Source of the DNA: Gracilinema caldarium DSM 7334
GTDB lineage: Bacteria; Spirochaetota; Spirochaetia; Treponematales; Breznakiellaceae
Assembly: GCF_000219725.1 (NCBI RefSeq)
Contig: NC_015732.1
Location: 1,550,001 to 1,614,000 of the forward strand
Direction of reading: 5' to 3'
Length of the DNA stretch: 64,000 bases
Shown here piece after piece: positions 1-64,000 of this stretch. Under the pieces are notes generated by a model. It was not told the DNA's origin. It ran no database searches and saw only the letters and a program-made list of their open reading frames with translations. Numbering within the stretch: the stretch's first letter is position 1; every line of letters starts with the position of its first letter. A program made the translations under genes and the position numbers.

Positions 1-1391
1 AAATTCCGTTCAGCCTTAAACTGATTAAACAGCTTCTCTTCCACACTGATAGGCCGTTCACGAACGATATATTCATCAATTTTATCCGGATTCACCCCGA
101 AGTTTGGATCCGACTTTAAAATATCCCGGGCTTTGGTACTCCAGGTGGTCCACTCTCCTGTGGAAAGTATTCCAGGTACCAACTCTGCCTTGATCCGTTT
201 CATGTCACAGGAATTATCAAAACTGCGAATGATCGTTTTCAGTGTCCATGCAGGGTCATCTTTAACCTTCTCATGCAGTTTTTCTTTTTTCTGTGTGGCC
301 TTGAGAACCCAGATATGATCCTTTGCGAGGGTCTGCAGGGCACTTACTGCCATTTTAAGGGACATGGTGTGGCCCCGCTTCTTTGCAAAGTCAATGGTAA
401 TCTCATCACCTTCTACCTTTCCAATCCGTCCAACACCCCAGGTCCGATGGAATACAAAGTTACCCGTATCAAAGGCAATGTGTTTTTCAAAATCTGCTAT
501 AGCTTCATGGACATTTCGCCAGCTTTGAGCCAGGTTGGACATTTTAATATATTCTTCCAGCTGACTATGTTTTGCATATTTTTCCCGAACACATTCAACC
601 AATTCTTTTCTGGCTAGCGAATCCCGTTCATCATAGGTAAGTATAATCTTTAAAATTTCAATGGCTGTATCAATTTTCTTTTGTTTTCTGTAAACCTGGT
701 ACAGTTCCTGAAGCAATAGGGCCGCCTTATCTTCGCTGATGTTTTTTGCGACCTTTTTCTGAACATGGAGAAAGAAATCCAGATCTTCAGGACAGAGCTC
801 GAGAAGTTTTGCCCAGATTTCGCGGATATTTATTAATAATTTTTTGTTAACATATCGATGAAGCGCCTTTTTATAATAATCTATCGTTTCTTCAGTTTTT
901 CCTTGCTTTTCATAATATTCGGCTAATTCTTTCGCAATATCCGCTTCTTCATAGTCTACCTTAACGAGCCGTTCCCAGACGCCATATATCGCTTCCTGAT
1001 TCTCTTCGTTTTGGTAACATTCAGCCAGCATTCGCAAGGCGTATTTAGATTCGCCATAATCAAGCATTCGTTCACAGAGATACTTCACAATAGGCCATTT
1101 GTGGTTATCAACAAAGATAGTAATGAGAGATACCAGAGCAGCATCATCAATGAGCTGATAGGAAATGGCGATCATTCCCGAAAGGTACAGGGCGATAATA
1201 CTGTTTTTCGTATGACTTAAATGCTCGTCACAAAGTTTCTTCAAATCTTCGTTGGCCCGTTTCTCCTTGGCTTCCTTTAAAATCTGATCCAATTCTTTGA
1301 ATTGGGTTGTTGAATAGTTGCTTAAAGTGGCCCGGGTCCACTTCTCTTCGTTTAATAGTTCCTGCACATGCTTGAGGAGGGCTTCTGACAT
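1..1391 (-). CDS. greA: GreA-type transcription elongation factor with large N-terminal extension (3' part outside window)
   Basis: This minus-strand frame is open from an ATG at 1391 to the window edge, giving 463 codons with no stop. An AGGAG ribosome site lies about 8 bases before the ATG. The visible part is almost all helical, with TPR-like pairs around residues 120-260. At about residues 303-345 there is a beta-rich stretch containing FVFHRTWGVGRI, which resembles the RNA-polymerase-binding start of CarD/TRCF-like domains. As I recall, treponemes and chlamydiae have GreA proteins with long N-terminal extensions, and this matches the treponemal form. The GreA coiled coil and C-terminal domain would lie left of base 1 and cannot be seen, so the name is inferred. 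It follows a TPR gene by 62 bases and is probably cotranscribed with it. It could instead be a TPR protein with only a CarD-like domain. Confidence 0.6.
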   Translation of the reverse strand, partial: MSEALLKHVQELLNEEKWTRATLSNYSTTQFKELDQILKEAKEKRANEDLKKLCDEHLSHTKNSIIALYLSGMIAISYQLIDDAALVSLITIFVDNHKWPIVKYLCERMLDYGESKYALRMLAECYQNEENQEAIYGVWERLVKVDYEEADIAKELAEYYEKQGKTEETIDYYKKALHRYVNKKLLINIREIWAKLLELCPEDLDFFLHVQKKVAKNISEDKAALLLQELYQVYRKQKKIDTAIEILKIILTYDERDSLARKELVECVREKYAKHSQLEEYIKMSNLAQSWRNVHEAIADFEKHIAFDTGNFVFHRTWGVGRIGKVEGDEITIDFAKKRGHTMSLKMAVSALQTLAKDHIWVLKATQKKEKLHEKVKDDPAWTLKTIIRSFDNSCDMKRIKAELVPGILSTGEWTTWSTKARDILKSDPNFGVNPDKIDEYIVRERPISVEEKLFNQFKAERN

Positions 1392-1453
1392 TCTCTAACT
1401 CCTATCCCTATCGGGAATTCTATCTTAATCGTCTGCTCTATATCAGACGAAAA

Positions 1454-2392
1454 TTAATTGATGTATCGTTCGTAAATCGATGCATCGAGAACTCTTATTT
1501 TAAGTAGGAGTTCATCAATGCGGGATGCATCTTCACCGGCTCTGATATAATGATCGATGAGCCAGAAATACCGATTAATGAGCCTCGGTATCAGTATGTT
1601 CTGCCGTTCAGGTCTGTCCCGTAATTCGTTCTCCAGGGTAAATATGGATTGCTTAAGTTTACCCAGTTCAATTGCTCTCAGTTCCCGTTTGACATTCAAC
1701 ACTCCAAATAACACTCCATATACGGGAATCCATTCCTCCAGTTCAGGGCTTTTATGACCTAAATCCTGAACCTTTTGCTGCAATCGTAGAATAAGATCCG
1801 ATTCCATAGAACGAAGGTCAATCCGTTGGGGATTTATAAAAAAGGCCTCTCGAAAGAGCACCTTTGCAAGCCGAACTTCATCAACCAGTGCATAAACATC
1901 AGCCAATTCTGATATGGTTTCCGCATCATCCTTTTTAGATGCCGCCGCTTCTTCCAGATAGTGCAGGGCTTGTTCAAAGTTTCCCACCCCTTTATAGCAA
2001 CGCCCAATTCGAAGGAGCAGCTCTGGATCCTGCTTTTCTCCTCCTTCCTGCCACAACTGTTTAAAACAGCTGAGAGCAGATGAAAAAACATACCGTCGGA
2101 TGGCGTAAATACAACGATCATAGGGGGGGCCAATGCGATCGAGAAAACTATAAAAAGCCCTCCACTGAGTTAAGAAAAACTCACCCCTATCATAGCAATC
2201 ATGAACGGCCTCGCTCCGTTTTACCTGTTCAATCCACCAGTTAACACATTTCAATGCATATACAACTTCGGGATCTTCAAAGTCAATTTGAAGCGCCTTC
2301 TCTAAAACGGCCATTGCCGATGATGCATCAGAGGCTTTCAGGTTATCGTAGGCTTTCTGAAGGAGCCCCTGTATTGATGTTTCTGCATCCAT
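1454..2392 (-). CDS. TPR-repeat protein upstream of greA
   Basis: A 312-residue protein without signal peptide or membrane segment, so probably cytoplasmic. Residues 1-60 and 125-190 show TPR-like helix pairs, for example the stretch LLRIGRCYKGVGNFEQAL followed by a second repeat. The rest is helical and I do not recognise it. The start is the only in-frame ATG near the promoter; no clear ribosome site precedes it. It is the first gene of a minus-strand unit with the GreA-type gene, so a role connected with transcription or RNA polymerase is possible but unproven. A sigma-70-like promoter lies about 50 bases upstream. Confidence 0.7.
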   Translation of the reverse strand: MDAETSIQGLLQKAYDNLKASDASSAMAVLEKALQIDFEDPEVVYALKCVNWWIEQVKRSEAVHDCYDRGEFFLTQWRAFYSFLDRIGPPYDRCIYAIRRYVFSSALSCFKQLWQEGGEKQDPELLLRIGRCYKGVGNFEQALHYLEEAAASKKDDAETISELADVYALVDEVRLAKVLFREAFFINPQRIDLRSMESDLILRLQQKVQDLGHKSPELEEWIPVYGVLFGVLNVKRELRAIELGKLKQSIFTLENELRDRPERQNILIPRLINRYFWLIDHYIRAGEDASRIDELLLKIRVLDASIYERYIN

Positions 2393-2443
2393 GACTTGAA
2401 TAAGAGGGAAATATCTGATAAAACATCCGCCCTCATTTTTCCT

Positions 2444-2471
2444 ATTATATCATTTCCTCCGTCTTAGTCAA
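2444..2471 (-). promoter_or_regulatory. Promoter of the TPR-greA unit
   Basis: On the minus strand TTGACT (2466-2471) and TATAAT (2444-2449) are separated by 16 bases. The predicted start is near 2437, giving a leader of about 45 bases. It lies back to back with the rpe promoter, whose -35 box begins 12 bases away on the other strand. Confidence 0.6.
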
Positions 2472-2482
2472 TCATAGTTGCC

Positions 2483-2511
2483 TTTACAAGCAGGGCTTTG
2501 CAGACTATCAT
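2483..2511 (+). promoter_or_regulatory. rpe promoter with near-leaderless start
   Basis: TTTACA (2483-2488), 17-base spacer, TATCAT (2506-2511). The predicted +1 is A at 2518, three bases before the ATG at 2521, and no Shine-Dalgarno precedes the gene. Confidence 0.5.
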
Positions 2512-2520
2512 GGTGCTATT

Positions 2521-3174
2521 ATGAATAGACCATTGATAGCACCATCAATTCTATCTGCTAATTTTTCGAAACTGGGTGAAGCTGTCTCTGCAATTCAGGA
2601 TGCAGGAGCTGATTGGGTACATATTGATGTCATGGATGGTATTTTTGTGCCTAATCTAACCTTTGGACCAAAAATGGTGAGCGATTTACGCCCCTATACA
2701 TCGTTACCCTTCGATGTTCACCTGATGATTGAGAAACCGGATCAGCTCATTCCTGCCTTTGCTGAAGCCGGGGCAGATTATATTACCTTTCACCTCGAAG
2801 CAGTCGTGCATGCCCATCGCACGATACAAATGATTCGCAGTTTAGGTAAAAAACCCGGTGTCAGTATTGTTCCCTCAACGCCGGTCAGTATGCTGAAAGA
2901 ATTGCTGCCCTATGTGGATCAAGTCCTCATTATGACCGTTAATCCCGGTTTTGGGGGTCAAAGTCTCATAGAAACCTGTTTAGATAAAATACGGGAACTG
3001 GTAGCCATGCGAAATGATCAACAATTGCCATTTCTAATCTCAGCTGATGGTGGTATTAATGAACAAACTGCAGCTATAACACGAAAGGCTGGAGCTGATA
3101 TATTGATAACAGGTTCAGCATTCTTTTCAGCTCAGGAAAAGAAAAAAATGGTTCAATCATTAAGGAAATTTTAA
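2521..3174 (+). CDS. rpe: Ribulose-phosphate 3-epimerase
   Basis: A 217-residue TIM-barrel enzyme that interconverts D-ribulose 5-phosphate and D-xylulose 5-phosphate in the non-oxidative pentose phosphate pathway. Family motifs are all present: APSILSANF at residues 7-15, VHIDVMDG with H34 and D36, DVHLMI with H67, the phosphate loop NPGFGGQ at 141-147, and the second catalytic aspartate D176 in SADGGI. These His and Asp residues are the usual metal ligands. Length is normal for the family. There is no ribosome binding site; the promoter places +1 three bases before the ATG, so translation is likely leaderless. It is followed by a 167-base gap and may be transcribed alone. Confidence 0.97.
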   Translation: MNRPLIAPSILSANFSKLGEAVSAIQDAGADWVHIDVMDGIFVPNLTFGPKMVSDLRPYTSLPFDVHLMIEKPDQLIPAFAEAGADYITFHLEAVVHAHRTIQMIRSLGKKPGVSIVPSTPVSMLKELLPYVDQVLIMTVNPGFGGQSLIETCLDKIRELVAMRNDQQLPFLISADGGINEQTAAITRKAGADILITGSAFFSAQEKKKMVQSLRKF

Positions 3175-3298
3175 CAATTTAAAGGGCCCCCTTAAAATAT
3201 AACCGAGTTTTTAAAAGCGCCCTCAAATTTATATAAGATTCTAATGCTAGGGTTTTTCTTGATTTTAAAAGATGAATTGCCGAAATTTATAAAAGGGA

Positions 3299-3333
3299 AC
3301 CTCTATAGTTTTTGAGGTACCTCTTGCAAGGAG
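3299..3333 (+). promoter_or_regulatory. Possible switching leader hairpins before the TPR secreted-protein gene
   Basis: Two copies of ACCTC (3299-3303 and 3319-3323) flank one GAGGT (3314-3318), so GAGGT can pair with either copy. The bases just after the second copy (3321-3325) can pair with the Shine-Dalgarno AGGAG (3329-3333). The rest of the 3175-3341 gap holds an AT-rich stretch and one short imperfect inverted repeat around 3178-3198 but nothing else I can name. Confidence 0.3.
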
Positions 3334-3341
3334 TACCATCG

Positions 3342-4343
3342 ATGGTTTTAAAACGTACATCCTTTTTTATAGTCCTAGTAATGTTCCTTTGTAATTTGTT
3401 ATTTGCACAAAACCCAAAGGAATTATTTGAGAAGGGCCTTGATTTATATCAAAATGGAAAATGGCAGGATGCGGTGCTTATGTTCCGTCGCGTACAAACA
3501 GACACCACCGTAGATGAAACGCTAACAAATGAAGCCCTTTATTGGATTTCTTTATCTGAACTTTTTGCTGGTGCATATGAAGCAGCATTACAGGATATAG
3601 AACTTTTTATAAAGAATACATCAAATACACCATCGAAGGTAAAAAACTATTATGAAGCTATCTATAATAAAGGACGTATTCTCTATTATTTAAATCAATT
3701 TGATGGAGCAATTCCATTATTTAAAACCTATGCTGATGCAATTCAGGATCCAAACCGGAAAGCATCTGCCTATTATTGGATAGGTGAGTGTCTTTTTGCC
3801 TTAGGTCATTTTGAAGAAGCTCGAAATACATTTTTAATTGTTACAGAAAAATATCCGCAAAGTACTAAGTATGAAGCTGCTAGTTATAGAATTGTTCTGG
3901 TAGATCAGAAAAAAATTGAGAATGAATTGCTTAATCTCTTGAAATGGAGTCATGAAGAATCTTTGAGGATTGTAGAAGAGTATCAACGTAGAGAACGTGC
4001 CTATGAACAAGCAATTTTAGCCTATCAGAAACGTATTGCGGAAATGTTAAAAGACACTCATATGGCAGAACTAGAAAAAGAAAACAAAGAGCTAAAACAA
4101 AAGCTTGCTCTGCTCGAATCTAGTCTAACTACTATAGCTGCATCAGCTCCGCTTAAGGATGTTTCAGTCGTGCAGGATCAGATGTCGGAACAGTCAACAG
4201 AGATAACCAAAGCTATGGTCTCTGGGACATTAACTCAGGAACAAGCAAACAAATTATTATCTCTTAAAGCTTCAGCTCTGGAATTACAGAAAATGCTGCT
4301 CAAGCGTCTTAGCGAAAGCACAGAACAGGGAGACAAAAAGTGA
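3342..4343 (+). CDS. Secreted TPR protein, YbgF/BamD-like
   Basis: Starting at the ATG at 3342, which has AAGGAG eight bases upstream, the protein is 333 residues. In-frame upstream TTG codons lack a ribosome site. It begins with a signal peptide (basic MVLKRTS, then a hydrophobic run ending LFAQ), then TPR repeats over about residues 25-180, including a pair like those of YbgF/BamD-type envelope proteins. A long charged coiled coil follows (about 195-260), then a Thr/Ser/Gln-rich tail. It is probably periplasmic or attached to the outer membrane. The stop codon overlaps the next start in TGATG, so the two are translationally coupled. The exact function is unknown. Confidence 0.75.
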   Translation: MVLKRTSFFIVLVMFLCNLLFAQNPKELFEKGLDLYQNGKWQDAVLMFRRVQTDTTVDETLTNEALYWISLSELFAGAYEAALQDIELFIKNTSNTPSKVKNYYEAIYNKGRILYYLNQFDGAIPLFKTYADAIQDPNRKASAYYWIGECLFALGHFEEARNTFLIVTEKYPQSTKYEAASYRIVLVDQKKIENELLNLLKWSHEESLRIVEEYQRRERAYEQAILAYQKRIAEMLKDTHMAELEKENKELKQKLALLESSLTTIAASAPLKDVSVVQDQMSEQSTEITKAMVSGTLTQEQANKLLSLKASALELQKMLLKRLSESTEQGDKK

Positions 4344-5377
4344 TGAAAAAGAATCTTATTTTTATCGGTTTTATCCTTGCAATAGTGCAGGGGCTTCCAT
4401 GGTTAAGTGCCGCAGAATTCTCAGATGGTCGAATGAAACTAGTCCTGCATGAAAATACCGGCAGATTTTCCCTTTATTATCTGACAGACATAAAAAAGGA
4501 ACGATATCAGAGCCTGTTTGTTGACAAGGATCCACGGACATCTTTTCTAAGCATTTTAGTGAATGATAAATCATATCGACTTGGTGATAGTACGGCTTTT
4601 CGTATAAAAGTTCAGAATGAAAACTCAAAACCTGCAATTATTTTTCAAGCTTCCACGATTGAAGTGGTACAAGAGTTTGAATTTATTCGTACCGGTGGTG
4701 CCACTCTATCGAATGGGGTAAAAATGAATATACGGGTTACTAATAAGGGAGAAAAGGCTATTCCGATTGGTATTCGTTTTGTTCTGGATACTTCACTTGG
4801 TGAGAATGCACAAAATCATTTTTATACAGATTTACAACAGATTCCAGCTGAATTAGCTCTGACTTCAAAAGATCGGGATACATATTGGATTTCTAAAAAT
4901 GATAGTCTTGGATTAATGGGATCGATTAATATTGCAGGGACTTCGCAGCCTGATCTGATCCATTTTGCTAATTGGAAACGATTTAATGATGCAAGCTGGC
5001 AAATAACATCAAGTAATGGACGAAATTTTAATCTACTTCCTTATTCTATTGGTGATTCAGCTGTGGCTTATTATTATGATCCTGTCCTCATTCCAAGAGG
5101 ATCTGTTCGAAATGTTGCAATCTTACTGACCCTAGCATCTGATAAGGGTTTTGAAACGGTTGGAAAAAGCATAGAAGGTGATATCTCTCAGTTATTAGGA
5201 ACCGCACGTGGAACTAGCACCGAGGAATTATCGTTTAGAACAGATCTCATCATGATTGGAGATGTAGTAAATAAAATTGACAGTATTCTTGCTGCTCAGC
5301 AAGCGGTTTCAGAGGAAGAGTTGGCTGCATTGGAAACAATCTTGTCCAAACTGCAAGAAAAATATACATCACGGTAA
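4343..5377 (+). CDS. Conserved periplasmic protein of unknown function
   Basis: The preferred start is the ATG at 4343, overlapping the preceding stop, giving 344 residues; a GTG one codon upstream is also possible. It has a clear signal peptide (MKKNLIFIGFILAIV, cleavage after the alanine of LSAAEF). The mature part looks beta-rich with no cysteines or motifs I recognise, and a helical region at the C-terminus rich in Ala and Glu. Coupling to the TPR secreted protein upstream and the TPR membrane protein downstream suggests the three act together at the envelope. No enzymatic residues are evident, so I leave the function open. Confidence 0.7.
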   Translation: MKKNLIFIGFILAIVQGLPWLSAAEFSDGRMKLVLHENTGRFSLYYLTDIKKERYQSLFVDKDPRTSFLSILVNDKSYRLGDSTAFRIKVQNENSKPAIIFQASTIEVVQEFEFIRTGGATLSNGVKMNIRVTNKGEKAIPIGIRFVLDTSLGENAQNHFYTDLQQIPAELALTSKDRDTYWISKNDSLGLMGSINIAGTSQPDLIHFANWKRFNDASWQITSSNGRNFNLLPYSIGDSAVAYYYDPVLIPRGSVRNVAILLTLASDKGFETVGKSIEGDISQLLGTARGTSTEELSFRTDLIMIGDVVNKIDSILAAQQAVSEEELAALETILSKLQEKYTSR

Positions 5378-5386
5378 TGATAGAGG

Positions 5387-6541
5387 ATGAAGCTGGATCC
5401 GCTCTTAACCAAGGCTGCCCAATATGCACGAAGGGGTCATTATAGCAAAGCAATTCGACTTCTTGAGCCAGAAGTGCTCCGATATCATGATTCTCATCGG
5501 TTTTACTATATTCTCGCTGTATCCTGTTTGAATTTAGGAGATTTTGGAGGAGCCCATACTTATTTTCGTCGATGCCGGGAACTAAAAATACAGGATTCTT
5601 ACACCCTACTGGGATTAGCAGCACTCCATGTCCGGCGTGGTGAGACAGATCGGGCTGTTGAATATTATCTTGAGATTTTGGATCTCGAAGCAGCCAGCCC
5701 CAATCCCTCGAAAAATGCCATTCGAATAGCCAAACGAGGTCTGGCAGTTATTCGAAAATTTGGGGAAAAGGAAACCCTATCAACATGGCTTGAAACAGGG
5801 GCATTAAAACACATATATCCCCCGCTGCCACCGCTTCCTCGCCGTCTTCGTACGGTATTTTCCGCTGCCCTGGTAACAGGGCTAGCTCTTATTGCGATGG
5901 CGGGGATAGGTATTTATACTAAAAGCATACCCAATCCCTTTGAAATAGCCCCAAGACCGATCCGGCCAGGTATGGAAAGTCTTATCCTCGATGATACAGA
6001 GCGGAAAACTACCGTCAACACTTCGGGGGCTTTTCGATATGTACTTACCCAGGATCAGGTTTTACAAAGCTACGAGCGTGCTAAAAGGTTTTTTGCAGAG
6101 TTCAGAGATGAGGCTGCGAAAATTGAAATTAACCGTATCCTTGAATCCAATGCATCCGATACAATAAAGGCAAAGGCAAACCTGTTGCTTTCCTACACGG
6201 TAACACCGGGCTTTAACACCCTGAAAGACACCTATTCCTATCTGGATGTACAAAAAGATCCCTACTTATATCGGAACGTTGTCGTTCGCTGGAAAGGCAT
6301 GGCCGCAAATGTTCAGCTACATGATCGGTCTGTAATGTTTGACTTGCTCGTAGGCTATGATATGAAAAAAGTCCTCCAGGGCATCGTCCCTGTAGTACTT
6401 CCCTTTGCCGCAACCATTAATCAGAATGAGCCCATAGAAGTCCTTGGTTCCATTACTGTACAGAAAGAAGGATCTATTGCCCTACGGGGCATTGCAATAC
6501 ATCAGGCAGTTTCCCTGCCGCAACCAGAGGAACAGCAATGA
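5387..6541 (+). CDS. TPR protein with one transmembrane segment
   Basis: A 384-residue protein. Residues 1-120 contain about three TPR repeats, beginning [20 protein letters not shown] single hydrophobic membrane segment lies at about 160-177 ([20 protein letters not shown]), putting the TPR part in the cytoplasm and the C-terminal 200 residues outside. The C-terminal domain (about 205-380) is mixed alpha/beta and not recognised. The ATG at 5387 follows the previous stop by nine bases with AGAGGATGA upstream. Its last four bases overlap the start of dtd in ATGA. It closes a three-gene envelope unit. Confidence 0.7.
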
Positions 6542-6987
6542 GGGCGGTAGTACAGCGAGTATCAGAAGCATCAGTAACCGTAGAGGGCAACAGGGTAGGG
6601 GCAATCGAAAAGGGACTCCTTGTATACCTCGGTGTGGCCGCTGGGGATACAGAAAAGGATGCGGATTACCTTGCAGAAAAGGTCGCTGGTTTACGTATAT
6701 TTACCGATATAGAGGACAAGATGAATCTTTCGGTTCAGGATATAGGAGGAGGCATCCTTGTAGTTTCCCAGTTTACCTTGCTTGCAGACGCCCGTAAGGG
6801 CCGCAGACCTTCCTATTCAGATGCGGCAGAGCCAGAAAAGGCAAACCGTTTATATCTTTATTTTGTCGATCAACTTCGGAAACGGGACTTTACCGTGGAA
6901 ACCGGTGTATTTCAGGCATCTATGAGGGTCCAGTACATCAACGAAGGTCCGGTGACCATCCTTTTAGATTCTACAAAATTGTTTTAG
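6538..6987 (+). CDS. dtd: D-aminoacyl-tRNA deacylase
   Basis: A 149-residue DTD-family enzyme that removes D-amino acids (and glycine mischarged on tRNA-Ala) from tRNA. It opens with the family sequence [17 protein letters not shown] and carries both active-site motifs: SQFTLLAD (77-84) and the GPVT cross-subunit motif (137-140), here in [11 protein letters not shown]. Length is normal. The start overlaps the previous gene in ATGA. It ends seven bases from the end of the convergent PRPP synthetase gene, with no terminator visible between them. Confidence 0.97.
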
Positions 6988-6994
6988 GCTAGCC

Positions 6995-8095
6995 TTATAA
7001 GAGCCGGGGGCGCCTGAGATATTCTTCAGCATTAAAAGGTTTGAGCAACTTACCGAGAGACTTATCTTCTGCGATTGTGGCAATGATATTCGCAGAAAAT
7101 TCTGTAGAGGGCACAATTTCAAGGTTAGGCAAATCATCGATAAAACATTCAGGACAAAAGACCGTATCGGTTACCATGATATGTTTTAAAAGGCCCTTAC
7201 TGCTTAATTCACAAAGTCGATCAATAGCAGGTGGTGAAAATACCGCATGTACCGCAAGGAGATTAATCTCTGCCGGTTCCAGGGTTACCAGGGTTTTTAT
7301 GAGACTATACACCGAGCCCCCTGTATCGACCATGTCATCTACAATCCAGAGGGTTTTCCCTTTAATGGGTTCAGCGGAAAGTATATTGATGGATTCAACC
7401 GTATTTACCTTGGAATAATCCCGTTGCTTATGGGCTACAACCAGAGGTGCCCCAAAGGCATTAGCAAAGCTCCGGGCCAACTTCTCTCCACCCGCATCAA
7501 CACTGCAAAACGCCCAATGAGGTTTTACCACCGAATAAAGCTGATCAATCGTTTGAATATAAGTATCACAGAGCTGCTTTTTAAGCAGGGTCAGCCCTGG
7601 TACATCATCGATAGCACAAATCGTCGGGTCCACCATACTCTTCGATTTATCTGAATGGAGCTGATAGGTGATAATATGGTTGGTGCCAAGACTGGACAGA
7701 ATTTTAAAATGAATCCATAGACCTACCGAATTACGTCTCGTAGTCCTGTCGGATCTTGAACAGGAGACATAGGGCTCAAAGACAATGATCCGTTCTGCTT
7801 GGGAACGTTTCAGGGCATCTACCGCATGATAAAGCTCTATCTTTGCTTCTTCGACCGGAATCCCCGCCATATTTCTGGCTGCATTGGCAAAAAGGTACAC
7901 ATCCTGGCCGCGTAAGGAAGAATCCACATATACTTCCAATTCACCATCGGCAAAGACTGAAACCTTAAGGGTATCTACCCGGCTGATTGTTTCGGCTTGT
8001 TCTGAAAAACTGGGAAAACGAATAAGTTTTTGCACGACTTTTTCAGCATATTCTTGCATTGTTCTGGTGGCTACGATGGCAAATGTATTTTGCAT
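6995..8095 (-). CDS. prs: Ribose-phosphate pyrophosphokinase (long, divergent form)
   Basis: A 366-residue phosphoribosyltransferase-fold protein that should make PRPP from ribose 5-phosphate and ATP. It is about 50 residues longer than the usual enzyme. The flexible-loop region reads SCSRSDRTTRR instead of the usual ARQDRK type, a conserved histidine follows in LHSDKSKS, and the PRPP-binding loop is VDDMVDTGGS near residue 250. These changes suggest a lineage-specific or class II-like variant, but the catalytic features are there. A ribosome site GTAGGAT precedes the ATG. It is divergent from recA with a 117-base gap. Confidence 0.88.
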   Translation of the reverse strand: MQNTFAIVATRTMQEYAEKVVQKLIRFPSFSEQAETISRVDTLKVSVFADGELEVYVDSSLRGQDVYLFANAARNMAGIPVEEAKIELYHAVDALKRSQAERIIVFEPYVSCSRSDRTTRRNSVGLWIHFKILSSLGTNHIITYQLHSDKSKSMVDPTICAIDDVPGLTLLKKQLCDTYIQTIDQLYSVVKPHWAFCSVDAGGEKLARSFANAFGAPLVVAHKQRDYSKVNTVESINILSAEPIKGKTLWIVDDMVDTGGSVYSLIKTLVTLEPAEINLLAVHAVFSPPAIDRLCELSSKGLLKHIMVTDTVFCPECFIDDLPNLEIVPSTEFSANIIATIAEDKSLGKLLKPFNAEEYLRRPRLL

Positions 8096-8138
8096 ACCCC
8101 TATCCTACGATGACTTTATAAATCCGTCGAGTCCTTGG

Positions 8139-8167
8139 TTGATAGAATTATAAAATTTGTGTACTGT
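8139..8167 (+). promoter_or_regulatory. recA promoter
   Basis: TTGATA (8139-8144), 17-base spacer, TACTGT (8162-8167). The predicted start near 8174 gives a 39-base leader carrying a strong GGGAGG ribosome site at 8202-8207. No convincing LexA-type operator is seen. Confidence 0.4.
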
Positions 8168-8212
8168 TAAAGCAGGAAATGTAATATACCGGTACTGAAA
8201 AGGGAGGCTAAG

Positions 8213-9508
8213 GTGGCAAAGGTAACAGAAACTTCCGGAGCAAATCAGGAACAACGGGCTAGTAACGAAGAAAAATTAAAAGCCCTGGAAATAGCCCGTC
8301 TGCAGATTGAAAAACAGTTTGGTGCGGGATCTCTCATGAAACTGGGAACCCATGTCAATGCGGCTGGAATAGAGGTTATTCCTAGCGGCTCTATCTTGCT
8401 TGATGAAGCTCTCGGTATAGGGGGGTACCCCCGGGGGAGAATCATAGAAATATATGGGCCCGAATCATCCGGTAAAACTACCCTGGCCTTGCACGCCATT
8501 GCAGAAGCACAAAAACGGGGCGGTATTGCCGCCTTTATTGATGCCGAACATGCCCTTGACCCGGTGTATGCAAAAAATTTAGGTGTTAATATTGATGAAC
8601 TCTGGGTTTCCCAGCCCGACACGGGCGAACAAGCCCTGGAAATTGCCGAAAGCCTTGTCCGTTCCGGCGCAGTAGATGTCATTGTTGTAGACTCCGTAGC
8701 CGCCCTGACCCCTCAAGCAGAAATAGAAGGCGAAATGGGAGACGCCCATGTAGGGCTCCAGGCCCGGCTCATGAGTCAGGCTCTGCGAAAACTGACCGCC
8801 ACGATCGGTAAATCTCGAACGATCTTAATTTTCATCAACCAGATCCGTATGAAAATTGGTGTTATGTTTGGGAACCCGGAAACCACCACCGGCGGAAACG
8901 CCCTAAAATTTTATGCCTCGGTGCGGCTTGAGGTCCGTAAAATGGAAACCATCGAGAAGGGTGAGGCTGACGCGGTTGGAAACAAGGTCCGGGTTAAGGT
9001 GGTGAAAAATAAGGTTGCGCCACCCTTCAGAAAGGCTGAGCTGGACATTATGTTTGGTAAGGGCGTTTCCGCCATCAGCAGTATCCTGGATGCGGCGGTG
9101 AAGTACGAAATTATTGATAAAAAAGGCGCCTGGTATGCCTATGGCGAAGAAAAAATCGGCCAAGGCAGGGATAATGCCCGGGAATTTCTGGAAAACAACC
9201 CTGTATTAGCCCAGGAAATTGAGAAAAAGCTCCGCTCTATTATGTTTCCTGGTATGAAAGAACCGGAGCAAGTTCAGCCTGCAGCTAATCTATCCGGTAC
9301 TGGTCTGGGATCGGGGGTCTCCATGCCAGCAGGCTTAAACCAGGGGGCAAAAACCTCCGCAGCAGAAGTGAAAGGGGCAGAATTAAAAGGAGGAAGTGGG
9401 CAAACTCCTGGGGTTAAAGCTGCCGCTGTAACCAGCCCCTCTCGACCAAGTGCGCCAAAGCCTGCTCAGGTAAAACCGACGCTCTCAGAAGATGACGAAC
9501 TCTTCTAA
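8213..9508 (+). CDS. recA: Recombinase RecA
   Basis: A 431-residue RecA, the ATP-dependent strand-exchange protein of homologous recombination and the co-factor of damage-induced mutagenesis. The start is GTG at 8213, six bases after GGGAGG. Walker A GPESSGKT is at residues 82-89; the DNA-binding loops ([16 protein letters not shown]) and the core are well conserved. The protein is about 80 residues longer than typical because of a low-complexity Gly/Ala/Ser/Pro/Lys C-terminal tail (from about 365), which still ends in the acidic SEDDELF. The acidic end is a known modulator of RecA activity in other species. The 3' end overlaps folK by 17 bases. Confidence 0.98.
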
Positions 9509-10010
9509 TCCTGTCGTCCTGGGGCTTGGATCTAACCAAGGCGAAAGCAGAACAATCTTACAGCATGCAATCACTGATTTGGAATCTAGGATTCAGGACC
9601 TTCGGGCTTCCCGTATTTATATGAGTGAGCCCCGCTATGTCCTAGATCAACCGCAATTTTATAATTGTGCCGTAGCAGGGCAATTTAATGGGAGCCCCCA
9701 GGAATTACTCGACTTTATACATGAAATTGAAGCCCGCTATGGTCGTAATCGAAACATGGAACGAAGCAAGGGAGAACGAACCCTAGATATCGATATTCTG
9801 TTAATAGGATCTCTCATTATCAACGATGGGCATTCCTTAATTATTCCCCATCCACTGCTGAGGGAACGTAAATTTGCGCTTCTGCCGCTCCTTGAACTAG
9901 AACCAGAAGCCCGGGATCCCCAAAGCAACGTACCCTACTGGGAAATCTATGAAAACCTGGAAGCCCAGGGTATTTACTATGCCGATTTTGATGACTATAA
10001 TCACCCCTAA
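9492..10010 (+). CDS. folK: 2-amino-4-hydroxy-6-hydroxymethyldihydropteridine pyrophosphokinase
   Basis: A 172-residue HPPK that transfers pyrophosphate from ATP to 6-hydroxymethyl-7,8-dihydropterin in folate synthesis. Family motifs are present: [10 protein letters not shown] near the start, QPQFYNCAV, and the signature [11 protein letters not shown] followed by [13 protein letters not shown], which carry the metal-binding Asp residues and substrate-binding Arg. The start lies inside the recA coding region and the stop overlaps the scpA start (TAATG), so it is coupled on both sides. Confidence 0.96.
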
Positions 10011-10765
10011 TGGAAGAACTTAACCAAAACAACGCCTACCATTTCAGATTACAACAATTTGAAGGCCCCCTGGATCTTCTTCTCTTTCTTATCAAGAAGA
10101 ATGAGGTTAATATTTATGATATTCCCGTTGCCCAGATAACCGAGCAATACCTGGAATACCTTACCTATGCTACCGAACTTGACCTAGAAAATCTTACCGA
10201 ATTCCATGTCATGGCCGCAAATCTGCTGTACATTAAATCGAGGATGCTTCTGCCAGTAGAAATAGAAGCGGATGATGACATCGAAGATCCCCGGCAGGAA
10301 CTGGTAGACAAACTGATAGAATACCAGAAATTCAAAAAGCTTTCAGAACTTATGGAAGAAAAAGAACGGGAAGCTGAATGGGTGATTGAACGAAAAAAGC
10401 TTCAGCGGGCCCTTCCTTTTGCAGATGAAGAACTCTGGGAAAAGGTGGATGTTTGGGATCTCCTCAAGACCTTTTCCAGCCTTATGACAAACCTTACGAG
10501 CGAACGCATCATTGACCTCTTCGAAGAAGTAACCGTAAATGAGAAGATGGCTCTCATGACTGAACTATTAGAGACAAAGGGGCAATGTAATTTTACCGAC
10601 CTGGTAGTTCGCAGCGGTTCCGTCATGGACATTGTCTGCGCATTTCTCGCTATTCTGGAAGCGGTAAAATTCAGAATGGTTTCGATATATCAAAATAAAA
10701 TGTTTGGTGATATCATTATAAAACCCTATGAGAAGGTAAGTGCCGATGGAGCTACAGTTGGATAA
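10010..10765 (+). CDS. scpA: Segregation and condensation protein A
   Basis: A 251-residue kleisin subunit of the SMC-ScpAB complex, which bridges the SMC heads and helps chromosome organisation. The N-terminus FEGPLDLLLFLIKKNEVNIYD is the hallmark of the family, followed by the AANLLYIKSRMLLP segment. The C-terminal winged-helix region (about 175-240) matches too. It starts at an ATG that overlaps the folK stop and runs 20 bases into scpB. The smc gene itself is not in the window. Confidence 0.96.
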   Translation: MEELNQNNAYHFRLQQFEGPLDLLLFLIKKNEVNIYDIPVAQITEQYLEYLTYATELDLENLTEFHVMAANLLYIKSRMLLPVEIEADDDIEDPRQELVDKLIEYQKFKKLSELMEEKEREAEWVIERKKLQRALPFADEELWEKVDVWDLLKTFSSLMTNLTSERIIDLFEEVTVNEKMALMTELLETKGQCNFTDLVVRSGSVMDIVCAFLAILEAVKFRMVSIYQNKMFGDIIIKPYEKVSADGATVG

Positions 10766-11291
10766 GGAAACAGCCCTGATCGAAGCAATCCTCTACCTGG
10801 AAAATGAACCGATCGAAGAAACTACTCTGGCTCGAATATCAGGACTATCCAGGGAAGTGGTAGAAAAGGCCCTTGAATTGCTGCAGGAACGGTACAACCG
10901 GAATGATAGCGGAGTAGAACTTTCAAGAATCGGAGGTGGCGTGCTCATTGCTCCTAAAAAAGAGTATTGGGATGTACTCCGTGACCGATACGGTAAAAAA
11001 AATGATGCCAAATTATCCAAAGCTGCTTTGGAAACCCTTTCAATTATCGCCTACTCTCAGCCTATTACCCGTGGTGAAATTGAAGCGATCCGCGGTGTAT
11101 CTGCAGACACTATGATCCGCATGTTGCTCGATCGGGGGCTTATAAGGGAAGTAGGGAAAAAGGATGTGCCAGGGAAGCCTATCCAATATGGCACTACAAA
11201 AGAATTTCTCAAGTTTTTTAGACTCGAAAGCATTGCTGATTTACCCAAACTTGATGAAAGCGAACGGGATAGGTTTGAACTCAATGGATAA
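10746..11291 (+). CDS. scpB: Segregation and condensation protein B
   Basis: ScpB dimerises and binds the ScpA kleisin in the SMC complex. It is made of two winged-helix domains (about 1-80 and 85-160); KAALETLSIIAYSQPITRGE and IRGVSADTMIRMLLDRGLI are typical. I prefer the ATG at 10746, about nine bases after GAGAAGG, giving 181 residues; a GTG at 10740 is the alternative. It overlaps scpA by 20 bases and rluB by 8. Confidence 0.95.
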   Translation: MELQLDKETALIEAILYLENEPIEETTLARISGLSREVVEKALELLQERYNRNDSGVELSRIGGGVLIAPKKEYWDVLRDRYGKKNDAKLSKAALETLSIIAYSQPITRGEIEAIRGVSADTMIRMLLDRGLIREVGKKDVPGKPIQYGTTKEFLKFFRLESIADLPKLDESERDRFELNG

Positions 11292-12036
11292 AGAGCTGCG
11301 TCTCCAGGTCTATCTCGCCCATTGTGGTGTAGCAAGCCGCCGGGCATCGGAAGCGCTCATCCTTTCGGGAAGGGTTACCGTGAATGGAATGGTCGTAACT
11401 ACGCTGGGGACCAAGGTTCATGCCCGGGATGTGGTTTTGGTGGATGGTAAGCCGGTCTTTTTAGAACAGAAAAAACGATATATTGCCCTTCATAAACCAG
11501 CGGGCTATATCTGCAGTGCCAGCGATCCCCAGGGCCGTCCTTTGGCTCAGGACCTCCTGCCTCCTGACATAACAGAACGGGTTTACACTATCGGACGCCT
11601 CGATTACCGTTCTTCTGGGCTGATCCTTTTTACCAACGATGGGGACTTTGCAGCTGCCCTTGGACATCCATCTACAGAGCTCGAAAAAGAATATATAGTT
11701 GACTCTACTGTACCCATACCAGATGCTACGATCGAAGCTTTTAGTAAGGGTATAGAAATCGATGGCGAACTATATACATGTGCCTCAATTGAACGATTGG
11801 GAAGAAAATCGGTACGGATCGTGCTTATCGAAGGTAAAAACAGGGAAATCCGTCGGGTGTTTTCTCATTTTCACCTGCACCCTGAAAAACTGCATCGGAT
11901 CCGTATAGGACCGCTTATGCTGGGAACGCTCCCTGAAGGTAAAGGCCGTGCCCTTTCGGTTGAAGAACTACGGTCTTTTGAACCATATTTGGCAGCTTAT
12001 AAAAGAAGGAGACAATCTCATGGTCATCGCGATTGA
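11284..12036 (+). CDS. rluB: Pseudouridine synthase, RluB/RsuA family
   Basis: A 250-residue rRNA pseudouridine synthase. An S4 RNA-binding domain occupies residues 4-50 (RLQVYLAHCGVASRRASE), followed by the catalytic domain with the signature GRLDYRSSGLILFTNDG and catalytic D107. Start at ATG 11284, overlapping the scpB stop. Longer in-frame versions would lie inside scpB and lack homology. The scpA-scpB-rluB-cmk order is common in bacteria, which favours RluB (23S rRNA U2605) over RsuA, though sequence alone does not decide it. It overlaps cmk by 17 bases. Confidence 0.92.
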   Translation: MDKELRLQVYLAHCGVASRRASEALILSGRVTVNGMVVTTLGTKVHARDVVLVDGKPVFLEQKKRYIALHKPAGYICSASDPQGRPLAQDLLPPDITERVYTIGRLDYRSSGLILFTNDGDFAAALGHPSTELEKEYIVDSTVPIPDATIEAFSKGIEIDGELYTCASIERLGRKSVRIVLIEGKNREIRRVFSHFHLHPEKLHRIRIGPLMLGTLPEGKGRALSVEELRSFEPYLAAYKRRRQSHGHRD

Positions 12037-12652
12037 TGGACCGGCGGGATCCGGAAAAAGCACCATAGCCCGCTTGTTGGCAGAACGCCTGAACTTCACC
12101 TATATCAACTCAGGAAATCTGTATCGGGCAATTACCCTCCGGTGTTTACGGAAACATATCAGCCCCACAGATCCGGAGAAGGCCCTTGCCTGTGCCAGGG
12201 AAGCCTATATCGATTATCAGGGACAGCAGGTGCTCCTGGATGGTGAAGTGGTGGATAGTCTCCTTCACAGCGATGAGATTGATGCCTGGGTTGCTCAGCT
12301 CTCTGCGATTGTACCTATCCGTCATGTGGTGAACGATCTAATCCGCAAAATAGCCCAGGGCAAACATGTGGTAGTCGAAGGCAGGGATATCACCACCGTG
12401 GTATTTCCCGATGCAGAATATCGGTTCTTTCTGGATGCGAGCCCCGAATCCCGTGCTCGGCGGCGGTATTTGCAGGGTATATCTCAGCTAAGTCTGGAAG
12501 AAATTGCCGACGGTATTCGTAAACGGGATGAGATTGATCGGAACAAGGCCGAAGGAAGCCTTAAAATTGCCGATGGAGTAGTCTATTTGGATACATCGGA
12601 CTTGACCATTGAGCAAGTTTATGACAGATTGATAGAGAAAATTCAGATATAA
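12020..12652 (+). CDS. cmk: Cytidylate kinase
   Basis: A 210-residue (d)CMP kinase that phosphorylates CMP and dCMP with ATP. The start is ATG 12020 with AAGAAGGAGA eight bases upstream. The P-loop DGPAGSGKST is at residues 6-15; VVEGRDITTVVFPDA is the CMP-binding motif, and RRRYLQG plus a RDEIDRNKAEGSL lid follow. The position immediately before rpsA is the classic conserved cmk-rpsA pairing. Confidence 0.97.
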   Translation: MVIAIDGPAGSGKSTIARLLAERLNFTYINSGNLYRAITLRCLRKHISPTDPEKALACAREAYIDYQGQQVLLDGEVVDSLLHSDEIDAWVAQLSAIVPIRHVVNDLIRKIAQGKHVVVEGRDITTVVFPDAEYRFFLDASPESRARRRYLQGISQLSLEEIADGIRKRDEIDRNKAEGSLKIADGVVYLDTSDLTIEQVYDRLIEKIQI

Positions 12653-12661
12653 GGATCAATT

Positions 12662-14380
12662 ATGGGTCAGATGGAAGTGGAAATGGATGAGTCTAAAAAC
12701 TCCGCGGACAACATCCAGACACAATTACAGGAAGAGTATCTTAAATCCCTCGAACAACTTGAAGAGGGCCAGCTAGTCGACGGGTATGTCATTCAGGTAA
12801 CCCCAGACCAGGTATTCGTCGATGTAGGCTACAAGTCGGAGGGAAAGATCCCGATAGCGGAGTTCACTGAAGTCCCGAAGGTTGGGGATACCGTTTCTGT
12901 CGTGCTGATTACTAAAGAAAACAAGCATGGCGAAGTCATTGTGTCAAAGCAAAAAGCGGATATTAAAGTTTTCTGGAAAAACCTTCGGCAAGCTTTCCAG
13001 GATCATGTTCCTGTGGAAGGGGTTATCGAGAAAGTAGTCAAGGGCGGCTATGATGTTAATCTGGGCGCAGGCGTAAAATCCTTTCTCCCCATCAGCCAGT
13101 CCGATGCTAACAAGGTTGATAAACCAGAAAAGCTCCTTGGGGTAAAATCCAAATTTTATGTTGAACGGCTCTATTCCGATGGCAAGGTTAACATTGTGGT
13201 TAACCGCCGCAAATGGATGGAAGAAGAAGTCGAAGCCCGTCGGCAAGCCTTTTTTGCCAATACTCAAATTGGAGACGAAGTAGTCGGTACGGTGAAGAGC
13301 TTTACCTCCTTCGGAGCTTTTATCGATTTAGGCGGTTTTGATGGGCTACTCCATATCAATGATATGAGCTGGGGCCATGTAACTCGTCCCAAGGATTTTG
13401 TAAAGAAGGGGCAGGAAATCCGTCTTAAGGTTATCCGGATCGATCCCGCTGAAAAGCGTATCAACCTGTCCTTAAAGCATTTTACCGATGATCCCTGGGT
13501 GCATTTCGAAGACAAGTATCATGTTAATGATATTGTAAAGGGCAAGGTTACCAAGCTCACCGATTTTGGTGCCTTTATCGAGCTTGAAGAAGGTATTGAG
13601 GGCCTCGCCCATATTTCTGAATTCTCCTGGGTAAAGAAGATTCAGAAGCCCGAAGAGATGCTGAAAATCGGTGACGTCGTAGAATGCATGATCCTCGGTT
13701 ATGATCTCCAGGCAGGTCGGGTATCCCTGGGCCTGAAACAGGTAACAGAGAATCCCTGGACCAGCATCACCGAACGCTATCCCGTTGGAACCAGGCTTAC
13801 CCGTAAAGTGGTAAAACTGACCAATGCGGGCGCCTTCATCCAGCTGGAAGAGGGTATTGATGGCTTCCTCCATGTGGATGATCTTTCCTGGACCAAGAAG
13901 GTAAAACATCCGGGAAGCGAACTGCAGGTAGGACAGGACGTTGAGGTTATGGTGATCGCCTGTGAACCGGAAAACCGCAGCATTCGTCTTGGTATTAAAC
14001 AGCTCACCGATGATCCCTGGAAATCCTTTGCAGCAACCTACAAAGTTGGTTCTCCCATTGAAGGAGAAGTATCTTCAGTAACCGATTTTGGAGTTTTTGT
14101 ACGTGTTCCCGGTGGGATCGAAGGTCTTATTCATAAATCGAACCTTACCGAAAATCGGGAAGAAGATCCTGATGAAGCCTTAAAAAAATATAAGGTCGGT
14201 GATACAATAAAGGCTGTAGTGCTTGAACTTCAGCCAGACAAACAGAAGGTAGCCTTTTCTATTCGAGATTATCAGAAAAAGGTTCAAAGGGAAGCAATTT
14301 CCCAGTATATGGCTGAAACAGAAACAAATGAATCTACCTTTACCCTTGGAGATATGTTAAAATCCAGGGATTCTAAGTAA
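12662..14380 (+). CDS. rpsA: 30S ribosomal protein S1
   Basis: A 572-residue S1 that binds mRNA and helps start translation on structured or weak-Shine-Dalgarno messages. Six S1 (OB-fold) repeats can be laid out at about 40-105, 120-190, 214-283, 300-370, 387-457 and 474-545; repeats 3-6 share the GAFI/GVFV and DGLLH/EGLAH cores. An acidic, Gln-rich N-terminal leader precedes them. The start ATG follows AAGGA. It sits nine bases after cmk. Confidence 0.97.
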   Translation: MGQMEVEMDESKNSADNIQTQLQEEYLKSLEQLEEGQLVDGYVIQVTPDQVFVDVGYKSEGKIPIAEFTEVPKVGDTVSVVLITKENKHGEVIVSKQKADIKVFWKNLRQAFQDHVPVEGVIEKVVKGGYDVNLGAGVKSFLPISQSDANKVDKPEKLLGVKSKFYVERLYSDGKVNIVVNRRKWMEEEVEARRQAFFANTQIGDEVVGTVKSFTSFGAFIDLGGFDGLLHINDMSWGHVTRPKDFVKKGQEIRLKVIRIDPAEKRINLSLKHFTDDPWVHFEDKYHVNDIVKGKVTKLTDFGAFIELEEGIEGLAHISEFSWVKKIQKPEEMLKIGDVVECMILGYDLQAGRVSLGLKQVTENPWTSITERYPVGTRLTRKVVKLTNAGAFIQLEEGIDGFLHVDDLSWTKKVKHPGSELQVGQDVEVMVIACEPENRSIRLGIKQLTDDPWKSFAATYKVGSPIEGEVSSVTDFGVFVRVPGGIEGLIHKSNLTENREEDPDEALKKYKVGDTIKAVVLELQPDKQKVAFSIRDYQKKVQREAISQYMAETETNESTFTLGDMLKSRDSK

Positions 14381-14398
14381 GGTAATGAGCCAAAGGAC

Positions 14399-15910
14399 AT
14401 GCTGGCATCGATCGACGTCCAAAAGTTCAATACTCTGATAGAGATTAATACTCTTATCAATTCGAACTATTCGGATGTTCGATCCTTGCTAACGCAGATC
14501 CTCGAATCGGCTACCCGTCTTTGCGAAGGGGAGGCTTCTAGCATCCTCTTGGTAAACAAACAAGATAATAAGCTTTATTTTGAAATCGCCCTAGGAGCTA
14601 AAGGCGCAGCGGTAAAAAAATATTCCCTTAATATGGGGGAGGGTATTGCCGGATGGGTGGCTCAACATAACACATCAATTATTGTCAACGATGTGGAAAA
14701 TGACAGCCGACACTTGGCTGAAATATCAAAAAATATAGGATATCCATCCCGGACTATGCTTGCAGTTCCGATGCGTATGAAAGATGAATGTATCGGAGTT
14801 ATTGAGCTCATCAATAAAAAAAATGGAAAATATTTTACCCAGGATGATTTGGAATGGCTTGAAATATTTGCAAACCAGGCAGCTTTAGCAATACAAAATG
14901 CCCGGAGCTTTGAAAAGGCACAGGAAGAGATTCATTTTTTGCAGGATCAGATTCAGACCGATAAGGGGTATCATACCCTCATTGCTTCGAGCCCAGTCAT
15001 TCTTGAAAAACTGGAAATTATCGATCGGGTTGCCAAGACTGATTCTTCGGTCCTGATTTTAGGTGAAAGCGGGGTAGGTAAGGAGCTTTTTGCTGAACAA
15101 ATCCATCTCAAAAGCAGTAGAAATCAGGGGCCCTTTGTTCGGGTCAATTGTGCGGCCCTCCCGGAGGGACTCCTCGAAAGCGAACTCTTCGGTCACGTAA
15201 AAGGAGCTTTTACCGACGCTGTTCAAAATCGCCGTGGACGATTTGAAATGGCCGATGGCGGGACCATTTTCCTTGATGAAATCGGGGACTTACCCCTAAA
15301 ACTTCAGGCAAAACTACTCAGGGTGATCCAGCAAAAATCCTTTGAAAAAGTTGGTTCTGATACCACTATTAAGGTTGATGTTCGTATCCTTGCCGCAACC
15401 AATCGGGATATTGAGGCTCTTGTAGAAAAGGGTGAATTTAGAAGCGATTTGTATTATAGACTGAATGTATTGCCCATTTATATCCCACCACTTCGACAGC
15501 GGCCAGAGGATATTCCGGAACTTGCCAATTTCTTTCTGAAAAAATTCAGTAGAGAAACGAAGAAACAGTTTGATGGTTTTTCTGACGAAGCTATGGAAAT
15601 TATGCTTTCCTACAGTTGGCCTGGTAATGTACGAGAACTGGAAAATTGCATAGAGCGAGCCTGTGTCATCAGTAAGGATCGATGGATAAAAGCTGAAGAT
15701 CTTTTATTGCGGAATATGCAGCATAGTCCTGCCATGTCTGAGCAACGAAATTTAAAGAATGCTCTCACTGTTTTTAAAAAACATTATATTAAAAAGGTTC
15801 TCGAAGAAAATAACTGGAATCAAACTGAGACTGCGAAGGCTCTGGATATTCAGCGGACCTATTTATCCCGTCTGCTTAAAGAACTTGATATTGTAAACCC
15901 CAAGGAGTAG
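14399..15910 (+). CDS. Sigma-54-dependent activator with GAF sensor domain
   Basis: A 503-residue enhancer-binding protein. A GAF domain (about 10-170) is followed by an AAA+ domain with Walker A GESGVGKE (222-229), the sigma-54 contact motif GAFTDA (269-274), Walker B FLDEIG (291-296) and sensor residues around ATNRD. A Fis-type helix-turn-helix lies at about 470-495 (NQTETAKALDIQRTYLSRLL). There is no receiver domain, so a small molecule bound by GAF is the likely input. The ATG at 14399 is only one base after AAAGGA, which is unusually close; translation from rpsA or an unseen start may matter. Target genes are not identifiable here. Confidence 0.92.
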   Translation: MLASIDVQKFNTLIEINTLINSNYSDVRSLLTQILESATRLCEGEASSILLVNKQDNKLYFEIALGAKGAAVKKYSLNMGEGIAGWVAQHNTSIIVNDVENDSRHLAEISKNIGYPSRTMLAVPMRMKDECIGVIELINKKNGKYFTQDDLEWLEIFANQAALAIQNARSFEKAQEEIHFLQDQIQTDKGYHTLIASSPVILEKLEIIDRVAKTDSSVLILGESGVGKELFAEQIHLKSSRNQGPFVRVNCAALPEGLLESELFGHVKGAFTDAVQNRRGRFEMADGGTIFLDEIGDLPLKLQAKLLRVIQQKSFEKVGSDTTIKVDVRILAATNRDIEALVEKGEFRSDLYYRLNVLPIYIPPLRQRPEDIPELANFFLKKFSRETKKQFDGFSDEAMEIMLSYSWPGNVRELENCIERACVISKDRWIKAEDLLLRNMQHSPAMSEQRNLKNALTVFKKHYIKKVLEENNWNQTETAKALDIQRTYLSRLLKELDIVNPKE

Positions 15911-15916
15911 GACATC

Positions 15917-16606
15917 ATGGAAAAGGCATCTGAAAATAAGGAAACGATTAGTTTTTCCGCTAAAGTTATTAATTTTATTCAGAGAAATCGAATGATACTG
16001 TTCGGGATATTGGGAGGTATTATACTCTCGGTTATTGTGCTGGTGGTGGCTATTGCTATCATCGATGCAACTAAGGTGCAGGCTATTGAACAGGTTGAGT
16101 CCTTTTCAGAACGGTATGATAAAATTCGTTTTGAATCGGATGACGCTAAAAAGGATAAGGAATTATCTGCACTTGTTGATGAATTAAAGTCTTTTGCTGC
16201 GTCTCACTCTGCCTATGCAGGGGCACGGGCTTTGAATATTCTGGCTGGTATTTACGCAGATAAGAAAGAATGGGCTGAAGCAGAAAAAGCCTGGGCTGCT
16301 ATAGTGGATAAACTTCCCAAGAGTTATCTTGCACCGGTCGCACTTTATAACGCTGCAACTGCTGCAGAAGATCGGGGGGATTTTGTGAAAGCGATAGAAC
16401 TTTATACCAAGGCAGTAGATTCCTATGGTGACGATTTTCCCCTGGCACCCCGTGCTTATTTTGCTATCGGTCGACTGCAGGAAACTCAGAAAAACAATAC
16501 GGGAGCAATTGCAGCCTATCAAAAAATGGTAGAAAAATGGCCCACTGATAATTGGACAAAACTTGCTCAGAGCCGTATACTTTTTATAACCGCTAATCAA
16601 AAGTGA
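15917..16606 (+). CDS. Membrane-anchored TPR protein, YfgM-like
   Basis: A 229-residue protein with a short basic N-terminus, one strong membrane helix at about 28-51 (MILFGILGGIILSVIVLVVA) and three TPR repeats in the outer part (about 95-225). This layout resembles YfgM/ancillary SecYEG translocon proteins, but homology is not certain. A ribosome site CAAGGAG precedes the ATG. It lies between the sigma-54 activator and the cyclase, with short gaps, so all are likely cotranscribed. Confidence 0.75.
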   Translation: MEKASENKETISFSAKVINFIQRNRMILFGILGGIILSVIVLVVAIAIIDATKVQAIEQVESFSERYDKIRFESDDAKKDKELSALVDELKSFAASHSAYAGARALNILAGIYADKKEWAEAEKAWAAIVDKLPKSYLAPVALYNAATAAEDRGDFVKAIELYTKAVDSYGDDFPLAPRAYFAIGRLQETQKNNTGAIAAYQKMVEKWPTDNWTKLAQSRILFITANQK

Positions 16607-16613
16607 GGTACCT

Positions 16614-19040
16614 ATGGCGAGAAAACGAGCAAAAATATTTGAAACCAAATATTTCGGTTTCATCATTGGTTTGTTTGTATTTCTCGTCATATTTCTGCTT
16701 GATATCAGTACCTCTATTTTTACCAATCTCAATACAAAGGCTACAGACCTACAGTTTTTTCTAAAAGGGCTTACTACTGCTACCAGTGTTCAGGAAGGGG
16801 TTACCGTTACAGAAAAAAATCCAAAAATTTCTGATGACATCATTATCGTAGGCATTGATTCAAGAAGCCTCGCCAAATTTGGAAAGTGGCCATTTCCCCG
16901 TTCAATCCATGCAAGCCTTATCGATTCCTTTACCCGAATAAAGGACCAGGGATCACGTGAATCATCAATATTTCTTGACGTTTTTTTTATAGAAAGCGAC
17001 CGAAAAGCTGCAGAGGATGCCCGCCTGATAGCCAGCATAGAACAGGCTCAGACCGTATTTATCGAAACACTGCTTGATGTTGGCATTTCAGATTATTCAA
17101 GTCATGAAATAATGCTTAAACGTCAAGCTGTATTATTTGAACGATTTCCAGGATTTAAAAATGTAAGCGGTTCCTGGCAGGAAATGAGAGATTTTATGAG
17201 CGTTCAGGCACCACTGATACCTTATAGCAAGGTTGTTGCTGGGTATGGACATGCTAATTATGTACAAGATGTTGATCAGATATATCGACGTCAGGCGCTT
17301 ATAACAAAATTAAGTACTGAAATTGAACAGATACCTTTTAAGAACCTGCAAATAGGGTTTACAGTTGATCAAAGCCAGTATGAACGTCTCGTCTGGTATG
17401 ATACAAAGGGTTTTGTTCATAATATTATTACCCCTATCACAAAGGAAACCTTAGCTAGACTTGAAAAAGAATTGGCTACATCATCACCGCCTGTTATCAT
17501 TGATACAGATGGTGATGGAAATCCCGATGAACAGTACTATTTAGTAAGAAAAATTAAGGATTACTTTGTACCAGCAATAACCTTAAGTCTTGCATGTAGA
17601 TATTTTGGAGTAGACCCATCAGAACTTACTGTGGAAATCGGCAAGCATATTATTATTCACAACCCAACCGTTAGAGATGCAAAGACTGGCCAAAGAATTC
17701 CTTATAGTATTCCCGTCGGTAAAGATCAGTTTGATAAAGACGGAAACCTTGTTAAAGCCGCTCCCAGAAAGGTGCTCTCTGAAATAAAAATCCCTATTAA
17801 CGAAAACGGTGAAATGGTTATTAACTATATGGGATATAGATCTTCTACTGCATTAGATGGGTACAGAACCTTTCCAGTGAGGTCCTATGCCAGTTATGCA
17901 GAGCGTGCCCCAGGACCAAACCCTGAAACCTGGCCAAAAACAAAAGCAGTAGATAATAAAATTCTTATGGTGGGCCCTTTTGCAGATGGTATTGCTCAGG
18001 ATGAAAAACCAACACCTTATGGCCTCATGTATGGTATAGAAATACATGCTAATGCATTAAACACCATATTGATGAACAATTTTCTCATTCCTGCACCAAA
18101 ATGGGTTGAGTATATCATTTTACTGACATTCATTTTGATTATCTGTTTTTATACATCTCGATATTCCACACTATGGGGATTTGTATCAGTTCTAATTGGT
18201 CTTATCATACTATTTTTAGGTATCTCTATAATATTTGAAAGAAATAATGTGGTAATAGATTTCCCTAAACCTGCAATTGCCATGCTTCTGTCTTTTGTTG
18301 CTGTTGTGTCTTATAGGGCTATGACTGAAGAGCGAGATAAAAAAATGATTCGTGCAACCTTTGGTAAATATGTTAGTCCTAAAGTTGTTGATCAGATTTT
18401 GGAAAATCCGCCTGAACTTGGTGGTGTGGATAAAGAACTGACTGTTCTCTTTTCAGACATTCGGGGCTTTACTACCTTATCTGAAAATATGACCCCACAG
18501 GAATTGGTCAATCATTTAAATGTCTATTTAACTGCCATGACAGACCTCATACTTGAATATGGTGGCACCTTGGATAAGTATGTTGGTGATGAAATTATGT
18601 GCTTCTGGGGAGCTCCGTTACCACAGGAAGATCATGCCATACTGGCATGTAAATGCGCCCTGCGGCAAATGGAAAAATTACAAGAATTAAACGAGCAATG
18701 GCCAGAACATAAACGGATTAACATTGGTATAGGTCTTAATTCAGGAATTATGACTGTGGGCAATATGGGGTCCCCTGGACGAATGAATTATACCCTTATG
18801 GGTGATAATGTGAATCTAGGAGCCCGTCTGGAAGGTACCAACAAGCAATATGGAACGGGAATTATTATCAGTGAATTTACCTATGGCCTTGTAAAGGATC
18901 ACTTCATTGTCCGAGAACTGGATAATATTAGGGTAAAAGGAAAAAATAAGCCCGTTCTTATCTATGAACTGATTGATTCCATTGATTCCTTGGATCCACC
19001 GGCCCTAGAAACTGGTAAGGGAAAAAAGGGTAGGGGATAA
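16614..19040 (+). CDS. Adenylate cyclase with CHASE2 sensor
   Basis: An 808-residue class III nucleotide cyclase. One membrane helix (about 17-37) is followed by a large extracytoplasmic CHASE2 domain (about 40-490, with IIVGIDSRSLAKFGKWPFPR typical of its start), then three membrane helices (about 495-570) and a cytoplasmic cyclase domain (about 600-790). Metal-binding aspartates are present in FSDIRGFT (D615) and YVGDEIM; the Lys in LDKYVGD and the Asp in MGDNVN are the pair that selects ATP, and the transition-state Arg is in GARLEG. All are intact, so it should be an active cAMP synthase responding to an outside signal. Ribosome site GAGG precedes the ATG. Confidence 0.93.
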   Translation: MARKRAKIFETKYFGFIIGLFVFLVIFLLDISTSIFTNLNTKATDLQFFLKGLTTATSVQEGVTVTEKNPKISDDIIIVGIDSRSLAKFGKWPFPRSIHASLIDSFTRIKDQGSRESSIFLDVFFIESDRKAAEDARLIASIEQAQTVFIETLLDVGISDYSSHEIMLKRQAVLFERFPGFKNVSGSWQEMRDFMSVQAPLIPYSKVVAGYGHANYVQDVDQIYRRQALITKLSTEIEQIPFKNLQIGFTVDQSQYERLVWYDTKGFVHNIITPITKETLARLEKELATSSPPVIIDTDGDGNPDEQYYLVRKIKDYFVPAITLSLACRYFGVDPSELTVEIGKHIIIHNPTVRDAKTGQRIPYSIPVGKDQFDKDGNLVKAAPRKVLSEIKIPINENGEMVINYMGYRSSTALDGYRTFPVRSYASYAERAPGPNPETWPKTKAVDNKILMVGPFADGIAQDEKPTPYGLMYGIEIHANALNTILMNNFLIPAPKWVEYIILLTFILIICFYTSRYSTLWGFVSVLIGLIILFLGISIIFERNNVVIDFPKPAIAMLLSFVAVVSYRAMTEERDKKMIRATFGKYVSPKVVDQILENPPELGGVDKELTVLFSDIRGFTTLSENMTPQELVNHLNVYLTAMTDLILEYGGTLDKYVGDEIMCFWGAPLPQEDHAILACKCALRQMEKLQELNEQWPEHKRINIGIGLNSGIMTVGNMGSPGRMNYTLMGDNVNLGARLEGTNKQYGTGIIISEFTYGLVKDHFIVRELDNIRVKGKNKPVLIYELIDSIDSLDPPALETGKGKKGRG

Positions 19041-19049
19041 AAGCGCTTC

Positions 19050-19739
19050 ATGAAATCATGCAGATTCTTTTCTAGGTTTCTTTTAGTATTTTATATTTTT
19101 ATTATTAGTTCCTGTGGACTAGAAAATTATATTTATCTAGCTCCCGTTACTGCAATAACAGCTCAAAATGATAGCATTACAGTAAACTTACCAAATGGAG
19201 ATCAACCGAGTTTGTATTTTAAAGGATATAAAATTTATTATAAAATATATACAAGTGAAAAAACATTTACATCTGTTATAACGAGTGCCAATTTTTCAGA
19301 TATTAATAAAATTATGGCTTCAGATTTTTCAAAAATTGCACCATATCTTTCGACAGATTCGGTAACTTCTATTAATATGGATGTATTTTTTAGTAGTAAC
19401 AGCAATGGTCTCAATTTTTATCCTTTATATGTGAATAATAATAATATAGCAGTATTACTGGATGGAACCAATAGTGCTTTTTCATTAAAAAAAGAAGATA
19501 ATGGGTTATCTATAACTATTACAACATCATATACATTACAACGAAGTATTACAAATTATCCCGGGTTTATTTATAACAGCTCAGATATTTCTGATGATAG
19601 TGATGTGGCTGACCTTGATAATGATACTACAGCGTATGTGCTCTTTTTTATCTTTGCATACGGTGTTGATGAATATGGTTCATCTATATTCAGTAGACCA
19701 TCTATGCTTGGAGTACTTCAATTACCAAATGCATCATAA
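19050..19739 (+). CDS. Putative lipoprotein, AT-rich gene
   Basis: A 229-residue protein with a signal sequence ending in the lipobox-like IISSCG (Cys about residue 22), so a membrane-anchored lipoprotein is likely. The mature part is rich in Ser, Asn, Thr, Tyr and Asp, probably a beta-structured surface domain, and has no motif I know. The gene is much more AT-rich than the cyclase before it. No strong ribosome site is visible; it follows the cyclase stop by nine bases. The gap after it (19740-19928) is very AT-rich and holds one imperfect inverted repeat near 19849-19873 but no clear terminator. Confidence 0.65.
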   Translation: MKSCRFFSRFLLVFYIFIISSCGLENYIYLAPVTAITAQNDSITVNLPNGDQPSLYFKGYKIYYKIYTSEKTFTSVITSANFSDINKIMASDFSKIAPYLSTDSVTSINMDVFFSSNSNGLNFYPLYVNNNNIAVLLDGTNSAFSLKKEDNGLSITITTSYTLQRSITNYPGFIYNSSDISDDSDVADLDNDTTAYVLFFIFAYGVDEYGSSIFSRPSMLGVLQLPNAS

Positions 19740-19928
19740 ATAGATTGTTATGAAAAAAATTAATAAAAAAGGATTCTATTTAAATAAGGGAAAAGTTTAA
19801 AAACTGAACTTAAAAAGGCCACCTTTATACTAAATACTAATACACATTACTATGCATAATGTATATTCTGTCTACTATAAGTTATTTCAAATAAATATTG
19901 TTTCAATTATTAATTATCATTTCTGCTT

Positions 19929-22340
19929 TCAATGCTCCGCGGCATACAAATTCTTGTAACGAGTGAAATAATCAGTATAAGAACCTAATCCATCATCTGC
20001 TAATACAGTGATTCTTGTTAAATCCAATAAAGATTTTGTAGGATCATGTAAAAAAGATTCACGAAAATGTTTATCATCACTAGATTTCACATCGATAAAA
20101 CCATCATTAGTCTTGTATCGATATCCCCATAACAATGAAGGGCTTGTATACTTTTTTGACCCCTCTGGAATTGATACAAGCATCGCTTGCAGTATTCTAA
20201 TATCTTTAGGTAAGGCTTTATTTACCTTATGTATAAAGTCTGTAACATTAAAAGGATCGATAATTTCAATTGTTGCAATTTCTCCTAATGCTGTAACACC
20301 TAAAGACAAAGGAGCTGCAATATCGAGACGCGGCAAAGGATTAAAACCTTCAGTGAATTGAATTGGTAAGGCTGCTCGTATAAAGGCCTTAGAAAATGTT
20401 TCGACAAGACTTAAATGAGGAATAAAGATCGCGGTTCGTTCTTTAGAAAAGGAAAAAACTATTTTATAGGCACTCTTTTTACGAATTATTGTTTTCAGTA
20501 CAACATCCTGATTATTTTCAGAAAGATTTATATTATAAACACTGTTGCGATGTATACTATTTTTAACAATATTTACTTCATTACCACATATTCCGCAATT
20601 ATGATTGCAATATTCTAGACATGTTGATGTTAATTCTGATGACAGTGATTTGTTAAATTCTTGTAATAAAAATGCTTTAGATGTTCTGCTATATACTGTA
20701 TCCCAGGGTAGTACACTATCGGTTGAAAAACCTGCAAGAATTTCATCTATAATTTTTTTATTTTTTATTAATATTGATTTCCATATATCTCTCTTAAAAT
20801 AATCATCCCATGCATCAAGCCTACAACCGGCACTAAATGCCTGTTCAATGATTTCCCCTACCCGTTCATCACCCCGTGATAAAATTCCTTCTATAATAGA
20901 TATAAAAGGATCATGGGTACTTATTTTAAAACCCAAAGGCCGTAAGGTGTCTCGTATATATTTTAATTTCTTTTCTGCTAATGCTTCGCTAATTTGTGGA
21001 ACCCATTGATATGGGGTATGTGGTTTTGGGATAAAGGTTCCAATATTTACATGTATATGCACTCCTGTATTTTTATAGATATCTAGTAAAAAAGAAACTA
21101 TTTCCTCTTCTTCATGGTTATTTTCGTATCCATTTTGAAAATCACCTATAGGTAGACCAATCATAAAATAAAATTTTGCACTTTTCCATCCATGTTTTTT
21201 TGCTTCTTTTAATATAGAAATTACATTTTCCCGAGCTACTTCTTTATTTAATGATAACTGCCAGGCATCTCGGGGGGTTTCTATTGCAAAGGTTAGCCCA
21301 CTTTTTCTAGTCTCAGCAATTTGTTCTAATAAAGGTAATGAAAACGTAGAGACTTTTAATGATGGCAATTGAAATGAGATATGTCTATTTTTATATTTAT
21401 GATTTAAACGGTGTACCAATTCATTAATTCCAATAAAATCGCCAGATGAAAGTGAAGAAAGGGTTATTTCTCTATATCCAGCATTCGTTACAATTGACTC
21501 AACTTCTGCTTCAATCGTATCCAATGATTTCATTCGAGTAGGTCTATACCAGATACCTGCGTGGCAGAATCTACATCCATTGGGACAGCCGCGCATAATT
21601 TCAATTGTTCCATGATCCTGAACAACCTTAATTGAAGGTGTTGGAAGTGTAGCTACAATACGTGGTGATTTTGGAAAATTGATATCAATATGTCGTTTTG
21701 CTCTTTTACCAGGGACCCAGATAGCTTCATCAGCCTTTATCATTTCAAGAATACCGGTACGATTACACCCTGCCCGTTTAGCATCTCTAACATTTTCTAT
21801 GAGTTTAAAAAATGCATCTTCTGCCTCACCAATCCAGACTGCATCAATAAATTCCTGATATGGGATTGGATTCGATGCTGCAGGTCCGCCAATGATTATA
21901 ATCGGATGTTGTTCTGTTCTATCTTGTTTTTTTATCGGAATCCATCCACTCTGTAAAATAGATAGCATTCCGGTAACACCTAACTCATATCCCAATGAAA
22001 CACCTATAATATCGAGCTGGTATAGTGGTCGATACACATCGAGTGTATAAAGGGGAAGTTTTTTTTCTTGTAATAATTTTTCAAAATCAGGAGCAGGAGC
22101 AAATACACGATCGCAGGAAACATCTTCGAGTTGATTTAAGTTGTTATACAATATTTTAACTGCCTGATTAGACATCCCAATCTCATAAAGATCTGGGAAG
22201 GCAATAGCCATTTTTACAAGCTTATGATCATGATTATATACCCCATATTCTCCACCGATATAGCGGCCAGGCTTTTCGATACATAAAAAATCTTTACCAA
22301 TTTCTTTAAGAGGATCAATGGTACAATTCTCTGTTATCAA
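19929..22340 (-). CDS. Fused radical SAM protein (TIGR03960-like) with C-terminal DUF2344 domain
   Basis: An 803-residue protein. An N-terminal B12-binding-like region (about 1-230, including IIIIGGPAASNPIPY) precedes a radical SAM core whose iron-sulfur ligands are CPNGCRFC near residue 252, a CxxxCxxC arrangement. A Cys-rich patch CLEYCNHNCGICG lies near 590. The last about 190 residues are a DUF2344 (TIGR03936-like) domain, with HLSLVETFSKAFIRA and GFNPLPRLDIAAPLSLG. In many bacteria the two parts are separate neighbours or fused; the reaction is unknown to me, though RNA modification or maturation is often suggested. The start is TTG at 22340, overlapping the rodA stop in TTGA, so it is coupled to rodA. 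Confidence 0.88.
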   Translation of the reverse strand: MITENCTIDPLKEIGKDFLCIEKPGRYIGGEYGVYNHDHKLVKMAIAFPDLYEIGMSNQAVKILYNNLNQLEDVSCDRVFAPAPDFEKLLQEKKLPLYTLDVYRPLYQLDIIGVSLGYELGVTGMLSILQSGWIPIKKQDRTEQHPIIIIGGPAASNPIPYQEFIDAVWIGEAEDAFFKLIENVRDAKRAGCNRTGILEMIKADEAIWVPGKRAKRHIDINFPKSPRIVATLPTPSIKVVQDHGTIEIMRGCPNGCRFCHAGIWYRPTRMKSLDTIEAEVESIVTNAGYREITLSSLSSGDFIGINELVHRLNHKYKNRHISFQLPSLKVSTFSLPLLEQIAETRKSGLTFAIETPRDAWQLSLNKEVARENVISILKEAKKHGWKSAKFYFMIGLPIGDFQNGYENNHEEEEIVSFLLDIYKNTGVHIHVNIGTFIPKPHTPYQWVPQISEALAEKKLKYIRDTLRPLGFKISTHDPFISIIEGILSRGDERVGEIIEQAFSAGCRLDAWDDYFKRDIWKSILIKNKKIIDEILAGFSTDSVLPWDTVYSRTSKAFLLQEFNKSLSSELTSTCLEYCNHNCGICGNEVNIVKNSIHRNSVYNINLSENNQDVVLKTIIRKKSAYKIVFSFSKERTAIFIPHLSLVETFSKAFIRAALPIQFTEGFNPLPRLDIAAPLSLGVTALGEIATIEIIDPFNVTDFIHKVNKALPKDIRILQAMLVSIPEGSKKYTSPSLLWGYRYKTNDGFIDVKSSDDKHFRESFLHDPTKSLLDLTRITVLADDGLGSYTDYFTRYKNLYAAEH

Positions 22341-23647
22341 TGTTCAAACCTTCTCACATAAATACTTAAGGCAATCCCTATTCCTATAAAAGCAGATAGC
22401 AATGAAGAGCCACCATATGAAAGAAATAGTAAAGGAATACCTGTTATAGGCATAATCCCCATTGTCATACCTACGTTGATTAAAAAATGAAATACAAGCA
22501 TACCCGAGAATCCCGCCACTATGTATGCACCAAATAAATCAGATGTAGTTTTCATGATATTCAATAGTCTCAGTACAATCAATAAAAACAATGCAAATAA
22601 AAGCAATCCACCAATGAATCCCATTTCTTCTGAAAATATTGAAAATATAAAATCAGTACTTTGTTGTGGTAAAAAACGATAATGACTCTGTGTACCTTGT
22701 AAGTATCCTTTTCCTAAAACCCCACCAGAACCAATAGCAGTAATTGATTGTATGATGTTCCACCCAGATCCTTTTGGGTCAATATAAGGATCTAAAAAAA
22801 CTATAAGCCGCATGATTTGATAATCTTTCAAAACCTTATGAGCAGCAAAGGATACTAAGAGTGCAATAATAAAAAGTGATAAAAAATATACAATCCAATA
22901 AAAGTAATCTTTTCTATATCTCTTATAGCCGTACCAGGCAATACCAGAAATCAATAGCATAGCAAGTTCCAAGATGCTCACAATTTTTATATTTTGAAAC
23001 ATCTTCAAAAATGGTAATGCTCCTTTTAATATATATAGTTGCCAAAGTGGTAAAATAGTAAAAAATCCCACTAAACCTATTAGTAATATTGTATATACAA
23101 TATAGCGTCTTGTAATGCCAGCAATAAAACAGGTGGCTAAGAATATGGGTATAAAAACTAACGCAGTACCAAGATCAGGCTGCAGCAAAATAAATAACAT
23201 TGGCATTCCAACAATAATGCTGGCTACTACAAATCGTTTCAAATGTTCTTCTGATCTATGAGAATTCTCTAAGTATTTTGACAATATAATTATAGTAGCT
23301 ATTTTTAAAAATTCAGAAGGCTGAATACCAAAGTTTCCAAATCCAATCCAGGCTCTTGCACCATTTACAAGCTTTCCAAAAAAGATAGTATATAATACTA
23401 ATAACAGAAAAAATACATAGAAATATTCTGCATAATCATATAGTCTACGATAGTCGTACATAATAAGGAATGCAATTAACACTAAGCCTATAATAGAAAA
23501 TATAATTTGTTTTATATATTCATTACTAATTAATATACCTGAAGAATTCACACCTGATGAATAGATCATCAGAATTCCAAATAGAGTAAGTATTAGAGTT
23601 GAAAGTAATAAAGATACATCTATTTCCGTTAACCTTTTATAATTCAT
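22337..23647 (-). CDS. rodA: Rod-shape peptidoglycan glycosyltransferase RodA
   Basis: A 436-residue SEDS-family membrane protein with about ten membrane helices, which polymerises glycan strands with its partner PBP2 during elongation. Family features include the NGARAWIGFGNFGIQPSEFLK segment (shared shape with FtsW), QPDLGTALVF with the catalytic Asp region, and the C-terminal LLFLSYGGSSL motif. RodA rather than FtsW is supported by the operon with mrdA and mreBCD. The start overlaps the mrdA stop in ATGA. Confidence 0.96.
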   Translation of the reverse strand: MNYKRLTEIDVSLLLSTLILTLFGILMIYSSGVNSSGILISNEYIKQIIFSIIGLVLIAFLIMYDYRRLYDYAEYFYVFFLLLVLYTIFFGKLVNGARAWIGFGNFGIQPSEFLKIATIIILSKYLENSHRSEEHLKRFVVASIIVGMPMLFILLQPDLGTALVFIPIFLATCFIAGITRRYIVYTILLIGLVGFFTILPLWQLYILKGALPFLKMFQNIKIVSILELAMLLISGIAWYGYKRYRKDYFYWIVYFLSLFIIALLVSFAAHKVLKDYQIMRLIVFLDPYIDPKGSGWNIIQSITAIGSGGVLGKGYLQGTQSHYRFLPQQSTDFIFSIFSEEMGFIGGLLLFALFLLIVLRLLNIMKTTSDLFGAYIVAGFSGMLVFHFLINVGMTMGIMPITGIPLLFLSYGGSSLLSAFIGIGIALSIYVRRFEH

Positions 23648-25518
23648 TCTCTACGTTCCCTTGGAGACATAAGATATTGTAATCCTAACGTTTTTACTGC
23701 ATCTTCATATGTTTGTTGTGCAAAGATTCCTTGAAAAATGATAGCTGATGCATATGGTGCCCACCATTCCCAGGTATTGCTTGCTTCGACGATAACAGAT
23801 ACTACAATCTGTTCATCAGGATTATCCGAATTATAGGGAGCATAAGCTGCAAACCATGAATGCCATCGATCTGACAAACCTACTTCTCCTGTTCCTGTTT
23901 TTCCAGCAACCTGCACTGACTTAATATTCATAGGAAAACGAGCAGTTCCTTCTGTAATAACAGAACGCATATTATTCCGAACTGTTTGGAATATTTCTTT
24001 ATCAATATCACTTTGATGTAAAACAGTAGGCCTTATAGTTTTTATAATGGCTCCTGAAACAGGATCTCGGATCTCTTTGAGAAGATGTGGTTGGTATATT
24101 GTTCCGTTATTGACAACCATGGCAACCATATTAGCCATCTGTAATGGTGTTACCAAAGTATATCCTTGTCCAATAGACATATTCATAGTATCACCGGCTA
24201 GCCATTTTTCATGGAATCTCCGATCTTTCCACTGAGGGGTGGGAACAAAACCTGGGATTTCTCCTGGAATATCTACATCTGTCAATTCACCATATCCAAA
24301 ATCTTTAGCATAATTTACTATACGTTCTACTCCTAGATAATCTCGGCCAGTGACCCAAAAATAAATATCACATGATTGGGCTAAGGCTTGTTGTAAATTT
24401 AAATATCCATGACCTGGTTTATGAATCCAACATTTCCAAACCCGGTTACCATAGGATATTTCACCTTTACATTCTATAGTTTTTTCAGGAGGATATGCTT
24501 TTTCATTAAGAATTGCAGTAGACATGATAATTTTAAAAGTAGAGGCTGGCGGATAACTTGATTGAATAGCCCGATTTAAGAGAGGTTTTTTTGGGTCTTC
24601 TAATAATTGTTGATATGCAACCGATGCATCATTTTTATTAAAAAGATTAGGATCATACCATGGATAGGAAACCATCGCTAGGATTTCTCCTGTGCTTGGT
24701 TTTAAAATTACCACAGCACCCATTCGTTCTCCAAGGGCTTTTTCTGCCAAGGTTTGCATGGATCTATCGATGGTAAGAACGAGATTTTTCCCCATTTCAG
24801 GGCTTTCTTTAATAGTATTGTCTAGTCCGGATACTTTTTTGCCTCGGACATCAACAATTTTTATTTCTCGACCATTTTTCCCTCGTAAGAGTTCATCATA
24901 TTGCTTTTCAATTCCTGCTTTTCCTATAATATCACCGGCCTGATAGCCCTTGTTATATAATAACTTTAGTTCATCTTTTGTAATATCTCCAACATAGCCA
25001 ATAATATGAGCAAGACTTCCAGTATCTACATAATTACGAATAGGATTAGAACGCCAGCTAACTCCAGGTAATTCATTTTTTCGTTCAGCAAGCTTCGCAA
25101 TCGATTGAAAGGGTACGTTAATTGCAATATCCACCGGCTGATACATTTTATAATATTGGGGGGGAATTTTAGTATCTATTGTTTTTTTAGAAATACCAAT
25201 AATATCAGCAACATTTTGAAAAACAGTTGGCATAGATTCTTTAGGAATTTCCGCCGGTGTAATTTGTACTGCAAAAGAATCGATATTAAGAACAATCGGT
25301 TGATTAATGTTACGGTCGAAAATTTCACCACGCTGGGCAGGAATAATAGAAACCCGTTGAGTTATGTTTGCTGCTTTTGAACGGTATAAATTTCCAGAGA
25401 TTATTTGCATGCTAAATAATTTTATTGCATACAATATAAATATGATAATATACAAAATTTGTAAAAAAACAATTCTTTCAGCAGGTCGTTCTTCACCGGT
25501 CGGAAATTTAAGCGACAT
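23644..25518 (-). CDS. mrdA: Penicillin-binding protein 2 (elongasome transpeptidase)
   Basis: A 624-residue class B PBP that cross-links peptidoglycan during cell elongation. It has one N-terminal membrane helix (about 20-40), a PBP dimer domain (about 60-230) and a transpeptidase domain. The three active-site motifs are visible: SxxK as STFK near residue 326 with the nucleophilic Ser, SxN-type SCD near 385, and KTG in VAGKTGTGE near 540. The SCD in place of SxN occurs in PBP2 proteins. The ATG at 25518 overlaps the mreD stop in TGATG; a TTG one codon upstream is less likely. Confidence 0.96.
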   Translation of the reverse strand: MSLKFPTGEERPAERIVFLQILYIIIFILYAIKLFSMQIISGNLYRSKAANITQRVSIIPAQRGEIFDRNINQPIVLNIDSFAVQITPAEIPKESMPTVFQNVADIIGISKKTIDTKIPPQYYKMYQPVDIAINVPFQSIAKLAERKNELPGVSWRSNPIRNYVDTGSLAHIIGYVGDITKDELKLLYNKGYQAGDIIGKAGIEKQYDELLRGKNGREIKIVDVRGKKVSGLDNTIKESPEMGKNLVLTIDRSMQTLAEKALGERMGAVVILKPSTGEILAMVSYPWYDPNLFNKNDASVAYQQLLEDPKKPLLNRAIQSSYPPASTFKIIMSTAILNEKAYPPEKTIECKGEISYGNRVWKCWIHKPGHGYLNLQQALAQSCDIYFWVTGRDYLGVERIVNYAKDFGYGELTDVDIPGEIPGFVPTPQWKDRRFHEKWLAGDTMNMSIGQGYTLVTPLQMANMVAMVVNNGTIYQPHLLKEIRDPVSGAIIKTIRPTVLHQSDIDKEIFQTVRNNMRSVITEGTARFPMNIKSVQVAGKTGTGEVGLSDRWHSWFAAYAPYNSDNPDEQIVVSVIVEASNTWEWWAPYASAIIFQGIFAQQTYEDAVKTLGLQYLMSPRERRE

Positions 25519-26021
25519 CAATTTTCCTTTCTAGACATCAAAATCTTCTTAAACAATTTTAAAAAAGCAAAAACAAAAGGCCCAGAAGCAGCATTAATAG
25601 CTACCTCTATCCACAACATATTGTTGGTAAAATGATAAGCCGGGGTATTTGCATTAAATAAGAAATGTATAATGGCAATAATTATTGCCTTAATAATCGT
25701 TGCACCAGCACAAAGCAAGGCTGGGAAAATGACAATATCTAAAAAAAAGGTGCCTTTGAGTAAACCAACCAAAGATCCAATAATTGTTCGGCTTAGGGCA
25801 TTAAAACCAAAAGGAGCAAATGAAAGAAAATCTAAGAAAATACCAGATACAAACCCTGTGATTTGTCCAGTCATCGATCCATTCACATATGATACATATA
25901 CTAATATAATCAACGCTAAATCTGGGATAACATGAAAAATTGCAATTTTCGAGAGCAAACTTGATTGAATTATTCCTGCTATTATGATTAAAACAGTAGC
26001 CCATCCAACAGTTCTACTCAT
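25518..26021 (-). CDS. mreD: Rod shape-determining protein MreD
   Basis: A 167-residue protein with about five membrane helices and the MreD layout; MreD links MreBC to the RodA-PBP2 pair. The start is ATG 26021, with AGGAG seven bases upstream; longer in-frame starts lie in mreC. Hallmarks are the hydrophobic N-terminus, VIPDLALIILVYVSY, and GFVSGIFLDFLS. It overlaps mreC by eight bases and mrdA by one. Confidence 0.92.
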   Translation of the reverse strand: MSRTVGWATVLIIIAGIIQSSLLSKIAIFHVIPDLALIILVYVSYVNGSMTGQITGFVSGIFLDFLSFAPFGFNALSRTIIGSLVGLLKGTFFLDIVIFPALLCAGATIIKAIIIAIIHFLFNANTPAYHFTNNMLWIEVAINAASGPFVFAFLKLFKKILMSRKEN

Positions 26022-26886
26022 TATCGGCTCCTGTATTGCTTCTTTCAATAACAAAGACATATTCTAACCGTGAAAAATCTATGGAACTTTCCAATTCTAC
26101 TGTTAATGATGTCTCATATTCCTGGAATATAATCCTTGAAACACGGCCGATTTCGATTCCTTTTGGGAATATTCCACCAAGACCACTGGTAATAACCCTA
26201 TCCCCATATTGAATTTCATCTTTTGCTCTTTTTTTAATATATTTCATAATGAGAGGGCTCGTTACATCACCCTGTCCGGATACAATACCCTCATACAATG
26301 AGGGGGTAAACCTGGCTGATACAAAAGAATTAGCGTCATAGACAGGCAATACCATACTTTCATGACGGCCAACCTGCACTACCAAGCCTACAAGCCCCTG
26401 AATACCGTCTTGAAAAGCAATAACAGCCATATTTTTCTTTATACCTTCCTTTATACCCTTATCGATTACAAAGGAAGTAAATAGATTATCCGGATCTTTT
26501 CCAATTATCTGTGCTGGAATATGCTTGTATGTAATATTTTGTGAAAAATTAAGTTGTTTTTTTAAATTGATATTTTCCTGCTCAATATCGGCAGCACTTC
26601 TGGCTAATTGTTCATATCGTTCTAATTGTTTTGTTAATTGATCATATTCCTGTTTGAGTCGACGTAGTTCTTCAATTGAAAGAATTGTCTTTTGAACATA
26701 CAATGTAATTCCATGTATTGCTCCACGAAATCCTGAGAACAGAGAAAAACCGACATCTCGAACATCAATTACAAAACTTCGAGTAGAGAAGAGCAAGCAA
26801 GAGAATGACACCGTAACAAGTGCAATAAACACATAGAGTGTATTATTTGACCGTTTTGGGTTCGGTCCATTCATTGGTAAGGGCAT
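26014..26886 (-). CDS. mreC: Rod shape-determining protein MreC
   Basis: A 290-residue bitopic protein with a membrane helix at about 17-35, a coiled coil at about 65-110 and the paired beta-barrel domain of MreC in the periplasm (about 120-285), with the typical GLVGLVVQVG and GDRVITSGLGGIFPKGIEIG segments. It scaffolds the elongasome. It starts nine bases after mreB; the ATG at 26886 has only a close AAAGG, so an ATG four codons downstream is possible. Confidence 0.94.
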   Translation of the reverse strand: MPLPMNGPNPKRSNNTLYVFIALVTVSFSCLLFSTRSFVIDVRDVGFSLFSGFRGAIHGITLYVQKTILSIEELRRLKQEYDQLTKQLERYEQLARSAADIEQENINLKKQLNFSQNITYKHIPAQIIGKDPDNLFTSFVIDKGIKEGIKKNMAVIAFQDGIQGLVGLVVQVGRHESMVLPVYDANSFVSARFTPSLYEGIVSGQGDVTSPLIMKYIKKRAKDEIQYGDRVITSGLGGIFPKGIEIGRVSRIIFQEYETSLTVELESSIDFSRLEYVFVIERSNTGADNE

Positions 26887-26894
26887 GCCTTTTT

Positions 26895-27938
26895 TTATCC
26901 GTTCAAATTGTCATAAATGCTTCTAGTATTATCAAACCCTTTTGCATATTCAAAATATTTGCCTGCACCAAGGGCGACACAATCCAAAGGCCTTTCTGCA
27001 AGTATTACAGGAACCCCGGTTTCCTTTGAAATAAGCTTGGGGAGTCCCTTTAAAAGAGACCCGCCACCGGTCATGACAATACCCCGTTCAACAATATCAG
27101 CTGCAAGTTCAGGAGGGGTCTGTCCTAGTGTACGTTTTATTTCTTCAATAATTTGAGTAATCGGGTCTTTCAATGCTTCCCGAACCTCCACCGAATCGAT
27201 TTCCAATCGTCGGGGAAGACCAGTAATTGCATCGGTTCCTTTAATCTCTACTTTTTCTATCGTTTTATCAGGGGACGCATTACCAATTTCTATTTTTAGA
27301 CGTTCAGCAGTTTGTTCTCCGATAATGAGGTTATGAACACTCCGAACATGTTTAATAATCGCTTCATCAAACTCATCTCCACCTAATCGGATTGCATTGG
27401 TTACTACCATTCCTCCTAGAGATATCACCGAAATTTCAGTGGTGCCACCGCCAATATCACAGATCATGTGTCCAGCAGGTTCAAAAATAGGAATGTCAGC
27501 ACCGATAGCTGCCGCAAGACTTTCTTCAATGACTTTTACATCCCGGGCTCCGGCTTTATAGGCACTTTCTTCGACAGCTCTCCGTTCAACCTCAGTTATA
27601 CAGGATGGAACACCAATAACCATTCGTGGTTTTATAAACCAGTGACGAGGAAGCACTTTAGAAATAAAGTATCGAATCATCTTTTCAGTAGTTTCAAGAT
27701 CTGCAATTACTCCATCTCTCAGGGGACGAATCGCAATAATATCACCAGGAGTTTTCCACAACATACGTTTAGCATCTGCCCCAACGGCTACAACTTTTTT
27801 AGTTCCCCGTTCCACAGCAACGACCGAGGGTTCATTAATGACAATACCCTTTCCGCGAACGTAGATGAGTGTGTTACAGGTACCTAAATCTATTCCAATA
27901 TCAGATGAAAGATTGTCAAAAAGATTTCCGCGAGCCAT
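26895..27938 (-). CDS. mreB: Rod shape-determining protein MreB
   Basis: A 347-residue actin-like ATPase that guides peptidoglycan synthesis along the cell. Phosphate-binding loops [15 protein letters not shown] and DIGGGTTEI and the adenosine motif [13 protein letters not shown] are all present. The preferred start is the second of two close ATGs (27938, protein starting MARGNLFDN), because GGAGG is seven bases before it but directly abuts the first ATG. It follows the TPR gene closely and is the second gene of the rod operon. Confidence 0.97.
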
Positions 27939-27952
27939 ATACATCCTCCGGT

Positions 27953-28888
27953 TTACATACTGAGCCGATTTCGAGCCGGCCCGTGGTTTGGATCTATTTT
28001 AAGGGTTTTGCGCCATTCAGATCGAGCCTTAATCGCATCACCAAAATTGGCATAAAGTTCTCCAAGCTGAAAATGGGCTTCTGCATTTTGATCGTTATTG
28101 GCAATAATTGCAAGGTACTGATCCATCGCTTCTTGTTGTTTCCCTTCAGAAACAAATAAAGAGGCCAGAGATAAACGAGCCTTGGATCTTAGATCATCAT
28201 CCTTGGTGCTTTCTATACATCGATACAAATAGGCCTTTGCATTATCATAATCGCTTAGGCCTATATAAGATGTAGCTATTGCTAATAATAACACATCTGA
28301 TGGGTCTTTTTCAGGTTGTAAAGCCTCTGAAAAAGCTACAACACTATTTCTATAATCTTTTACGGAAGCATAAGCAAGGCCTAAATATTCGTATAAATCA
28401 GGAGCCGAATATCCAAGTTTTTTCGCTTTTTCTAAATAGAGAATTGCAGAATCAGCATAAGCTGGGCCACTTTTAAAGTACGCCTTACCTAAAACATAGG
28501 GGATTCTTCCGTCCTTAGATTTTGATTTATAAAGAAGTACTTTCCTTAGGGATGAAATACAATCATCATAATAAACCTGAGCATCCTGAGGTGCAGTTTG
28601 GGATTCTGCAACTTGGAATGCTGAAAAACCATACATAATAAGTAAAAAGGTATCTAAAGGTTTTTTTTGTAAATCACTTTTTACTCTTTGTAAAACATCT
28701 TCATAACGGCCATTATTCCATAGAGATAGTAAATAATCTCTATTATTAATTTGTTGAAGGTGATGATTACGAATAATTACAATAGTAAGGAATGTTATAA
28801 CCAACAACATTACACCCAAAATACTTTTTTTAATTATCCGTTTTTTGAGTATACTTGCAGAATATGATGAACGAGGATGAGAAAACAT
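27953..28888 (-). CDS. TPR membrane protein heading the mreB operon
   Basis: A 311-residue protein starting at ATG 28888. The longer reading frame from 28927 would begin inside the promoter -35 box. After a basic stretch ([10 protein letters not shown]) there is one membrane helix (about 22-40), then TPR repeats across the rest (about 50-305), ending in the well-formed repeat [18 protein letters not shown]. The bulk is probably outside the cytoplasmic membrane. No Shine-Dalgarno precedes the ATG, and the predicted +1 is three or four bases upstream. Its position suggests a partner of the elongation machinery; that is inference. Confidence 0.8.
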
Positions 28889-28897
28889 AACTGCTAA

Positions 28898-28927
28898 GAT
28901 ATAACCGTTTTTTTTTAAAAAAGTCAA
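28898..28927 (-). promoter_or_regulatory. Promoter of the TPR-mreBCD-mrdA-rodA operon
   Basis: On the minus strand TTGACT (28922-28927) is followed after 17 bases by TTATAT (28899-28904), or after 18 by TATATC (28898-28903). The predicted +1 is 28891-28892, three or four bases before the ATG. It begins 11 bases after the end of the RNase P RNA. Confidence 0.6.
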
Positions 28928-28938
28928 CTTAAAAAAAA

Positions 28939-29343
28939 CGATGGATCCATAAGCCGGGTTCTGTCAAACGGTTTCGGATACCGAAACCGTAGGATTGCCA
29001 TCTATCTCGCAGTATTGTTACCAATACTGTCAACGCAGTTTACCCACGGAGTAACGAAGGGGCCCTTCATTCCGTTGCTCAACTTTGCTCCTGATGAGGT
29101 TTGCCGTGCCATACCTGTTACCAGATATGCGGTGGGCTCTTACCCCACCCTTTCACCCTTACTGATCGTAAAATCCATAGGATTTTACGATGTAGCGGTA
29201 TACTTTCTGTTGCACTGTCTGTCTTATAAAAGACGAAAGTCTTTTATAAGCCCGGGAATTACCCGGCATCATGCCCTACGGAGCCCGGACTTTCCTCTTG
29301 AATTATTGGTCAACCAATAATCAAGCGGCAATCGGATCCATCG
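28939..29343 (-). ncRNA. rnpB: RNase P RNA (bacterial type A)
   Basis: About 405 bases on the minus strand. Ten bases at the 5' end (29334-29343) are exactly complementary to ten at the 3' end (28939-28948), forming helix P1. The universal core element GAGGAAAGTCCGGGCTCC reads at 29281-29298, the conserved GGGTGAAA..GGTAAGAGC block at about 29132-29162, and the 3' element AGAACCCGGCTTATGG at 28945-28962. P1 is followed by eight T residues, a natural terminator. The 5' end is 15 bases after the stop of the zinc-ribbon gene and no convincing promoter is visible, so it may be processed from the dnaG-rpoD transcript. Confidence 0.97.
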
Positions 29344-29358
29344 AATACAACTAGCTAT

Positions 29359-30210
29359 TTATTCATCATACTCTATATCAACTTTATCGTCTTCTTCTTC
29401 CTCGTCTTCTTCCTCTTCTTCATCATCCATATCGAGGTCATCAAGGTCAGAAAGACTGCCCGAATCTTCATCATTAAAGAAATCCTGTTCATCCTGTTCA
29501 GATTCCTCATAATAAAGAATACGGGAACAATAGGGACAGAAGATAATCTCTTCACCCATCCGAACCTGATTGGCAAATTGGGCTGGCAATATCATATGAC
29601 AGCCATTACATACACCACCCTTTATAGGAACAATACCCAACCCCATTTTGTTACGGATAATCCGTTCAAACTTAAAGTATACTTCCGGATCCAAGCCAGG
29701 GGTAAGATTTTGTTCTTCCTGTTTCAGTTCTTCGATCTGAGCCCGTTTTTCTGCAATTTCTGCCTCAATACCAGCACGGCGTTCTACTAATTCCTTTTCG
29801 GTAGACTCAATCATTGTAGCATCAGATTGTAGTTCCTCAGCAAGAACTGATAGATTTTTTTCTTCCCGCTGAAGATCCTTGCGATATTGCTGCTCTTTTT
29901 CAGTAGCATCCTTTATTTCTTTATCCAGGGCTTCATACTCTCGCTGAGTAGTAATAGTATCCATATTGCGCTCCGCCCGCTCACGATTAGCTTCAGCTTC
30001 TGCAAGGAGCGTTTTGAACTGGGTCACGCTGGCTTTAATCCTGTCATATTCCTGATTTTTTTCGATAAAGGACTTCTTCAGCCGTGACAAAACGTCTTCC
30101 TGAGTAGTCAGAATCTTTGGAATTTCCTCAATTTCATGTTCCAGTTCAATTTTTAGTTTAAGGATATCTTGCAGAGTCCGCAATTTTCCAAATACATCTT
30201 CCATTACCAT
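29359..30210 (-). CDS. Coiled-coil protein with C4 zinc ribbon (DUF164 type)
   Basis: A 283-residue protein. Residues 8-175 form a long antiparallel coiled coil; then comes a zinc ribbon with CNGCHM and CPYCSRIL (two CxxC pairs, about residues 200-230), the arrangement of the zf-RING_7/DUF164 family. The last about 45 residues are almost entirely Asp and Glu, an unusual acidic tail. Its function is not established; family members are proposed nucleic-acid-binding proteins. It lies 14 bases after rpoD with GAGGGG as ribosome site and just before rnpB. Confidence 0.85.
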   Translation of the reverse strand: MVMEDVFGKLRTLQDILKLKIELEHEIEEIPKILTTQEDVLSRLKKSFIEKNQEYDRIKASVTQFKTLLAEAEANRERAERNMDTITTQREYEALDKEIKDATEKEQQYRKDLQREEKNLSVLAEELQSDATMIESTEKELVERRAGIEAEIAEKRAQIEELKQEEQNLTPGLDPEVYFKFERIIRNKMGLGIVPIKGGVCNGCHMILPAQFANQVRMGEEIIFCPYCSRILYYEESEQDEQDFFNDEDSGSLSDLDDLDMDDEEEEEDEEEEDDKVDIEYDE

Positions 30211-30224
30211 GCTATTCCCCTCAA

Positions 30225-31961
30225 TTAGTGATCCAGATAATCCTTAAGCTTTCGGCTGCGTTTCGGATGACGAAGTCGCCGCAAGGCCTTAGCTTCTATC
30301 TGCCGGATTCGTTCACGAGTAACATTAAAATACAAACCCACCTCTTCCAGGGTGAGTGAATATCCATCATCGAGACCAAACCGCATTTTTAAAACTTCCT
30401 GCTCCCGAGGCGGCAAGGTCTGCAATACCGTACGCAGTTGTTCCTGCAATAAGGTGAATGCGGTCTGATTTGCAGGATTTTCAACATCCTTATCTTCAAT
30501 AAAATCCCCAAGGAGCGAATCCTCTTCTTCACCGATAGGTGTTTCAAGAGAAATTGGTTCCCGAGCCACATTTTTAACTGATTTGACCCGCTGTGCTGTC
30601 CATCCGAGTCGTTCTGCGATTTCTTCATCCGTCGGTTCTCGCCCAAGGACCTGCATAAGCTGGCGAGATTCCCGTACAACCTTATTGATTTGTTCAATCA
30701 TGTGCACTGGCACACGGATGGTTCGAGCCTGGTCTGAAATAGATCGAGTAATGGCTTGTCGGATCCACCAGGTTGCATAGGTTGAAAATTTGTACCCCTT
30801 TCGGTATTCAAATTTTTCTACAGCCTTGATGAGGCCAATATTACCTTCCTGAACAAGGTCAAAGAAATGGAGCCCCCTGTTAGTATATTTCTTGGCAATA
30901 GAGACAACCAGACGAAGATTAGCCTTAATCAGTCGATCCTTGGCACTCTTCATCATGATGCGGCCCCGGTTAATTTCTTTAGCCATTTTATTTATATTTT
31001 CAATTGGTTCTTCGAATTCAGCTTCCAGTTGGTGTAATTTTTTTTCCGTTACCTGAATGTGCCGAATTAATTCTTTTATTTCATCTGACTGAAGCCCTAG
31101 AGCTTCTTCAATACGATCCCGTTCTTCTTTAATGGTCAACCCGCGTCCTAGTGAACGAAGTTCTTTAACCGAACCGACCCTGAGACGTTTTTCAATCCGT
31201 TCCTGTTCTTTTTTATATTTTTTAATTTTTTTAGCAGCTTGGACAAACTTTTCAGAAAAACTGCTGATTTCTTCAGGATGTATTTCTGCATCAGCGAGGA
31301 TGGGCATCATTTTTTGACGTAATTCGATCAATTCTGTGTTTTCAAAAATATCTCCACCCCGGGCGAGTATATGCCGCTTTATTTCCATATATTGCTTGAG
31401 ATCAGGCCCTATTTGTTTTAGGGTTTCTCGATAGTACTGGTTCAATCGGCGCCGTTCAGCCATATACTCGGTCATTTCTTTTTTAGATAGATTCATTTCC
31501 CTAGGATCCTTTTTGGAGAAGGCCCTCTGGGCAATAGTATAATATTCAGGGATTATCATTCCGGATTTTTTTACAACCCGTTTTATTATATTTTCTCCCT
31601 CTTCCATTTGTTTGGAAAGCTCTACTTCTTGTTCAGCTGTTAACAGGTGTTCTTTTCCAATTTCACGAAGATACAGCCGAATGGGATCATCTACAGATGA
31701 CTCTTTATCATTATAAACAAGTCGCTTCTTTTCGATTTCCTGCGCTTTCTGATCTTCAGTCTCTTCTTCTTCAGAAAGACTTTCTTCTTCAATGAGTTGC
31801 ACATTATTTTCTTCTAACAGAGCAAGAACTTCCTCGATTTTTTCCGAATTGACGATATGTTCCGGTAAAAAATCTGAAAGTTCATCATAGGAGAGGCTCT
31901 TTTTCTCTTTTGCGTATTCGATCAGCTTCGCAACTGCGGGGTCAAGCTGCAATTCCGTCAT
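30225..31961 (-). CDS. rpoD: Primary sigma factor RpoD (sigma-70)
   Basis: A 578-residue group 1 sigma factor. Region 1.1 (about 1-75) is present, then region 1.2 ([20 protein letters not shown]), a non-conserved insert (about 130-330), and region 2 with the polymerase- and -10-binding helices ([18 protein letters not shown]). Regions 3 and 4 follow, ending in the -35-binding helix-turn-helix ([20 protein letters not shown]). This agrees with the TTGACA/TATAAT-like promoters found across the window. It directly follows dnaG, the usual macromolecular-synthesis pairing. Confidence 0.97.
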
Positions 31962-31963
31962 TC

Positions 31964-33775
31964 CTAGTCTTCCTTAAGCCGATGTAATTCGGCATCTATA
32001 TGAACTTTTTCAGACAAGAGTTCTTCTATCTGTTGTTCAGATTGGCGACTTCCTGTCCGCGCGGACCTGAGCCTAAGTATAATCTCTGCTCGCCGCCGCT
32101 CAAGGCGTTTTGCACGAATTCTTTTTATTCCATCTGATACAAGTTGTTCTGGTTTCTGTGAAAAGGCCTCAGAAGAAGCTTTTTCCAGAATAAAACGCCG
32201 AAGCTCCTCATCTTGTATCTGGACGAGCAATCCATCAATATCCTGAATATCGTTTCTATAACATTCTTCCAGGGCAATAAACAAGTCCTTTGCTCGTGGG
32301 TCTTCTACCTCCTCAATAGATAAGGATGCCCGCAACCGTGGATAGAGGCTACGGTTAGCTATTATAGCTAGCAACAGAAATAATTCATCATTCATCCGGA
32401 TCGGAGCTTTAGATTGAAGTTTTTTTTCGGTATATGACTGATGAACAGCTACCCCCTTTTGGAAGTATTGATTAAAATCCCGTACAATTGCTGTCCTGTC
32501 AACACCAAAGCTGTCCGCAATGGCCCCCATGCATCCATCCCGAGAAACTTCGGAATCCAAAGTCTCAAGATACGGAAAAAAGAAGGCCACTGCTTGAGCA
32601 AGGCCTTCTGTATGAGTAGTATCGAATAGGGCTCGAGCTCGACCCACAAGATAATCGAAATCATTTATAAAACATTTTACATAATTTTGCAACGCCTCTG
32701 GACCATCTTCTTTTAAAATATCTGCAGGATCTTTGAAAATAGTGCTCTTTGCTCCTATTTTTTCCATAGTAACGATCTTACAACCAAGACCATTGCGCCG
32801 GCAGGTAAGTATTCCCTTGATAGTTGCAGCTTGTCCCGCGGGGTCATTATCGAACACTAAGTAGACTGTCTTTGCCCATTGCCTGAGTAATCGAGCCTGT
32901 TCGTCGGTAAAGGCAGTACCCAAGGGAGCAACAGCGGTTTGTACGCCTGCCTGATGAAGGGCGATGACATCCATATAACCTTCACAAATATGGACTTCCT
33001 CGGTTTTTCGAATATGAGGAAGTGCTAATTCAATAGCATAGAGGGTTTCCCGTTTTTTATATAAATCTGACTCCGGTGAATTAAGATACTTTGGACCATC
33101 ACCTTGCAAAATCCGCCCGCCAAAAGCGACGGTTCTGCCCTTTCTGTCAGAAATGGGAAATATCAGTCGGTCAGTGAAAAAAGAAGACTGTGTATGCTGG
33201 CGTGAAAAGAGTCCACTCTTTTCAAGGAAGTCCTCTGAATACCCCTTAGACAGAAGAAAACGGTAAAGCCAGTGTCGGTGAGCCGGCGCATATCCCAATC
33301 TAAAGGTATTGATCATTTCATCTGAAATACCCCGTTCCTTAAGATAGACAAAGGCCTTTTTCCCTGCTTCGGTCGCTGTAAGGATATGATGAAAACTCAC
33401 TGCTACCCGGCGGTATAATTCTGCCATATCTTCAAGCTGTTTCATTCGATTTGTTTCCTGAAGACTTGAAGAACCGGCCTCATATTTAACAGTGATGTTG
33501 AGTTTTTTAGCAAGCAATTCAAGGGTTTCAGGATAGGAAAGTTTTTCCTGTTCCATCACAAAAGAAATAATTCCTCCTCCCTTATGGCAACCGAAACAGT
33601 AGAAAAAATTCTTTTCAGGATCGACAGAAAAGGATGGTGTTTTTTCATTATGAAAAGGACAGAGCCCCCAATAGCGGCCGCCTTTTTTTTCTAGGCGTAC
33701 ATATTCTCCGATGATACTTACCGCATCGGCTCGCTGCTGTATTTCCTGTATGGTTTCTTCAGAAATGAAGCTCAT
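31964..33775 (-). CDS. dnaG: DNA primase DnaG
   Basis: A 603-residue primase that makes RNA primers at the replication fork. The CHC2 zinc-binding domain (about 1-100, with [13 protein letters not shown] and [11 protein letters not shown]) is followed by the primase core and Toprim domain: [10 protein letters not shown] with the catalytic Glu near residue 265 and [11 protein letters not shown] near 311. The C-terminal helicase-interacting part is shorter and less conserved. The start overlaps the mltG end by four bases; the gene ends two bases before the rpoD start. Confidence 0.97.
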
Positions 33776-34854
33776 TTATTGCCTGCTCTCCCTTTCACAT
33801 AGAGAACACCAGCCTTCAGATGTTCATCCAGGGTTTTAGAAAAACGATGTCGTCCTTCATTCGGATCCACCAGGCGAAAATAGAGAAAATTGGTCTGGGC
33901 TGGATAGAAAACCGCCCGTAATGCTACAAGCCCGGGATTTGAGATAGGCCCAGGAGGCAATCCTGGTCTTATATAGGTATTATAGGGGTTTTGAATAGCA
34001 ATATCCTTATAATACAAAACCTCCGGATGAGGTTTCCCCTGAATTTCCGAAATAACATATTCTACCGTTGCACAGGATTGAAGAGCCATGCCAATAGTAA
34101 GTCGATTATAGAATACGCTGGCCATAAGTGGTGCTTCATCATCAACCCGATATTCCCGTTCAATAATTGATGCAAGAATAACCTTCTCATGCAATTGTTG
34201 AGGTGATAACGACATGGCTTCTGGGTTTACCATTTTTAGTTTAGTAAAAAACGTCTCTGCCATGTGAGTAATTATTTTAGCAGCTTGAAAACCTTTAGGA
34301 AATAAATAGGTATCCGGGAACAGGTACCCCTCGAAAGTGGAATTGGGAATATGATATGTTTCAAGCAGTTCTCTGTTTGTTGCTGCCAGCATAAAATCCC
34401 GGCTCTCACAAATACCGGCCTGTTCAAAAATTAGAGCAATTTTTGATAGGGTTACCCCTTCAGGAATGGTCACCCGAATTTGCAGTTGCTGTCCAAGGGT
34501 AACACGTTGATGCAGTTCAAGTAGACTTTCTGGAGTATGTATACTATAAAAACCTGCTTTTATGGGTTCTTTGGAAAAACGGCTTACTAGATTCCAGACT
34601 AAAGCTGAACGAATGAGACCTGCAGCGGCTAATCGCTTTCCAACTTGAGAGGCCGATTCTCCCTGAAATATTTCAATAAGTACCGAACCATCATCTTGCT
34701 GTTCAATACCCCGTTCAAGACCCTGTTTGCCCCTTGGCCATGCAGGCGCTGAATTGATGTAAGCTAATATTCCAATCCCTGCGATGATTACTACAAGAAT
34801 AGATCCTACAATCCAAGCAAAAATACGAAATAAGAAATATATATATTTTGACAT
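33772..34854 (-). CDS. mltG: Endolytic murein transglycosylase MltG (YceG-like)
   Basis: A 360-residue YceG/MltG protein, a membrane-anchored lytic enzyme thought to release nascent glycan strands and set their length. One membrane helix (about 6-30) is followed by a LysM-like region and the catalytic domain. Family motifs are present: ASIIEREYRVDDEAPLMASV with the catalytic Glu near residue 216, FYNRLTIGMALQS, and YNTYIRPGLPPGPISNPG. I chose ATG 34854, which has GAGG about seven bases upstream, over a GTG two codons earlier. Confidence 0.93.
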   Translation of the reverse strand: MSKYIYFLFRIFAWIVGSILVVIIAGIGILAYINSAPAWPRGKQGLERGIEQQDDGSVLIEIFQGESASQVGKRLAAAGLIRSALVWNLVSRFSKEPIKAGFYSIHTPESLLELHQRVTLGQQLQIRVTIPEGVTLSKIALIFEQAGICESRDFMLAATNRELLETYHIPNSTFEGYLFPDTYLFPKGFQAAKIITHMAETFFTKLKMVNPEAMSLSPQQLHEKVILASIIEREYRVDDEAPLMASVFYNRLTIGMALQSCATVEYVISEIQGKPHPEVLYYKDIAIQNPYNTYIRPGLPPGPISNPGLVALRAVFYPAQTNFLYFRLVDPNEGRHRFSKTLDEHLKAGVLYVKGRAGNK

Positions 34855-34867
34855 GCTCACCTCATTT

Positions 34868-37800
34868 TCATCGCTTGCGTAATTTGAGCGTTCCTTTATT
34901 AGTTGTCATGTTTCCAAGCACATCCCGAACCTGTACAATATACGAATATTCCGTATTCACTTCAATTAATTTGTTGTCCAGGTTATAGCCATCCCATAAA
35001 ATGGGTTCCTGCGGAAGTTTCTTTCCAGAGAAGCTTGTGAATAGTTTCCCCTGTGAGTCCAGGATACTGAGTTTCCATCCATTAATATCGCTGGGGTCAG
35101 AAGCAGAAAGAGTTATAGCCAGAAGGTCATCTTTTCCGTCATTATCAGGGGAAAATGACTGAGGTAAAAAACTCACCGTAACAACCGGCGGGGTTCTGTC
35201 TAAACGGATAGCGTTTCCCTCTACGGAAATACGATCACCCTTTGTGTATTCAATCTGCACCCAGGGAATATATTCTCCATCGGGGGCTATCACATTAGGC
35301 TTGTCAGATGAGCCATCCCATTGAAACTGTGAACTCTGTTCGAGATGAGAGCCCTCCGCAAGATGACGAATAGACTTACCATGGCGATCCCGAATTTCAA
35401 GTCTAAACCGTTTTATTCCATCCGTAAAGGATACAACGAGGCGGAAGGTAATGAGATCGGCAAATCCATCCTGATTTGGCGAAAAGGCCTGCAGGTTACT
35501 GGTAAGGATTGCTGAAGGATTCCGGGCATCAAGAATAACCTGATTTGAAGAAACTATAGTCCGATTCCTCGCCAGATCAAAACCTTCTATTACAAAGCGA
35601 TAGGTCCCATCAGAGACGATACTATGGCCATCATCCCGGCCATCCCAGATAAGACTGTTTGGCGGATTGCCCTTCCAGATAAAACTCCGTACGATCTTGC
35701 CTTCTGTATTAACAATTGTACCAACCCATTGTACTGCATCTTCTGCCTGAATGAGAAATCTTATGGTGTCCTGTATTCCGTCACCGTTCGGTGAAAATAT
35801 ATGTGTTTCTTCAGAAACCTTCACCTGTGGGGGTGTAGAATCCAGCTTTATGGGCTGGCTTTCTACAATACGGACTTTTCCGTTCGCCATATTCAGTCTC
35901 AGCACAGCGTGATAAACTCCATCGGAACAGAGCATACCCTGTGCATCTCTTCCATCCCACATAAATGGGGCCGGAAGAATTCCTGAGAATTCTTTAACCA
36001 CAATGCCGCTCTGCATGTTCCGGATGCTCATCTGATAGGAACTAATAGAACCATTATCCTGAATATAGGGCGTAAAAACGACCCGCTCCTCTCCTGACCG
36101 TCCAGAAAAAATTTCAGCACTCGATTGCAATACAATAGCTCCTTGCTGTATGGGTTCTACCATAATGCTAATTGGTAATGTACGGCCGGTAAGTCCAACC
36201 GCATTCACCCCTTCTGCAAAATAGAAATAGGTTCCCTCTGGTACAGGCTCTCCGAAATCTGTTTCTCCATACCATCGAATAATCGCTTCGGTGTTTCGTC
36301 CAAGGGGGATTTTTTTAAGGACCTTCTGCTGAGCGTCAGTAATGAAACCGGTCCATTCTGCATCGGCCGAAAGGTCATGGTACAAGAAGAGCCCTTCGGG
36401 ATTTACTCTCGATATAGTTGTGCGGGAACTCCGTACATGCCCTGATGGTTTATGGGATTGTACAGTAAAGAAAGGACTATATTGTATAAGAGTGTCCCCA
36501 TTGGCATAGATCATTGTAATAACAAACCGATAGGAACCATCGGGTATGGGGTCTTGAGTATCGGTAAGTCCATTAAATCGTAAAGATTGAGGGAACTGAT
36601 CTAAATTATCCCGATTACCCTGCCAGGTCCGATAGGACATTCCTTGTACATCGGCAACCAAGATAGTCCATTCGAGAAGGCCTTTATCGATGTAATCGGA
36701 AAACAACACCTGGAGGTTTGCAAAGAGGGATCCAGGCTCAGTGGACATGGCCGAATGGGAAAGGGTAACCTTGAGACGTCGTGGTTCTTTATCAACAATA
36801 ATGGGGCCAGTGACCGTCGAAAAGGTATTGCCAGCTTTGTCAGTAGAACTCAGCGTATAAGTATAGCTGCCGTCATCAACCACATTACCCTCAGCATCAC
36901 GGCCGTCCCAGACAAAATCCGGTGGAGCTAGCTCTTTCCAAGTAAAACTGCGGACTACTTTACCATGCTGGTTCTGGAGCGTACCTGTCCAAAAACTCTC
37001 TTTGGTACCATTTTGAAGCATGTGTAAAAGATCCCGGACGCCATCACCGTTGGGACTAAAGATAACAAGACCATCGTTATTTTCTGATGGAATACGAACG
37101 AATCCAGAAGGCGGAGTACTATCTATACTGAAAGAGAAATGGGTGGTATTTTTATTTCCATGAGTATCCTGAGCTGAAATGAATAATTGATACTCCCCAT
37201 CTGACCAGGTCTCATCCAAAGGTATCGCAAGGGGTATCTTGAGGTGTTTTAGAACACGAGGATTTGTGTTTGACTGATGAAATTTAATGCCCCCCTGTTC
37301 ATCTTGGATAAGCACATCCCAAGTCTGAATAGGACTATCGTCTGTAAGATTCATTTCTATATTGATGATTCGTGGGGTTTTCGCTGAATAAACCGATTCT
37401 AAGGGCTGTAATAACTCAATAACAGGCTTCTGATGGTCTACTTCACTATTGGTTAAGGTTACCGCAGTTTCAATACCAGTTCCCTGTGACCAAACAGGAT
37501 AAACTCTGAATCGAGGTATCAGACCGAGCGGTCCCATTTTTAGAGAGGCACTGCTATTAATAGTAAAAGAGATCGTAGGGAACCAAGCATTATTATCAGG
37601 ATGAATAAGAGATTCGTTCCACCCAATGGAAATAGTCACTACCTTTCTCACTTTTAAAGAAGCGGAACCTTGTATCCACAGATCTTGAAAGGCAGGGATG
37701 GCTATCTGTATTCCCGCTGATAATTCCACCGGATCTTGCAGTATAAGAGAGTTCCAACCCGATACGAATGTATAGGGGTATGGGCTTTCTGGTCCATTTC

Positions 37801-38368
37801 CTCCACTGATAAGCGTACCAAAGAGACTACTCTTACCGATGCTCATATGAGGAAAATCCTGATAAAAGCCTAGAGAAATGCCCATCCCCATATTCTTGCT
37901 TACAGTCTGAGACCAGAAAGCGGTAAGACCTGCACCGAGAGACAAGGTATCACTCAGTTTTTTAGAAAGCCCTGCAGCACCGCTGATCCCATTACCATCT
38001 TGCATTTCAGGAATCTCTTTAAAAGAAGCAAGCCCCTCAAAACCACCCCAGAGAACCGCATCTGACAGAGGATAAACCACCGTTGCTGAAACATTACCAA
38101 GGGATCCCATTTGAGACTCTACTGTTTTAGGGAATAGGCTTCCAAGAGCGAATGAGTACAGGGGCCATTTAACCTTACCAGCTCCGGCAGGATATACTAA
38201 AAATTGTCGGGCATCATCATTAAAAGGATGCAAAGAAAACAAAGGATCTGACCAGACCGTATATGCGGCCGGCAGGGGGATCGCAGGAGAACTCGATAAT
38301 GGTTCAGCTATGAGAGGAATTAATGAGAGCACGAAACCAGTAATGATAAAACTATATTTTTTAATCAT
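34868..38368 (-). CDS. Giant surface/outer-membrane protein with FlgD-Ig and CHU_C-like repeats
   Basis: A 1166-residue exported protein with a signal peptide (KKYSFIITGFVLSLIPLIAE). Residues about 40-310 are rich in short aromatic-Gly strands and look like a small outer-membrane barrel or PorV-like domain. The rest is a chain of Ig-like domains. The calcium-loop motif FSPNGDG (or SPNQDG, SPDNDG) recurs near residues 439, 858, 963 and 1073, and the FlgD-Ig core WDGRDA..DGxYxY recurs at least four times between them. Similar repeats occur in adhesins and in secreted proteins of Bacteroidetes; here they suggest a stalk. The next gene, mltG, starts 13 bases later. Confidence 0.8.
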   Translation of the reverse strand: MIKKYSFIITGFVLSLIPLIAEPLSSSPAIPLPAAYTVWSDPLFSLHPFNDDARQFLVYPAGAGKVKWPLYSFALGSLFPKTVESQMGSLGNVSATVVYPLSDAVLWGGFEGLASFKEIPEMQDGNGISGAAGLSKKLSDTLSLGAGLTAFWSQTVSKNMGMGISLGFYQDFPHMSIGKSSLFGTLISGGNGPESPYPYTFVSGWNSLILQDPVELSAGIQIAIPAFQDLWIQGSASLKVRKVVTISIGWNESLIHPDNNAWFPTISFTINSSASLKMGPLGLIPRFRVYPVWSQGTGIETAVTLTNSEVDHQKPVIELLQPLESVYSAKTPRIINIEMNLTDDSPIQTWDVLIQDEQGGIKFHQSNTNPRVLKHLKIPLAIPLDETWSDGEYQLFISAQDTHGNKNTTHFSFSIDSTPPSGFVRIPSENNDGLVIFSPNGDGVRDLLHMLQNGTKESFWTGTLQNQHGKVVRSFTWKELAPPDFVWDGRDAEGNVVDDGSYTYTLSSTDKAGNTFSTVTGPIIVDKEPRRLKVTLSHSAMSTEPGSLFANLQVLFSDYIDKGLLEWTILVADVQGMSYRTWQGNRDNLDQFPQSLRFNGLTDTQDPIPDGSYRFVITMIYANGDTLIQYSPFFTVQSHKPSGHVRSSRTTISRVNPEGLFLYHDLSADAEWTGFITDAQQKVLKKIPLGRNTEAIIRWYGETDFGEPVPEGTYFYFAEGVNAVGLTGRTLPISIMVEPIQQGAIVLQSSAEIFSGRSGEERVVFTPYIQDNGSISSYQMSIRNMQSGIVVKEFSGILPAPFMWDGRDAQGMLCSDGVYHAVLRLNMANGKVRIVESQPIKLDSTPPQVKVSEETHIFSPNGDGIQDTIRFLIQAEDAVQWVGTIVNTEGKIVRSFIWKGNPPNSLIWDGRDDGHSIVSDGTYRFVIEGFDLARNRTIVSSNQVILDARNPSAILTSNLQAFSPNQDGFADLITFRLVVSFTDGIKRFRLEIRDRHGKSIRHLAEGSHLEQSSQFQWDGSSDKPNVIAPDGEYIPWVQIEYTKGDRISVEGNAIRLDRTPPVVTVSFLPQSFSPDNDGKDDLLAITLSASDPSDINGWKLSILDSQGKLFTSFSGKKLPQEPILWDGYNLDNKLIEVNTEYSYIVQVRDVLGNMTTNKGTLKLRKR

Positions 38369-38556
38369 GAAAGATCCTTTCTCATAAGTTGTTCCAATTC
38401 ATCAATAGAAAGGTGTTTATAGAGTAAATTTTCCATTTTAGAAAGGATATCCCGTTCTGGTTCAGAAAGCTGGTCTTCTAGCGTTTTAAGACGTGGAAAT
38501 ATGACGCGAATATCAGTAAGCGTAAGCTTAATTGAGGGGTCCTTATCATCCATCAT
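38365..38556 (-). CDS. Small conserved protein, function unknown
   Basis: A 63-residue charged, mostly helical protein with no cysteines or membrane segment. Its ATG overlaps the stop of the MBL gene (TAATG), and its stop overlaps the start of the giant surface protein by four bases. Tight coupling on both sides supports a real gene despite the small size. I do not recognise the family. Confidence 0.6.
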   Translation of the reverse strand: MMDDKDPSIKLTLTDIRVIFPRLKTLEDQLSEPERDILSKMENLLYKHLSIDELEQLMRKDLS

Positions 38557-39494
38557 TACAATGTAATTTCCATTCCTTCTGTGGCAAGTAGCACTTCCAG
38601 CCCTTTTATTGCTGAATGTTCAATATACCAGCGGGCTGATTGCAAAATTCCAAAGAGTTTTTTGTCATCATAGGTCGGATCATGGTGAAAAAGGTACAGT
38701 TTTGAAATGCCCCAATTAGATGCAAAGTCTACGGCCAAAGAAAATGCACTGTGTCCCCAATTATATTTTTCAATGGCTTCCCCCAGGGTATATTGAGCAT
38801 CAATAACCAAAATATCGGCACCACCAAAAAATGCGGCATTTTCATCATTTCTGATAAAATCATTGGGAGATAATTCCGTATCGGTAGCATAGATAAACCG
38901 CTTTTTACCATCGGTGAGCATATAGGAATAGGAAGAACCAGGATGATTCATCTGTTTATAATAGACATGCATATCCCCAATCACCACAGGCTCGGTTAAA
39001 ACATGAAAGTGCTTTTGCGCACTCATCGAATCCATGGTTATCGGGAAACAGGGGGGATGCATCTGCTGTTTCAGTGCTGGTTCCATAGTTTTATGGGGTG
39101 AATAAAAATGCATCGTTACCGAGGGATCATAGGCTGGTCCAAAAAAAGGAAGCCCCTGGATATGATCCCAATGAAGATGAGAAAAAAAGAGATGTAATTC
39201 CTTCGGCTTTTTGCGGGCCCGCGAGAGAGCAATTCCAAGTTCCCGGATACCACTTCCAGCATCAAGAATGAATTGACGCTGTTCATCGGATTCAACCTGT
39301 ATACAGGGGGTATTTCCTCCTACAGTTCCAAAAAGCCACGGTGGAAGGTCAGCAAGAAACCGTTCTCTTGTCTGTGGTGATTCAAGGTCCGCAGGGGTAA
39401 TCCGTTCTAGTATACTTGAAATTTTACTTTTTATTTGGGCTGGCGATTGGGGAGATGGAATGGAGCCTCGAACTCCCCAAAAACATATTCTCAT
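38556..39494 (-). CDS. MBL-fold metal-dependent hydrolase
   Basis: A 312-residue metallo-beta-lactamase-fold protein. The zinc-binding motif HLHWDH is near residue 106, a downstream His is in MNHPGSSY and Asp in ATDTELSP, followed by HSAF and FHHDP, consistent with a complete two-metal site. The opening MRICFWGVRGSIPSP is typical of the MBL subgroup that includes PhnP-like phosphodiesterases and response-regulator-linked hydrolases. Substrate is not known. It is coupled by overlap to genes on both sides. Confidence 0.85.
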   Translation of the reverse strand: MRICFWGVRGSIPSPQSPAQIKSKISSILERITPADLESPQTRERFLADLPPWLFGTVGGNTPCIQVESDEQRQFILDAGSGIRELGIALSRARKKPKELHLFFSHLHWDHIQGLPFFGPAYDPSVTMHFYSPHKTMEPALKQQMHPPCFPITMDSMSAQKHFHVLTEPVVIGDMHVYYKQMNHPGSSYSYMLTDGKKRFIYATDTELSPNDFIRNDENAAFFGGADILVIDAQYTLGEAIEKYNWGHSAFSLAVDFASNWGISKLYLFHHDPTYDDKKLFGILQSARWYIEHSAIKGLEVLLATEGMEITL

Positions 39495-39949
39495 TATCGC
39501 CTCCGTACGACAATTGGGTTCTGCTCCCTCTTCCGCAATTGGTCTTCTATTTCTTCCTTGCTATGCCACTGGCCCCGATCTATACCAGGGCATTCAGCCT
39601 TTACAGCCTTCCAAGATTCTTCTGTTAAAACAATGGAAGACCAAAATGGATACGTTCTGCATTGGAGAGGCCTCGATTCATATACCGAACAACCATTTTT
39701 CCAGAATATACAGTCATAATTAGACCGTTCTTTAAGAGAAAGCTGCTCGTACCCTCCGCCAGCAGGGATCCATCGGCAATAGACCTCGATAAAATCAGTA
39801 TAGGTTAAATCAAGGGCCCTTGCCAGACAGTTTACATCGGTTTCAGACAAAAACACAAAGCCAGGATCAAAACGACAGCAGGCTGAACATTGGGTACAAG
39901 AAAAATGCAACCCATCTGCATAAAAAGGTGAGATATCTTTTTGTTGCAT
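39494..39949 (-). CDS. YkgJ-type cysteine-cluster protein
   Basis: A 151-residue cytoplasmic protein of the YkgJ/CxxCxxCC family. The metal-binding cluster is CTQCSACC near residue 17, joined by Cys residues in CIFWKNGCSVYESRPLQCRTYPF, a hallmark of the family thought to bind an Fe or Zn cluster. Substrate and role are not established. AAAGGA precedes the ATG. It is first in the minus-strand run that ends at rnpB. A strong terminator for the upstream tRNAs ends only about 22 bases before its start. Confidence 0.85.
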   Translation of the reverse strand: MQQKDISPFYADGLHFSCTQCSACCRFDPGFVFLSETDVNCLARALDLTYTDFIEVYCRWIPAGGGYEQLSLKERSNYDCIFWKNGCSVYESRPLQCRTYPFWSSIVLTEESWKAVKAECPGIDRGQWHSKEEIEDQLRKREQNPIVVRRR

Positions 39950-39971
39950 GAGATGTATCCTTTAAACATAT

Positions 39972-40012
39972 AAAAAAGGGCTGTAAAATAACAGAGGTTA
40001 TTTTACAGCCCT
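39972..40012 (-). terminator. Terminator after the tRNA-Thr/tRNA-Tyr unit
   Basis: Perfect 16-bp stem (arms 39977-39992 and 39997-40012) with a four-base loop, followed on the minus strand by six T residues. It is the strongest intrinsic terminator in the window. Confidence 0.95.
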
Positions 40013-40016
40013 AAGT

Positions 40017-40098
40017 TGGGGAGAGAAGGATTCGAACCTTCGAAGGCTGAGCCAACAGATTTACAGTCTGCCCCCTTTGACCGCTCGGGAATCTCCCC
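40017..40098 (-). tRNA. tRNA-Tyr (anticodon GTA)
   Basis: A class II tRNA with long variable arm. Acceptor arms GGGGAGA and TCTCCCC pair perfectly; the T-arm contains GGTTCGAATCC and the anticodon loop is CTGTAAA, anticodon GTA. The discriminator base is A and no CCA is encoded, so the tail must be added by the CCA-adding enzyme, whose gene lies at 42318. Confidence 0.95.
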
Positions 40099-40140
40099 TT
40101 TTATAAACAATAGATGCAACGCGCCATCCGCTTGCTCTAC

Positions 40141-40214
40141 AGCCATCTCCCGGAATCGAACCGGGGACCTCGAGATTACAAGTCACGCGCTCTAGCCAAC
40201 TGAGCTAAGATGGC
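40141..40214 (-). tRNA. tRNA-Thr (anticodon TGT)
   Basis: Standard cloverleaf with acceptor arms GCCATCT and AGATGGC, D-arm TAGCTCAGTTGGCTAGAGC, anticodon loop CTTGTAA (anticodon TGT, reading ACA) and T-arm GGTTCGATTCC. No CCA is encoded. It lies 42 bases upstream of tRNA-Tyr in the same transcript; a Thr-Tyr pairing is also seen in other bacteria. Confidence 0.95.
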
Positions 40215-40230
40215 GTCTGTGATGGTTTGC

Positions 40231-40259
40231 ACTATACAGAAAAGTGCTGCTTTGGTCAA
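40231..40259 (-). promoter_or_regulatory. Promoter of the tRNA-Thr/tRNA-Tyr unit
   Basis: On the minus strand TTGACC (40254-40259), 17-base spacer, TATAGT (40231-40236). The predicted +1 near 40224 is about 10 bases before the mature tRNA-Thr. Confidence 0.7.
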
Positions 40260-40283
40260 TATAATTTTTACACTTTTTTATTT

Positions 40284-40673
40284 TTATTTGATTTTTGATG
40301 GGCCCTTCATTAAATCTGGCCGCAATTGTTCGGCTCCATGAATATACACATGTTCTGGCTTGTGATCCTTTGACAGATAGCAATGGATTAAAATACGTAT
40401 CATTCGAGGGAGCATACCGTCAATTACCGGTTCAGCAGCTGCAAAAAGGGCCACATTCTGAGCCTTCCCTGCTCTTCTTAATGCTGTAGCCGGATTCAGT
40501 ACCGTTATATCGGGAGTGACCGTAAATTGGACCGAAACAATCTGCTCTTCCTCTAATCCATTCCGGGACAATAGGGCTTCATACAGTTCTGTCACTTTTT
40601 CCTGAATATCCTGTTCAGTATTCGTGCAACCTGTCGCACCCCGAAGTGCACATAATCTAAGGGCTTCATTCAT
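40284..40673 (-). CDS. aroH: Chorismate mutase, AroH type
   Basis: A 129-residue monofunctional AroH-class chorismate mutase that turns chorismate into prephenate for Phe and Tyr synthesis. The opening LCALRGATGCTNTEQDI contains the conserved substrate-binding Arg. VSVQFTVTPDI, the Ala-rich ATALRRAG and EPVIDGMLPRMIRILIH with the catalytic Glu region all match the family. Length is normal. It is four bases after a small membrane protein gene, with AAGGAA before the ATG. No other aromatic amino-acid genes are in the window. Confidence 0.92.
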   Translation of the reverse strand: MNEALRLCALRGATGCTNTEQDIQEKVTELYEALLSRNGLEEEQIVSVQFTVTPDITVLNPATALRRAGKAQNVALFAAAEPVIDGMLPRMIRILIHCYLSKDHKPEHVYIHGAEQLRPDLMKGPSKIK

Positions 40674-40676
40674 GGG

Positions 40677-41012
40677 CTATACTGTTCCTTGGGTTATTTG
40701 TATCAAAAAAGCAATAATAAAAGATAGTAGGCCGCTCAAAATAGCGATTCCACCATAGCCAAGATACACAGCCAGGCCAGTTCTTTTTGTTAGGGCCGAA
40801 TAGAGACAACCAACCATGCTTGACAGGCTCAGCAGAATGGTGCCATGGACCAGCAGGGATAGCAAAAATAGCTGTGTATCCGCCAGGAAGCCCTGGTAAT
40901 TTCCTATGCCATATAACAGGATGAGTACAAAATTCATAATACTCAGCAGGACAATGAATCGTTTAAGTAATAGGCCAAACAGTGCTTTAGGTACAACCCT
41001 TCTGAATTTCAT
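40677..41012 (-). CDS. Small membrane protein of unknown function
   Basis: A 111-residue protein with three, perhaps four, hydrophobic segments (about 15-36, 45-67, 78-105). AGGAAG precedes the ATG by about six bases. It is divergent from the HIT gene, with start codons only 41 bases apart and overlapping control regions. It has no motif I recognise; the pairing with aroH could mean a transport role but that is a guess. Confidence 0.6.
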   Translation of the reverse strand: MKFRRVVPKALFGLLLKRFIVLLSIMNFVLILLYGIGNYQGFLADTQLFLLSLLVHGTILLSLSSMVGCLYSALTKRTGLAVYLGYGGIAILSGLLSFIIAFLIQITQGTV

Positions 41013-41014
41013 AC

Positions 41015-41043
41015 TTGCTTCCTGAACAATGGTCGGTTATGCT
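41015..41043 (+). promoter_or_regulatory. Promoter of the HIT hydrolase gene, near-leaderless
   Basis: TTGCTT (41015-41020), 17-base spacer, TATGCT (41038-41043). The predicted +1 is A at 41050, three bases before the ATG at 41053. This supports 41053 over the upstream ATG at 41029, which would lie inside the promoter. Confidence 0.5.
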
Positions 41044-41052
41044 AGAACCAGC

Positions 41053-41556
41053 ATGGAGTATTTTTTTAATTTTGAAAAGATCGCCTATCTTAAGGGAAAA
41101 CGGCCTGAGGGGTGCATCCTCTGTCTTATACGGGATCATAGCGATCTTGTTCAGGATTTAACCGTATACAGTCAGGATGGGTTTTCTGTATCCCTTAATT
41201 TATACCCCTATAACCCCGGCCATCTCATCGTGTTTCCCCATCGTCATTGTACGGATCTCAGGGAATTTCATATTGATGAACAGCTGGCCCTTCATAAGAC
41301 CCTCAGTCTCGCTCTGTCGGTGCTTGATCAGGAGTATCATCCATCGGGCTACAATATTGGCTGTAATATGGGGCTCAATGCGGGAGCTTCGATTGAACAT
41401 ATCCACTATCATATTATTCCCCGTTACCCCAGAGAAATTGGGATTGCAGAACTTTTTGCAGGGAAACGGGTGCTCGTAGAACATCCCCTAGACAGCATGG
41501 AACGATTACAAAGGGCTTTTGCAGAAAAGGCTGAAGAAACGGCCAATCAACCATAA
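41053..41556 (+). CDS. HIT-family nucleotide hydrolase/transferase
   Basis: A 167-residue histidine-triad protein. Early CILC resembles the zinc-binding CxxC of the family. NPGHLIVFPHRHC and the triad EHIHYHIIPR near residue 120 carry the active-site His. The family cleaves or transfers nucleotide phosphoramide or dinucleoside polyphosphate bonds; an Ap4A hydrolase or phosphorylase-like role is most likely. I chose ATG 41053 (MEYFFNFEKIAYLKG), since the longer ATG at 41029 sits within the promoter and neither has a ribosome site. Confidence 0.9.
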   Translation: MEYFFNFEKIAYLKGKRPEGCILCLIRDHSDLVQDLTVYSQDGFSVSLNLYPYNPGHLIVFPHRHCTDLREFHIDEQLALHKTLSLALSVLDQEYHPSGYNIGCNMGLNAGASIEHIHYHIIPRYPREIGIAELFAGKRVLVEHPLDSMERLQRAFAEKAEETANQP

Positions 41557-41607
41557 GGGACAGCCCATCGGTCCCCTGCGTGTTTAAATATTCCCTTCAG
41601 CAGGTTT

Positions 41608-42258
41608 TTAAGAAATTTCCAGAAAAGCTTCCAGGGGGACCATAACAAGAAAGCGGCCAGCACAGGCATAAACCGAACAGGGGCTTGTGGTTACCCTATT
41701 GCTTAATCCAAAAAAACCTCTGAACCAGGAAAGGCCCCGCAAGGGCCACTGTAGTCCCCTGCTGTCCGCATCCCATGGACCAGAACCGGCTGGGAACACC
41801 GATACAAGGGTGTCAGTGGGCAGTGACAAGGTAAGTTCATGATCTACAAGGCTGACCAGTTCGGTTTCAGTGCACCAGCGGTTGGGAGCCCGGGGCCGGT
41901 CAAACAGGGCTGTAATGGCCAGGAGGTGATCCGTCCGCCCGCCTCCGCCGCCAATAAGGGTTATATCGGTACAGCCCTGGTCCCATGCCAGGTTAAGGGC
42001 TAATTCGGTGTCGGTGTAATCCTTATCGACCGGGTATTGGAGTACGCGATCCTTTGGGTACGATGAAAGTCGGGAAAGGTCCCCAAGGGAATCCATATCC
42101 CCCACAATCCAATCTGGGGAAAAACCGAAGGCTTCACAACGGAGGAGTCCCGAATCTGCGGCAATCACCAGGTCTGGCTTATCCAAGAAAGGTTTACAAA
42201 GATCGAAAGTGGGGCCAGCCCCGCCAATAAAAATCAAAGCCCGTTTTTTAGTTGTCAT
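41608..42258 (-). CDS. thiN: Thiamine pyrophosphokinase
   Basis: A 216-residue enzyme that converts thiamine to thiamine pyrophosphate with ATP. Family motifs: AADSG near residue 33, WIVGDMDS near 50, DKDYTDTELAL near 79, and the Gly-rich loop LIGGGGGRTDH near 100; the Asp residues bind Mg-ATP. The C-terminal beta domain is less conserved. AGGAAGGG precedes the ATG. It is divergent from cca, with their promoters overlapping in a 59-base gap. No TPP riboswitch is seen. Confidence 0.94.
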   Translation of the reverse strand: MTTKKRALIFIGGAGPTFDLCKPFLDKPDLVIAADSGLLRCEAFGFSPDWIVGDMDSLGDLSRLSSYPKDRVLQYPVDKDYTDTELALNLAWDQGCTDITLIGGGGGRTDHLLAITALFDRPRAPNRWCTETELVSLVDHELTLSLPTDTLVSVFPAGSGPWDADSRGLQWPLRGLSWFRGFFGLSNRVTTSPCSVYACAGRFLVMVPLEAFLEIS

Positions 42259-42280
42259 AGATTACCCTTCCTCATCCTCT

Positions 42281-42309
42281 TTCCCAGGAATGGGTTATTG
42301 TATTATAGT
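42281..42309 (+). promoter_or_regulatory. Promoter of cca, near-leaderless
   Basis: TTCCCA (42281-42286), 17-base spacer, TATAGT (42304-42309). The predicted +1 is A at 42316, two bases before the ATG at 42318; there is no ribosome site. On the other strand an overlapping TATAAT may serve thiN. Confidence 0.45.
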
Positions 42310-42317
42310 GGGGCCAT

Positions 42318-43667
42318 ATGGGCAAGTTCCACATTCATCCTGCGGTACTCGAAGTAGCACGCATTTTTAGAAAACATGACAAAGAGGTATATCTGGTCGG
42401 CGGGGCTGTTCGGGATCTGGTACGGGGCAAAGTCGCCAAGGACTGGGACCTGGCAACCAATGCAAAACCCGAAGAAGTGCAGGCCATGTTCCACCGTGTT
42501 ATTCCTACAGGAATTAAGCATGGTACCGTGACCATACTCTTTAAAGGTCTTTCGATAGAGACAACCACCTTTCGTACCGAGGGCACCTATTCAGATGGGC
42601 GGCGACCGGATACCATTCATTTTACCCATACCATAGAAGAAGACCTTTCCCGGCGGGACTTTACCATGAATGCCCTGGCTTTAGAACTGCCAGAACAGCG
42701 CCTGGTAGACCCTTATAATGGCCAAAAAGATATCCAGAACCGTATCATCCGTTGTGTAGGAGATGCTGCAGAGCGCTTTTACGAAGACGGCCTTCGCCCC
42801 TTGCGGGCCATCCGCTTTGCATCTCAGCTTCTTTTTACCATCGAGCCACATACGCTGAAAGCTATTGGGCCAGCCCTGACAATAACTGCAAAGGTGTCTA
42901 TGGAACGGATCCGGGATGAATTGGACAAAATTCTTGCATCCGAACAGCCATCCCTCGCTTTCAGATTGATGGAAACTACCGGCATGCTCAACCTGTTGCT
43001 TCCGGAATTACAAGCCTGCCGTGGGGTAGAACAGAAGGGATTTCATCAATTTGATGTACTGGACCATCTCCTGCTCTCCTGTGATGCTGCACCAAAGGAT
43101 AAACTTCAGGTCCGTCTTGCGGCCCTCCTTCATGATATCGGGAAACCTGTTGTCCGCGCCCAGGATGAACTGGGAATATGGACCTTTTACCGGCACGAGG
43201 AAGTCTCTGCTAAACTGGCCAGAACAATCATGATTCGCCTTAAATACCCGAATGCACTTATTGATCAGGTTTGTCATCTTATTTCGGTGCATATGTTTCA
43301 TTACGATGAAAACTGGACTGATGCGGCGGTACGCCGTTTTATTGTCCGGGTAGGTGAATCGGCGCTGGAGGATCTTTTGGATCTGAGGCGGGCCGATACC
43401 TGGGGTACTGCAGGACGAGAACCCCCAGCAAACCTGAACCAGGACCTGGTAGACCGCATTCAAGAGGTTTTATCAAAAGATAAGGCCCTTTCTATCAAAG
43501 ACTTGGCTGTTAATGGAGAAGACCTGGCACTGCTCGGAATTCCCCGGGGGCCAGTGATGGGGAGGATCCTCAAGGAACTCTTTGAAACGGTACTTGATGA
43601 TCCGGAACAGAATACCAAGGAAAGACTTTCCTATATAGCAGAACAACTTTATAAAAAGTACCAATAA
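42318..43667 (+). CDS. cca: tRNA nucleotidyltransferase / polynucleotide adenylyltransferase with HD domain
   Basis: A 449-residue class II nucleotidyltransferase. The head has VYLVGGAVRD and KDWDLATNA with the two catalytic Asp residues, then the RRDFTMNALAL motif and the RPLRAIRFASQL segment. A C-terminal HD domain follows (LLHDIGKP near residue 272). The three tRNAs in this window all lack an encoded CCA, so a CCA-adding role is needed and this is the best candidate, though poly(A) polymerase of the same family cannot be excluded. It lacks a Shine-Dalgarno and has a near-leaderless promoter. It converges on rnc with a 107-base gap lacking a clear terminator. Confidence 0.92.
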   Translation: MGKFHIHPAVLEVARIFRKHDKEVYLVGGAVRDLVRGKVAKDWDLATNAKPEEVQAMFHRVIPTGIKHGTVTILFKGLSIETTTFRTEGTYSDGRRPDTIHFTHTIEEDLSRRDFTMNALALELPEQRLVDPYNGQKDIQNRIIRCVGDAAERFYEDGLRPLRAIRFASQLLFTIEPHTLKAIGPALTITAKVSMERIRDELDKILASEQPSLAFRLMETTGMLNLLLPELQACRGVEQKGFHQFDVLDHLLLSCDAAPKDKLQVRLAALLHDIGKPVVRAQDELGIWTFYRHEEVSAKLARTIMIRLKYPNALIDQVCHLISVHMFHYDENWTDAAVRRFIVRVGESALEDLLDLRRADTWGTAGREPPANLNQDLVDRIQEVLSKDKALSIKDLAVNGEDLALLGIPRGPVMGRILKELFETVLDDPEQNTKERLSYIAEQLYKKYQ

Positions 43668-43774
43668 GGGCGATAGAAAGCCTATGTGGCTACTGGTTAC
43701 ACCCCTTTAATTGAATGGGAACGCACAGAGACATTCCTAACTGTAGTAGACAGTGCTGAGTCATTACTTGGGGA

Positions 43775-44524
43775 TCACATGATATCAGTAATCGCCTTAT
43801 AGGCAAGCTTGGCAGCTTCCTGTTCCGCTTCTTTTTTATTTTTGCCGATGCCAGGACCATAAGCAACCCCATTCACGTGTACTTCTACCCAGAACATCCG
43901 CTCATGGTCAGGACCGGTCCGTTTGAGGAGCGTATAGGTTGGATAGTTTTTATAAAGCTGTTGGCATTTTTCCTGGAGCAACGTTTTATAATCCCGGTGA
44001 TGCTGATTTGTTACCACCCGTTCAATTTCTACTTCCAGGTACTTGCTGATAAATTCAAAAACAGCCTTGTAGCCTGAATCTAAATAATAGGCACCGATCA
44101 ATGCTTCCAGAGCATCGGCTAAAATTGCCTTTTTGGTCCTTCCACCAGATAGTTCTTCGCCCTTGCCAAGAATCAGAAGAACATCTATTTGAAGTTCCCT
44201 GGCAATACCTGCCAGGGTATCTTCGGATACAACAACCGATTTAATTTTAGCTAATTCTCCCTCTGGCTGAGCAGATAGCTTCTCATACAGAATCGTAGCT
44301 GTACAGGCACCCAAAATGGCATCACCCAAAAATTCGAGGCGTTCATTATTAATTTTTTGAGGAAATTCGTTCGAGGCGGATCGATGAATGAAAGAAAGGT
44401 TCAGAAGTTCAAGACTTCTGAACCTTATGGCTGCGGTCTTCTGAAAATCAATGAGCACCTGTTTTCTGGCACTATTGACAGTATTTGACCCAGCGGGGAC
44501 CGCCTGTATACTGCGATCCTTCAC
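43775..44524 (-). CDS. rnc: Ribonuclease III
   Basis: A 249-residue double-stranded-RNA endonuclease that processes rRNA and some mRNAs. The catalytic domain has NNERLEFLGDAILG (catalytic Glu and Asp) and ADALEALIGAYYLDSG. A dsRNA-binding domain occupies the last about 75 residues (DYKTLLQEKCQQL to KEAEQEAAKLAYKA). The start is uncertain: I chose GTG 44524, four bases after the acpP stop; a later GTG near residue 23 would also keep the catalytic domain intact. The longer frame upstream of 44524 lies inside acpP and is a shadow. Confidence 0.95.
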   Translation of the reverse strand: MKDRSIQAVPAGSNTVNSARKQVLIDFQKTAAIRFRSLELLNLSFIHRSASNEFPQKINNERLEFLGDAILGACTATILYEKLSAQPEGELAKIKSVVVSEDTLAGIARELQIDVLLILGKGEELSGGRTKKAILADALEALIGAYYLDSGYKAVFEFISKYLEVEIERVVTNQHHRDYKTLLQEKCQQLYKNYPTYTLLKRTGPDHERMFWVEVHVNGVAYGPGIGKNKKEAEQEAAKLAYKAITDIM

Positions 44525-44528
44525 CGTC

Positions 44529-44765
44529 TTATTTCTGCTGGGATTTGATGAACTCGTAGGCGTCCCGGACGGTCTCGAACTCGTTTGCCTTCTCATCAGG
44601 AATGGAAATCCCCATTTCTTCTTCGATAGCATAGACAAGCTCATAGGTGTCGAGGCTGTCAGCGCCTAAATCCTGCCGGAAAGAAGCATCGAGGGTGATT
44701 TTCCCCTCATCAATCTCAAGCTTTTCAGCAATCAGCTTCTTCATCTTTTCAAATAATTCATCCAT
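44529..44765 (-). CDS. acpP: Acyl carrier protein
   Basis: A 78-residue acidic four-helix protein that carries fatty acyl chains on a phosphopantetheine arm. The attachment site is the Ser in GADSLDTYELV (residue 37), the standard DSL motif. AAGGAG is nine bases before the ATG. It sits between rpmF and rnc; the coaD gene upstream makes a precursor of its prosthetic group. The rpmF-acpP-rnc cluster is a common bacterial arrangement, here without fab genes. Confidence 0.98.
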   Translation of the reverse strand: MDELFEKMKKLIAEKLEIDEGKITLDASFRQDLGADSLDTYELVYAIEEEMGISIPDEKANEFETVRDAYEFIKSQQK

Positions 44766-44786
44766 CTGAGTAATCTCCTTATCCTT

Positions 44787-44975
44787 TTAGGCTTTGGACT
44801 CGGGAACAATTACCTGCTTGCCGCGATAGAACCCACATTTCGGGCAAACCCGATGGGGAAGCACACGGTTTCCGCAGGTACTGCACTCAACGAGTGTGGG
44901 CGCGACAAGCTTCATATTGATGGATTGCCGACGCCGGGTCCGAGCTTTGGACGTCTTAAACTTAGGAACTGCCAT
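44787..44975 (-). CDS. rpmF: 50S ribosomal protein L32
   Basis: A 62-residue ribosomal protein. The basic N-terminus MAVPKFKTSKARTRRRQS is diagnostic, and the zinc ribbon is complete: CSTCGNRVLPHRVCPKCG with two CxxC pairs. GAGG lies eight bases before the ATG, in a leader of about 30 bases. No DUF177 gene precedes it, unlike in many bacteria. Confidence 0.98.
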   Translation of the reverse strand: MAVPKFKTSKARTRRRQSINMKLVAPTLVECSTCGNRVLPHRVCPKCGFYRGKQVIVPESKA

Positions 44976-45019
44976 ATCAAAAACCTCACTTAAGTCGTAG
45001 TACCGGTAGAGTCTGACAC

Positions 45020-45048
45020 AATCTAAACAAAATGTCGTAGATTGTCAA
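45020..45048 (-). promoter_or_regulatory. Promoter of rpmF-acpP-rnc
   Basis: On the minus strand TTGACA (45043-45048), 17-base spacer, TAGATT (45020-45025). The predicted start near 45013 leaves a leader of about 38 bases that carries a ribosome site. Confidence 0.7.
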
Positions 45049-45068
45049 GATCAAATTTCCGGGTAATA

Positions 45069-45557
45069 TTAAAAAGAGCCCCTATCATACTTTTTTTTTA
45101 AAGCTTCTGCAACTATGGGAGGAACCATCTTTGATACATCGCCGCCAAAAGAAGCAAGTTCCTTGATCGCCGAGGAACGCAGAACAAAGTATTTTGGATC
45201 GGTGGTCATAAAAATGGTTTCAATAGAGGGATTAAGACCCTTATTCATCATGGATAAATCAAACTCATAGGAAAAATCCGAAACTCCCCGAACTCCGCGA
45301 ATAAGCACTTTAATCTGTTTTTTGCTGAGGTAGTTAACAATGAGGGAGTCCCACATATCAACCCGTACATTAGACCAGTGGGAAACCAGATCTTTCATCA
45401 TGGCAACCCGTTCATCTGGAGAAAAAAGATACTTTTTTTCCCGATTTACCGCTACAACAATATGAAGTTCATCAAAAATATCTACTGCCCGCTCAATAAT
45501 ATTGAGATGTCCAAAGGTTGGAGGATCGAAGGATCCTGGGAAGGCCGCTCGTAACAT
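45069..45557 (-). CDS. coaD: Phosphopantetheine adenylyltransferase
   Basis: A 162-residue nucleotidyltransferase that makes dephospho-CoA from 4'-phosphopantetheine and ATP. The opening [21 protein letters not shown] contains the HxGH-type nucleotide loop, here [16 protein letters not shown] binds pantetheine and LRSSAIKEL replaces the usual ISSTxVR. I set the start at 45557 because this matches the family N-terminus exactly and lies three bases after a predicted +1; the longer frame to 45620 would run through the promoter. There is no Shine-Dalgarno. Confidence 0.95.
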
Positions 45558-45566
45558 AATAAAAGG

Positions 45567-45595
45567 AGCATATGGGAGCAATTTCGGTGCGTCAA
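45567..45595 (-). promoter_or_regulatory. Promoter of coaD, near-leaderless
   Basis: On the minus strand TTGACG (45590-45595), 17-base spacer, TATGCT (45567-45572). The predicted +1 is A at 45560, three bases before the ATG. Confidence 0.6.
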
Positions 45596-45648
45596 GGGGA
45601 TGAATGGGATAACGGATCATAAGTTAAGCAGGAAATTGATAATATGGT

Positions 45649-45677
45649 TTGACGATTCAGCCTCAGTCAGATAAAAT
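45649..45677 (+). promoter_or_regulatory. Promoter of the 45685 lipoprotein gene, leaderless
   Basis: TTGACG (45649-45654), 17-base spacer, TAAAAT (45672-45677). The predicted +1 is 45684-45685, at the start codon; no ribosome site is present. Confidence 0.6.
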
Positions 45678-45684
45678 ATAGCTT

Positions 45685-46257
45685 ATGAAATCTCAGTTAT
45701 GGGTATTAGTTGTTAGTTTTGGAGTTATGTTCAATTCATGCCAAACACAGGGAACCATTGCTCCAACTTCTGTTTCTCCCCATGACAAACCTGCTGGGAT
45801 CCCAGAAACAAGTGTCGATACAACAACAAACCAAACAACAACTGAACCGGTTGAGGATAGTACCTTTGATCCTGCCAGCATTAGTCAGGAGGTCTTTGAT
45901 ACTACTAAGGGAGAAGTACAGGCTCTCATAGAAAAATTGAATCTGATCATACGAAACAGGGATTATGAAGCATGGGTTCAATATCTGAGTCCTAGTTATA
46001 AGACTGCATTAAGTGACAGCGAATTTTTAAAAAACGCTTCTGAATCGAGCCGTCTTAAGAATCAAAATATCATTTTAAAAAATCTCGAAGATTATTTTTT
46101 ATACGTAGTGGTTCCATCCCGGGCCAATGATCGGGTTGATGATATCGAATTTATTAGCAAAAATCGGGTAAAAGCATATACTATTACTAACAAGGGACAA
46201 CGTCTCAGGCTGTATGAACTTGAAAAAACAGCGGGGAATTGGAATATTGTAAATTGA
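45685..46257 (+). CDS. Putative lipoprotein
   Basis: A 190-residue protein with signal sequence and lipobox FNSC (Cys 19), so likely membrane-anchored. A Thr/Pro/Ser-rich linker (about 24-70) leads to a C-terminal domain (about 75-190) that has the outline of a small SnoaL/NTF2-like fold (helix, then strands ending in NWNIVN), which is only a guess. It is followed 22 bases later by the HEAT-repeat gene and probably shares its transcript. Confidence 0.7.
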   Translation: MKSQLWVLVVSFGVMFNSCQTQGTIAPTSVSPHDKPAGIPETSVDTTTNQTTTEPVEDSTFDPASISQEVFDTTKGEVQALIEKLNLIIRNRDYEAWVQYLSPSYKTALSDSEFLKNASESSRLKNQNIILKNLEDYFLYVVVPSRANDRVDDIEFISKNRVKAYTITNKGQRLRLYELEKTAGNWNIVN

Positions 46258-46279
46258 TGAAAGGCCTTAGGAGGAAACA

Positions 46280-47035
46280 ATGAAAACTTGGTATCGGATA
46301 GGTGTAGTGTTTGTTGTATCAATGATGACTGGAACAGCTCTATTTGGACAAACACAGACCACAAAAAAGGAACTGTCTGTAGAAGAGTCCTATCTACAGG
46401 AATCGGTAGAAATGATGGTTATCCGGGAGCAGGCCCGAGCCGAAAGCCGGGATATGAAGCTGGTAGCTTTGGAATATATTGGAGATGCAATTAAGGGGGG
46501 GCGGGCAAATCCAGAAATTCAAAAAACTTTGGAATATTTAGCCCTCGAAGGTATCGTATACCAGGCTCGTGAAGGTGGTGTGGGCCGGCTGACTAATAAC
46601 TATCCCGATGTTCGTACTAAGGCGGCCCAGTATCTTGGAGAACTCGGTACAAAAGAAGCTAAGGATATACTGGTTAAAATGGTGTTAAGTGATCCGGAAC
46701 CGATGGTGTTAACCGAAGCTATTAAATCTCTGGGTAAAATTGGTACCAATGACAATGATGAAGTAACTACCGCTATTTCATGGATTGTAACCCGTTTTGA
46801 TATTCTTAATCCTGACAATATTCTCGCCCTCTCTGCCCTTGAATCTTATGAGAAAATTGCTGAAAAGAATGGGGGCATCAAGGATCCATCCGTAGTAAGG
46901 ACCATTATCAGAATCGCAGAGGGTAATTATATCCGACCAGTTCAAACCCGGGCTCGGGAAACACTGAATACCCTGAGGAAATATACGGCTCAACAAAATA
47001 ACAAAGCCAACACTCAGAGCAGTGGACAAAAGTAG
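46280..47035 (+). CDS. Secreted HEAT-repeat protein
   Basis: A 251-residue protein with signal peptide (cleavage near LFGQ, about residue 24). From about 55 to 235 it is a stack of HEAT-like helix pairs, for example VRTKAAQYLGELGTKEA and VLTEAIKSLGKIGTND. A Gln/Asn/Ser-rich tail ends it. AGGAGG precedes the ATG. Such repeats mediate protein contacts; partner unknown. It ends 63 bases before a strong terminator. Confidence 0.8.
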   Translation: MKTWYRIGVVFVVSMMTGTALFGQTQTTKKELSVEESYLQESVEMMVIREQARAESRDMKLVALEYIGDAIKGGRANPEIQKTLEYLALEGIVYQAREGGVGRLTNNYPDVRTKAAQYLGELGTKEAKDILVKMVLSDPEPMVLTEAIKSLGKIGTNDNDEVTTAISWIVTRFDILNPDNILALSALESYEKIAEKNGGIKDPSVVRTIIRIAEGNYIRPVQTRARETLNTLRKYTAQQNNKANTQSSGQK

Positions 47036-47098
47036 ATTCACCATAAGGGGGCTTTTCATAACATTAGGTTCGGGACGCCCCATTATATTTTGATGTAT

Positions 47099-47129
47099 GA
47101 TCCTGGCTTAAAAGCCAGGGTCTTTTTTT
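47099..47129 (+). terminator. Terminator after the HEAT-repeat gene
   Basis: An 11-bp stem with one G-T pair (arms 47099-47109 and 47112-47122, tip frayed to a small loop) followed by seven T residues. It isolates the mutasome cassette from upstream transcription. Confidence 0.9.
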
Positions 47130-47133
47130 ACTC

Positions 47134-47162
47134 TTGATAACTACACAGATGTTAAGTATAAT
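47134..47162 (+). promoter_or_regulatory. Promoter of the DUF72-ImuB-DnaE2 cassette, leaderless
   Basis: TTGATA (47134-47139), 17-base spacer, perfect TATAAT (47157-47162). Position +1 falls exactly on the A of the ATG at 47169. No Shine-Dalgarno and no obvious LexA-type palindrome is visible. Confidence 0.75.
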
Positions 47163-47168
47163 AATGGT

Positions 47169-47972
47169 ATGGGTATCGTACTGACAGGGACATCGGGCTA
47201 TTCCTACCATGAATGGGTGGGCCCGGTATATCCTGAAGGCATACAAACACATGAATACCTCTCCTATTACAGCACCCTCTTTTCTGCGGTGGAGCTCAAT
47301 TTTAGCTATTACCGGATGCCTGAGCGGGAGCAGATGAACCGCATACTGGAAGAAAGCCAGAACCGGCTTATTTTTTCGGTAAAGGCCCATGAAAGTCTGA
47401 CCCACAGGGCAGACCCTCTCGCATGGGAGGAAGAAGCGGTCCGATTTTGTAAAGCCCTGGAGCCCCTGGCGGCGGATGGAAAGCTCGGGACCCTGCTTCT
47501 CCAGTTTCCCTTTTCTTTTCATTATGAGGCAGATCAGCGCCGGTATCTGGATAGACTCCTAAAAACCCTGAAGGATTTCCCGGTAGCCGTAGAGTTTCGA
47601 AACAGTCAATGGTTTAACAACAGGGTTATCGAGGGTTTCCGCCAACGGAGTATCTGTCTTGTATCCCTGGACATGCCATCCTTGAAAGGGTTACCTCCTC
47701 TCATGGATGTGGTCACCGCCCCCTTTGCCTATCTCAGGCTACATGGTCGCAACGGTGAAACCTGGTGGGGTTCCGATGGGGCCGAGCGCTATAATTATTT
47801 GTATAACGATCAAGAACTTCAGTCCTTTGTGGATCGCATCAGACTTTTACTGACCCATGCAGAACGGGTATTTGTTTTTTTTAATAACCATCGGCGAGGT
47901 CAGGCGGTACAAAATGGGCAAAGCCTGGTGTCCCTACTCAAAAAGGCAGGTCTGCCATGCGGTACGGTATAA
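47169..47972 (+). CDS. DUF72 (YecE-like) protein, first gene of the mutagenesis cassette
   Basis: A 267-residue DUF72 protein, a TIM-barrel family of unknown function. The opening GTSGYSYHEWVGPVYPEG, VELNFSYYRMP, LLLQFPFSFH, AVEFRNSQWF, YLRLHGR and VFFNNHRRGQAVQNG segments are all typical. The gene starts exactly at the predicted +1 of its promoter. Its last 16 bases overlap the ImuB gene, so its product is made together with ImuB and DnaE2. In the usual imuA-imuB-dnaE2 cassette the first gene encodes the RecA-like ImuA; here DUF72 takes that place. Whether it acts in DNA repair is inference. Confidence 0.92.
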   Translation: MGIVLTGTSGYSYHEWVGPVYPEGIQTHEYLSYYSTLFSAVELNFSYYRMPEREQMNRILEESQNRLIFSVKAHESLTHRADPLAWEEEAVRFCKALEPLAADGKLGTLLLQFPFSFHYEADQRRYLDRLLKTLKDFPVAVEFRNSQWFNNRVIEGFRQRSICLVSLDMPSLKGLPPLMDVVTAPFAYLRLHGRNGETWWGSDGAERYNYLYNDQELQSFVDRIRLLLTHAERVFVFFNNHRRGQAVQNGQSLVSLLKKAGLPCGTV

Positions 47973-49201
47973 AACGGCAAGAAAGTGCCATTGTACACAT
48001 CAATGTTACCGGCTTTGCTTCCTCGGTGGCTATAGCTCGGGACCGTTCCCTGCGGGAGCAGGTATTTGTAGTGGCCGAACCTCGGGCCGGCAGGGCTGTT
48101 CTGCTGGATGTGTCCCCCCGGGCACTGGAAGAAGGTTTGGTACCGGGGATGGCCCTTTCAGAGGCAGTGCAAAGGCTGCGGAATTTGCAGATCCTGGCCC
48201 CTGATTCCAGGGCTATGAAACGGGCCAGCGAAACATTGGTCGCCGCAGTCAAACCCTTTGCACCGCTGGTAGAACAGGTCCCGGGGGGACACCTGTACCT
48301 CGATCTTTCTGGCACGGCCCGCCTTTTCGGCCCCCCTGCGGATACGGCCATCAGGATCCGACGGAACATTATCGAGACCCTCAATCTGGATCCGGCCCTG
48401 GCGGTGGCCCCCAACAAACTGACCGCCAAGGTGGCAACCCGCACCTTGCGTCCTGCCGGTTTTGCGGCAATCCGTGCTGATGAGGCGGCGGCGTTCCTAT
48501 CATGCCAAGATATAGGGCTGCTCCCCGGTATCGGGCCGGCTCTGCTTAAGTTGCTCCACACCGCGGAAATTTACACAATCGGCGATCTTGCAGAACTATC
48601 GGATCATGAAGCCAGGATACTTCTGGGAAAGTACTCTACCAAATTGTTACAGTATGCCCGGGGGCTTGATACAGAACCGGTCTTTGATTCCGCCCACAGC
48701 AGGCCAATCATAGAACGGGAACTTCAGTTTCAGGGAGCTATTTCTGAGCGGGAGGTTCTGAGGGGGGGCCTGATGGCTTTGGTAGAAGAAGCCGGTATGG
48801 CGCTGCGTCAACAGCGGCTGGCAGCTCAATCACTGGATCTCATCCTGCGTTATGCTGACGGGGTTGAGCGCTGTGCCAAAAAACGTTTTTGTATGCCCCT
48901 CAGCATGGATCAGGCACTTTTTTATGAGGCAGAAGCATGCCTTAATACGGTTCTGGATCGAAGGGTACGAATCGGTATGATCGGCATCAAACTTAAAGAC
49001 CTGGAACGGGATTATGGTGAACAGGACCTGTTTATTCCGGAAACCGACCGGTTCAGCCAGGGGCTTCAAACTGCGCTTGATCAAAACCGTCAGCGTTTTG
49101 GCATGAGTTCCATCGTTCGGGGAACTGCCCTTCTCGCTCAAAGCTATGCTGGCTCTGTAACCTGCAACCACAATATAACTGCTCAGGCGGCACTGATATG
49201 A
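47957..49201 (+). CDS. imuB: ImuB-like inactive Y-family polymerase
   Basis: A 414-residue Y-family protein with palm/finger region (about 10-240), thumb helix-hairpin-helix (LLPGIGPALLKLL near 183-195) and little-finger region (about 250-350). The catalytic carboxylates are lost: the first motif reads HINVTGF with N16 for Asp, and the SxDE motif is replaced by PGGH (109-112) before LYLD. This is the known signature of ImuB, an adaptor rather than an enzyme. A clamp-binding-like EQDLF is at 355-359, in the position usual for ImuB/DinB proteins. It overlaps DUF72 by 16 bases and DnaE2 in ATGA. Confidence 0.88.
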   Translation: MRYGIKRQESAIVHINVTGFASSVAIARDRSLREQVFVVAEPRAGRAVLLDVSPRALEEGLVPGMALSEAVQRLRNLQILAPDSRAMKRASETLVAAVKPFAPLVEQVPGGHLYLDLSGTARLFGPPADTAIRIRRNIIETLNLDPALAVAPNKLTAKVATRTLRPAGFAAIRADEAAAFLSCQDIGLLPGIGPALLKLLHTAEIYTIGDLAELSDHEARILLGKYSTKLLQYARGLDTEPVFDSAHSRPIIERELQFQGAISEREVLRGGLMALVEEAGMALRQQRLAAQSLDLILRYADGVERCAKKRFCMPLSMDQALFYEAEACLNTVLDRRVRIGMIGIKLKDLERDYGEQDLFIPETDRFSQGLQTALDQNRQRFGMSSIVRGTALLAQSYAGSVTCNHNITAQAALI

Positions 49202-52200
49202 ACCTGCGGCTTGGCATTCAGACAGCCTACTCGCTTTTGTACGGCACCCACCGGCCCGAGGTTATGGTGGAGCGGGCTGCTCATTACGGTATCGAGACCC
49301 TGGCTATCATCGACCGGAATAACCTCTATGGACTCCATGAATTTCTAGAAGCCTGTAAAGATCGGAATGTACGGCCCATAATCGGCTGTGAACTAACCAG
49401 TTCTGCCGGTTCGGTAACCGCCTTTGTTATGGACAAGCGCGGATTTTCCCGGCTCTGTGAAATTCTGACAGCCCTGGCATCCTATCGTGCAACAGGATCA
49501 GAAGTTACCCCGGATTTCTTGGGCTCCCTGCTTACCACAGATGCAGTGAGGGACTCTCAGAGCGGGAATCCGGGCCTTGCCCTTGCAAGCGCTGACCCCT
49601 TTTGGCTCGAACATCTAAGGGGCAAGGTCCCCCTGCTCTACGCGGCCTGTGGTCCTGGTAATCTATCTGCCATAACCTATGCACGGCGCCATAAAATTCC
49701 GCTTCTGGCACTCCAGCATAATTGTTTTCTTGAATCTCAAGACTATCCAGTCCATCGGGTGCTTCGGGCTATCGGGACCAATAAAACCCTGGGAACGCTG
49801 GCCCCTGAAGATTATATCGATGAAAATCAACTATCCCATCATATATTGATGGATGAACGGGCATACCGCAGCTTTTACCGGTCCTGGCCTGAGGCTCATA
49901 GAGCTGCTGAAAAGCTGGTTCAGCAGGTCAGCTGTACCGATCCTTTCGACGGTTATATTTTCCCGGTCTATGAAACCCAAAACAGAAAGCATCCCGAAGA
50001 TCTGCTGCGACAACTGGTTATTACAGGGGCGGAACAGCGGTATGGGGAACTTTCCGATGCCATACTCGAACGTATAGACTATGAACTCGACATCATCAAT
50101 AAAAAAGGATTTTCATCCTATTTTCTTTTCATGCATGACATTGTTAGTCTTGCGAACCGCATCTGCGGTAGAGGCTCAGGGGCAGCATCCATTGTGTCCT
50201 ACAGCCTGGGTATTACCAATGTAGATCCTATAGCCCATCGTCTTTATTTTGAGAGGTTTTTAAATTTATCCCGACTGGATCCTCCCGATATTGATGTGGA
50301 TTTTCCCTGGGATGAACGGGACGCATTAATACAACAGGTTATTGCAAAATTTGGACGGGACTATTGTGCCCGGGTAGCCAACCATAACCGATTCCGCTTT
50401 CGTTCTGCTCTCCGAGAAACCGCCAAAGTGTACGGATATTCGGAGATAGAAATTTCCACACTGGAACGGCAGCTGCAAAAGGCCGACCTCCAGCTAGATG
50501 AATTAACAAAAACCAAAGGCACCGAGTGGACCCAGGTTGTCCACATGGCCCAACGGCTCGAAGGTCTACCCAGGGGACTTTCCATGCACTGCGGAGGACT
50601 TGTCATTACGCCCGAACCAATCTGCCACTATGCACCCATAGAGGTCTCATCGGGGGGCTTTCCCCTCCTCACCTGGGAAAAGGAGGGGACTGAAGCGGCA
50701 GGACTGGTAAAACTGGACCTTTTAGGCAACAGATCCCTGTCGGTGATCCGAGATGCCTTGGAAAATCTTAAAAATGATGGAATTTTTATAGATTTTCTGC
50801 GGACGGACCCCACCCAAGATCAGGCTACAATAGAGACCCTTGCCCGGGGCGATACGTTAGGAGTTTTTTACATTGAATCTCCTGCCATGCGCCAGTTACA
50901 GAAAAAGACCAGCCGGGGAGACTTTGATCATATCGTCATTCACAGTTCTATCATACGCCCTGCGGCCAATCGTTTTATCGAAGAATATGTACGACGACTT
51001 AAGGGCGGTACCTACCAAAGCCTACATCCCAGACTGGAAACCATTCTGGCAGAGACCTACGGTATCATGTGCTACCAGGAAGACGTATCCAAAGTAGCGG
51101 TAGCCCTGGCTTCGTTCAGCGAGTCCGATGCAGATACTTTACGAAAAATCATTGCAAAAAAAGCCGGAGGAAAAAAGCTGGCGGCTTTTAAAGAAGCGTT
51201 TTATAAAGGATGTCTGCAGAATCAGGTTCCCCAGACCATCATCGATGAGGTATGGGCCATGATGCTTTCCTTTGACGGTTATTCTTTTAATAAGCCCCAT
51301 TCAGCATCCTATGCGATGGTTTCCTTTCAATCAGCTTATCTCAGGGTTCATTATCCTGCGTATTTTATGGCTGCAGTCCTGTCCAATCAGGGAGGATACT
51401 ACCATCCTCTAGCTTATGTAAGCGAATGTCGCAGGATGGGGTTACGGGTACTAGGGCCGGACATCAATATGAGCCGCTACCACTACTACGGCAGAGGAAA
51501 TGATGTAGTAGTCGGTCTTATAGCTATCGGGGGGCTTGGGAAAAGTACTACCGAGCAACTTGTGGCGGAACGGGAACAACGGGGCCCTTTTCAATCGTTA
51601 CAGGATGTTGCGAAAAGACTTCGAATTCCCAGGGATGAACTTGCGGCCATGACGAGGGCCGGCCTCTTTGATAGTATTACAACATTGAACAGGGCTCTGC
51701 AGTTTCGCATGTTTCTTACTGAACAAAACAATAAAAATGAGCAGGAGCTTTTTACATTCCCTCAGTCAGCCCCCAAAAAAACAACTGAAAAACTAGAAAC
51801 CCGTATCAAGGAATTCAAGACCCTTGGATTTCTTCGTTCTGGGCACCCCCTGGAACTCTGGACTCCCCACCGGGCGCTCAAGGGTAGAGAGCGCATTTTT
51901 GCATCGGATCTCTCAAATTATATTGGACTCCGGGTACGGCTTCTAGGCTGGCCTATTACCAGAAAGGATGTCTGGACACTACATGGCGAAACCATGACCT
52001 TTATCAGCTACGAAGATGAAACAGCCCTTTATGAAACCGTTCTGTTTCCTCCGGTTTATCAGAAATACCGCTCACTCCTTTTTGATATTCAACCCTTTTT
52101 ATTAACAGGGCTTGTAACTCAGCAGCAGGGAGCGATTAGCCTTGAACTGGAACATCTAGAAAAAATACAGCCAAAAACAACCAAAGAGGGTTTGCAATCA

Positions 52201-52233
52201 ATAAAAGAGTCTGCAAAAAAATATTATTGTTAG
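49198..52233 (+). CDS. dnaE2: Error-prone DNA polymerase III alpha, DnaE2/ImuC type
   Basis: A 1011-residue C-family polymerase, shorter than replicative DnaE, in the DnaE2/ImuC size range. The PHP domain (about 1-210) has lost its metal ligands: the usual HxH reads GIQ near residue 7 and the DH motif reads DRNN, so no proofreading activity is expected. The polymerase site is intact: PDIDVDF (363-369) with two Asp and KLDLLG with D507; RICGRGSGAASIVSY binds nucleotide. A helix-hairpin-helix follows, then EQELF at 848-852 as the likely clamp motif, and an OB fold (about 905-990). As ImuB is inactive, this would be the translesion polymerase of the cassette. Confidence 0.92.
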   Translation: MNLRLGIQTAYSLLYGTHRPEVMVERAAHYGIETLAIIDRNNLYGLHEFLEACKDRNVRPIIGCELTSSAGSVTAFVMDKRGFSRLCEILTALASYRATGSEVTPDFLGSLLTTDAVRDSQSGNPGLALASADPFWLEHLRGKVPLLYAACGPGNLSAITYARRHKIPLLALQHNCFLESQDYPVHRVLRAIGTNKTLGTLAPEDYIDENQLSHHILMDERAYRSFYRSWPEAHRAAEKLVQQVSCTDPFDGYIFPVYETQNRKHPEDLLRQLVITGAEQRYGELSDAILERIDYELDIINKKGFSSYFLFMHDIVSLANRICGRGSGAASIVSYSLGITNVDPIAHRLYFERFLNLSRLDPPDIDVDFPWDERDALIQQVIAKFGRDYCARVANHNRFRFRSALRETAKVYGYSEIEISTLERQLQKADLQLDELTKTKGTEWTQVVHMAQRLEGLPRGLSMHCGGLVITPEPICHYAPIEVSSGGFPLLTWEKEGTEAAGLVKLDLLGNRSLSVIRDALENLKNDGIFIDFLRTDPTQDQATIETLARGDTLGVFYIESPAMRQLQKKTSRGDFDHIVIHSSIIRPAANRFIEEYVRRLKGGTYQSLHPRLETILAETYGIMCYQEDVSKVAVALASFSESDADTLRKIIAKKAGGKKLAAFKEAFYKGCLQNQVPQTIIDEVWAMMLSFDGYSFNKPHSASYAMVSFQSAYLRVHYPAYFMAAVLSNQGGYYHPLAYVSECRRMGLRVLGPDINMSRYHYYGRGNDVVVGLIAIGGLGKSTTEQLVAEREQRGPFQSLQDVAKRLRIPRDELAAMTRAGLFDSITTLNRALQFRMFLTEQNNKNEQELFTFPQSAPKKTTEKLETRIKEFKTLGFLRSGHPLELWTPHRALKGRERIFASDLSNYIGLRVRLLGWPITRKDVWTLHGETMTFISYEDETALYETVLFPPVYQKYRSLLFDIQPFLLTGLVTQQQGAISLELEHLEKIQPKTTKEGLQSIKESAKKYYC

Positions 52234-52244
52234 CAGGGCCTTGA

Positions 52245-52276
52245 AGATGTCTCTCAATCAGAAGACATCTGTTTTT
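52245..52276 (+). terminator. Terminator after the mutagenesis cassette
   Basis: An 8-bp perfect stem (52245-52252 and 52263-52270) with a ten-base loop, followed by G and five T residues on the plus strand. It overlaps the 3' end of the convergent cyclase extension. Confidence 0.8.
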
Positions 52277-52496
52277 CCCCTGGCTTTTGGTTGCCTTCCG
52301 AAACTTTGATAGCGGGCGGCTCCTCTCTTTGCAGGATTTTCAATTTCAATGCATTCCTGATACGGTAAATATAGAGGGCAGACAGATTATCTAGGGGATT
52401 TTTAGCATAACATAATTTGAATACTTTCAAAGCTTTCTCATATTCTTTTTCATGGTATAAACGGACACCCTGCTCAAAGAGGTTTTTTGATTCTAT
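52254..52496 (-). CDS. C-terminal TPR extension of the cyclase, -1 frame, no start of its own
   Basis: Eighty sense codons and a stop follow the cyclase stop region in the -1 frame. The first about 35 residues fit the 34-residue TPR consensus well: Gly at position 8, Tyr 17, Ala 20, Phe 24, Pro 32 (GVRLYHEKEYEKALKVF, then AKNPLD). There is no ATG, GTG or TTG before residue 22, so it can hardly be a separate gene. It joins the cyclase frame at the heptamer T TTT TTA directly before the TAG stop. Frameshifted translation would give a 717-residue protein. A homopolymer error (eight T instead of seven) would also fuse them. Confidence 0.65.
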   Translation of the reverse strand: MESKNLFEQGVRLYHEKEYEKALKVFKLCYAKNPLDNLSALYIYRIRNALKLKILQREEPPAIKVSEGNQKPGEKQMSSD

Positions 52497-54406
52497 AAAA
52501 AAATTTTTTCCTTTGGAGTGTAAACATCCAATAATTCATAAATATCACAGGGTTGGGACTTGCCCTTCACCAATACCGTATCAATTAACCGGCCTTGAAA
52601 ACCAGCCTCCTGCATATAGTTTTTCATACTTCCTGAAAGTAAAATGGGAACATTGTAGGTTCGGGTCAATGATTCAATTCTGCTCGCTAAATTGACAGAA
52701 TCGGAAATGACGGTACTTTCAATACGCATTTGTTCTCCGATAATTCCGAGCATAACCGGACCTGTATGAATACCTATACCAATCTCTATTGGTTTCAGCC
52801 CATAAGAAAGTCGTTCTTTATTATATTCATTAAGTTTTCCATGGATGGCCAAACTTGCCTGTACTGCATCCTGCGGTTGTTCAGGAAATAAAGCCATGAT
52901 TCCATCGCCTATATATTTATCGATAAAGCCATGATTATCCCTGATTATTGGTCCTATACGATTAAAATAAGCATTAATGAAGTTGAAATTTTCTTGTGGA
53001 CTCATGGTTTCTGAGAGGGTTGTAAAGGATCTGATATCTGCAAAAAGAATAGTAAGTGAGCGTAAAACCTGGTCACCTAACATGATATCATTAATGCTTT
53101 TTTTATTAAGAAATGTCAGAAATTCATTAGGGACGAAGCGAGCCATCGATTTATTCACCGTTGTTAATTCATCAGAAAGTTGTTCAACCCGAGTAAATGA
53201 TTTTGAAAATATTCTAGCTAAAGCCAGAGATTGCAGGAAAATAAAACTAAAAAGTCCCAGAGGCAGTAAATAAGTTGTGTGTATGAGGTTCTTTGAATAC
53301 AGGACATCATTAACTGCTGTTAAGGTAAATACAATAAAACCCGCAAGAATCAGACCTGCATTTTCTCGTTTTCGCACCCATGCAACAATAATACAGATCA
53401 AGACAAATAAAAGTCCTGCAAGGGCTGTTATTTCCATTGGGGTAACTAGACAATTAAATAAGCTGAGGGGTAATATCATTGATAATATCGAGAATAAAAC
53501 AGCCGGACTTAGCATAATTCCAAGGCCAATAAATGGAATATCCTTAGGGAAAAGTTCCTTAAAAAAGAGACCAAAAAAAAGTGCGCCCAGATAAAACACA
53601 CTGAGTTCCATTTTTATTTGGAGCTCCCACGGTACGAGAGGTACAAGGCGCCCCAACGCAATCGTTCCAGTTGTAATAACCCTGAGAGCTACAACAACAC
53701 AAAAAAGTCCAAAAAATAAGGGAGACCGGTCTTTAGGTCTGAATAAATACATAGCAATGTTATACAATCCAATAATAAATATTGATCCGAAGAGGAATAA
53801 TTCGTTCATTACTGATCGATTATAAAAATTTTGTATAGCCTGGGCTGTTCCCAATACAATCGGTTTCCATTGTCCTCCATGCCGATAGTCGCGGTTTGCT
53901 ACAAAGAGAAAAATATCAAGTTTATTATCTTCTGGTGTTATAAAATATACTTCGGGTCTGAATTCACCCATTACTTCTTTTAAGTTGGTATTGGCAATAC
54001 CATTAGTGCCCACAAGAGTCCCATTGATATATAATTCATAAGAACTGACCATTTGGGGAATATAGAGCCCATACACCTGAGTGTTGGGAAGCATCACCGT
54101 AAGCCGATAGGTGGCATAGCCTTGAGCTGGGAACTGTTTTCCTCCATGGGTGCCGCTAATCCAATAAGAAGGAATACGGGGCCAGGCATCGGGCATAACA
54201 TGGAGATGTTGCAGATCTGTTTCACTTGTTATTTTTTTTTGCCACCAGAAAGCCCATTCTCCCGTTAGTTCTATGATTTTATTATTAGAAAACAGTACCG
54301 AAGTCAGATCAATAATACCCGAATGGGCCAGCGGTAATTCCTGAGAGCAAAGAGAGCTGACTACAAAGAAGACAATATAACTAATACTTGACCATTTTTT
54401 ATTCAT
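52493..54406 (-). CDS. Adenylate cyclase with 7TMR-DISM-type sensor
   Basis: A 637-residue protein. A signal peptide (about 1-22) is followed by an extracytoplasmic beta-jelly-roll domain (about 25-190) and seven membrane helices (about 195-395), the 7TMR-DISM layout known in spirochaetes and other environmental bacteria. After a short coiled-coil linker comes a class III cyclase domain (about 445-630). Metal Asp D457 is in FADIRSFT and the second in YIGDGIM. The Lys in IDKYIGD and Asp in ISDSVN select ATP; the Arg in ASRIES is kept. It should make cAMP in response to a carbohydrate-like or other external ligand. The stop follows a slippery site; see the extension at 52254-52496. Confidence 0.92.
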   Translation of the reverse strand: MNKKWSSISYIVFFVVSSLCSQELPLAHSGIIDLTSVLFSNNKIIELTGEWAFWWQKKITSETDLQHLHVMPDAWPRIPSYWISGTHGGKQFPAQGYATYRLTVMLPNTQVYGLYIPQMVSSYELYINGTLVGTNGIANTNLKEVMGEFRPEVYFITPEDNKLDIFLFVANRDYRHGGQWKPIVLGTAQAIQNFYNRSVMNELFLFGSIFIIGLYNIAMYLFRPKDRSPLFFGLFCVVVALRVITTGTIALGRLVPLVPWELQIKMELSVFYLGALFFGLFFKELFPKDIPFIGLGIMLSPAVLFSILSMILPLSLFNCLVTPMEITALAGLLFVLICIIVAWVRKRENAGLILAGFIVFTLTAVNDVLYSKNLIHTTYLLPLGLFSFIFLQSLALARIFSKSFTRVEQLSDELTTVNKSMARFVPNEFLTFLNKKSINDIMLGDQVLRSLTILFADIRSFTTLSETMSPQENFNFINAYFNRIGPIIRDNHGFIDKYIGDGIMALFPEQPQDAVQASLAIHGKLNEYNKERLSYGLKPIEIGIGIHTGPVMLGIIGEQMRIESTVISDSVNLASRIESLTRTYNVPILLSGSMKNYMQEAGFQGRLIDTVLVKGKSQPCDIYELLDVYTPKEKIFL

Positions 54407-54428
54407 CCATCTTATCCTATTCGATTAA

Positions 54429-54457
54429 GTATAATGCATTTTTTAAGTAATTTTCAA
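54429..54457 (-). promoter_or_regulatory. Promoter of the 7TMR-DISM cyclase
   Basis: On the minus strand TTGAAA (54452-54457), 17-base spacer, TTATAC (54429-54434). The predicted +1 near 54422 leaves about 15 bases of leader with AGGA. The rest of 54458-54568 is very AT-rich with no gene or clear element. Confidence 0.55.
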
Positions 54458-54568
54458 AATTATTTTATTTTTTGCATCTATAAAGAACTAGATAATTAAT
54501 TAATTTTTTTTTAAATAATTTTTACATATTAAATAAGCATATTGTGTAGAAGCATGTTAATCATGAGC

Positions 54569-54605
54569 AAAAAAAAACAGGCGTACCCTTAACTGGATCG
54601 CCTGT
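54569..54605 (-). terminator. Terminator after tRNA-Arg
   Basis: A 7-bp stem (54577-54583 and 54599-54605) with a 15-base loop, followed on the minus strand by eight or nine T residues. Confidence 0.85.
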
Positions 54606-54613
54606 CTGAACAA

Positions 54614-54687
<74 letters not shown>

Positions 54688-54702
54688 ATTTTATATAAAA
54701 TG

Positions 54703-54731
54703 AACGTATAGCATTCTCTAAGGAATGTCAA
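54703..54731 (-). promoter_or_regulatory. Promoter of tRNA-Arg
   Basis: On the minus strand TTGACA (54726-54731) with TACGTT at 54703-54708 (17-base spacer); TATACG at 54705-54710 is an alternative -10 with a 15-base spacer. Confidence 0.5.
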
Positions 54732-54762
54732 GATGGATGGACAAACCTGTTTAGAAACTTGC

Positions 54763-54792
54763 TTGACATAAAACCCTTCAGTACGGCATAAA
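54763..54792 (+). promoter_or_regulatory. Promoter of maf, leaderless
   Basis: TTGACA (54763-54768), 18-base spacer, CATAAA (54787-54792). The predicted +1 is 54798-54799, at the ATG of maf; there is no ribosome site. Confidence 0.5.
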
Positions 54793-54797
54793 AAGTT

Positions 54798-55385
54798 ATG
54801 GAACCAATCATATTAGCTTCTGGATCGCTGAGAAGACAGGAATATTTTAAACTTCTGGGCCTACCCTTTAATATTATGCCCTCCTATGTAGATGAAACGG
54901 CTCCAGCAGAATTGTCCCCCCGGGAACATGCAGAACACATAGCCAATCGAAAGGTAAAAAAAATCCTTGAAGTATTGGAAGGAAGACTCCCCTTATGGAT
55001 ACTCGGGGCTGATACCATTATATCCATAGATAATACCATCTTCGGGAAACCAGCAGACCGACAGGAAGCCTATCATATGCTGAAAACTTTTTCTGGCAGG
55101 ACCCATGAAGTCATTACCGCTATGGCTCTCTATGTGGGAAGAGAAAAACGTATCGCTACTAAGGCTGTTTCGAGTACCGTACGTTTTTCACACTTAAGGG
55201 ATGATGAGATCGAATGGTATCTGGATACGGGTGAATGGCAGGGTGTTGCCGGAGGTTATCAAATTCAAGCTCTAGCAGCCTGCTTCATTTCTCATATAGA
55301 AGGATCCTATAGTGGTATAGTAGGCTTGCCAATTCACGAATTTTATGGCATGTTACGGGAGAATGGTTATCCCTACGGGGCATAA
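54798..55385 (+). CDS. maf: Maf-family nucleotide pyrophosphatase
   Basis: A 195-residue Maf/HAM1-like protein. Such enzymes hydrolyse dTTP, UTP or modified nucleoside triphosphates and are linked to septation control. Motifs: ILASGSLRRQEYFKLLGL at the start (phosphate-binding Ser and Arg), ILGADTIIS near residue 70 with the catalytic Asp, FGKPADRQEAYHML, and GVAGGYQIQ near 150. The ATG coincides with the predicted transcription start. It may be cotranscribed with rpsB downstream. Confidence 0.95.
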   Translation: MEPIILASGSLRRQEYFKLLGLPFNIMPSYVDETAPAELSPREHAEHIANRKVKKILEVLEGRLPLWILGADTIISIDNTIFGKPADRQEAYHMLKTFSGRTHEVITAMALYVGREKRIATKAVSSTVRFSHLRDDEIEWYLDTGEWQGVAGGYQIQALAACFISHIEGSYSGIVGLPIHEFYGMLRENGYPYGA

Positions 55386-55432
55386 ATCATTTAATTTTCC
55401 GCCACCTCCGAGTGGTGAGATACAGAGAAGGT

Positions 55433-55468
55433 TTAATTTTCACATAGTTATTTGTATGTGAAAATTAA
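55433..55468 (+). promoter_or_regulatory. Perfect inverted repeat in the rpsB leader
   Basis: A 14-bp perfect inverted repeat (arms 55433-55446 and 55455-55468; half-site TTAATTTTCACATA) with an eight-base loop, ending two bases before the rpsB ribosome site at 55471. It has no T-run, so it is not a terminator. It could be an S2-controlled RNA structure or an operator. A weaker CCAC/GTGG hairpin lies at 55402-55415. Confidence 0.7.
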
Positions 55469-55481
55469 CAGGGAGGAAATT

Positions 55482-56366
55482 TTGGCAGTAGTTACTATGA
55501 AGAGCCTGCTCGAGTCGGGCGTGCACTTCGGCCATCAGGTCAAACGCTGGGATCCTCGGATGAAGAAGTACATCTTCGCCGAACGGAATGGAATTCACAT
55601 TATTGACCTGCAAAAAACAATCCAGGCAATCAAAGATGCCTATGAAGCGGTTCGAAAAACCGTCAGCTCCGGCAAAACAGTACTCTTTGTCGGAACCAAA
55701 AAACAGGCCCAGCAGGCTATTCAGAAGGAAGCTGAACGCTGTGGTATGTTCTATGTCAACAACCGCTGGCTTGGCGGTATGCTTACCAACTTTGCAACCA
55801 TCAAGAAGTCTCTTCTTCGTCTCAAGAAACTAGAAAAGATGGAAGTTGATGGTACCTTCGACAATCTGACCAAGAAGGAAATCGCTGCTCTTGCAAAAGA
55901 ACGGGCAAAACTGCAGAAGAACCTGGGCGGTATCAAGGAGATGAAGGAACTTCCGGGCATTCTCTTTGTGATTGATACCCGTAAAGAAGCAATTGCGGTT
56001 GCTGAAGCTCAGAGGATGGGTATCCCCGTGGTAGCAGTGGTTGACACCAACTGTAACCCCGAAGGCATCGATTATCCTATCCCCGGTAATGATGACGCAA
56101 TCCGGGCGATTACCCTCTTTACACAAATTATCGCCAATGCAGTTATTGAAGCGGATAATGAAGCGGGGCTCAAAATCATTGAGACCCTCGGTGACGAAGA
56201 AGAAGGCTCTGATGATATGCTTACCGACATGTCCATCCGCGAAGAGGATCGGGAAATTGACATCAGCTCTTATGATGGTGAAGTTCCTGCTTCCAGCGAA
56301 ATTGATGAGGATACCGATGAAGATGAACTTCCGGTAGATGTAGATCGGGTTTATGATTCCAAATAA
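55482..56366 (+). CDS. rpsB: 30S ribosomal protein S2
   Basis: S2 with start TTG at 55482, six bases after GGGAGG; the first residues [19 protein letters not shown] match the family, so upstream codons in the same frame are not used. Length 294 residues, about 40 more than usual because of a strongly acidic C-terminal tail (after about 235, rich in Asp and Glu). Motifs [25 protein letters not shown] and [15 protein letters not shown] are typical. It is followed ten bases later by tsf. Confidence 0.97.
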
Positions 56367-56376
56367 GGAGAACACC

Positions 56377-57225
56377 GTGGAAATTAAAGCTTCCGATGTA
56401 AAGGCCCTGCGCGAAAAAACTGGCGCTGGCATGATGGAATGTAAAAATGCCCTGGTGGCCTGTGAAGGAGACTTTGCAAAGGCAGAAAAATACCTGAAAG
56501 AAAAGGGCTTGGCCGCCGTTGAAAAGCGGTCTGACCGGGCAACTAATGAGGGTAAGGTATTTATCAAGATTGCCAATAATAAGGCTGTCCTCGTTGAACT
56601 TGCATCTGAAACTGACTTTGTTGCTCGAAATCCCGATTTTGTTGCATTAGGTAATAAAATTGCAGAAGTAGCCCTCGAGAAGGGATATACTGAACCCAAC
56701 GATGAACTCAACAGCATGGTCACCGATCTGGCTACCAAGATTCGTGAAAACATGGGCCTTAAGCGCCTTAAGGTGGTCCCTGCAGCTAACAATGAATACC
56801 TCACCAGCTATATCCATGGTGATGGCTTAATCGGTGTTGTGGTCAAACTGGCCGCTGATAAATCTGAAGCCCTGCAGGATGAACGGGTAAAAGCCTTTGC
56901 CTTCGATTTGGCATTGCATATCGCTGCATTTAACCCCTATGCACTGGACCGCAGCAAGGTAGATCCTACACATCTTGCTGAACAGGAAGAAATCTTCCGC
57001 AAACAGATGGAACAGGATGAAAAGATGAAGGGCAAACCCGCCAACGTAGTAGATAATATTCTTAAGGGAAAGGTAAATAAATACCTTGCAGAGATCTGTC
57101 TCGTTGACCAGGGTTTTGTCAAGGATGAAAAGCTCTCTGTTGCCAAGGTTGTGGAAGATCTCGGAAAACAGGTTGGTGCAAAGATCAGTATCGCCGACTA
57201 TGTATATTTCCGTGTAGGCCAGTAA
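56377..57225 (+). CDS. tsf: Elongation factor Ts
   Basis: A 282-residue nucleotide-exchange factor for EF-Tu. The start is GTG 56377, with AAGGAG seven bases upstream; the protein opens MEIKASDVKALREKTGAGMM, as expected. The family motif ETDFVARNPDF is near residue 77 and DQGFVKDEKLSV near the C-terminus. It lies in the usual rpsB-tsf pair. Confidence 0.97.
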   Translation: MEIKASDVKALREKTGAGMMECKNALVACEGDFAKAEKYLKEKGLAAVEKRSDRATNEGKVFIKIANNKAVLVELASETDFVARNPDFVALGNKIAEVALEKGYTEPNDELNSMVTDLATKIRENMGLKRLKVVPAANNEYLTSYIHGDGLIGVVVKLAADKSEALQDERVKAFAFDLALHIAAFNPYALDRSKVDPTHLAEQEEIFRKQMEQDEKMKGKPANVVDNILKGKVNKYLAEICLVDQGFVKDEKLSVAKVVEDLGKQVGAKISIADYVYFRVGQ

Positions 57226-57239
57226 TATATAGCTATCTT

Positions 57240-57264
57240 AGGGCCACTCTACATCAGTGGCCCT
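57240..57264 (+). promoter_or_regulatory. Hairpin between tsf and frr
   Basis: A 9-bp perfect stem (57240-57248 and 57256-57264) with a seven-base loop and no following T-run. It stands where pyrH is found in many bacteria. It could be an RNA-processing or pause site. Confidence 0.5.
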
Positions 57265-57314
57265 CTGTAGCACGTAACGTTGCAAGCCTGAAAAGGGCAT
57301 TCAAGGAGAACTAC

Positions 57315-57869
57315 ATGCACAGCGCCTTAAAAACCTCTGAAGATCGGATGAAAAAAACCATTGCAAGCCTTAAAGATGATTTGGCCAGTATTCGTACCGG
57401 ACGGGCCTCTGCCGCACTCTTTGATAAGATCCGGGTCGACTATTATGGTGAAAAATCTCCTTTGAATCAGGTTGCAAATATTTCTATTCCTGAAGCCCGG
57501 CTTATTGTGATTCAACCCTGGGATCGGGCCATGATTGGAGAGATTGAAAAAGCCATCCGGACATCCGAATTGTCTCTCAATCCATCCAATGATGGAAAGG
57601 TAATCCGTATTTCTATACCACCACTTACGGAAGAGCGACGTAAGGAGCTTGCAAAACAGGCAAAAAACCTTGCAGAACAAAGCAGAGTGGCCGTACGAAA
57701 TATCCGCCGGGACGGTAACGAAGAGCTCAAAAAGGCTCAGAAAAATGGTGAACTTACGGAAGATGAGGAAGCCAAGGCTGAAACGGAACTTCAGAATCTT
57801 ACCGATAAATATATCAAAGAAATTAACCATATTCTTGAAGAAAAAGAAAAAGAGATAATGGAAGTCTAA
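57315..57869 (+). CDS. frr: Ribosome recycling factor
   Basis: A 184-residue RRF that splits the post-termination ribosome with EF-G. The three-helix bundle has the family signatures ASIRTGRASAALFDKIRVDYYG and ISIPPLTEERRKEL. AAGGAGA precedes the ATG. Its stop overlaps the uppS start in TAATG. Confidence 0.98.
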   Translation: MHSALKTSEDRMKKTIASLKDDLASIRTGRASAALFDKIRVDYYGEKSPLNQVANISIPEARLIVIQPWDRAMIGEIEKAIRTSELSLNPSNDGKVIRISIPPLTEERRKELAKQAKNLAEQSRVAVRNIRRDGNEELKKAQKNGELTEDEEAKAETELQNLTDKYIKEINHILEEKEKEIMEV

Positions 57870-58570
57870 TGACTAATTTAACGATACCAGCCCATGTGGG
57901 CATCATAATGGATGGTAATGGCCGCTGGGCCCAAAGCCGTAATATGGCCCGGACTCAGGGCCACCTGGAAGGCCTTAAGGCTGCAAAACGGATCGTCAAA
58001 GCCGCTTCTGATATGGGTATTTCCTATCTCACACTATATACATTTTCTACAGAAAACTGGAAACGCACCCAAGACGAGGTTGGTTTTATTATGGGCTTGG
58101 TAAAAAAATACCTTATGGCCGAATTTGATTTTTATCAAGAAAATAAGATTCGGATCCGGTTTACGGGAAACCTTGAGGGACTGCCTCAAGATATTGCCCA
58201 GGAAGTCATCCAAGTCTGTGAAAAGACTGCCCATTTTCCAGGTCTTTCTGTCATCCTGGCCCTTAATTATGGCGGACGAGATGAAATAGTACGGGCTGTA
58301 AAAAAAATCATCCAACAAGGTTTGACTCCCGCGACCATTACCGAAGCAACAATCTATCAGTATCTTGATAACCCTGATGTTCCGGACCCTGATCTCATTA
58401 TCAGGACCGCATCAGAGTTACGTTCCAGCAATTTCTTGCTTTGGGAAAGTGCCTATAGTGAATTTTATTTTTCAGATAAGCTATGGCCCGATTGGGATAT
58501 GGCGGATCTAGAAAATGCAGTTCAAAGTTATCAAAACAGAAAAAGACGGTTCGGTGGTATCACGGCATGA
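57869..58570 (+). CDS. uppS: Undecaprenyl diphosphate synthase
   Basis: A 233-residue cis-prenyltransferase that makes the C55 lipid carrier for peptidoglycan. The pyrophosphate-binding motif IIMDGNGRWA has catalytic D15. YLTLYTFSTENWKR and the RTASELRSSNFLLWESAYSE block, with conserved Arg and Glu, are present; RTASE replaces the more usual RTSGE. Overlaps frr and cdsA by one and four bases. Confidence 0.96.
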   Translation: MTNLTIPAHVGIIMDGNGRWAQSRNMARTQGHLEGLKAAKRIVKAASDMGISYLTLYTFSTENWKRTQDEVGFIMGLVKKYLMAEFDFYQENKIRIRFTGNLEGLPQDIAQEVIQVCEKTAHFPGLSVILALNYGGRDEIVRAVKKIIQQGLTPATITEATIYQYLDNPDVPDPDLIIRTASELRSSNFLLWESAYSEFYFSDKLWPDWDMADLENAVQSYQNRKRRFGGITA

Positions 58571-59421
58571 CCAAATTAGTTCAACGGCTTCTTATTTTTT
58601 CTCTTGGCATTCCAGCGATTGTGGCCCTTGTAGCCTACCTCCCCTATTATAATCATCTTGCTGTAAACCTTGTTGTCACCATTATCAGTGCTCTTGGAGC
58701 GGTTGAATTTTCCCAAATCCTTGCAAAAAAACATTACAGACTGCCTTCATGGGAAGCGGCTCTTCTTGGATCCCTCGCACCTCTCGCCATGACCCTCAGT
58801 ATCAGTTTTAACATTCCCGGCGAATTGGTGCCTGCAGCGTTTATTTTTGGTGCAAGCTGGCTGATTGCCTCAAGGGTTTTTTCTTCATTACAGGACATTT
58901 CACAGGTTCTCGACCGGATATCTACCGGCCTTTCAGCTATGATATATCCCGGTATGTTTATGCTCTGGATTATCAGAATGACGAGACTTTCCCACGCAAC
59001 GGTTATTATTCTCACATTTTTATTAATGGTTTTTGCTAATGATTCCCTTGCATGGGCGGTGGGGATGCTTTTTGGGAAAGGTAACCGAGGTCTTATTCCT
59101 GCAAGCCCGAATAAGAGTATCGCTGGCTTTATTGGCGGGTTGGCCGGGTCTTTAATAATTGGTTTTACTGCTCCCCTGCTCTTTCCAACCGCTTTTACTA
59201 CAAATCATACATTGCCACGCCCCCTTGCAGGTATTATTTTGAGTATTTGTGTTGGAGTTGTTGCAATTATTGGAGACCTGGCTGAATCTACAATAAAACG
59301 AAGCGGAGAAGTAAAAGATTCTGGTTTTATTATCCCGGGACGGGGCGGTATTTTAGACTCCGTAGATTCTATCGCCCTAGCAGCACCAGTTTTTTATGCA
59401 CTGTATTGGATTTTATTTTGA
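58567..59421 (+). CDS. cdsA: Phosphatidate cytidylyltransferase
   Basis: A 284-residue membrane enzyme with about eight membrane helices that makes CDP-diacylglycerol for phospholipid synthesis. Start at ATG 58567, overlapping the uppS stop (ATGA). The family signature near the C-terminus reads KRSGEVKDSGFIIPGRGGIL followed by DSVDS; the usual pattern has His and Arg at two positions that are Arg and Ser here (PGRGG for PGHGG, DS for DR). The catalytic Asp and Lys are kept. This deviation is notable but operon context supports the call. Confidence 0.92.
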   Translation: MTKLVQRLLIFSLGIPAIVALVAYLPYYNHLAVNLVVTIISALGAVEFSQILAKKHYRLPSWEAALLGSLAPLAMTLSISFNIPGELVPAAFIFGASWLIASRVFSSLQDISQVLDRISTGLSAMIYPGMFMLWIIRMTRLSHATVIILTFLLMVFANDSLAWAVGMLFGKGNRGLIPASPNKSIAGFIGGLAGSLIIGFTAPLLFPTAFTTNHTLPRPLAGIILSICVGVVAIIGDLAESTIKRSGEVKDSGFIIPGRGGILDSVDSIALAAPVFYALYWILF

Positions 59422-60566
59422 TGAAACGTAATATTGCTGTGCTAGGAGCCACCGGCTCTATCGGTAAAAGCACCCTGGATGTGATTGCAAGCTATCCAGA
59501 TGATTTTGATGTGGTACTACTTTCGGCTCATCGGGACATTCAAAAATTATGTTCACTAAGTACTATCTATCCGAATGCAAAACTCGCACTGACTGATGAT
59601 TCTGTATCATTAAAAACTAATAATAAAAACATATCCTATTGGGGACCAGAAGGGCTTTTAGAGGCGATTCGTGAGAGCGGTGCCCATATAGTGGTAAATG
59701 GTATTGCAGGAGCTGCCGGTTTACTTCCATCTTTAGCCGCCCTTGAATCGGGTGCTGATGTCGCCCTAGCCAATAAAGAAACCATTGTGATGGCAGGGCC
59801 TTTAGCCTTTGCAACAGCAAAGGAACATCACTGTCGAATATTGCCGGTAGATTCTGAGCATTCTGCGGTGTTTCAACTTATCGAAGCCCACGGTTCTGAT
59901 ACACTCGAAGAAATTATTCTCACTGCTTCCGGGGGGCCATTCAGACAATACTCGAAAGAAAAATTGGAACAGGTGACCCTTAATGACGCTTTAGCCCATC
60001 CAACCTGGAATATGGGGGGAAAAATTACTATAGACTCGGCCAGTCTCGCGAATAAGGGGCTCGAAGTTATAGAGGCAGTCCGATTATTTCATGTTAAACC
60101 AGAACAGGTAAAAGTACTTGTTCACCCACAAAGTTATATTCATTCCTTAATTCGACTAAAAGAAGGCTCTCTCTATGCCCAAATGTCACGACCTGATATG
60201 CGTCTTCCCATTCACAATGCCCTCTTTTGGCCTGAGGTCCGTTTTTGCCAGTTTGGCAGATTAGATCTTGTAGGTCAAAATTTAACCTTTGAACAGCCAC
60301 GGGAAGATCTCTTTCCCATGCTGCCCCTTGCCTATCGGGCAGTTATAGCTGGTTCTGGCTATCCTATCGCCTATAATGCAGCTAATGAAGAGGCTGTAGC
60401 TGCCTTTATAAATGGTATGATTAGATTTACCGATATAGGACACGTAGTAGAACAGGTTCTGCAAAACCAATGGAACTGCGATGAGCTTGTAGTTCAATCT
60501 ATTTTGGAAATTGATACTAGATCCAGAATTGCCGCAAGAAATGAAATAAAGGAGTATTCCCGTTGA
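59421..60566 (+). CDS. dxr: 1-deoxy-D-xylulose 5-phosphate reductoisomerase
   Basis: A 381-residue NADPH enzyme of the MEP isoprenoid pathway. The start ATG 59421 overlaps the cdsA stop (TGATG). NADPH-binding GATGSIGKSTLDVI opens the protein; NKETIVMAG, LPVDSEHSAVFQ (metal-binding Asp and Glu) and TASGGPFR follow, then HPTWNMGGKITIDSASLANKGLEVIEA split over the substrate loop. Together with uppS this supplies isoprenoid carrier. Confidence 0.97.
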   Translation: MKRNIAVLGATGSIGKSTLDVIASYPDDFDVVLLSAHRDIQKLCSLSTIYPNAKLALTDDSVSLKTNNKNISYWGPEGLLEAIRESGAHIVVNGIAGAAGLLPSLAALESGADVALANKETIVMAGPLAFATAKEHHCRILPVDSEHSAVFQLIEAHGSDTLEEIILTASGGPFRQYSKEKLEQVTLNDALAHPTWNMGGKITIDSASLANKGLEVIEAVRLFHVKPEQVKVLVHPQSYIHSLIRLKEGSLYAQMSRPDMRLPIHNALFWPEVRFCQFGRLDLVGQNLTFEQPREDLFPMLPLAYRAVIAGSGYPIAYNAANEEAVAAFINGMIRFTDIGHVVEQVLQNQWNCDELVVQSILEIDTRSRIAARNEIKEYSR

Positions 60567-61918
60567 TTATAAAAATCATCTTAGGACTCATCGGTCTCGG
60601 TGTTGTCGTTTTTGTACATGAATTGGGACACTTTATTGCTGCCCGCCTTGCAGGCATCGATGTTGAAGCCTTTTCTATAGGCTGGGGACGACCAATTTTA
60701 TCAAAAATGATAGGCGGGGTTGAATACCGAATCGGTATATTTCCCGTAGGCGGTTATTGCCGGATGAAGGGCGAAGCAGAGTTTAAGGAAGCCCTCACCA
60801 ATAATTCGGTGATAATTCCCCGAGAAAAAGGTACTTTTTATGGCGCTTCTCCACTCAAACGAATCCTGACAGCCGTTGCAGGTCCCTTTGCAAATGCCCT
60901 TTTTGCAGTCCTGGTGCTTTCATTAGTGTGGGCTATAGGGTTTGATGTACAAACCCTGGACAATAAAATTGTTCTTGCCTCAGAAATAGAGGGGAAAACC
61001 TTTCCTGCCGATGCAGCAGGCTTGCGTTCTGGTGACCGCATAATAGCGATTAATGGGAAAAAAGTCTCAAACTATACGGAAATTCAGGAACAAATTGCAC
61101 CAAACCCTGGAGCCACATTAGATTTATTAGTGGAACGTGATGGGGAACAAGTTGCCATAGAGATAAAACCTCAGCTTGATCCTGACACAGGAGCAGGTCG
61201 GATTGGCATCTATTTCTGGACTGATCCAATTATAGAAACGGTCAAAGCAGGAAGTCCCGCCCACATTGCAGGACTCTTGAAAGGTGATCGTATCATTTCT
61301 GTACAGGATATGCCGCTTCCCTATTCAGTTGCCCTCTATAAAGTACTAAAAGATCGACCCTCTGTAGTAAACATTGAAATAGAACGAAATGGTGAAGTAC
61401 AAAAAAAAGAGCTGATCCTATCCTATGATGACCAGGGCCAAACCAATATTGGTCTTGAATTTAAGACGATTAAATATCGTGCTGTTGCCCGCTCACTTCC
61501 AGATGCCTTTGTGAAAGGCACAACAGAAACCTGGAAAACCCTTACGGTCTCGATAAAAAGTCTTGCAGTTCTTTTTAAGGGAGTCAATTTGACAAAAGCC
61601 GTATCAGGCCCTGTCCGTATTACCTACATGGTGGGTGATATAGCCGCTGAAGGCTTTGGGCAAAGTTTTGGAGCAGGTTTTACCGCTATTGCAAGTTTTC
61701 TTTCACTCATTTCAATTTCACTCTGTATTATGAATTTACTACCCATACCAGCCCTCGATGGAGGACTTATTATCCTGTTCTTTATTGAGCTTATCACCCG
61801 TAGACCGCTTCATCCTAAGGCAGTCTATTGGTTTCAAATGCTGGGAGCACTCTTTATTTTTAGTTTGCTTATTTTTTCGATCTTTGGCGATATTCTGTTT
61901 TTATTTGGGAAAAAATAG
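60563..61918 (+). CDS. rseP: Site-2 protease RseP
   Basis: A 451-residue intramembrane metalloprotease that cleaves membrane-bound regulators and leftover signal peptides. HELGH near residue 20 binds zinc; two PDZ domains lie at about 140-215 and 225-300; the third zinc ligand is in NLLPIPALDGG near 400. There are about four membrane helices. The start is TTG at 60563, overlapping the dxr stop as TTGA, so translation is coupled. The substrate in this organism is not known. Confidence 0.95.
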   Translation: MIIKIILGLIGLGVVVFVHELGHFIAARLAGIDVEAFSIGWGRPILSKMIGGVEYRIGIFPVGGYCRMKGEAEFKEALTNNSVIIPREKGTFYGASPLKRILTAVAGPFANALFAVLVLSLVWAIGFDVQTLDNKIVLASEIEGKTFPADAAGLRSGDRIIAINGKKVSNYTEIQEQIAPNPGATLDLLVERDGEQVAIEIKPQLDPDTGAGRIGIYFWTDPIIETVKAGSPAHIAGLLKGDRIISVQDMPLPYSVALYKVLKDRPSVVNIEIERNGEVQKKELILSYDDQGQTNIGLEFKTIKYRAVARSLPDAFVKGTTETWKTLTVSIKSLAVLFKGVNLTKAVSGPVRITYMVGDIAAEGFGQSFGAGFTAIASFLSLISISLCIMNLLPIPALDGGLIILFFIELITRRPLHPKAVYWFQMLGALFIFSLLIFSIFGDILFLFGKK

Positions 61919-61927
61919 GAGGTATTC

Positions 61928-62542
61928 ATGAAACATTCTATAACCTGTCAATGTGAACACCGTTTTGAAGTAGACATTCCAGAACTCGTTAATCTTGATG
62001 AAAAAACCAAGGTGATCGAAGAGCTTTGTAATGGAACCTTTTTAACGATTATCTGTCCCTCCTGTGATACCCCTTTAAAGCCTGAATTTCCCCTTATCAT
62101 TGAGTGGCCAAGCCATAAGACACGACTTCAGGTTCTACCTGAATTTGATCGTGGTGCCTTTTATACTAACAAGGTACAAGCTGCACCCCATACCGAGATT
62201 GTCATAGGATACCCAGAAGCAGCGGATCGTATTATGGTACTTAGAGAAGGACTCGATCCAATCATTATCGAGGCACTAAAATATTACCTGCTCCTTAAAG
62301 CTGATGAAATGAACCCTGAAGCCGAAGCTACTGCGTGGTTTGCAGGAAAAAACAGAGAAACCTTAGAATTCCATGTACATGGATTACGAAATGAGGAAGT
62401 TGCTGTAAGTAACATTCCCTTTACGGTCTATACAAAAACTTCAGAGGAATATCATCGCAATCCTGACATAGAACCTTTTAAATCATTACGATTCGGACCT
62501 TATGTTTCAGTACAAAACCTTTTGCGGCCTGAACTAGAATAA
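61928..62542 (+). CDS. CpXC-domain protein
   Basis: A 204-residue protein with an N-terminal CpXC domain (about 4-130): the cysteines lie in ITCQCEHRFEVDI and ICPSCDTPLKPEF and probably bind zinc. The C-terminal part (about 135-204) is unrecognised. AGGAGG lies just before the ATG. It follows rseP by nine bases and is the last plus-strand gene. Function unknown. The next gene is convergent, 11 bases away. Confidence 0.8.
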   Translation: MKHSITCQCEHRFEVDIPELVNLDEKTKVIEELCNGTFLTIICPSCDTPLKPEFPLIIEWPSHKTRLQVLPEFDRGAFYTNKVQAAPHTEIVIGYPEAADRIMVLREGLDPIIIEALKYYLLLKADEMNPEAEATAWFAGKNRETLEFHVHGLRNEEVAVSNIPFTVYTKTSEEYHRNPDIEPFKSLRFGPYVSVQNLLRPELE

Positions 62543-62553
62543 TGTACCATTAA

Positions 62554-62850
62554 TTAATCATGGGACGGATGAGCCTTTACTTTTGCTATTGCGGAAGCTA
62601 CAGCGTTTTTAACACTTTCAGCATAGGATGCTTCATCCATTGCATGGGCTGCATACATACTTCCCAATAATGAAACCCGGTACAAAGGCTTAACAGAATT
62701 AAGTGCAAAGGTTGCCATATCAAGAACACAATCTTCACAAAGGCACAGCGGCTCAGGATAACTTAAAACTTGCTTTTCAAGCTCATCTATAACAAGCCGC
62801 TCCGCTTCATTCACAAGCTGATCAAAATCGTAATTATCCTTAAAAGCCAT
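62554..62850 (-). CDS. ComFB-family protein
   Basis: A 98-residue protein starting at ATG 62850, with GGAGG eight bases upstream; upstream in-frame residues belong to the 3' end of dnaB. NEAERLVIDELEKQVL and CLCEDCVLDMATFALNSVKPLY fit the late-competence ComFB family; the Cys trio CLCEDC may bind metal. Family function is not settled; some members bind cyclic di-nucleotides, which I only note as known for the family. It is 16 bases after dnaB. Confidence 0.8.
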   Translation of the reverse strand: MAFKDNYDFDQLVNEAERLVIDELEKQVLSYPEPLCLCEDCVLDMATFALNSVKPLYRVSLLGSMYAAHAMDEASYAESVKNAVASAIAKVKAHPSHD

Positions 62851-62866
62851 ATCTGTTTTCCTCCGT

Positions 62867-64000
62867 TTACACACTGGCTCGAGATAAATTCTCAAATTTA
62901 GTGTAGGACGGAAGGAAAACAATTTCCACTGTTCCAACCGGTCCATTACGCTGTTTTGCAATAATTAATTCAGTGGTAATTGCCTTTGAACGTTCCGCAT
63001 CACTTTTCTTGTCCGACTCCCGTTCCCGGTGCAGAAACATGACCACATCGGCATCCTGTTCAATAGATCCCGATTCACGGATATCTGACAATGTGGGCCG
63101 TTTCCCTTCTGCATCGCGGCGAACTTGGGACAGGGCTACCACAGGAATATCCAATTCTCGGGCCAGACTTTTAAGGGATCGAGAAATTTCTGCAATCTGT
63201 TCATGCCGTGGCAATTGATAATTTTCTGAGGTAATGAGTGTAAGGTAGTCGATAAAAATGATCTCCACTTTCTGCTGAGCTCGAAGACGACGGGCCTGAG
63301 CCCGAAGGTCGAGCAGCTTCATGTTAGGCATGTCCACAATGTAGAGCGGTGCTTCGTAAATCCTGCCAGCGGCTTCCATCAAACTATGAAAATCGCTTGG
63401 TTTTAGTAATCCGGTTCGAATTTTTTCTGATTCTATCCGGGCTTCAGCAGAGATAAGCCGCTGCATGAGAGCCATGTCTGACATTTCCAGGGTAAAAAAG
63501 GCGGTTGGAATTTTTTCTTTAATAGCGGTGTGAGCAGCCATGGTTAACGCAAGGGCAGTCTTACCCACCGAAGGCCGGGCACCAATAATAATCAGTTCCG
63601 ATTTCTGGAAGCCGCTGGTCATTGCATCAAGCTCATGGAGTCCCGAAGGAACCCCGGTAAATGCATCCTTGGTATTATATAGTTTTTCAATGGCTTCAAT
63701 GGTTTTTGGAATAATTTCTTTGGCGCTTTTATAGGTTAAAGTCTGACGATTATCGGTCAGTTCAAAAATATATCGCTGAGCCTCTTCTACAATAAGCCGG
63801 GATTCGGTAGCTTCATCATAGGATTTGGCGGAAATTTCACTGGATATACGGAGCAGGGACCGTCGTACTGAATGGTCCTGAACAATTTGAGCATAGTAAT
63901 CGATATTAGCACTGGTGGGAACCACGTTTGTGAGGGATGCCACATAAGCCGGACCCCCAGCTGCATCAAGTTCTCCCGATTGTTTAAGCTCTTCTATAAC
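62867..64000 (-). CDS. dnaB: Replicative DNA helicase DnaB (5' part outside window)
   Basis: The frame is open to the right window edge, giving 377 codons of the C-terminal two thirds. It covers the end of the N-terminal domain (GGPAYVASLTNVVPTSANI), the linker and the RecA-like ATPase with Walker A GARPSVGKTALAL, Walker B IIFIDYLTLI, and the motif SRSLKSLARELDIPVVALSQ. The arginine finger region RESGSIEQDADVVMFLHR is intact. It unwinds DNA ahead of the fork and works with DnaG primase (31964-33775). Confidence 0.97.
   Translation of the reverse strand, partial: VIEELKQSGELDAAGGPAYVASLTNVVPTSANIDYYAQIVQDHSVRRSLLRISSEISAKSYDEATESRLIVEEAQRYIFELTDNRQTLTYKSAKEIIPKTIEAIEKLYNTKDAFTGVPSGLHELDAMTSGFQKSELIIIGARPSVGKTALALTMAAHTAIKEKIPTAFFTLEMSDMALMQRLISAEARIESEKIRTGLLKPSDFHSLMEAAGRIYEAPLYIVDMPNMKLLDLRAQARRLRAQQKVEIIFIDYLTLITSENYQLPRHEQIAEISRSLKSLARELDIPVVALSQVRRDAEGKRPTLSDIRESGSIEQDADVVMFLHRERESDKKSDAERSKAITTELIIAKQRNGPVGTVEIVFLPSYTKFENLSRASV

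Follow-up and report, generated by a model that had tools for sequence, protein, structure and literature searches.

The systems closest to the locus described here are two mutasomes. In the ImuA-ImuB-DnaE2 mutasome, a three-gene cassette of the SOS type supplies the polymerase DnaE2 together with a dead Y-family adaptor, ImuB, whose ImuB-C domain comprises about 80 residues (PMC3765255). The contact between the RecA-NT motif and ImuA' has experimental support in mycobacteria (PMC11791113). Systems that lack ImuA have also been described: the DnaE2B-iPolY-RecA putative mutasome (gbDinB2/scDinB2 type; Timinskas et al. 2026, PMC12926913; 2019, PMC6511836) combines DnaE2 with an inactive PolY that carries clamp and RecA-NT motifs, has neither ImuA nor ImuB-C, and is thought to use RecA through the RecA-NT motif. 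A more distant parallel is offered by the PolB2 operons, which encode a B-family polymerase, iRadA and PPB2; DUF72 genes are reported near polB2, where they are enriched only "to some degree", and lexA is enriched nearby in bacteria (PMC11791011).

The cassette considered here was found in the window, a stretch of 64,000 nucleotides of the genome of the thermophilic spirochaete Gracilinema caldarium DSM 7334. It resembles both mutasomes in its DnaE2 and its dead Y-family protein, and the PolB2 operons in placing a DUF72 gene next to a translesion polymerase. It differs from ImuA-ImuB-DnaE2 in that DUF72 stands in place of ImuA and the Y-family protein (iPolY) lacks ImuB-C, and from DnaE2B-iPolY-RecA in its constant first-gene DUF72, its spirochaete-wide spread and its conserved operator. 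What seems to be new is DUF72 as a constant member; the ImuA-less DnaE2-iPolY-RecA type is already known. As the original prediction had supposed, this composition does not seem to have been described: the open-licence literature, supplements aside, yielded no paper in which DUF72 is named alongside ImuB or DnaE2 (the sole match concerns DUF721), and the main text of the 2026 survey (PMC12926913) mentions neither DUF72 nor spirochaetes.

Organization of the locus

The three genes overlap by 16 and 4 nt, all on the + strand, behind one promoter. The features are as follows, with recA, which lies outside the cassette:

8213..9508, + strand: recA, predicted partner of the RecA-NT motif (genome search)
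47099..47122, + strand: intrinsic terminator of the upstream gene (10-bp stem, -17.4 kcal/mol, z -5.7, T run)
47134..47162, + strand: sigma-70 promoter TTGATA-17-TATAAT (11/12 match)
47140..47157, no strand: operator ACTACACAGATGTTAAGT, read as a putative LexA/SOS box, filling the promoter spacer
47169..47972, + strand: DUF72 TIM-barrel protein, 267 aa (Pfam, predicted structure with pLDDT 93, TM1631 fold)
47957..49201, + strand: iPolY, inactive Y-family polymerase, ImuB-like without ImuB-C, 414 aa (Pfam, alignment, predicted fold)
49022..49033, + strand: beta-clamp motif QDLF of iPolY, residues 356-359 (alignment)
49058..49141, + strand: RecA-NT-like motif of iPolY, about residues 368-395 (hhalign)
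49198..52233, + strand: DnaE2 error-prone polymerase, 1011 aa (Pfam; catalytic Asp kept, PHP histidines lost)
about 52245..52276, + strand: downstream intrinsic terminator hairpin (z -3.3)

The promoter is the top sigma-70 match of the region, in which sites of at least 9/12 occur at chance number (10 observed, 10.8 expected). Coordinates, promoter score and hairpin z-scores all agree with the arrangement originally proposed, namely three overlapping genes behind one strong promoter and between two terminators. The palindrome within the promoter, the clamp and RecA-NT motifs of iPolY and its missing ImuB-C are additions to that proposal.

The inactive Y-family protein and DnaE2

iPolY matches the Pfam families IMS (E 1e-23) and IMS_C (E 3e-7), and its predicted fold is that of a Y-family polymerase. 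N16, G111 and H112 indeed occupy the positions of the D, D and E of Pol IV, as first read from the window, and these positions are lost in every aligned cassette, the first Asp being replaced by N and the Asp-Glu pair by G-H/N. The DLF of the clamp motif is invariant in 17 aligned cassettes, with variants such as ELF, DIF and PLF in some others. Downstream of it, a profile of the iPolY tail aligned with the RecA N-termini of the same genomes with an hhalign score of 21.9 (E 1.7e-4), and none of 100 column shuffles scored above 14.2; the pairwise match is weak, with z 2.0 for the iPolY of the window and most single sequences undecided. Since only about 20 residues follow this motif, the 414-residue protein has no ImuB-C domain. 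What the original prediction called ImuB is an iPolY without ImuB-C and not a true ImuB. With iPolY as query, no second Y-family protein was found in the G. caldarium genome.

DnaE2 matches the Pfam palm, fingers and PHP families with E-values down to 1e-66. It retains D364, D366 and D507, while the PHP histidines are lost (HxH is replaced by IQT and TDH by IDR), so that the three polymerase Asp residues and the missing PHP ligands of the first description both stand. Among the compared genomes, cassette-type copies score at least 1041 bits with the DnaE2 profile and DnaE1 at most 592 bits.

A search for imuA elsewhere, which had been suggested as a check, found none in the 31 cassette genomes (at most one match below the cut-off per genome), with a model that stayed below its cut-off in every control genome, that of Caulobacter among them. 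The sole weak match of the G. caldarium genome is recA itself. LexA (C1:2923143) and RecA are both present in this genome. Because the dead polymerase lacks ImuB-C and bears beta-clamp and RecA-NT motifs, RecA itself probably acts in ImuA's place.

Distribution of the cassette

An initial search of 59 relatives gave 15 loci with close iPolY homologues, and DUF72 adjoins iPolY in all but one of them. The survey was extended to 393 genomes drawn evenly from the spirochaetes and searched with an iPolY profile; the scan of genome contigs used a six-sequence subset of the iPolY alignment. Scores above 340 bits were obtained at 28 places, in 26 genomes and seven families, the next score being 234 bits. 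A DUF72 gene lies directly upstream on the same strand at all 28, and DnaE2 directly follows iPolY in the spirochaete cassettes, save at contig ends and in one genome (G225) where it is on another contig. In G034, iPolY and DUF72 are convergent neighbours, as read across two contig ends. Given these last two cases, strict co-transcription is not universal.

Outside the phylum, plasmid NZ_AP021877.1 of Desulfosarcina ovata carries lexA-DUF72-iPolY-DnaE2 in one direction, a copy headed by lexA in the manner of an ImuA-ImuB-DnaE2 cassette; its DUF72, iPolY and DnaE2 score 267, 273 and 1165 bits with the spirochaete-cassette profiles. The DUF72 linkage on which the original prediction depended thus recurs across the surveyed phylum and on this plasmid. 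The cassette is real and conserved, not a local accident.

In two Myxococcota/Deltaproteobacteria bins (L078, L079), iPolY, DUF72 and DnaE2, the latter two of the cassette type, each lie on a contig of their own. Their iPolY genes have no adjoining DUF72 or DnaE2, and in L079 the gene is immediately preceded by a weaker palindrome (11.7).

The DUF72 protein

DUF72 is a very widespread family that includes proteins of solved structure; to our knowledge, no function has been assigned to it. For one member, TM1631, a function has been predicted only, as endonuclease IV-like DNA binding (PMC3828134). The protein of the window matches PF01904 with E 9e-64 (215.9 bits, for a cut-off of 25.3), and its predicted structure (pLDDT 93) matches TM1631 (1VPQ) with a TM score of 0.85 and 35% identity; the two share a fold. 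The next-nearest folds, with TM about 0.5, are sugar epimerases and the UV-damage endonuclease (UVDE). The protein is a TIM barrel, a fold unrelated to RecA. Its pocket residues E42, K72, E142, D168, H192 and N240 are kept in 32 to 36 of the 36 cassette copies, and likewise in unlinked ones. Four cassettes retain the gene although its pocket is eroded (genomes G046, G052, G050 and G389; loci L042, L043, L047 and L057).

Many DUF72 genes of the spirochaete survey are unlinked to the cassette. In a tree of the family the cassette copies cluster (6 label changes, compared with 25.9 after shuffling), two UmuC-linked copies fall in the neighbouring clade and most unlinked DUF72s lie outside; the support of the cassette cluster is 81 only, and the Desulfosarcina copy stands just outside it on a long branch. 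These data are compatible with a subgroup of DUF72 proteins that is dedicated to translesion synthesis, a single origin not being settled by them. The plasmid DUF72 neighbourhoods of Paraburkholderia, Rhodanobacter, Hymenobacter, Oceanithermus, Ensifer and Rhizobium contain no adjacent polymerase, which makes polymerase linkage a trait of one subgroup rather than of DUF72 proteins in general.

Other arrangements were observed. In G398 (L164), UmuC is directly followed by DUF72. At L077, a second, distant DUF72 gene (1637-2644, - strand) lies divergently right beside the cassette.

The operator palindrome

The palindrome ACTWWAC-N4-GTWWAGT is present in the promoter spacer of 30 of 33 cassettes, usually at a distance of 11 nt from the start of DUF72. 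Its scores there range from 16.4 to 28.3, compared with 12.1 for the top site in five shuffled sequences of 90 kb. With its own genus excluded from the matrix, the site at 47140-47157 still ranks first in the window (19.9, the next being 14.2). A second operator-like site, at 37759, is inside a gene for a protein of 1166 residues and is probably due to chance. Where DUF72 is unlinked, the palindrome was not found at the start of the gene (about 40 genes, all scores below 12). The three cassettes lacking it upstream come from two genomes, G031 and G257 (L040, L041, L050, L051), which have two cassettes each.

The palindrome also occurs away from the cassette. In G257 it precedes a DUF4130 gene and an integrase-family gene (L091, L082), candidate members of an SOS regulon. 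In one relative, G386 (L165), a UmuD-like peptidase, UmuC and DUF72 form one operon (2989-5411) with the same palindrome at 5419. A near-perfect copy (G000:C1:2132825-2132842, L087) lies between two CRISPR-array-like repeats, that is, in a spacer, and perhaps originates from an element with an SOS-type promoter.

Proposed mechanism and alternatives

Composition, linkage, the conserved box, inactivation, the motifs and the failure to find ImuA are established by the analysis, whereas the binding of LexA to the box, of iPolY to RecA and the clamp, the mutagenesis and, most of all, the role of DUF72 are inferred. The reading that we favour, with a probability of roughly 0.7, is a translesion (mutagenesis) cassette induced by the SOS response, which belongs to the ImuA-less DnaE2-iPolY-RecA type and has DUF72 as an additional, invariable member. 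LexA would occupy the box inside the promoter, and its inactivation upon damage would allow the three proteins to be made together. The dead Y-family protein would serve as a scaffold, docking on the beta clamp by its QDLF motif and binding RecA at the filament end by its RecA-NT motif, in the place of ImuA. DnaE2 would then perform error-prone synthesis, and DUF72, a TIM barrel distantly like UVDE and the sugar epimerases, may act at the stalled site by binding or processing the lesion or the DNA end. Since DUF72 also occurs with UmuD and UmuC in an operon behind the same box and is reported near polB2, it looks like a general translesion-synthesis partner. We tentatively suggest, at somewhat less than even odds, that it is an unrecognised subunit or cofactor of translesion synthesis at large (DnaE2-iPolY, Pol V/UmuDC, PolB2), and the fourth component of an ImuA-less, RecA-dependent mutasome.

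The role of DUF72 can be understood otherwise. It might be a co-regulated, stand-alone repair enzyme, a lesion nuclease or end-processing activity whose operon merely couples repair with bypass. The abundance of unlinked genes, the pocket residues kept equally in both settings, the nearness of the UVDE fold and the company of UmuC are all consistent with this. On the other side, the genes are tightly linked in a constant order and, in many cassettes, overlap slightly, which favours their stoichiometric co-production, and the four cassettes that retain the gene with an eroded pocket also argue against an independent enzyme; we regard this explanation as a serious one, with the odds against it. 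A quite improbable reading is that of the original prediction, in which DUF72 replaces ImuA on the dead polymerase. As a statement about gene order it holds, lexA-DUF72-iPolY-dnaE2 corresponding to lexA-imuA-imuB-dnaE2, and the failure to find ImuA in the cassette genomes accords with it. As a statement about structure and job it probably does not: ImuA, which RecA-NT holds, is homologous to RecA, the motif persists here in a genome that has RecA, the DUF72 fold is unrelated, and ImuA-less iPolY-DnaE2 systems without DUF72 have been reported (PMC6511836, PMC12926913).

The regulator raises a similar question. The AC-N4-GT core of the palindrome fits the pattern of LexA boxes. In five genomes, belonging to three genera, the same palindrome is found in front of lexA (scores of 13.4-18.3, those of shuffles reaching 12.1 at most), in addition to its positions ahead of the umuDC-like operon and the DUF4130 and integrase genes. 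Another damage or stress regulator, with the cassette outside LexA control, would be compatible with the lack of any box seen at the lexA promoter in most cassette genomes, G. caldarium DSM 7334 included, and with the different boxes described for LexA in Leptospira, TTTGN5CAAA (PMC3789691); we consider it unlikely. Judged from the sequence and its positions, the palindrome is probably a LexA/SOS box, which would place the cassette under SOS control.

Significance

An SOS-type box is proposed here for a large part of the spirochaetes. The sole Y-family protein found in the G. caldarium genome is suggested to be a non-catalytic scaffold. For DUF72, the constant company of an error-prone polymerase and a dead adaptor in one operon, behind a shared damage-type box, points to a concrete and testable role in damage-induced mutagenesis.
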